20,290 nucleotides of DNA from a virus, in IMG/VR virus record IMGVR_UViG_3300048010_000543, positions 1 through 20,290 of that record; one strand, written 5' to 3'. The notes under the pieces are model-generated. The model had not been told where the DNA came from, made no database searches, and saw only the letters and a list, made by a program, of their open reading frames with translations. The stretch's first letter is position 1, and every line of letters starts with the position of its first letter. The position numbers and the translations under genes were made by a program. Shown here piece after piece: positions 1 to 20,290 of the stretch.

Positions 1-164
1 ATATAAAAAGACCAATAGAACCCACGATGTGATCCTTTGATTTTTGCAGATAAACTATTTTCGTAAATTGGAAACCAACCTGGCGAACCAAACCATGTAA
101 GAACGTCAATCTCAAATGCCCAGTTATCCGTAAGTTTTGCTGTAAAATATGTTTTGATTTTCAT
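1..164 (-). CDS. Hypothetical protein, 3' end outside the window (partial)
   Basis: An open frame starts with ATG at 164 and runs without a stop off the left edge, giving at least 54 residues. It begins MKIKTYFTAKLTDNW and is rich in Trp, Phe and Tyr, with repeated aromatic-glycine stretches (WFGSPGWFP, HRGFYWSFY). The start is supported by an AGG-containing purine stretch a few bases upstream, and the stop codon of the preceding leftward gene ends only two bases before the ATG, as is typical of this phage. I recognise no family. The short charged N-terminus followed by strand-like aromatic segments would suit a small soluble beta-rich protein, but this is only inference. Confidence 0.6.
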   Translation of the reverse strand, partial: MKIKTYFTAKLTDNWAFEIDVLTWFGSPGWFPIYENSLSAKIKGSHRGFYWSFY

Positions 165-166
165 CT

Positions 167-568
167 TTACCTATTGTTAAAGTAGTCGAAAAATACGTCT
201 GTAGGTGTCTTATGGCTACCAGTTGCCACACCACGATGATATACATAGGCGATTAAATCGCCATTGCTATCTTCAACAATATGTAAATCTGGATACTTAC
301 TGATGTTTGATCGTGAAAGTGATGCAGAACCTTTTTTCAAATAGTTCTTCATTGATTCCACAAACATCGGTACGGCTTTAATTCGTTTATGACCAAAGAA
401 TTCCTCAATGACTTCTTCTGTTAAAGTCAATTCATCAAGTCCTTCAAGATACTGTAGTTCATCACGAACCAAATCTTGCTTCTGACTCATTACATACATT
501 TGATTACTCACCATATCTGATGTATAATTTTGAATATCTTCTTCAAATAAATTCAATTGCACTGTCAT
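167..568 (-). CDS. Hypothetical phage protein, 133 aa
   Basis: A 133-residue frame from ATG at 568 (MTVQLNLFEEDIQ) to TAA at 167. A longer version starting at a TTG (577) is possible, but the ATG lies just after the stop of the upstream small membrane gene (TGACATG junction), with GGAGG about 12 bases upstream. The N-terminal half is acidic and helical. The C-terminal half has a Lys/Ser-rich stretch (KNYLKKGSASLSRSN) followed by a strand-like segment and ends FFDYFNNR. No signal peptide, membrane span or catalytic motif is visible. Function unknown. It is the second of at least seven leftward genes packed without gaps at this end of the window. Confidence 0.7.
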   Translation of the reverse strand: MTVQLNLFEEDIQNYTSDMVSNQMYVMSQKQDLVRDELQYLEGLDELTLTEEVIEEFFGHKRIKAVPMFVESMKNYLKKGSASLSRSNISKYPDLHIVEDSNGDLIAYVYHRGVATGSHKTPTDVFFDYFNNR

Positions 569-569
569 G

Positions 570-677
570 TCATTCAATACCCTCCGGGATGGCTAAATCT
601 TCAAGTACAGGAAAGCCTATAAGAAATAAAATCAAAATGGCAAGAATTACAAACAATGCAAATCCTTCGTTACGCAC
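570..677 (-). CDS. Tiny single-span membrane protein, 35 aa, GTG start
   Basis: A 35-residue frame starting with GTG at 677 and ending with TGA at 570. The GTG follows AAGGAGG, which is formed by the last codons of the upstream gene, so the Shine-Dalgarno sequence is strong and the two genes look translationally coupled. The protein has a short charged N-terminus (MRNEGF), one hydrophobic segment of about 17 residues (roughly residues 6-23, rich in Ile/Leu/Phe) and an acidic tail (EDLAIPEGIE). The charge pattern predicts N-in, C-out. It is the last member of a run of small membrane proteins (570-1103). Phage proteins of this size are often holin-like, lysis-regulating or superinfection-exclusion peptides; the sequence gives no way to choose. 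Confidence 0.6.
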   Translation of the reverse strand: MRNEGFALFVILAILILFLIGFPVLEDLAIPEGIE

Positions 678-678
678 G

Positions 679-819
679 TTAAAGGCCTCCTTGTATTACT
701 GCAATTGCAAAAACTGTATTGAAAATAAAAAATCCAAGAATGCCAATGATGATATCATACTCTTGGATTTTACTATTCTCAACTTTATACTTATTTAGAT
801 CATCGGATGAATGCTGCAT
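679..819 (-). CDS. Small single-span membrane protein, 46 aa
   Basis: The frame is open from 873, but the best start is the ATG at 819 (MQHSSDDLNKYK), which has AAGG seven bases upstream. The longer start would overlap the upstream gene by more than 70 bases. The protein has a polar, charged N-terminal half and one C-terminal hydrophobic span (IIIGILGFFIFNTVFAIAVI), ending QGGL. This is the layout of a tail-anchored protein. Its last codons (GGA GGC) double as the ribosome binding site of the next gene. It overlaps the end of the preceding membrane gene by 20 bases, so the genes form a tight translational chain. Function unknown. Confidence 0.6.
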   Translation of the reverse strand: MQHSSDDLNKYKVENSKIQEYDIIIGILGFFIFNTVFAIAVIQGGL

Positions 820-928
820 ATGGAGACCTTGGTTGAGGTTGTTGTTCATCGGTAACATTGTAAATGTAAACATTAAAAATAAATGAAAAAACTAAACTCA
901 TAAAGATAATCATTCTTAGACTTGTCAT
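800..928 (-). CDS. Small single-span membrane protein, 42 aa
   Basis: A 42-residue frame from ATG at 928 to TGA at 800, preceded by GTGAG six to eight bases upstream. The N-terminal two thirds is one hydrophobic segment (from MTSLRMIIFMSLVFSFIFN, about 20 residues), followed by a polar, proline-rich tail (QQPQPRSPYAAF). It could be an N-terminally anchored peptide or an uncleaved signal; no clear signal peptidase site is visible. It overlaps the start of the next gene downstream and lies 19 bases from the stop of the one upstream. Function unknown. Its credibility comes from the packing and the similar neighbours rather than from any recognised family. Confidence 0.5.
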   Translation of the reverse strand: MTSLRMIIFMSLVFSFIFNVYIYNVTDEQQPQPRSPYAAFIR

Positions 929-947
929 AACAAACTCACATTAAATG

Positions 948-1103
948 TTAATAATCAGCCTTTGTACTATCTAAGAAAAAATCAAGTAATGTCTTATTTT
1001 GCAACATCACTTCTTCAATAAATGGATAGGACAACATAAACAAAAGTAAAAGAGAAGACCAAATTAATATTCTTCTCCATCTACGGTAGTTTGCAGGAGT
1101 CAT
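948..1103 (-). CDS. Small single-span membrane protein, 51 aa
   Basis: A 51-residue frame from ATG at 1103 to TAA at 948, with GAGG four to five bases before the start. It opens with a strongly basic segment (NYRRWRRI), then one membrane span (about residues 12-27, LIWSSLLLLFMLSYPF), then an acidic and polar tail of about 24 residues ending KADY. The positive-inside rule predicts a cytoplasmic N-terminus. It is the first clear member of the run of tiny membrane proteins reading left. Right upstream are a hairpin with a short U-run and a doubtful 34-codon frame. Function unknown. Confidence 0.6.
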   Translation of the reverse strand: MTPANYRRWRRILIWSSLLLLFMLSYPFIEEVMLQNKTLLDFFLDSTKADY

Positions 1104-1204
1104 ATTACCTCTATTGAAAATGCGGCAATTACATGCCGCTTGTTGGTGGCAATTTCAACCACAATGACGACCTTTTCTTCATTCAGTGACACAACGAATA
1201 TCAT
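1100..1204 (-). CDS. Doubtful 34-aa frame overlapping the next gene by ATGA
   Basis: A 34-codon frame starts at ATG 1204 (MIFVVSLNEEKVVIVVEI) and ends with a TGA overlapping the ATG of the small membrane gene at 1103, a coupling layout common in this phage. Against it, no Shine-Dalgarno sequence precedes the ATG, and the frame contains a GC-rich hairpin followed by a short T-run that looks like a weak terminator. It is either a very small real gene or a chance frame in a short spacer. Confidence 0.25.
   Translation of the reverse strand: MIFVVSLNEEKVVIVVEIATNKRHVIAAFSIEVI
1116..1139 (-). terminator. Weak rho-independent terminator candidate (leftward)
   Basis: On the minus strand GCGGCA and TGCCGC form a perfect 6-bp GC-rich stem around a 6-base loop, followed by ATTTTC. 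It would end or attenuate leftward transcripts coming from the gene at 1263-1517. The U-run has only four bases, so partial read-through is likely. Confidence 0.4.
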
Positions 1205-1233
1205 CAAGGATGTAGACGTAGGTATGAATGCCG

Positions 1234-1253
1234 CTATCTATCGCCTTCGATAG
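1234..1253. repeat. Perfect 6-bp hairpin with tetraloop after the 1263-1517 gene
   Basis: CTATCG and CGATAG flank the loop CCTT (+ strand). The hairpin lies just beyond the stop of the leftward gene ending at 1263. No T-run follows on either strand, so it is more likely an mRNA 3'-end stabiliser or processing site than a terminator. Confidence 0.35.
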
Positions 1254-1262
1254 CGAAACGGC

Positions 1263-1517
1263 TCAACGCCAATCTTTTCTATCGCCAATAATTTCTGAGT
1301 ATTTGTAGCCAGCGTAGTAGTCGGCAACTTGTTCGGGCGTCATCGATTCTTCGGTGATTCTTTTGCCACGAACTTTACTACCTTCCGTATAGTAGTGAGG
1401 ATCTTCCGGGCGATAATAGTAAAAGTCAGCAGTGCCACAATCCCATGGAGAACAATGTGATGTATCACGACCTTCTTTTAACTTTTCTAATTCTTCGGTG
1501 TTTTGAAAAACAATCAT
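1263..1517 (-). CDS. Conserved phage-type hypothetical protein with SPWD...PHYY signature
   Basis: An 84-residue protein starting at ATG 1517 behind a strong AAGGAG. Its core reads SPWDCGTADFYYYRPEDPHYYTEG and continues to a C-terminal segment (EQVADYYAGYKYSE...GDRKDW). I recall this pattern (SPWDrGsADsYYhRp..PHy.p.G, then a helix with Y.aGy/f) from small uncharacterised proteins in cyanophages and other T4-like phages; that is memory of a pattern, not a search result. The dense His, Asp, Cys and Tyr cluster could bind a metal or nucleic acid. It is the first gene after early promoter P1 and so probably expressed early. Molecular function unknown. Confidence 0.8.
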   Translation of the reverse strand: MIVFQNTEELEKLKEGRDTSHCSPWDCGTADFYYYRPEDPHYYTEGSKVRGKRITEESMTPEQVADYYAGYKYSEIIGDRKDWR

Positions 1518-1561
1518 GACAACTCCTTATAAGAAATATCAATCACTCAACTCATGATCAG

Positions 1562-1589
1562 ATCATATCATATTGAGAAGAAATGTCAA
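1562..1589 (-). promoter_or_regulatory. Early sigma70-type promoter P1 (leftward)
   Basis: On the minus strand TTGACA (1584-1589) and TATGAT (1562-1567) are 16 bp apart. The -35 box sits in the longer element AAAAGTTCTTGACATT that recurs at P2 and P3. A 13-bp palindrome, ATGATCTGATCAT (1554-1566), covers the -10 box and predicted start point. The first gene downstream begins at 1517. Confidence 0.85.
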
Positions 1590-1595
1590 GAACTT

Positions 1596-1733
1596 TTATG
1601 CAGTGAAAGTTTTCTGCATTTTTTTACGTTCTTCTTCTTTCTTATCTTGGGCAGCAAGCAAAGCTTCTTTCTCTTTTCTGCTTCGCTCTCGAACGAGAAT
1701 ATCATAACTACTTGGAGGTAAATCATTTCCCAT
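1596..1733 (-). CDS. Small charged protein, 45 aa
   Basis: A 45-residue frame from ATG at 1733 to TAA at 1596, filling the space between its neighbours. It begins MGNDLPPSSYDILVRERSRK and continues as one highly charged helix (KEKEALLAAQ, KKEEERKK), ending KTFTA. There is no membrane span. The Shine-Dalgarno sequence is poor. The heptad-like run of Lys/Glu with Ala/Leu suggests a short coiled coil or a peptide that binds a larger protein. The gene ends just upstream of promoter P1. Support comes from the packing and from the biased amphipathic composition; it could still be a chance frame. Confidence 0.5.
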   Translation of the reverse strand: MGNDLPPSSYDILVRERSRKEKEALLAAQDKKEEERKKMQKTFTA

Positions 1734-1761
1734 GTCCGCACCAAATTAAAGTGTTATAAGG

Positions 1762-2076
1762 TTAAATCCAGATTGTATCCTTTCTTGGTCTTTGAATCAT
1801 TTTCTTGCAAGTTGAAGTAACATATTTCCATTCACCGAGTTGTCTTTCATCAGCACTAGTCCAATAACTCAAGAATTCATCATATGTGTTACGCATTGCA
1901 TAATAACTTTGTACACACTCAATCAAATTTACCATATCAAGTTTATCAGATGTATCTGAAACTTTGTCGGGATCATAAAGTAAGTCAAAAAAAGCATTTC
2001 GTTCTTCATTAGACCACATTCCGTAAGCATTAGTACTTAGAATCAATGCAGTCAATGCAATCATAAATTTTTTCAT
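1762..2076 (-). CDS. Secreted or periplasmic hypothetical protein, 104 aa
   Basis: The frame extends to 2103, but the ATG at 2076 has AAAGGA at the right distance and gives a textbook signal peptide: MKK, a hydrophobic core (FMIALTALILS) and a small-residue site (TNAYG), with cleavage likely around residue 18-19. The mature part is about 85 residues, acidic and aromatic (WSNEERNAFFDLLYDPD), with two cysteines (in LIECVQSYY and TSTCKKM) that could form a disulfide in the periplasm. A GATAAATA motif 33 bases upstream may be a late promoter. No family recognised. An exported phage protein could act in lysis, exclusion of other phages or envelope modification; none of these is shown by the sequence. 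Confidence 0.7.
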   Translation of the reverse strand: MKKFMIALTALILSTNAYGMWSNEERNAFFDLLYDPDKVSDTSDKLDMVNLIECVQSYYAMRNTYDEFLSYWTSADERQLGEWKYVTSTCKKMIQRPRKDTIWI

Positions 2077-2108
2077 AGTTGTTCCTTTTTTTCGGTTGTA
2101 CAAAACTA

Positions 2109-2116
2109 TATTTATC
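2109..2116 (-). promoter_or_regulatory. Late-type promoter candidate (GATAAATA, leftward)
   Basis: GATAAATA on the minus strand fits the NATAAATA form of T4-type late promoters. It lies about 33 bases before the ATG of the secreted protein gene at 2076 and in the gap after the gene ending at 2119. The motif is short and the region AT-rich, so chance occurrence is possible. Confidence 0.4.
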
Positions 2117-2118
2117 TT

Positions 2119-2388
2119 TTATACAACTTCTACAGCATAGTGCAAAGCAATCCAATCGTCAATACAATCTTCAACTGTATAGTTCTTGATCACATGATCC
2201 ATCCCATGTTTTGATACTTGTTTTTCAAGCCAAGGTTGCCAATGAGAATTGATGATTTCAATTTCAGTGACTGTCACATATTCTGGCACTGAAAGACTTG
2301 GTGGACTTTTATATGTGAAGCTTCGTGTCCGGTTTAATTCTTTATTTGTTGGTAAAACGGAAATCAATTTCCTAACAAAGTTGTTCAT
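2119..2388 (-). CDS. Hypothetical phage protein, 89 aa
   Basis: An 89-residue protein from ATG at 2388 to a stop at 2119; the start is preceded by a purine-rich AGAAAGAAGA. It overlaps the end of the DUF3310 gene by 17 bases in another frame. The N-terminus is basic (MNNFVRKLISVLPTNKELNR), the middle strand-like (YVTVTEIEIINSHWQPWL), and the C-terminal part acidic and helical (YTVEDCIDDWIALHYAVEVV). No signal peptide or catalytic motif. Function not recognised. Its place after DUF3310 in the transcription unit from promoter P2 suggests early expression. Confidence 0.65.
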   Translation of the reverse strand: MNNFVRKLISVLPTNKELNRTRSFTYKSPPSLSVPEYVTVTEIEIINSHWQPWLEKQVSKHGMDHVIKNYTVEDCIDDWIALHYAVEVV

Positions 2389-2785
2389 TTCTTCTTTCTA
2401 CTTCTCTAAGTATTTGTTGCAAATAATCAATTGCATCTTCAAGGTCTCCAGAATGTCCGCCATAAAATTGGCAACGGAAGATTAATTGAAAAACATTATA
2501 TGCTTTAATGTTATCTTCGCATTTTAAAAACTCTTTCATCTTCATTCGAATAGGACTTCCGGCTTGTATATTTTCAGATAAAATCGGAATTTCTTTTAAG
2601 GTCTTTTGCCTATTTAGATACCAAATCGCTTTGTGTATATCTTGAATACCACCCTTCAGGTGGTAGCGAAAAAGATATTTGAAAGCATTGCCTAAGTTAA
2701 AACACATCTGCTCACAAATATCTATCGCCTCAATTCCTGAAGGATGTCGGTTGTAGTGTTCGGGATGGTTTACTTTCTCACTCAT
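2372..2785 (-). CDS. DUF3310 family protein (phage nucleotide-kinase-like family)
   Basis: A 137-residue protein. The N-terminal 60 residues carry the DUF3310 signature: VNHPEHYN (residues 5-12), SGIEAIDICEQ (16-26), a GNAFKYLFRYHLKGG segment (about 32-46) and DIHKAIWYLNRQ (about 49-60). DUF3310 proteins are widespread in tailed phages; T7 gp1.7, a nucleotide kinase, carries such a domain. The C-terminal half repeats a weaker version of the motif (NVFQLIFRCQFYGG...GDLEDAIDYLQQIL), suggesting an internal duplication of the fold. The ATG overlaps the stop of the upstream gene (ATGA). A role in phage nucleotide metabolism fits the family, but kinase activity is not shown by any motif I can see. 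Confidence 0.85.
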   Translation of the reverse strand: MSEKVNHPEHYNRHPSGIEAIDICEQMCFNLGNAFKYLFRYHLKGGIQDIHKAIWYLNRQKTLKEIPILSENIQAGSPIRMKMKEFLKCEDNIKAYNVFQLIFRCQFYGGHSGDLEDAIDYLQQILREVERRNEQLC

Positions 2786-3000
2786 GATATTACTTTGTAC
2801 TTCTTGCCATTAATGACTTCAATCTTACGAACTTTCAGTGCTGACGGTGGTGACAAAGTATTATCAGGATTATCACTACCGCCGTTGTCAAGAAAACGAA
2901 CCTGCGCCGTTCGCATGTCTGCATTAAATTGACGATCACCCTTTGCATTTGTCTTAGCTTTTGGAAGGCATCGTGATACGAAAGGGATTTGCTGTGACAT
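2782..3000 (-). CDS. Hypothetical phage protein, 72 aa
   Basis: A 72-residue basic protein starting at ATG 3000 behind AGGAG. It begins MSQQIPFVSRCLPKAKTNAK, has a polar Gly/Asn/Asp-rich middle (LDNGGSDNPDNT) and ends in a short strand-turn-strand (VRKIEVINGKKYKVIS). It is the first gene after early promoter P2 and overlaps DUF3310 by four bases (ATGA), so the two are probably co-translated. No known family. Small basic early phage proteins often bind host nucleic-acid enzymes, but nothing here is diagnostic. Confidence 0.7.
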   Translation of the reverse strand: MSQQIPFVSRCLPKAKTNAKGDRQFNADMRTAQVRFLDNGGSDNPDNTLSPPSALKVRKIEVINGKKYKVIS

Positions 3001-3044
3001 AATATTCTCCTGATGGGTTTAAATTCAACTCACTCACTCAACAT

Positions 3045-3053
3045 GATCAGATC
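3045..3053. repeat. Operator-like half-matching palindrome at P2
   Basis: GATC-A-GATC, the reduced form (4-1-4) of the palindrome seen in full at P1 (6-1-6) and P3 (7-1-7). It overlaps the -10 box of P2. The P2 copy has diverged on its -10 side (TAAGAT instead of TATGAT). Confidence 0.5.
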
Positions 3054-3078
3054 TTAACAGACTGGTCAGGAATGTCAA
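3051..3078 (-). promoter_or_regulatory. Early sigma70-type promoter P2 (leftward)
   Basis: TTGACA (3073-3078) and TAAGAT (3051-3056) on the minus strand, 16 bp apart. It shares AAAAGTTCTTGACATT and, downstream, GATCTGATCATG followed by TTGAGTGA-like repeats with P1 and P3. The TGA inside TTGACA is the stop codon of the upstream gene ending at 3075. Confidence 0.85.
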
Positions 3079-3563
3079 GAACTTTTTTCGAAAAAAGTAT
3101 GATTCTTTGCATTGGGAACAACTAGTTCATCATCATTCGTTCCATTGCCAAATGTAAGATTTGGTCCTTCGACTGTTCCTGCTTCAAGTGCAATCATAGC
3201 ATCTTCAACTTCAACCTCAGTATTTTCCCAATAGTAATTCCCATCATCTGATAGGTACATACCCCATACTATGCCATCGCCTTTTTGAGACCATTGTATA
3301 CGATAACTTTTTGGTGTTCTTCGTGCACGATTATCTTTAAGATTTGCGAGAGCAACCGCAGTCAGTTCTGGAGAAAATTCAAGTTGTCTGACTGTTGCAT
3401 GGTCAAATAATTTAGGATCAAATTCAACTGCTGAATGTGAAGCCATTGCTTTATAGTCATTCACCATTTGCTCAACTCTTCTGCCTAGTTCAAGTTCTTC
3501 TGGTGTTGGCATTTCGTATCCTGTATTATTGTAGTCTTGGATTATTTGTTGATTAATTTTCAT
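3075..3563 (-). CDS. Hypothetical phage protein, 162 aa, stop codon inside promoter P2
   Basis: A longer frame begins at 3611, but the ATG at 3563 (MKINQQIIQDYNN) starts two bases after the stop of the upstream gene and has GGAG about 12 bases away, so it is preferred. The N-terminal half is helical and acidic (PTPEELELGRRVEQMVNDYKA). A middle basic piece (NLKDNRARRTPKSYR) leads into strand-like sequence (GIVWGMYLSDDGNYYW). The C-terminus ends FFEKSS-stop, with those last codons lying inside the conserved promoter element of P2; the A-type carrier gene at 4418 ends KSS for the same reason. Family not recognised. Confidence 0.7.
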   Translation of the reverse strand: MKINQQIIQDYNNTGYEMPTPEELELGRRVEQMVNDYKAMASHSAVEFDPKLFDHATVRQLEFSPELTAVALANLKDNRARRTPKSYRIQWSQKGDGIVWGMYLSDDGNYYWENTEVEVEDAMIALEAGTVEGPNLTFGNGTNDDELVVPNAKNHTFFEKSS

Positions 3564-3565
3564 AT

Positions 3566-3952
3566 TTAGACTTTGCTCCATGGGTGAGGTCGGTATTCTG
3601 GTCCTGTCCATTGAATACTATATTCACCAAACACATTACCTCGAGAATGATTCAACAAAGGTCCTGCCCAGCCTGCTGGCAATAAAATATCACCACGTTT
3701 AAATTTATCTGTATCTTTTACTACTACGAATGAATGGACTCTGCGCTGAGAGTAACCATATGGGTCTGGAGATTTATCACTGTATACACGAATATATTTT
3801 TGATTGACAGTATATTTCAAACTATCTTTGAACATTTTGCTCATGTCATCAGAAACTGCATCATCATGGCATCGCCATTTTTCATAATCAGCATGAATGT
3901 TTTTCAAATAGGTAACCAAGGCACCTTTGAAATCAGCAGAAAGTTTTTTCAT
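3566..3952 (-). CDS. Conserved phage-type hypothetical protein (GDILLPAGW...ARGNVF-like)
   Basis: A 128-residue protein from ATG at 3952 with AAAGG upstream. The N-terminal part (MKKLSADFKGALVTYLKN) is helical. The C-terminal half has the run VHSFVVVKDTDKFKRGDILL, then PAGWAGPLLN and HSRGNVFGEYSIQWTGPEY. I recall a similar pattern (f..GDil..aGWk.pa...aRGni) in uncharacterised proteins of many tailed phages. No catalytic motif is obvious; the fold looks like a small beta-barrel after a helical lead. It is part of the leftward unit from promoter P3 and lies between a coiled-coil protein and another unknown. Confidence 0.75.
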   Translation of the reverse strand: MKKLSADFKGALVTYLKNIHADYEKWRCHDDAVSDDMSKMFKDSLKYTVNQKYIRVYSDKSPDPYGYSQRRVHSFVVVKDTDKFKRGDILLPAGWAGPLLNHSRGNVFGEYSIQWTGPEYRPHPWSKV

Positions 3953-3962
3953 ATGACCTTTA

Positions 3963-4352
3963 TTAGTACGGGTTTACCATTCCACGAACTCTTTGAATTG
4001 CATCATAATGAGTTCCATACTCATGATTCAATTTCTCCAATTCTCGAAGTTTTTCATCTTTTTGTTTTTGCCACTCTCTACGTCTTCCGGTATTCTCTTG
4101 AATTGATGAATTAGTGGTAGTTGACTTAGCGGAAGAGGCAGCAATTTTAGCGGCTTTCTCCACAAGTTGATCATATCGGTCAGCTTTTTCAAGTTGCTGC
4201 TTTAAATAATCTTCGCCAAAACCTTTCGTAATCTGAAGATATTTCTCTTCAATTTCACAAAGTCTCTTATATTCTCCACGAAGGTAATCAATCTCTTCTT
4301 GAGGAGATTTATAAATATTCAGTTCTTCAAGTTCAGCTAAAAATGATGACAT
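3963..4352 (-). CDS. Coiled-coil hypothetical protein, 129 aa
   Basis: The start is the ATG at 4352 with GAG seven bases upstream; the in-frame TTG at 4364 has no better site. The protein is almost entirely predicted helix. It has two charged coiled-coil stretches, about residues 18-75 (EEIDYLRGEYKRLCEIEEK and following) and 92-110 (REWQKQKDEKLRELEKLN), separated by a Ser/Thr/Ala-rich linker (AASSAKSTTTNSSIQ). It is the first gene after early promoter P3. No family recognised. A scaffold or host-protein-binding role would suit the composition but is only a guess. Confidence 0.7.
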   Translation of the reverse strand: MSSFLAELEELNIYKSPQEEIDYLRGEYKRLCEIEEKYLQITKGFGEDYLKQQLEKADRYDQLVEKAAKIAASSAKSTTTNSSIQENTGRRREWQKQKDEKLRELEKLNHEYGTHYDAIQRVRGMVNPY

Positions 4353-4384
4353 GTTCAATCTCAAAAAGATTAATAATCAATCAC

Positions 4385-4399
4385 TATGATCAGATCATA
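4385..4399. repeat. 15-bp perfect palindrome over the -10 box of P3 (operator candidate)
   Basis: TATGATC-A-GATCATA (+ strand) is a perfect 7-1-7 inverted repeat. A 6-1-6 copy lies at P1 (1554-1566). Its position over the -10 box and start point is where a repressor would act. Each copy holds two GATC (Dam) sites. Confidence 0.65.
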
Positions 4400-4421
4400 T
4401 CAGATTATTTCGGAATGTCAA
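4394..4421 (-). promoter_or_regulatory. Early sigma70-type promoter P3 (leftward)
   Basis: TTGACA (4416-4421) and TATGAT (4394-4399), 16 bp apart on the minus strand, in the same extended element as P1 and P2. The TGA in TTGACA is the stop codon of the A-type carrier gene at 4418. An A-tract lies directly upstream of the -35 element, as in an UP element. Confidence 0.85.
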
Positions 4422-4774
4422 GAACTTTTTTTGTATGGTGTGAAAGATTCTCCGCAGCCGCATTGCTGACCGGATTGTCGAACAAAAATGAATCCCTGTT
4501 CAACGAGGTTCTTTGTAGAGAAGTCAATTGTCACGGGTCCAATAATTTCTTCAAATAAATCATTATCAACTAAGATCTTAATATCATTTGAAACAAAAGT
4601 CAAGTCATGCTCTTGAATATCAGCTTGAGTATTTGTTTCAAGCTCCCAACGCCAACCGGAACAGCCACCTTGATTTGCACTTACACGGAGATAGGTGTCA
4701 TCAAGATTTAAATTCTCTGATTCAAATGATTCAATGAATTTTTCTGCTGCTGTTGATGTTAATTCAATTTGCAT
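4418..4774 (-). CDS. A-type Fe-S cluster carrier (IscA/HesB/ErpA family), copy 1
   Basis: A 118-residue protein of the HesB/IscA family, which receives Fe-S clusters or iron from scaffolds such as IscU and passes them to target proteins. The three ligand cysteines are in place: Cys38 in NQGGCSGW, and Cys105 and Cys107 in QQCGCGESF. The spacing is 67 residues, against 64 in E. coli IscA (35/99/101), as I recall it. Start at ATG 4774 with GGAG upstream, inside the end of the HAD gene. A second, divergent copy lies at 9265 and an intein-split IscU at 7481. Cyanophages and pelagiphages are known to carry HesB/IscA-type genes. The C-terminus (YKKSS) runs into promoter P3. Confidence 0.95.
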   Translation of the reverse strand: MQIELTSTAAEKFIESFESENLNLDDTYLRVSANQGGCSGWRWELETNTQADIQEHDLTFVSNDIKILVDNDLFEEIIGPVTIDFSTKNLVEQGFIFVRQSGQQCGCGESFTPYKKSS

Positions 4775-5375
4775 TTTTCTTCATCTCCATACGGATGTCG
4801 ATAACTTGTTGAACTAAATCTTGTATGTTTACTTGTAATGCATTTAAGTACTTATTCAATTCATTCATATCTTTTGCTGAGGTTGTTGAATCTTTAAATT
4901 TTTGATATAGCAATTGCACATCGTGTGAATTCGTCATTTCGGTTCTGTGCATTCTTTCTTCAAGTTCTTGAACCTTTTCTTCCATTTTTGAAATGCGATT
5001 ATCGCCTTGTGTACCTTTCATCAAATATTTTGAAGTGCCTTCAATACCTGAATTAATACTTTGATGTGTAAACCAGGCGTCACTATTAAATGCCTTATCA
5101 CAAATCATAATATCGTAATGTGGTTTTTTACCAACAGTTAAAGAAGTATACTTACATTTCCATGTACCAAGTTGTTCTTCTGTTAAGTCTGTCCAATCAA
5201 TACCACTTCTTGCACCTCTTGCAGTCCAATAATGAATTTCATGACCTTCATCAAACAATGAATTAATATAATTAATTCTGTCAAAGAAAGGTGTATGATT
5301 TTTATAATCTTTAGTACCATCTTCAAGAATTTTTTCTTTACAAATAGTACCATCAATATCAACATATATGATCAT
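4764..5375 (-). CDS. HAD-superfamily phosphatase-like protein with C-terminal coiled coil
   Basis: A 203-residue protein from ATG 5375 (GAG upstream); a TTG at 5387 would overlap the previous stop. The first 110 residues are a small HAD hydrolase. The nucleophile motif is DIDGT (Asp6, Asp8), motif II is TARG (51-54), followed by SGIDWTDLTEEQL, a KKP lysine (about 83-85) and an acidic ICDK motif (91-94). This matches phage proteins annotated as HAD phosphatases of unknown substrate. Residues about 127-200 are an added coiled coil (KMEEKVQELEERM and LNALQVNIQDLVQQVIDI), which I do not expect in the family and which may oligomerise or tether the enzyme. It overlaps the start of A-type carrier 1 by 11 bases. 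Confidence 0.8.
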   Translation of the reverse strand: MIIYVDIDGTICKEKILEDGTKDYKNHTPFFDRINYINSLFDEGHEIHYWTARGARSGIDWTDLTEEQLGTWKCKYTSLTVGKKPHYDIMICDKAFNSDAWFTHQSINSGIEGTSKYLMKGTQGDNRISKMEEKVQELEERMHRTEMTNSHDVQLLYQKFKDSTTSAKDMNELNKYLNALQVNIQDLVQQVIDIRMEMKKNAN

Positions 5376-5383
5376 AATATTTC

Positions 5384-6043
5384 TCAATTAATAGTTGTAA
5401 ATGGTATCCAGTGATTTAACTCATAACTTTCGTATTCATTTTCGTCCTTTCTATATTGAGTATTATCAAGATATTCTCTTGGAATAATATCATATGCTAT
5501 AGTTATTCTCTCTTGGTCATTATCCCATTCTGTTGAACGATGAAAATCATTTTCACATTTTCCAAGTATTATTAAATTATTTCTACTCTCAATATCTATA
5601 TGCTCTGTTGTACCATCTTCAATTACAAGACGATATTTTGTAAAACTTTCTTGAGCCTCTGAATCAACAATAAACAATCCATGCCAAGCATTTATACCCG
5701 CTGGCCAATGAGAGTGCCAATCAATGTATTCTGATTTTCTATATACATTCAACCATGATTGCATATAATATTCATCAGGAACATTAGTTGCATATTCAAA
5801 CAATTGTTTTAACTGATTGAGTGCTTTTGAAAATTCTGGAAATGGATATAGAAATGTGTTATAGTATCTGTATAATCCGGTTGTCATTGTTGATTGTCCA
5901 TCATAATGTCGAATGCCGTCAGGATGAAAATTTTCTTTTACTATTTCATATAGACGCATTGCTGAATTACGAAACTCTTTATTATCTACATCTTCTAAAA
6001 ATTTAGTATATATTATATTATAATAATTATCTTCTAATTCCAT
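5384..6043 (-). CDS. Putative 2-oxoglutarate/Fe(II)-dependent oxygenase
   Basis: A 219-residue protein with a double-stranded beta-helix oxygenase pattern. The segment YMQSWLNVYRKSEYIDWHSH is followed by WPAGINAWHGLFIVD, giving His110 and His112 as metal ligands in an HxH form where HxD is usual. A distal His168 lies in GKCENDFHRS, and Arg179 in QERITIAYDI would bind 2-oxoglutarate. The layout matches small phage 2OG-Fe(II) oxygenases abundant in marine T4-like phages, whose targets are mostly unknown. The last 30 residues (ENEYESYELNHWIPFTTIN) are an acidic, aromatic tail. Its substrate cannot be read; protein, nucleotide or sugar hydroxylation are all possible. Two further oxygenase-like genes lie at 13361 and 14190. 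Confidence 0.75.
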   Translation of the reverse strand: MELEDNYYNIIYTKFLEDVDNKEFRNSAMRLYEIVKENFHPDGIRHYDGQSTMTTGLYRYYNTFLYPFPEFSKALNQLKQLFEYATNVPDEYYMQSWLNVYRKSEYIDWHSHWPAGINAWHGLFIVDSEAQESFTKYRLVIEDGTTEHIDIESRNNLIILGKCENDFHRSTEWDNDQERITIAYDIIPREYLDNTQYRKDENEYESYELNHWIPFTTIN

Positions 6044-6044
6044 A

Positions 6045-6275
6045 TCAATATAAATCTTCTATGTAGTCGGGTTGAACATTAAAAGGTATGACAGTATATA
6101 CAACTTTTGATTTGCGATTTGCTTCAGAGGCCATTTTATGTTTGTATGCTGCATCTTCGTTTGTATATATTGCAGTTACTCCGCTTTCATTTTTCTTTTC
6201 CCACATTACTATATAAACTGTAAATGTTAATTTATATTCTGATAATAATGTGATAACATCATTCAAATTTGGCAT
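6045..6275 (-). CDS. Hypothetical protein, 76 aa
   Basis: The ATG at 6275 has GGAAG six bases upstream; a GTG at 6302 is less likely. The gene overlaps the end of the Hint-like gene by 17 bases. The protein begins MPNLNDVITLLSEYKLTF, then a strand (TVYIVMWEKKNESG), a charged helix (NEDAAYKHKMASEANRKSK) and another strand (VVYTVIPFNVQP), ending EDLY. The alternating strand-helix-strand pattern resembles a small ferredoxin-like fold, but there is no Fe-S motif. Another small protein with a comparable opening strand is at 6772. Function unknown. Confidence 0.6.
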   Translation of the reverse strand: MPNLNDVITLLSEYKLTFTVYIVMWEKKNESGVTAIYTNEDAAYKHKMASEANRKSKVVYTVIPFNVQPDYIEDLY

Positions 6276-6768
6276 TAAATTCTTCCATACGATCAATTTC
6301 ACTTTGACTTTGTTCCATCGTCAGTCCACTGACTAATAGACCAGAAGCCAAATAATAATTTAAAACACCATCAAGTCCTATATTATATAGTTTATATTGG
6401 TCACCTTCTTTTTCAAACTTTTTAAGTTGGTGTTCTTCAACAATACTCTCTTTGGTTAACACACTAAATGTTCCATGGTGTAAACCTTTAACTTTTTGTC
6501 CTATTTCAAGATTCTCAGCTTTGACTTGCACCGAGCCAATACCTGACTGATAGAATACGGTATCAAGTGCGCAAGTCAATACTTTTTCTACACCTTCAAA
6601 ACGAACTTTTATAAGTTGGTCCATAGATTTAAGAATAGTTTGTACATATGTTACTGTATGCACACCCATCTTAATACCATCAAGAGCAATAACTTGATCA
6701 CCTATTCTTAAATTTCGAACTTTAACTGCACCATCAGGTACATAGATTCGTGTTGATGGTCCTAACAT
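6259..6768 (-). CDS. Stand-alone degenerate Hint (hedgehog/intein-fold) protein
   Basis: A 169-residue protein whose first 147 residues follow the Hint fold from end to end. The opening block is STRIYVPDGAVKVRNLRIGD (residues 5-24), then QVIALDG. A block-B-like stretch is LTCALDTVFYQSG (64-76), a second IGD-like turn is NLEIGQKV (87-93), and a C-terminal block-F/G piece is YNIGLDGVLNYYLASGLLVSG (128-148). Splicing residues are gone: no Cys or Ser at position 1, no TxxH histidine, and LVSG where active inteins have VHN or similar. A short acidic tail (EQSQSEIDRMEEFNAKFE) follows instead of an extein. It should therefore not splice. It may be a domesticated intein or a Hint-fold structural or binding protein. 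An intact mini-intein is 1 kb away in IscU. Confidence 0.7.
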   Translation of the reverse strand: MLGPSTRIYVPDGAVKVRNLRIGDQVIALDGIKMGVHTVTYVQTILKSMDQLIKVRFEGVEKVLTCALDTVFYQSGIGSVQVKAENLEIGQKVKGLHHGTFSVLTKESIVEEHQLKKFEKEGDQYKLYNIGLDGVLNYYLASGLLVSGLTMEQSQSEIDRMEEFNAKFE

Positions 6769-6771
6769 ATA

Positions 6772-6981
6772 TTATCCCATCACTGGTTCATTTGACATCA
6801 TTGTCATGTTATAATTGTCATCAGTTGGCTCAAGGCCATTTGCTGCAGCATGATCATCAATAATTTTTTGTCTTGCTGCAATATATTCATCCTTGTTAGC
6901 ATTTTCGGTTAAAAATTCTTCTGTTTGTCCAATTTTTTCTTTTTTATACCAAACACTATAATATATCATTGACTTTTTCAT
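6772..6981 (-). CDS. Hypothetical protein, 69 aa
   Basis: A 69-residue protein from ATG 6981 behind AAAGGA. It begins with a strand (MIYYSVWYKKEKIG), followed by a charged helical section (ENANKDEYIAARQKIIDDH) and ends NMTMMSNEPVMG. The stop is three bases from the Hint gene start, so the two are likely co-translated. An AATAAATA motif about 36 bases upstream, overlapping the previous gene's stop, may serve as a late promoter. No family recognised. Confidence 0.6.
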   Translation of the reverse strand: MKKSMIYYSVWYKKEKIGQTEEFLTENANKDEYIAARQKIIDDHAAANGLEPTDDNYNMTMMSNEPVMG

Positions 6982-7016
6982 TTTTTCCTTTATTGAAAGA
7001 GTTTAATTGTTTATTG

Positions 7017-7024
7017 TATTTATT
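7017..7024 (-). promoter_or_regulatory. Late-type promoter candidate (AATAAATA, leftward)
   Basis: AATAAATA on the minus strand overlaps the stop codon of the gene ending at 7020. It lies about 36 bases before the ATG at 6981 and would drive the small protein, the Hint protein and genes further left. Confidence 0.4.
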
Positions 7025-7484
7025 TCTTTTCTAAAAGCATTTTTCTCAACTCTCCTATTTGAGAATATAATTCATCAATCTTTGAATGCAAATATTCATC
7101 ACCTTCAATTTGTGGATAAAATTGTCTTGCTTCTTCCATTGTAAGAGAAGATTCGTATACGTCAAATCTTAGTAATAGTTTACCCGCTACACTTAGGTCT
7201 GGATATTTCTTACCATAATATCCCGCAGTAAAACCTAATGACTTACGAAAATAATATTGATATTCAGAAGTCAGTGTTTCAATTTGTTTGATTACAGCAT
7301 TAAGCATTTCTTCAGCATGTATTTTTAATTCAGAAAGTGATGGTTTTTTCTCACGATTCCAATTTAAAAACCATTTCTGATCCATGCCAGATATTGCCTT
7401 GTGTACTAACTCAAAGTTAAAATCTTCAAGAACTATTGCTTTAAGTTTTCGAATCTCATGTATTCTATCACCATATAAATTCAT
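7020..7484 (-). CDS. Hypothetical protein coupled to IscU, 154 aa
   Basis: A 154-residue soluble protein. Its ATG overlaps the IscU stop by four bases (ATGA), so translation is coupled to IscU. The N-terminus is helical and charged (HEIRKLKAIVLEDFNFELVHK). A middle section (WFLNWNREKKPSLSELKIHAEEMLN) leads to Tyr-rich sequence (SEYQYYFRKSLGFTAGYYGKKYP). The C-terminus is a helix (YLHSKIDELYSQIGELRKMLLEKK) that could form a coiled coil. I see no cysteine motif of the kind expected in the Fe-S partners HscB, IscX or ferredoxin, so the link to IscU is positional only. Function unknown. Confidence 0.7.
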   Translation of the reverse strand: MNLYGDRIHEIRKLKAIVLEDFNFELVHKAISGMDQKWFLNWNREKKPSLSELKIHAEEMLNAVIKQIETLTSEYQYYFRKSLGFTAGYYGKKYPDLSVAGKLLLRFDVYESSLTMEEARQFYPQIEGDEYLHSKIDELYSQIGELRKMLLEKK

Positions 7485-8338
7485 AATGTTAAACTCTCTT
7501 TCTTTTTACGGTAGTCAGCAATTGCTGCTTTGATTGCATCTTCTGCCAAAACAGAACAATGAATCTTCACAGGTGGTAAACTCAACTCTTCAACGATATC
7601 TTTATTACTGATCTCCATTGCATTATCAACTGTCTTACCTTTAATCCATTCAGTTGCCAATGAACTTGATGCAATCGCAGAACCGCAACCAAATGTTTTA
7701 AACTTTGCGTCAATAATCTTTTCATTATCATCTACTTCAATTTGAAGTTTCATTACATCACCACAATTTTTCACAACAACACCAGAATATACTTCATGAT
7801 CAAAATGTGTGATAATGATATAGTTATTTGTTTCTTCAACTTGTAATGTATAACAATCATCTTCAACTGGTGGTTCATCATAACAAGGCATTATTAAGCG
7901 ATGATTTGATTCAAAATCATATATGTCTGCATTAATTTCTGATTGAACACCTCTTACAAAATCAGAAGTTTTAATATCTTCAATTGCTTTATATCCATTT
8001 TCGACAGTAAGAAACTGATGATCCTTTGTTACACGAACTTTACGATCACCAATTTCATAAGTAAATAAATATTTTTTACCAGAATACACAACCTTCGCCA
8101 TTTTAAATTTATAAGTATCTTCATTTATACTATATGACCAAACATTAATTGTACGTTTAAGTGTATATGCTTCTTCCAATGAAATATATTGTTGAACTGG
8201 TGTATGTATTAACGTTTCTCCACCAAAGCATTCTGGCGCACCAACAAGACCAGTACCTACATTTTCTTTAGTTTTATCAAGAGATCCAACATTTTTTGGA
8301 TTGTCATAATGTTCCATAACTTCTTTAGAATAAGCCAT
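7481..8338 (-). CDS. iscU: IscU Fe-S scaffold protein interrupted by a mini-intein
   Basis: The frame encodes 285 residues: IscU N-part 1-36, intein 37-191, IscU C-part 192-285. IscU is the scaffold on which IscS-derived sulfur and iron form [2Fe-2S] clusters before transfer to carriers. Spliced, the protein is 130 residues (E. coli IscU has 128) with the ligands at standard numbers: Cys37 in APECGD (unspliced Cys192), Asp39, Cys63 in FGCGSA, Cys106 in IHCS, and the HscA-binding LPPVK at 99-103. The start ATG 8338 follows AGGAG. Unspliced protein cannot form the cluster site, since the loop before Cys37 is split. No IscS, HscA or HscB is in the window, so the host's would be needed. The downstream gene is coupled by ATGA overlap. 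Identification is very secure; splicing itself is inferred. Confidence 0.97.
   Translation of the reverse strand: MAYSKEVMEHYDNPKNVGSLDKTKENVGTGLVGAPECFGGETLIHTPVQQYISLEEAYTLKRTINVWSYSINEDTYKFKMAKVVYSGKKYLFTYEIGDRKVRVTKDHQFLTVENGYKAIEDIKTSDFVRGVQSEINADIYDFESNHRLIMPCYDEPPVEDDCYTLQVEETNNYIIITHFDHEVYSGVVVKNCGDVMKLQIEVDDNEKIIDAKFKTFGCGSAIASSSLATEWIKGKTVDNAMEISNKDIVEELSLPPVKIHCSVLAEDAIKAAIADYRKKKESLTL
7766..8230 (-). other. Mini-intein (155 codons) inside iscU
   Basis: The intein runs from Cys37 to Asn191 of the precursor. Block A begins CFGGETLIHTPV with the Cys1 nucleophile. Block B is RVTKDHQFLT with the TxxH residues Thr104 and His107. The block-F region is CYTLQVEETNNYIITH-like (about 162-177). 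Block G is GVVVKN, followed by Cys+1. The terminal Asn is present, but the penultimate His is replaced by Lys190, a change known in some active inteins. Only about 55 residues separate blocks B and F and no LAGLIDADG or HNH motif is seen, so there is no homing endonuclease. Codon boundaries fall cleanly at the extein junctions (GAPE / CGDV). Confidence 0.93.
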
Positions 8339-8345
8339 TAGTCTC

Positions 8346-9044
8346 CTAATCTGAATTTGATGAATAACCAGTAAGACTGAGAATCATCTGAAATAGATTA
8401 ATAAAATTAAGATATAATGAAAGTGCAAACTTAATACCATATCTCGGATCATTTGTTTCATAATACATCTCTTTTGCCATTTGTGTATCATATGCAGTAA
8501 GTCCTAAGAATAGAACAATACCTACAATTGAAATAACAAGTGCAAATACAGAACTTGCTAGCCAAATATTTAGAACACCAGCAATAATAATACCTACTAA
8601 ACCTACCAGTAGAAGGTTGCCCCAACCTGATAAATCTCGTTTAGTTACATAACCATATAAACTGGCAAAGCCAAATGTTAGTGATGTTGTAAGAAATGCC
8701 TCAACAATATTTGTTGATGAATAGATTGCAAATATACTACTGAGCGATAAACCCATTACTCCTACAAATGCATAATAAAAACTTGTGAGTGTTTCAATTG
8801 GCCAGTCTTGTCCTTTAAATGAATACCATAGAATCATTCCGAGTGGTGCTAAGAACACCAGCCACATGAACAATCCGCCACTAAAAATTGTAGAGACAAA
8901 ACCTGTTGAATATGTCAAGTAGGCAACCAAGGCACTTACGCCAAGACCACCTGCTGTATGATTATACATTGTTTGAAAGAATTTTCTTAATCCAACTTGA
9001 TCGGCCTGAGGAGTTGGATTGAGACTTGATTGTATCATTGACAT
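8346..9044 (-). CDS. Bax inhibitor-1 / YccA family membrane protein
   Basis: A 232-residue polytopic membrane protein with about seven hydrophobic segments, starting at ATG 9044 behind a strong AAGGAGG. Family features are the N-terminal soluble lead with FFQTMYNHTAGGL, the segment VGVMGLSLSSIFAIYSS, and the C-terminal signature GLTAYDTQMAKEMYYE followed by ALSLYLNFINLFQMIL. BI-1/YccA proteins are calcium-leak or stress-related membrane proteins; E. coli YccA modulates the membrane protease FtsH. A phage copy could protect phage membrane proteins from FtsH or delay envelope damage, but this is inference. It lies eight bases upstream of iscU, and an AATAAATA motif about 31 bases before the start suggests late expression. 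Confidence 0.9.
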   Translation of the reverse strand: MSMIQSSLNPTPQADQVGLRKFFQTMYNHTAGGLGVSALVAYLTYSTGFVSTIFSGGLFMWLVFLAPLGMILWYSFKGQDWPIETLTSFYYAFVGVMGLSLSSIFAIYSSTNIVEAFLTTSLTFGFASLYGYVTKRDLSGWGNLLLVGLVGIIIAGVLNIWLASSVFALVISIVGIVLFLGLTAYDTQMAKEMYYETNDPRYGIKFALSLYLNFINLFQMILSLTGYSSNSD

Positions 9045-9073
9045 AAGACCTCCTTATAATTGGGTGTATATTA

Positions 9074-9214
9074 TTATTTATTAGAGATCATTGTATTTGC
9101 TTTTAATTCTTCACATCGAGTGTGTAAAAGACGCAAACGTTTTTGTCTTTGTTCTTGGTCTCGTTTCATACGTTCAAACATTCCACGCATTGCCTCATCG
9201 CTATATCTTGTCAT
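9074..9214 (-). CDS. Small basic helical protein, 46 aa
   Basis: A 46-residue frame from ATG 9214 (GAG seven bases upstream) to TAA 9074. It reads MTRYSDEAMRGMFERMKRDQ, then a strongly basic helix (EQRQKRLRLLHTRCEELK) and a short tail. It fills the gap between A-type carrier 2 and the BI-1 gene. The basic amphipathic helix could bind nucleic acid or a coiled-coil partner. No family recognised; support comes from packing, a usable ribosome site and biased composition. Its stop codon overlaps the NATAAATA motif assigned to the BI-1 gene. Confidence 0.5.
   Translation of the reverse strand: MTRYSDEAMRGMFERMKRDQEQRQKRLRLLHTRCEELKANTMISNK
9075..9082 (-). promoter_or_regulatory. Late-type promoter candidate (AATAAATA, leftward)
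   Basis: AATAAATA on the minus strand, about 31 bases before the ATG of the BI-1 gene at 9044 and overlapping the stop of the 46-codon gene. It would drive the BI-1 gene, iscU and the genes to the left at late times. Confidence 0.45.
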
Positions 9215-9245
9215 TTGTATTCTCGTTTGACAAAGTAATAGATTA

Positions 9246-9265
9246 ACCTATCAAAAATAATAGGT
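9246..9265. repeat. 6-bp hairpin between A-type carrier 2 and the small basic gene
   Basis: ACCTAT and ATAGGT flank an 8-base A-rich loop, just beyond the stop of the carrier gene. It has no T-run and is AT-rich, so it is at best an mRNA processing or stability element. Confidence 0.25.
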
Positions 9266-9636
9266 CACCAAGTGGGTTTAAATACAGGTTCTTCTTGTTC
9301 TGGCATATCAACTTGAAAACTTATTCGGCAGCCACAACTCATCTTTGCAGCAGGATTTTCAAATTGTAATCCTCTTTTCGCCAATTCATAAGACCAATCA
9401 ATCACTGTATCTTTAATGAACAAATAACTTTTTTTATCTACAAGAACACATATACCTTCTGATTGAAATAATAAATCATGTCGACGTTTGGTGTCATCAA
9501 AATCCATTACATATGTGAAACCGCTACAACCACCAGCTTTCACACCAATGCGAATACAAACAGATTCAGGATCTTTTAATTCTGATTGCATTACTTTTTT
9601 AATTTCTTTTGCGGCAGTTTCTGTAAGAGATATCAT
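9265..9636 (-). CDS. A-type Fe-S cluster carrier (IscA/HesB family), copy 2
   Basis: A 123-residue protein starting at ATG 9636, which overlaps the stop of the upstream gene (ATGA); a GTG at 9642 is less likely. Ligand cysteines are Cys37 in VKAGGCSGF, and Cys101 and Cys103 in KMSCGCRISF, a 64-residue spacing as in E. coli IscA. The FENPAAK segment before the last pair is typical of the family (F.NP). It departs from the family where CGCG becomes CGCR, and it has a proline-rich tail (MPEQEEPVFKPTW). It is clearly divergent from copy 1, so the two are not a recent duplication. Close to iscU, it probably accepts clusters from it or from the host scaffold. Confidence 0.93.
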   Translation of the reverse strand: MISLTETAAKEIKKVMQSELKDPESVCIRIGVKAGGCSGFTYVMDFDDTKRRHDLLFQSEGICVLVDKKSYLFIKDTVIDWSYELAKRGLQFENPAAKMSCGCRISFQVDMPEQEEPVFKPTW

Positions 9637-10142
9637 ATCCACAAGTTACGATAATACTTACCGAACATCTTGAGTCCTTGATTGACAATCTCTTCATCTC
9701 GTCCATAGTTCCAATGATCTTCTGATATCAGTATAAATGTTTCAATCATTTGATCTAAAACATATTGCCATCGTGTATCAAGAAATTCAACGTCTGCTTC
9801 GTGTGGTGTTGTATTGTGTGCTTCATAACGCATATCTTCTGGCACATCTTCATCATCGACAAAAGGCACAGATATTTTATTATCTGCTTTGAAACGAATC
9901 AAACTTTCAAGTATTATATGTGATAATGACCAATCAAGAGAATATAAATCATGTTTTGAAATATGTACGATACGATGTTGAAATAGTTTATCTTTAACTG
10001 CATTTACAATCTTGATTAGAAAGTCATCCACTTCAGTCAACATTCGATACCACTGAGGTGAAATCTTTTTTTCTTCATACAATTTTTCAATAAAGTCGTA
10101 GAACAAAAATGATCGATTTGTATGACTTGTAAAAATAAACAT
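9633..10142 (-). CDS. Conserved phage-type hypothetical protein, 169 aa
   Basis: A 169-residue acidic, helical protein from ATG 10142. The central and C-terminal parts carry DTRWQYVLDQMIETFILISE, followed by an acidic HWNYGRDEEIVNQGLKMFGK segment. I recall this arrangement (RW...LdeMI..F) in uncharacterised proteins of T4-like and other large phages. No catalytic motif or membrane span is visible. The N-terminal MFIFTSHTNRSFLFYDF is hydrophobic but not a signal peptide. It is coupled to A-type carrier 2 by an ATGA overlap and lies in the leftward unit that begins with the peroxiredoxin at promoter P5. Function unknown. Confidence 0.75.
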   Translation of the reverse strand: MFIFTSHTNRSFLFYDFIEKLYEEKKISPQWYRMLTEVDDFLIKIVNAVKDKLFQHRIVHISKHDLYSLDWSLSHIILESLIRFKADNKISVPFVDDEDVPEDMRYEAHNTTPHEADVEFLDTRWQYVLDQMIETFILISEDHWNYGRDEEIVNQGLKMFGKYYRNLWI

Positions 10143-10145
10143 AAT

Positions 10146-10532
10146 TTACACCAGATATAATTGTTTTTCAGAATGATATTTCAAAAACTCTTTGACAGTA
10201 AAGTTTGTGCCGCCAGTTTTTGATTTCATGATTTTATCAAGACGATCATAATTATGATCTACACAAGCAATTAAAATGTCTGAATGTTTTGCAATTAGAA
10301 CATTGCGGGCTAAGTAGCCGGGAGTAGTGAATGTTTTGGGGTAAAAAATTTGTGTTGGTAATTCAAACTCTTCTGCGAGGTCTTCAGCGAAACGGTCTCC
10401 TCCCTTTTTTGCTCCTCCTGAAACAATAGTTGTAATTACATTTCGCTGAAGAATATCTAGCAGAACAGTAAGAATCTCGGCTTTGTCACAATCTTCATTA
10501 CGAGAACGAGTGCCAATGATTCCTACTTTCAT
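10146..10532 (-). CDS. SLOG/Rossmann-like nucleotide-binding protein (DUF2493-like)
   Basis: A 128-residue single-domain protein. It opens with MKVGIIGTRSR (strand 1 and a phosphate-loop-like turn), has VSGGAKKGGDRFAEDLAEEF (residues 37-56), the strand QIFYPKTFTTPGY, then ARNVLIAKHSDILIACVD (75-92) and a closing GGTNFTVKEFLKYH. This is the order of motifs in SLOG-superfamily proteins such as DUF2493/YspA, which bind nucleotides or nucleotide-derived ligands; some act as nucleotide sensors in anti-phage or phage counter-defence settings. No effector domain is fused. The gene sits three bases after the peroxiredoxin stop. The family-level call is reasonable; the ligand is unknown. Confidence 0.7.
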   Translation of the reverse strand: MKVGIIGTRSRNEDCDKAEILTVLLDILQRNVITTIVSGGAKKGGDRFAEDLAEEFELPTQIFYPKTFTTPGYLARNVLIAKHSDILIACVDHNYDRLDKIMKSKTGGTNFTVKEFLKYHSEKQLYLV

Positions 10533-10535
10533 AAA

Positions 10536-11057
10536 TTAATCAAAAAGGTTATCAAGAATACTTTCAGGATTAGTGACAGAATATGGATCAGATAAACAAT
10601 TATCTTGATACCCTGGTTCAACAAACCACTGAGTAATTTTCAAATTATCTACGACCACTGCATATCTCCATGATCGCATTCCAAAGCATTCAGGTCTTTT
10701 CTCAACAAGCATTCCCATCTGTCGAGTAAACTCACCATTACCGTCAGGAATAACTTTAACATTTTTTAAATTTTGGTCTTTTGACCATGCATTCATAACG
10801 TAAGAATCATTTACTGACATGCAATATACGGCATCAAATCCTTTGTCGACAAATGCATCATATAATTTTTCAAATGTTGGTAATTGCATTGTGCTACAGG
10901 TAGGTGTGAATGCGCCGGGCAATGAAAACAATAAAACTTTTCTGTTTGCGAAATAATCATTTGTGTTCATTTCTTGCCAACGAAACGGATTATCTCCACC
11001 AACTGCTTCGTCACGGACTCGAGTATTGAATTTTACAAAAGGTACTGTTTCTCTCAT
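10536..11057 (-). CDS. Prx5-like peroxiredoxin
   Basis: A 173-residue thiol peroxidase that reduces peroxides using a thiol donor. The peroxidatic motif is PGAFTPTC (residues 47-54, Cys54). Family features follow: the CMSVNDSYVMNAW segment (79-91), an RQMGMLVEKRPECFGMRSWRY-like stretch trimmed around residues 117-132 with the conserved RSWRY, and a C-terminal NPESILDNL. A further Cys lies near 152 (QDNCLSDP) and might act as resolving thiol. The start ATG 11057 follows AAGGAG. It is the first gene of the unit read from the near-perfect promoter P5, so it is likely made early. With the Fe-S proteins downstream it suggests protection of clusters or general oxidative defence during infection. 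Confidence 0.93.
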   Translation of the reverse strand: MRETVPFVKFNTRVRDEAVGGDNPFRWQEMNTNDYFANRKVLLFSLPGAFTPTCSTMQLPTFEKLYDAFVDKGFDAVYCMSVNDSYVMNAWSKDQNLKNVKVIPDGNGEFTRQMGMLVEKRPECFGMRSWRYAVVVDNLKITQWFVEPGYQDNCLSDPYSVTNPESILDNLFD

Positions 11058-11091
11058 AGTATCTCCTTATGTGTATATGTGTTTGTGAGAA

Positions 11092-11107
11092 TAAGTCAAA
11101 GGACTTA
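11092..11107. repeat. Inverted repeat at the start point of promoter P5
   Basis: TAAGTC and GACTTA around AAAG (+ strand) form a 6-bp hairpin. It covers the predicted start of the P5 transcript, so it may be an operator or a 5' mRNA stem-loop. It is unrelated in sequence to the GATC palindromes of P1 to P3. Confidence 0.4.
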
Positions 11108-11111
11108 ACTT

Positions 11112-11140
11112 ATTATATCATATTAAAATACAAATGTCAA
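11112..11140 (-). promoter_or_regulatory. Consensus sigma70 promoter P5 (leftward)
   Basis: TTGACA (11135-11140) and TATAAT (11112-11117) on the minus strand with a 17-bp spacer: both hexamers and the spacing are perfect. It drives the peroxiredoxin gene at 11057 with a leader of about 48 bases. Confidence 0.93.
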
Positions 11141-11144
11141 ATAA

Positions 11145-11567
11145 TTATCGACAACCAAATTGTTGATAATCAATAATATCGGACACGCTCACTTGTCCAA
11201 TATCTACAAAAGCGGCATTTGATGATTTGAATTTACCAACAACACGGAGTGTGATGTTGCCATTATTATTATATAGTGTTCTTACAACATATTTCCAAAC
11301 CTTGTCTTTCATTGCACGACCGCATCGAGCAAGGTCAAGATTAACACTCATATCTAAAATTCGAAATGTTACTTCATTATCTACCGATATACGAAAAACT
11401 TGAGGATCAAGGACGCCTGTTTGACTCTCAGGAATTTTAAATGTACAGTAGCCCATGATAAAACAATTTGTTGCATATGTCTTTGTAATGATTTGGCGAT
11501 CAACAAGAGCATATGTTAATTGATATGGTAATACTATTAACGCAAATAATAAAAATAATTTCTTCAT
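11145..11567 (-). CDS. Secreted or periplasmic hypothetical protein, 140 aa
   Basis: A 140-residue protein with a clear signal peptide: MKK, a hydrophobic core (LFLLFALIVLPYQLT) and likely cleavage after TYA (about residue 20). The mature part is strand-rich (NEVTFRILDMSV, GNITLRVVGKF) and has four cysteines (NCF, YCTF, ARCG, FGCR), which could form two disulfides in the periplasm. No lipobox is present. It follows the TRAP substrate-binding gene by eight bases and ends just before promoter P5. The family is not recognised. Its position suggests it works with, or is exported alongside, the binding protein. Confidence 0.7.
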   Translation of the reverse strand: MKKLFLLFALIVLPYQLTYALVDRQIITKTYATNCFIMGYCTFKIPESQTGVLDPQVFRISVDNEVTFRILDMSVNLDLARCGRAMKDKVWKYVVRTLYNNNGNITLRVVGKFKSSNAAFVDIGQVSVSDIIDYQQFGCR

Positions 11568-11575
11568 AACTCTAT

Positions 11576-12625
11576 TTACTTAGATGAATGTTTAGCAATT
11601 AATCGACGAGCTTTCGTGACTAATGCTTTACCATCAATACCTTCACTCTCAACTTCTTGAATCCATTTTTGAACAACAGGTTCAAGTTTGACACGAAAGG
11701 CTTCCGTTTCTTCTTCAGTCAAAACAATATGTTCTTTTCGAAATATCTTCATCAAGTCAATACCTCTTTGTTCATCATCTTTCCACATCTGACCAATTTC
11801 TCTCAGAAACTTTTCTCCAGATGCTTGACGAAACGCTTTTTGGATGTCGGGAGACAAACTGTTCCACTTATCTTTGTTCATTGAAACTTGAAAGACAACA
11901 CTTCCAAATCTTGTCTGATTGTGACCTTCTGTAAAATGTGAAACATGCTGCTCAAGTTTCAGCAAAGGATTCACATTGAAAGGAATGAACACAATCGTTG
12001 CTGTTCTTCTTTGAAGTGTTTGTGGAATTAAGTTGACGGGAACACTCACTGGCACTCCTTTTAACTCATCAATCACCCAAACACCTGTTCGGCTGGGAAT
12101 GCGAGTTCTTTTGCCACGAAAGTCTTCTGGTTTGCGAACAGGAAATCCTTTTGATTGAATTGCTTGACCTTGATGAACATGTAGAAACATCACTTCAAGA
12201 TTTTGGCGGTCATAATCTTGTTTCAATTCACTGTCAAACATCTCTTTCATTGCTAAATTTGTAGCAATCGGATCATTTGTGTGAACAAATGGCAACTCAA
12301 AGACTTCTGAACTTTGAAAATCTTTACCACTATATCCATTGATTGTCCAAACAAGGTCGGCGATTTTACCTTCACCTGCTTGTTTTGCCAAATCGCCTGG
12401 TTTTCCACCAAGTCTCATGCCCGGAACAATTACAATGTTTACTTTGTCTTTGCTCAATCTCTCAACTTCTCTTGCCCAAGGCTCAAGCATTTTTGTTTGT
12501 GCCGGTTCTTTTGGTGAAAAGAAGTGATGTAGCATGAGCTTGATTGGTTCATGACTACCTGCCAATACATTGTCAGGTATAAAAATGTATACCAGCAACA
12601 TTAACGATACAATTAAGTATTTCAT
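11576..12625 (-). CDS. TRAP transporter substrate-binding protein (DctP family)
   Basis: The best start is ATG 12625 (MKYLIVSLMLLVYIF), directly behind AAAGGA; a longer frame to 12709 would overlap the previous gene and bury the signal peptide. The 349-residue protein has a signal peptide cleaved near NVLA/GS. The mature domain shows DctP features: a LEPWAREVERLSKDKVNIVI strand region, GKIADLVWTINGYS, ELPFVHTNDP, and the ligand-binding segment FRGKRTRIPSRTG followed by VPVSVPVNLIPQTLQRR. DctP proteins bind organic acids or similar solutes in the periplasm and deliver them to a DctQM permease. No permease gene is in the window, so it would need the host's. The usual LQ.G..DG segment reads LQRRTATIVF, an unusual variation. 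Confidence 0.9.
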   Translation of the reverse strand: MKYLIVSLMLLVYIFIPDNVLAGSHEPIKLMLHHFFSPKEPAQTKMLEPWAREVERLSKDKVNIVIVPGMRLGGKPGDLAKQAGEGKIADLVWTINGYSGKDFQSSEVFELPFVHTNDPIATNLAMKEMFDSELKQDYDRQNLEVMFLHVHQGQAIQSKGFPVRKPEDFRGKRTRIPSRTGVWVIDELKGVPVSVPVNLIPQTLQRRTATIVFIPFNVNPLLKLEQHVSHFTEGHNQTRFGSVVFQVSMNKDKWNSLSPDIQKAFRQASGEKFLREIGQMWKDDEQRGIDLMKIFRKEHIVLTEEETEAFRVKLEPVVQKWIQEVESEGIDGKALVTKARRLIAKHSSK

Positions 12626-12629
12626 TTTT

Positions 12630-12842
12630 TTATCCTTTTCGTTCGGGTAGGCCCTTGTGTTTTGTCTTTGCGAAGTCTTTGGCGTCTGATTTTTTAATGC
12701 TCTTTGCAATCTTCTTCACTTCATCTGGTGGGTCCTTTAGCTTACCTTTTTGATAAGCATGGACCATACCAAATAAACGTTGTTGTGATTTTGAAAGAGC
12801 CTTCTCTTCGATATAATGAATAAAATCATTAAATGATTTCAT
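12630..12842 (-). CDS. DUF3008-like small protein with capsid-targeting-like leader
   Basis: A 70-residue basic protein. Residues 1-13 (MKSFNDFIHYIEE) match a leader shared with the next two genes upstream and end in I-E-E, fitting the (I/L)-x-E cleavage rule of T4 prohead protease gp21. The remaining part, from SKSQQRLFGMVHAYQKGK through EVKKIAKSI to DAKDFAKTKHKGLPER, matches the DUF3008 pattern as I know it, found in phages and bacteria. In T4 such leaders (for example MKTYQEFIAE of internal proteins) direct proteins into the prohead and are then cut off. The mature protein would be a small basic packaged protein. Transcription probably starts at the late promoter at 13349. The stop lies four bases before the TRAP-protein ATG. 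Confidence 0.75.
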   Translation of the reverse strand: MKSFNDFIHYIEEKALSKSQQRLFGMVHAYQKGKLKDPPDEVKKIAKSIKKSDAKDFAKTKHKGLPERKG

Positions 12843-13106
12843 TTATTTCGAAAGTCCTAGTTCAACACGTTTTTTCATACCATCGATTTCTTTTGACGGA
12901 ATTTCGGGATGTGACCTTTTGTAGATGTCTAATTGCAAATTAGCCCATGCTTCTGCACGGTCTGTATCTTGCATTTTCTTAGCCTTTTCAAGTATCTTTT
13001 TGACCAGTTGCATTTGATTTGGTCTTAGATCTGGTCCATCTTTTTGTAAAGAAAGTAAGCTAAATTTTTCTTCAAGTTGTTGCTTAAACTGTTTAAAAGA
13101 TATCAT
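12843..13106 (-). CDS. Small basic protein with capsid-targeting-like leader, 87 aa
   Basis: An 87-residue protein whose first 13 residues (MISFKQFKQQLEE) align without gaps to the leaders of both neighbours: Phe4, Phe7, Leu11 and Glu13 are the shared positions, and L-E-E fits the gp21-type cleavage rule. The rest is charged and helical (PNQMQLVKKILEKAKKMQ, then AWANLQLDIYKRSHPE). The ATG overlaps the upstream stop (ATGA) and the gene abuts the next ATG, so the three leader genes form one unit. The mature sequence belongs to no family I know. Packaging into the head is inferred from the leader only. Confidence 0.7.
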   Translation of the reverse strand: MISFKQFKQQLEEKFSLLSLQKDGPDLRPNQMQLVKKILEKAKKMQDTDRAEAWANLQLDIYKRSHPEIPSKEIDGMKKRVELGLSK

Positions 13107-13306
13107 CTTCCATATCTATGCATAGGGTTATCATCACCGTCGAGGTCCATGCTTAGGCGTGAACTACCAGTTTTCTTTAGAATTTTTTCAGCACGTTCTC
13201 TTTTCTTTTCTTTTGCCAATTCTTCTTTACTTGGTTCTGCCTTTGCGCCTAAACGATCAAAAACGCCCTCAAATATTTCTTCTTTGAACTCTTTAAATGT
13301 CTTCAT
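13103..13306 (-). CDS. Small charged protein with capsid-targeting-like leader, 67 aa
   Basis: A 67-residue protein opening MKTFKEFKEEIFE followed by GVFDRLG. The first ten residues resemble the T4 internal-protein leader (MKTYQEFIAE), and I-F-E before Gly14 is a good gp21-type cleavage site. The remainder is highly charged (PSKEELAKEKKRERAEKILK) and ends with SMDLDGDDNPMHRYGR. It is the first gene after the TATAAATA motif at 13349-13356, about 43 bases upstream. Together with the two following genes it forms a late-type unit. Function unknown; a head-packaged protein is the best inference. Confidence 0.7.
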   Translation of the reverse strand: MKTFKEFKEEIFEGVFDRLGAKAEPSKEELAKEKKRERAEKILKKTGSSRLSMDLDGDDNPMHRYGR

Positions 13307-13348
13307 TTGAAATCTTAGTATAATTGATAAAGTTATATAATTATGGTA

Positions 13349-13356
13349 TATTTATA
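13349..13356 (-). promoter_or_regulatory. T4-type late promoter (TATAAATA, leftward)
   Basis: TATAAATA on the minus strand is an exact match to the T4 late -10 consensus. A second overlapping match, GATAAATA, is at 13355-13362. The gene at 13306 begins about 43 bases further on. The gap of 54 bases between genes holds nothing else. Confidence 0.65.
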
Positions 13357-13360
13357 TTTA

Positions 13361-14185
13361 TCAAATAAAATTTAAACTAAAGCTATTCATTAAATAAAAA
13401 CGACCGTTTTTTTCAAACTCTTCCACAGGTGTGCTTGCTTTGTATTTCGAAACACGATGTGGTGTGTTCGCTGGATATATAAATGCTGAGTTTTTTTGTC
13501 CTGGTGATGTCATAATTTCTGTATATGAATCTTGCCAATCATTTCGTGTTTCAAGATTTATAAAATTAAAACGTCCAAGCATTTTTTCAAGTTCTACCTT
13601 TGAGTTTTGTCTGCGATCTTTTTCAGTAGTATTATAAAGAGAAGTTCCAAATCCATCATTCATGTATACAAGCATAACAAAAGGTATAGATCTGTCTTGA
13701 GGTATTGGTTGATTTAAATCAAACATACCTCCAGCTTCGTCATCTTGATGTGGTTGCATTTCAATATAATGCATATCATACCAAGCTTTTGTGAAAAATG
13801 ATGATGTAAAATGAAACTCTTGATTTCTTTTTTCGTGATGTGCTACAAGGTCATTTGGTAAATCAGTAACTTCTGTTACAAACGATGCCACATGACTAGT
13901 ATAGTCACCTGGTAATTGCCAATGAGATCGATATAAGTATGCGGCATTATTTAAGTTTTTATTATAAGTATATGGAATTCTACAAACAAAATCATATACA
14001 GTATCAAAATTTAAAAATATATCTTTTACATGCCAACAAAAATTGCCATATTTTGTAACTCTATCACCTACATCATGCATATTCAACAAAAATGCTGTTT
14101 CGCAATATGTCAGTGGTAAAGGATATGGTGCCAATTCTTTATTTAAATCCGAGTCTTTCTCCATAACTAAATCTAATTCTTCCAT
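13361..14185 (-). CDS. DUF6445-like 2OG-Fe(II) oxygenase-type protein, copy 1
   Basis: A 274-residue protein starting at ATG 14185 with GAGG upstream. Iron-ligand-like residues are His146 and Asp148 in QPHQDDE and a distal His243 in NTPHRVSKYK; Arg262 in KNGRFYLMN would bind the 2-oxoglutarate. Other conserved parts are IPYTYNK (70-76), AAYLYRS (81-87), FTKAWYDMHY (131-140) and VYMNDGFGTSLY (173-184). These match DUF6445 as I know it, a family with the jelly-roll oxygenase layout. It is a diverged tandem copy of the next gene upstream, with all the motifs shared. The substrate is unknown; phage relatives could modify a protein or small molecule during infection. Confidence 0.78.
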   Translation of the reverse strand: MEELDLVMEKDSDLNKELAPYPLPLTYCETAFLLNMHDVGDRVTKYGNFCWHVKDIFLNFDTVYDFVCRIPYTYNKNLNNAAYLYRSHWQLPGDYTSHVASFVTEVTDLPNDLVAHHEKRNQEFHFTSSFFTKAWYDMHYIEMQPHQDDEAGGMFDLNQPIPQDRSIPFVMLVYMNDGFGTSLYNTTEKDRRQNSKVELEKMLGRFNFINLETRNDWQDSYTEIMTSPGQKNSAFIYPANTPHRVSKYKASTPVEEFEKNGRFYLMNSFSLNFI

Positions 14186-14189
14186 AATA

Positions 14190-15029
14190 TCACCTCTTAA
14201 ATATATGTGTTAACATAAAGTAAAACCTACCTTCTTTTTCGAATTCACTATAATCAATTCCTTGTTTATAATTTGATACTTTATGTGGACAACTCATTGG
14301 ATAAATTAACATTCGGTTTGGCTTACCTTCAATTGTTAATATCTCATCATAAAATTCTTTATAACCTAATTCATGTTCAAAAGCAATACAACTAAATGTT
14401 TTTGAAGCTGAATAATGTTCGATATCTTTTCGAGTTTTTTTATAGGCGTATAAAGAAGTACCAGGCCCATCATTAAGATAGACAATCATAACATAGAATT
14501 GTTCTTTCTCTTTACTAAGTATATAGTCACGAGGATCAACAGGTTTTAAATGATCGGCATCTTGATGTGGATCCATCATCATAAAATGTAAATCATACCA
14601 ATCTTTTGTAAAATAAGAAAATGTAGAATCTAAAACAATTGGGTAATCTTCCTTATTTTCAGTAACAAGATCTGAAATTTCTTTTGATTTTCTCGGACAA
14701 ATACCTACATCAGTTTGAAACAATTCACTAAAGAAGTCTATATATTGTTCAGCAATTGTATGTTCGATATGAATTGGACTACGATAAAGATATGCAGAAA
14801 AATTCAATCCGAATTTATCGTATGTGTAGGGAATTTTCTTAGAGAGGTTTTGAATATTTTCGAAGTCAAGAAAGAAATCATCAATTACAAAAACATGTTC
14901 TCCATATTGTGTGGTTCTTTCATCAACATGCTCACGATTGATTGTGAAAATACTTGAATGATATGTTGTAATTGATGGTAAAACTTTCTTTTGCTCACTA
15001 TCGCTGAGTACATTAAATTCTTTTTTCAT
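14190..15029 (-). CDS. DUF6445-like 2OG-Fe(II) oxygenase-type protein, copy 2
   Basis: A 279-residue paralogue of the gene to its left. The same motifs occur in order: IPYTYDK (66-72), SAYLYRS (78-84), FTKDWYDLHF (140-149), DPHQDAD with His155 and Asp157, VYLNDGPGTSLY (183-194), CPHKVSNYK with His249, and EKEGRFYFM with Arg268. All putative iron and co-substrate residues are therefore kept in both copies, which argues that both are active and have separate substrates. The start at 15029 is three bases from the stop of the upstream gene, and four bases separate it from copy 1. The large divergence outside the motifs suggests an old duplication or two separate acquisitions. Confidence 0.78.
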   Translation of the reverse strand: MKKEFNVLSDSEQKKVLPSITTYHSSIFTINREHVDERTTQYGEHVFVIDDFFLDFENIQNLSKKIPYTYDKFGLNFSAYLYRSPIHIEHTIAEQYIDFFSELFQTDVGICPRKSKEISDLVTENKEDYPIVLDSTFSYFTKDWYDLHFMMMDPHQDADHLKPVDPRDYILSKEKEQFYVMIVYLNDGPGTSLYAYKKTRKDIEHYSASKTFSCIAFEHELGYKEFYDEILTIEGKPNRMLIYPMSCPHKVSNYKQGIDYSEFEKEGRFYFMLTHIFKR

Positions 15030-15032
15030 ACT

Positions 15033-15758
15033 TTACGGGAATAATGTTCCTGGTCCTCCGCCACTTCGTATTGCTCCAAAGACATCTTCAACACTTGATT
15101 CAACATTTGTCAAACGAAGATTTTGGTCGGAAACAGTTGTTTTAAGTTCAAGTTGATTCTTTTCAAATGTATCAACTCTATCTTTAAGAGTAGTTGAAGC
15201 ACCATCAATAACAAAAAAGTTTCGTTCATATTCACGTTGTTTTTCTTGTAGTCCTTCAACTGCTGTACTTAGTACAGGTACAGTATCAAGTTTTTGCTGC
15301 ATGTCGAACAAAGCATTCCATGTCGAGCCAACACCACCAGCAAACAGCACGCCAGCAGCAGCACCAATATATTTTGTTACGTTTGATTTCTTGACAGTAT
15401 TATTATCAAGAGCGTTAACAGTCCCTCGAATTCGTTCAATAGACTCAAAAATACGAGCCTTTTCACGATCAACAATTTCGCCAACTTTGGGAAGAATTGT
15501 TCGATAGAAGAATGAATCAAATTTTCGATGATAATGTTCTTCATCAAATACATGATTCTTTACTTCATTGATTTCTTGTACTGAATTATTCAGCTTGATT
15601 TCAAGCTCACTCAGCCGTTGCAAGTCCTTTGTTTCATAACTTGCCAACCACTGATAAAATTCTTCTTTTGTTAAATTATGTTTTTGATTTTGCATAAAAT
15701 AATCATTCACAAATTTATATAATTCATCGGGACCTTTTATAGTAGGACCGTCAGCCAT
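15033..15758 (-). CDS. Coiled-coil protein with one central hydrophobic segment, 241 aa
   Basis: A 241-residue protein from ATG 15758 (GAG eight bases upstream). Residues about 45-70 (LQRLSELEIKLNNSVQEINE) and 160-225 form coiled coils. The centre, about 130-150 (YIGAAAGVLFAGGVGSTWNAL), is a glycine-rich hydrophobic segment that could cross a membrane or form a helical hairpin. The C-terminus ends in a Gly/Pro-rich GGGPGTLFP. It could be a membrane-anchored spanin-like or structural phage protein, but the hydrophobic part is short and weak. A GATAAATA motif about 48 bases upstream suggests late expression, which fits a virion or lysis role. Function unknown. Confidence 0.7.
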   Translation of the reverse strand: MADGPTIKGPDELYKFVNDYFMQNQKHNLTKEEFYQWLASYETKDLQRLSELEIKLNNSVQEINEVKNHVFDEEHYHRKFDSFFYRTILPKVGEIVDREKARIFESIERIRGTVNALDNNTVKKSNVTKYIGAAAGVLFAGGVGSTWNALFDMQQKLDTVPVLSTAVEGLQEKQREYERNFFVIDGASTTLKDRVDTFEKNQLELKTTVSDQNLRLTNVESSVEDVFGAIRSGGGPGTLFP

Positions 15759-15804
15759 TATTTGCTCAGATTAAATTGTTTAAAAAATATATAACTACAC
15801 TTAA

Positions 15805-16203
15805 TTATTTATCTTTTTTTCTGTCTTCAATATATTCTTGCATAATCTGTACAACAAGATCATTAAACGTAATGTTTTTCTTGTGTGCAAGTTTTGCTAG
15901 ACCTAAAAAAGTTTCATCTTCAAGTTCAAGTTGAATTTCAACTTCATCGGTGGTAACTTCTTTTTCTGACATAGTAGCCTCTCTTTCAACCTTTTCAAAA
16001 ATATTAATATCAGGATTTAAATTATCCTCATTTGTACTTATTAGACCTAAATCTTCTACAATAGTTGTATCCTCAAAAAACCCAAGATTTGATTGTTCAT
16101 CATAATAATCTGGGTCTTCTTCATGAACGGACGAATTTAATCTTTTCAACAGAGATTTAATCTCAATTAAATCTTTTAGTACTTCATGATCTACTGCAGA
16201 CAT
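15805..16203 (-). CDS. Ribbon-helix-helix-like phage protein with acidic N-terminal half
   Basis: The start is ATG 16203 (MSAVDHEVLKDLIEIKSLLK); GGAGG lies 12 bases upstream and the ATG follows the previous stop by one base. The 132-residue protein has a helical start (to about residue 20), a long acidic low-complexity middle (DPDYYDEQ, TTIVEDLG), and a C-terminal domain: a strand (EVEIQLELED) then FLGLAKLAHKKNITFNDLVV and QIMQEYIED. The strand plus two helices is the ribbon-helix-helix pattern of Arc/MetJ-type DNA-binding proteins. It may be a transcription regulator, a candidate to bind palindromes such as those at P1 and P3, though this is speculation. RHH-like domains also occur as dimerisation modules. 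Confidence 0.65.
   Translation of the reverse strand: MSAVDHEVLKDLIEIKSLLKRLNSSVHEEDPDYYDEQSNLGFFEDTTIVEDLGLISTNEDNLNPDINIFEKVEREATMSEKEVTTDEVEIQLELEDETFLGLAKLAHKKNITFNDLVVQIMQEYIEDRKKDK
15806..15813 (-). promoter_or_regulatory. Late-type promoter candidate (GATAAATA, leftward)
   Basis: GATAAATA on the minus strand overlaps the last codons of the gene ending at 15805 and lies about 48 bases before the ATG at 15758. Position and form match the other late candidates. Confidence 0.45.
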
Positions 16204-16204
16204 A

Positions 16205-16531
16205 TTATTCTGATTCCTCCTGCATTGCAATGTAAACATCAACAACGTCACGATGAATTAGAAAACCATTCTCCTCATCACCAACCATTACATATAAATC
16301 ATCTTCTTCTTCATCATCATAGTATTCATCGTCAACATCAACTTCATGTATTAATGAAAAAGGATGCATTTGTTCTTCACCGGCGGCACTTTTTTCCATT
16401 TCAAATGTGAGTGATAATGTTGAGCCATCTGCATAGTTGATTGTCTCAACAACTTTATTTTCATCAACCTTACCTTCCCAAGAAGAGGGCAAAAGCTCAT
16501 TTGTAATTTTAGCTATCTTAGATGAATACAT
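16205..16531 (-). CDS. Acidic hypothetical protein, 108 aa
   Basis: A 108-residue protein starting at ATG 16531. The first half is a mix of strands and a charged turn (WEGKVDENKVVETINYADG, then STLSLTFEME). The second half has a very acidic stretch (EVDVDDEYYDDEEEDDLYVM) and ends HRDVVDVYIAMQEESE. Acidic patches like this occur in DNA-mimic proteins and in phage proteins that bind host basic proteins, but the evidence is composition only. It lies between two other small phage genes with gaps of one and nine bases. No family recognised. Confidence 0.65.
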   Translation of the reverse strand: MYSSKIAKITNELLPSSWEGKVDENKVVETINYADGSTLSLTFEMEKSAAGEEQMHPFSLIHEVDVDDEYYDDEEEDDLYVMVGDEENGFLIHRDVVDVYIAMQEESE

Positions 16532-16540
16532 TCAGCACCT

Positions 16541-16774
16541 CTACTTAAAAGTTTTATAAATTTGCATGACTGCGGGAGCATTAAATACAAAATGCTCATC
16601 AACATTGACCACTTTGAGTTGATTGTTGCTCATGTTTTTCGAAACACTACTATGCTCAAAGAAGAAAACATCATCACTATTGATCGTATGTACCATCACT
16701 GGTATACTTTGGTCAGTAGTTCGTTCTTCAAGTTCAACATCAATATCAAAGCCGTAATTAATAAATGGTTTCAT
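16541..16774 (-). CDS. Hypothetical protein, 77 aa
   Basis: The start is ATG 16774 (MKPFINYGFDIDVELEE), four bases after the previous stop; a TTG at 16801 has no ribosome site. The 77-residue protein is mostly strand-like (SIPVMVHTINSDDVFFFEH, then LKVVNVDEHFVFNAP) with a short C-terminal helix (AVMQIYKTFK). It has no membrane span. It belongs to the leftward unit from P4. Function unknown. Confidence 0.6.
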   Translation of the reverse strand: MKPFINYGFDIDVELEERTTDQSIPVMVHTINSDDVFFFEHSSVSKNMSNNQLKVVNVDEHFVFNAPAVMQIYKTFK

Positions 16775-16778
16775 AAAA

Positions 16779-17348
16779 TTATTTATCGTTAGTGTTTGCA
16801 AATATAAACCATTCAGGTGGATTTCTTTTTGTCCATCTGGGTAAATTGCCGTAATTTTTTTCGCCTATGTAATAGTTGCGATAGGCGATAACTGAATCTG
16901 GATCTTTATACTGGTCGGGCATTGCCTGAGGTGGCTGTTCAAAAGGACCATCAGGAATGTTTACAGGTGGATGTTTGATATACTCGGTTAGTCTCACCTG
17001 TGATTTGTGTGGAGTATTTCCATATCGATGATTATATTCTTTACATAATTCTACAAATAGGTTGTATAGCCAATTGTAGTTTGCTTTTGTTTGACGACAC
17101 CATACTGTACAGGGATGGTTGATGTATGCAGCCTTATATACATCTCTTTCTTTTTGCTCATTTTCAAATTCATATTTTAATTTTTTGTTACCATTTTTAT
17201 TTATCTTTACAACAACTTGCTTTGCATCAAGAACACGATGAGCAGCACTTAGCATTTGACCTGTTTCTAAGATCATCTTTACTACATGCTTGTCATTGTG
17301 CATCACGGCAGCATCGGCAGGATCTTGATGTAGATAAAAAATGTTCAT
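16779..17348 (-). CDS. Conserved phage-type protein (MNIFYL...DKHVVKMILE family)
   Basis: The start is ATG 17348 behind AAGGAG; the longer frame to 17420 lacks a ribosome site and would cover promoter P4. The 189-residue protein opens MNIFYLHQDPADAA, then NDKHVVKMILETGQMLSAAH (residues 18-37), a basic insert (VVVKINKNGNKKLKY), YINHPCTVWCRQTKANYNWL (about 69-88) and a C-terminal PDSVIAYRNYYIGEK. I know this pattern from a widespread family in T4-like and other large phages. Its function is not established to my knowledge, so I name none. It is the first gene after early promoter P4 and should be expressed early. Confidence 0.8.
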   Translation of the reverse strand: MNIFYLHQDPADAAVMHNDKHVVKMILETGQMLSAAHRVLDAKQVVVKINKNGNKKLKYEFENEQKERDVYKAAYINHPCTVWCRQTKANYNWLYNLFVELCKEYNHRYGNTPHKSQVRLTEYIKHPPVNIPDGPFEQPPQAMPDQYKDPDSVIAYRNYYIGEKNYGNLPRWTKRNPPEWFIFANTNDK

Positions 17349-17375
17349 GGTTGCATCTCCTTGAAAACGTGAGAG

Positions 17376-17383
17376 AATAAATA
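17376..17383 (+). promoter_or_regulatory. Late-type promoter candidate (AATAAATA, rightward)
   Basis: AATAAATA on the + strand, about 52 bases before the ATG of the tail-tube-fold gene at 17436, the position and form of a T4-type late promoter. The predicted start point (around 17390) falls within the -10 box region of P4, which faces it. Confidence 0.55.
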
Positions 17384-17391
17384 GAGTAAAG

Positions 17392-17420
17392 ATCATATCA
17401 AACAATTCTAATTTTGTCAA
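17392..17420 (-). promoter_or_regulatory. Early sigma70-type promoter P4 (leftward)
   Basis: TTGACA (17415-17420) and TATGAT (17392-17397) on the minus strand, 17 bp apart. It shares TGATATGATCT around the -10 box and TTCTTGACA with P1 and P3, but lacks their palindrome. It drives the gene starting at 17348. Confidence 0.85.
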
Positions 17421-17435
17421 GAAATTTTTTTCAAT

Positions 17436-17969
17436 ATGTCTGGACCATCTCTACTTTCAGTAAACAATGGAAATTTAGATAATAATTTCAGCCAGGTCAA
17501 CCGGTTTGAAATGTACTTCAGTGTGTTGCCGAACATTACATATACATTGAATGAAGTAAATTTACCGGGGTTGAACATCAACAACCCTCAGGTTGCCACA
17601 TTGTTCAATACAACATATCAAGGTGCAGACTCTGCACAATTTGACCAGTTGAATATTAATTTCATTGTTCAAGAAGACCTATCGAACTACTTTGAGATGC
17701 ATGATTGGATGAGAGCAATATCATTTCCACATAGCTTCGAAGATCGTAATGATCTAAAAAGATTTGAGGGTGATGAAAGTTATGGTATGTTAACTCTGAA
17801 TAATAGCTACAATCGTCCTCTGTTTCGTTTTCATTTCTATCATGTAATGCCTAACTCACTGACAGGATTAAATTTAATGACTTCAGATGCTTCTGAATTG
17901 ATTGCATCTGCTTCTTTTAACTTCACTATATATAAGAGAGAATTAGTTCCTTCACATGATTATTATTAA
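17436..17969 (+). CDS. Tail-tube-fold virion protein (gp19/gp54-like)
   Basis: A 177-residue protein, the first of the rightward block. Its pattern is that of myophage tail-tube and tube-initiator proteins: an opening NRFEMYFSVLP, TLNEVNLPGLNI (about 37-48), a strand region DQLNINFIVQEDLSNYFEMH leading to DWMRAISFPH (about 69-97), and a final strand SASFNFTIYKREL. In T4 the tube (gp19) and baseplate tube initiator (gp54) share this fold; length (T4 gp19 is 163 residues) fits better with a tube-type protein, but I cannot decide. The Shine-Dalgarno sequence is weak. Its promoter is probably the late motif at 17376. In T4, uvsW and uvsY also neighbour baseplate genes, which agrees with this order. 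Confidence 0.75.
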   Translation: MSGPSLLSVNNGNLDNNFSQVNRFEMYFSVLPNITYTLNEVNLPGLNINNPQVATLFNTTYQGADSAQFDQLNINFIVQEDLSNYFEMHDWMRAISFPHSFEDRNDLKRFEGDESYGMLTLNNSYNRPLFRFHFYHVMPNSLTGLNLMTSDASELIASASFNFTIYKRELVPSHDYY

Positions 17970-17983
17970 TATTATGGAGCATT

Positions 17984-18451
17984 ATGATTACACATGATAT
18001 GGTCTCTGAACAATGGGAACTTGACTATCCTAAACCAATGGATGTTGCAAGAAATCTCGAAAACCTTCCAGAAATTACACTCACTCTTGAGAATAAGTAT
18101 AACAAGTATTGGGATTTTTATTACAAAGTTCAATATCAATTGAATCAATTGAATACTAAACTGACTTCTCTTGAAAATATTTTAAAATTATACTATACAA
18201 AAAAACCAATTTCTGAACGGCTAAAAGAAAAATATAATCTTGAACCTTTGCAGATTGCATACACAAAACAAGAAATTGATTCCGTAATTAAAGCAGATGA
18301 AAGATATTGTGAATTGATTGGTGAAATTAAAGTCACAGAATCTTTACTCAAAAGAATTGAAGGATGCATTAAGTTTATTACCTCATGGGGTTTCAATCAA
18401 AAGGAATTCGCCCAGATGCATCGAATTAACAGTGGTTATTTAAAAGAGTAA
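17984..18451 (+). CDS. uvsY: UvsY recombination mediator protein
   Basis: A 155-residue protein (T4 UvsY has 137) starting at ATG 17984 behind GGAG. UvsY loads the RecA-like UvsX onto gp32-covered single-stranded DNA during phage recombination and recombination-dependent replication. The C-terminal part carries the family pattern: VIKADERYCELIGEIKVTES (a match to LAADKDVLKVDTSL in T4), then a helix and IKFITSWGFNQKEFAQMH (T4: DAIKSRGFAIKHIQDMR). The N-terminal half is helical (YWDFYYKVQYQLNQLNTKL). Its stop abuts the uvsW ATG, so the two are co-translated. The identification is supported by the adjacent uvsW. UvsX and gp32 are not in the window. Confidence 0.88.
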   Translation: MITHDMVSEQWELDYPKPMDVARNLENLPEITLTLENKYNKYWDFYYKVQYQLNQLNTKLTSLENILKLYYTKKPISERLKEKYNLEPLQIAYTKQEIDSVIKADERYCELIGEIKVTESLLKRIEGCIKFITSWGFNQKEFAQMHRINSGYLKE

Positions 18452-19903
18452 ATGAATAAGATCTTTATAAAGTTTCTCAACTGGAGTACTTGCCAACTTC
18501 AGACAGATGCTGGCATTGTACATGAGTTGAGTGATGTATTCTCATATTTTGTACCAAGTGCAAAATTTCATCCTAAGTTTAAAGCTAAGAAATGGGATGG
18601 TAAAATTAGACTGATTGACTCAAGGCGGCATCGTATGCCATTAGGTCTTGTACATCGTGTGAAAAATTATTGTAAGTATAAGGGTTATCAATTTGAATGT
18701 GACTTTGATATTGAACCTGTTGATTTTACAATGGAAGATGCACATGATTTGATTGAGGCACTTGAAATGCCATTTGAAGTTCGTGACTATCAAGCACAGG
18801 CTTTTGTTCATGCAGTTCAGAAACAAAGGTCTATTTTAGTTTCTCCAACTGGAAGTGGTAAATCAGCAATCATCTATCTACTGATGCGATTGTTCGAACA
18901 ATTAGAAAGAAATGTTTTAATGATCGTACCTACTGTGAATCTTGTAAGTCAGATGAAACAGGACTTCATTGACTATTCACCAAACTTTGCGCCTCTTGAT
19001 GTACAAGAAGTATATGCTGGTAAGACCAAAGAAGTGCAATCTCCGATCATGTTGTCAACTTGGCAAAGTTTACAGAATCTTGACAAGGATTGGTTTAAGC
19101 AATTTGATACTGTAGTTATTGATGAAACTCATTTAGCAACTGGTCAGACATTACAAAAGATTCTCAACTACTGTGAGAATGCAGATTTTCGAGTAGGCTT
19201 GACTGGGACATTGACAGGTGAGAAGGTTCATGAGATGTTACTCATCAGTACCATTGGTGAACCAAAGAAGATTATTTCAACTAGTGAACTTATCGACAAT
19301 AAGATGCTCAGTGATTTGAAGGTGAAATGTATCATCTTAGATCATAAAGATTCCCCACCCAAGATGAACTACAAGGAAGAGATCGACTATCTTATCAGTC
19401 ACCAGGCAAGGAATGACTTCATTATTAATCTGGCAAGGACATTGAAAGGTAACACGTTGATTCTATTCAATTATGTTGAGAATCACGGAATGGTTCTCTA
19501 TGATCAAGTTGAGAAAGTTATTAAAAATAAAAACATTTTCTTCATGTCCGGTGACACCAAAGCGGAACTCCGGGAGAATATAAGACAACATGTTCGAGAC
19601 AACCATGCAGACAACATCATTTTAGCAAGTAGTGGCGTCTTCTCAACAGGAGTTAATATTCCAGCACTTCACAATGTAATATTTGCCTCACCAACAAAAT
19701 CGAAAATTCGAGTCCTTCAATCTGTTGGTAGAATTCTGAGAAAACATGATTCAAAAGAGGTCGCCACTGTATATGACATTGCTGATCGTATATATCGAAA
19801 CAAAAAAAATTATGTATATTCCCACTTTGAGGAAAGATATAAGTATTATATTGAAGAAGATTTTGACATAAAGTATTATGAGCATTTATTAAAATCTGCT
19901 TGA
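18452..19903 (+). CDS. uvsW: UvsW DNA/RNA helicase
   Basis: A 483-residue superfamily 2 helicase (T4 UvsW has about 500). The N-terminal 100 residues match the UvsW DNA-binding lead (FHPKFKAKKWDGKIRLID). Helicase motifs are Walker A SPTGSGKS (131-138), Walker B DETH (224-227), motif III GLTGTL (249-254), an LASSGVFSTGVN segment (391-402) and motif VI QSVGRILRK (423-431) with the arginine finger. T4 UvsW unwinds R-loops and branched DNA and shifts replication from origin-dependent to recombination-dependent mode. The ATG follows the uvsY stop directly. The last codons overlap the -35 box of promoter P6. All motifs are intact. Confidence 0.97.
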   Translation: MNKIFIKFLNWSTCQLQTDAGIVHELSDVFSYFVPSAKFHPKFKAKKWDGKIRLIDSRRHRMPLGLVHRVKNYCKYKGYQFECDFDIEPVDFTMEDAHDLIEALEMPFEVRDYQAQAFVHAVQKQRSILVSPTGSGKSAIIYLLMRLFEQLERNVLMIVPTVNLVSQMKQDFIDYSPNFAPLDVQEVYAGKTKEVQSPIMLSTWQSLQNLDKDWFKQFDTVVIDETHLATGQTLQKILNYCENADFRVGLTGTLTGEKVHEMLLISTIGEPKKIISTSELIDNKMLSDLKVKCIILDHKDSPPKMNYKEEIDYLISHQARNDFIINLARTLKGNTLILFNYVENHGMVLYDQVEKVIKNKNIFFMSGDTKAELRENIRQHVRDNHADNIILASSGVFSTGVNIPALHNVIFASPTKSKIRVLQSVGRILRKHDSKEVATVYDIADRIYRNKKNYVYSHFEERYKYYIEEDFDIKYYEHLLKSA

Positions 19904-19928
19904 CATTGACTTTGGACTATGATATAAT
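19900..19928 (+). promoter_or_regulatory. Consensus sigma70 promoter P6 (rightward) for gene 55
   Basis: TTGACA (19900-19905) and TATAAT (19923-19928) with a 17-bp spacer: a perfect match. The TGA inside TTGACA is the uvsW stop codon. It lies about 50 bases before the gp55 ATG, giving the late sigma factor its own host-polymerase promoter. Confidence 0.95.
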
Positions 19929-19977
19929 AATACCGAGGACGTTTTATTTTCAAACAAACTACTAAGAGGTATGAATT

Positions 19978-20290
19978 ATGGCTAAAGCAAATTTCGTTGA
20001 TAAACAAAAATTTTATGAGCATTTACTTCATCGATATAATACTGTTCTTGAAGTGAAGAAAAGACAACAAAGATATTATCAACTTGTAAGCGAAACACAA
20101 GCAAACGATAATCGAAAGAGTGTAGTAAATCAAAGAATTAAAGATATGCTACATCGTATACCAATTGATGATTATATTGGTGAGTGCATTTTAAAAATCT
20201 GCCAGAATCTAATTCGCAAAAAAGGATTTATTGAATTCAGTCAGACTCATGCTGAAGATATGATCGGTGATGCTATCGAAAATTGTTTTC
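19978..20290 (+). CDS. 55: gp55-like late transcription sigma factor (partial, 3' end outside)
   Basis: A frame from ATG 19978 (GAGG upstream) runs off the right edge, giving 104 residues. The first 60 are basic and helical (KQKFYEHLLHRYNTVLE, then KRQQRYYQLV). Residues about 66-104 (IDDYIGECILKICQNLIRKK, FIEFSQTHAEDMIGDAIENC) align with T4 gp55 (IGLAIMLIAEGLSKRF, YTQSWKQEMIADGIEAS), the sigma region 2-like part that recognises the late -10 element TATAAATA. gp55 replaces host sigma70 on RNA polymerase late in infection, with coactivators gp33 and gp45. The NATAAATA motifs found in this window fit its presence. An earlier ATG at 19971 reads into a stop after four codons and is not used. Confidence 0.87.
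   Translation, partial: MAKANFVDKQKFYEHLLHRYNTVLEVKKRQQRYYQLVSETQANDNRKSVVNQRIKDMLHRIPIDDYIGECILKICQNLIRKKGFIEFSQTHAEDMIGDAIENCF

Follow-up and report, generated by a model that had tools for sequence, protein, structure and literature searches.

Three consecutive genes of a phage placed among the marine T4-like myophages begin with leaders resembling the T4 capsid-targeting sequence

Introduction

The gp21 prohead protease site is [IL]-x-E, and the T4 internal proteins IPI, IPII and IPIII each begin with a short leader that has aromatic residues at positions 4 and 7 and ends at such a site. The original prediction for the DNA analyzed here gave MKTYQEFIAE as the start of the T4 internal proteins; this is correct for IPII and IPIII, but IPI starts with MKTFKEFTSTTTPVSTITE↓A (↓, cleavage position) and has a leader of 19 residues. 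In the T4 capsid-targeting sequence (CTS), residues 4 and 7 serve targeting to the core, and residues 8 and 10 serve processing (PMC9026906). The CTS is the only part shared by diverse T4-type internal proteins (PMC3012670), and those of T4 counter first-line host defences (PMC3012670, PMC9391042). Enzymes have also been reported in the virion proteomes of T4-like cyanophages, where their presence is unexplained and contamination has been suspected (PMC10665884).

Here, we describe three leader genes, p1, p2 and p3, in a 20,290 bp stretch of DNA (the window) that is the sole IMG/VR sequence for its virus record; no phage DNA near-identical to it was found. On sequence grounds, the phage is a member of the marine T4-like myophages because a gp3-like tail protein, UvsW and the start of a gp55-like sigma factor lie at the right end of the window. 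Its UvsW is only ~43% identical to those of the nearest named phages. In our preferred reading, p1–p3 most probably encode internal head proteins whose leaders act as capsid-targeting sequences and are cut off by a gp21-type protease.

Results

A 13-residue leader on three consecutive genes

Three consecutive minus-strand genes had been predicted to share the leader pattern M-x-[ST]-F-x-x-F-x-x-x-[IL]-x-E, and all three were recovered with the pattern in each (Table 1). The p1 and p2 ORFs overlap by 4 nt, and p3 begins on the base right after the p2 stop. F4 and F7 are present in every leader, and residues 11–13 read IFE, LEE and IEE, so each leader ends at a putative (I/L)-x-E site at residue 13, as had been proposed. 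The mature parts would be small and basic (6.1–8.6 kDa, pI 9.5–10.2). They had been called unrelated, and we likewise detected no significant similarity among them; the best pair, p2 and p3, aligned at 39% over 31 amino acids with an E value of 0.03 in a three-sequence search. No relatives of p1 or of the p2 mature part were found in phage records or IMG/VR.

Table 1. Features of the window discussed in the text (↓, cleavage position, predicted for p1–p3)
Feature	Description	Position	Strand	Evidence
DctP	DctP-type periplasmic substrate-binding protein	11576..12625 (ATG at 12625)	-	PF03480, E 4e-28
p3	ORF, 70 aa; leader MKSFNDFIHYIEE↓K and 57-aa Lys-rich DUF3008 module, pI 10.2	12630..12842	-	
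p3 domain	DUF3008-like domain, residues 15-69	12636..12800	-	phrog_30268, E 7e-19; PF11450; AlphaFold2
p3 leader	CTS-like; predicted protease site I-E-E↓K after residue 13	12804..12842	-	
p2	ORF, 87 aa; leader MISFKQFKQQLEE↓K and 74-aa basic mature part, pI 9.6	12843..13106	-	
p2 leader	CTS-like; predicted protease site L-E-E↓K after residue 13	13068..13106	-	
p1	ORF, 67 aa; leader MKTFKEFKEEIFE↓G and 54-aa basic mature part, pI 9.5	13103..13306	-	
p1 leader	CTS-like; predicted protease site I-F-E↓G after residue 13	13268..13306	-	
TATAAATA	Possible late promoter of the T4 type, 42 nt ahead of the p1 ATG	13349..13356	-	
gp3-like	T4 gp3-like tail completion protein, landmark	17436..17969	+	tblastn with HTVC008M and Syn9 gp3
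UvsW	Helicase, landmark placing the phage among marine T4-like phages	18452..19903	+	

These genes share with the T4 internal proteins the short N-terminal leader, the aromatics at 4 and 7, the [IL]-x-E end and the arrangement in which the leader is conserved while unrelated small basic mature proteins vary behind it. They differ in leader length, which is 10 or 19 residues in IPI–IPIII and 13 in p1–p3; I-x-E lies directly behind F7 in the 10-residue leader of IPII and IPIII, whereas p1–p3 have three extra residues between. The cargo is also non-homologous. The ejection proteins of SPN3US and phiKZ, as described, resemble p1–p3 in having an N-terminal propeptide with an inferred targeting role and a prohead protease site at x-x-E, but most of these propeptides exceed 100 residues and the cleavage motif is different (PMC5694885). 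Overall, the assignment of the p1–p3 leaders is well supported by sequence comparison.

The original prediction also placed the genes behind a late promoter. The octamer TATAAATA is indeed present upstream of p1, but it is weak as promoter evidence since the window contains 2 copies against 2.19 expected, and relatives have only TATAAATT at its place. In the related 146.5 kb genome G026, an ORF starts no more than 80 nt downstream of 12 of 28 TATAAATA sites versus 4 of 28 for the reversed octamer, a difference too weak to rely on. We rejected TATAAATA as a sign of late expression because its frequency in the window is not above chance; as a late promoter of p1–p3, it is suggestive at most.

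The leader is rare and sits at gene starts

Within the window, the strict pattern was matched by the p1–p3 ORFs only, and it occurred at one of 44,045 internal positions in the S-CREM2 proteome. A profile was built from 16 leaders, drawn from T4, from cyanophages and from relatives of the window phage. When three residues were skipped behind residue 7, the p1–p3 leaders scored 17.8–19.4 on it; a score of at least 12 was reached at 3 of 43,846 internal positions. Whole genomes were then scanned, with the scanned genome held out of profile training each time, and most matches coincided with a first ATG. This was so for eight of the nine in G026, where the 10-residue register of T4 predominated, and the same ORFs read from residue 11 (+10 residues) gave none. 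There was no match in the T7-like cyanophage P-SSP7 and no clear match at any annotated start of HTVC008M.

T4 itself yielded a side observation. With T4 held out, the 54-amino-acid hypothetical protein gp61.1 (AF158101 18966–19130; locus L140), which starts MKTFKEFIKE↓D, scored 18.3 on the profile, and its sequence makes it a candidate for an internal head protein not yet catalogued in T4.

Cargo varies behind a conserved leader in relatives

UvsW at 78–99% identity was found in eight IMG/VR contigs, and six of these have a p3 orthologue ~5 kb upstream of the UvsW gene, encoded, like p3 itself, on the minus strand. The orthologues begin MKRYSEFWEVILE↓K or MKSFKEFQEVILE↓K ahead of DUF3008. The gene before them begins MKSFKLFLDQITE↓A or MKPFKQFIEEITE↓A, and its remainder varies among the relatives and differs from p2. 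Each of the four leaders spans 13 residues; the free positions vary, and the aromatic at 4, F7, [IL]11 and E13 are kept. Judged from these comparisons, the leader is modular, with the 13-residue element retained at the locus and one mature part apparently replaced. Other leader genes of the lineage follow the exact T4 10-residue register (MKSFNQFITE, MKSFHSFITE, MKTFNQFLIE and MLPFKSFLTE), so both lengths coexist in one lineage, as they do in T4 (10 and 19). In one relative, L143, four consecutive genes carry a leader.

These data bear on whether the leader could be a functionless likeness, produced by chance or by a start region that was recently duplicated in a genome rich in AT and Lys. The leaders are Lys- and Phe-rich, like the local coding sequence, which speaks for such an origin; however, three of three consecutive genes carry the pattern against a background of ~7e-5 per position, and it is kept in relatives at 78% UvsW identity. 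The relatives largely refute this explanation, and we regard its probability as negligible.

A 205-amino-acid leader protein is encoded in G026 (144255–144872; L111:4255–4872; MKTFNQFLIE) and in L143 (L143:13954–14574; MKSFSRFLTE). By eye it is like a kinase N-lobe, and its sole profile match is phrog_4301 (unknown function). Kinases are also present in other cyanophage virions.

Leader-bearing proteins in cyanophage virions

A virion protein list has been published for the T4-like cyanophage S-CREM2 (PMC10665884 Table 3). The 199 annotated CDS in the first 150 kb of this phage were translated and scored against a leader profile trained on other phages, with S-CREM2 left out. Five CDS were far ahead, at 12.3–20.5 bits compared with 2.6 for the next best, and all five products are in the published virion proteome: gp154 (MKNFSSFLTE; cytidylyltransferase), gp14 (MKRFDAFLTE; APH-like kinase), gp13 (MKDLHSFLTE), gp6 (MKDFDSFLEE; SAM hydrolase) and gp136 (MQTFSMFFSE). 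The 4-bit mark was exceeded by 5 of the 26 virion proteins that do not belong to the known structural set and by none of the 155 non-virion CDS (p = 4e-5, which is optimistic because the profile was built after the S-CREM2 leaders had been seen). A leader common in non-virion proteins, which would have counted against the original prediction, is therefore not what S-CREM2 contains. With a looser regular expression, five of six matches were in virions (p = 0.002 versus all CDS), the non-virion match being gp175. The association concerns the 10-residue layout only and five proteins, and the non-structural virion proteins, taken as a population, showed no elevated scores relative to the rest (p = 0.21). 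Only a few proteins account for the signal; that a leader is absent from most virion proteins is in line with expectation.

Purified S-CREM2 virions yielded 19 peptides for gp6 and 21 for gp14, and the authors cautioned that such proteins in the list could be contaminants, with poor separation from virions as an alternative explanation (PMC10665884). Another protein in the list, gp12, is annotated Cas9/Csn1 and contains LRFASFMAE↓A behind 16 extra residues; S-CRM01 g128 has a similar layout. Cytidylyltransferases have been detected in virions of S-SCSM1 (PMC9602691) and S-SZBM1 (PMC9146016), and these begin MKSFLQFLKE↓A and MRFRQFIIE↓A, respectively. The leader is also found on the cytidylyltransferase homologues of P-SSM2, Syn9, S-CRM01 and S-SCSM2R. 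The five S-CREM2 proteins, S-SCSM1 ORF91 and S-SZBM1_140 thus follow the same leader logic as p1–p3, in or near the T4 register, and have been seen in virions by mass spectrometry. Their leaders have 10 residues (9 in S-SZBM1_140) rather than 13, and the cargo consists mostly of larger enzymes (kinase, SAM hydrolase, cytidylyltransferase), unlike the small p1–p3. Within the portions of the open-access literature available to us, we found no paper that ties these virion proteins to a targeting leader; for CTS and cyanophage together, the open-access literature returned a T4 review only.

The leader might also be an N-terminal docking helix for some other phage complex, such as the replisome, the membrane or a host target, with an incidental likeness to T4, a reading favored by the fact that most leader genes have no assigned function. 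Yet the five top-scoring S-CREM2 CDS all encode virion proteins, the leaders end at the gp21 site [IL]-x-E and the leader profile matched none of the annotated replication genes in HTVC008M, Syn9 or S-CREM2, which makes such a helix very unlikely.

A different N-terminal likeness was seen in Syn9 gp190 (L090:4429–4953), S-SCSM1 ORF97 (L121:9122–9307) and S-CREM2 gp160 (L093:28342–29235), each of which starts with a close copy of the N-terminal arm of mature gp23, the major capsid protein. In Syn9, the arm reads TTGYTGGDAATGPTAGYDPVM in gp190 and TTGYTGGDTVTGPVAGFDPVL in gp23. The S-SCSM1 and S-CREM2 proteins are listed or annotated as virion proteins.

The mature part of p3 is a DUF3008 module

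p3 matches phrog_30268 over most of the domain (residues 11–69), with the invariant columns aligned, and misses the curated cut-off of DUF3008 (PF11450) by 0.1 bit (23.9 versus 24). It is 59–71% identical to other phage DUF3008 members and aligns with their invariant S-x-QQ...TKH..LP core. AlphaFold2 predicted three high-confidence helices for the mature part and a low-confidence helix (residues 4–14) for the leader. No related solved structure was found by sequence or by fold, a BFVD fold search with p3 returned mainly other cyanophage proteins, none at E ≤ 0.001, and no paper on DUF3008 was found in the open-access literature.

DUF3008 relatives are common in marine viruses and, unlike p3, mostly have no leader; they either stand alone, starting MPAxSK, or lie behind other sequence inside larger proteins. 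Where the domain is not N-terminal, [ILVMF]-x-E stands right before it in 36 of 38 distinct contexts, and P1 is E in all 38, whereas the same test shifted by 1–8 residues matched 0–6 of 38. The predicted cut would leave KAxSK near the stand-alone start (PAxSK), so the pattern fits a released module. A protease-type site at this position is consistent with module release, but the E may be conserved for another reason.

S-SCSM1 ORF93 (L121:7627–7836) is a stand-alone DUF3008 protein annotated "virion protein", which we read as mass-spectrometry detection because such notes in the S-CREM2 record match the published table. ORF93 also has a leader-like element at its C terminus (...KKKRTFKEFLEYIE, ending at the stop), and KKKTYEEFVT follows DUF3008 in two IMG/VR loci (L028 and L034). 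A C-terminal leader element was rejected as a general DUF3008 rule, being limited to S-SCSM1 and these two loci.

The composition of p1–p3 raises the question of whether they are prohead core peptides of the gp67/gp68 kind, which would use the same docking leader but act in the scaffold and be largely digested. They are small and Lys/Glu-rich, a further I-L-E occurs in p2 and an L-P-E near the end of p3, and DUF3008 is often one segment of a larger, precursor-like protein behind a protease-type site. Against this, T4 gp67 and gp68 start without the leader, the S-CREM2 leader enzymes came from purified virions with many peptides and the stand-alone DUF3008 protein of S-SCSM1 is annotated a virion protein; we therefore consider core peptides unlikely.

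The protease and the head module

At the aligned gp23 cleavage position, T4 has FLTE↓A, Syn9 ILTE, HTVC008M FLGE and S-CREM2 LLTE, so L-x-E is kept. gp21 (S77) is annotated in HTVC008M, Syn9 and S-CREM2 and was found in 9 of 20 DUF3008-carrying virus contigs. Neither the window nor ten related contigs yielded a gp21 homologue, no gp23 was detected in eight of these contigs and no HK97-type protease (S78) in the related contigs; two scans aimed at contigs reaching the head module found leader genes and no gp21. gp17, gp18 and gp20 are absent too from the examined contigs of the lineage, which lack the gp13–gp23 stretch, and the gp21 gap is therefore probably missing sequence rather than absence from the phage. 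We infer the protease link in the window phage.

Discussion

The original prediction proposed p1–p3 as internal head proteins by likeness to the T4 capsid-targeting sequence. It is strengthened by the modular leader, its recurrence in the T4 register and the match with S-CREM2 virions and, in addition, by the virion annotation of the S-SCSM1 homologue of the p3 mature domain. By homology with T4, we infer that the proteins dock, are cut at residue 13, remain in the head and are ejected. Each would dock on the prohead scaffold core through Phe4 and Phe7, which would lie on the same side of a short helix, and the shell would close around the docked proteins. A gp21-type prohead protease would then cut after [IL]-x-E at residue 13, and the released small basic protein would stay with the packaged DNA and probably be ejected with it. 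The cargo would differ by gene and by phage, in p3 being the Lys-rich DUF3008 module. Its role in the host is most likely DNA binding or counter-defence, by analogy with T4 IPI and IPIII.

Across marine T4-like phages, head cargo appears to be predictable from the leader. We see about an even chance that the leader is a general packaging code of these phages for variable injected effectors (kinases, SAM hydrolase, the Cas9-annotated nuclease, cytidylyltransferases and DUF3008 peptides) and that DUF3008 is a head-DNA peptide that the prohead protease also excises from larger precursors. If so, the injected cargo of uncultured ocean myophages could be read from sequence. For the cyanophage virion enzymes, a T4-type leader on several of them offers both a mechanism and a prediction, namely that leader-bearing proteins are loaded into the head. 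Given the role of T4 internal proteins against host defences, the tag also singles out candidates for counter-defence in unculturable phages. The widespread, little-studied DUF3008 family, too, thereby gains a first functional hypothesis.

Other genes in the window

The DctP gene starts 4 nt past the p3 stop and encodes an apparent signal peptide and no leader; it is an operon neighbor of the leader genes that stands outside the tag system. No relatives of it were found in IMG/VR. This TRAP-type protein is phage encoded, directly after the leader genes, and is not at the matching place in the relatives L094–L099.

A minus-strand cluster in the window (4418–4774, 9265–9642, 10536–11057 and 8346–9044) holds an Fe-S/redox set that is unusual for a phage, comprising two IscA-type Fe-S proteins, a peroxiredoxin-like protein and a Bax1-inhibitor membrane protein. 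At 7481–8338 (minus strand), a phage IscU/NifU_N protein is split by an intein-like Hint segment: PF01592 matches in two stretches with PF14890 between, and the insertion precedes the CGDVM cysteine. A stand-alone Hint-domain protein lies near this intein at 6259–6768 (minus strand), with weak PT-HINT/Hint_2 matches. Just upstream of the leader operon, two adjacent minus-strand ORFs (13361–14185 and 14190–15029) both match phrog_1644 ("minor coat protein"), and one of them is DUF6445.
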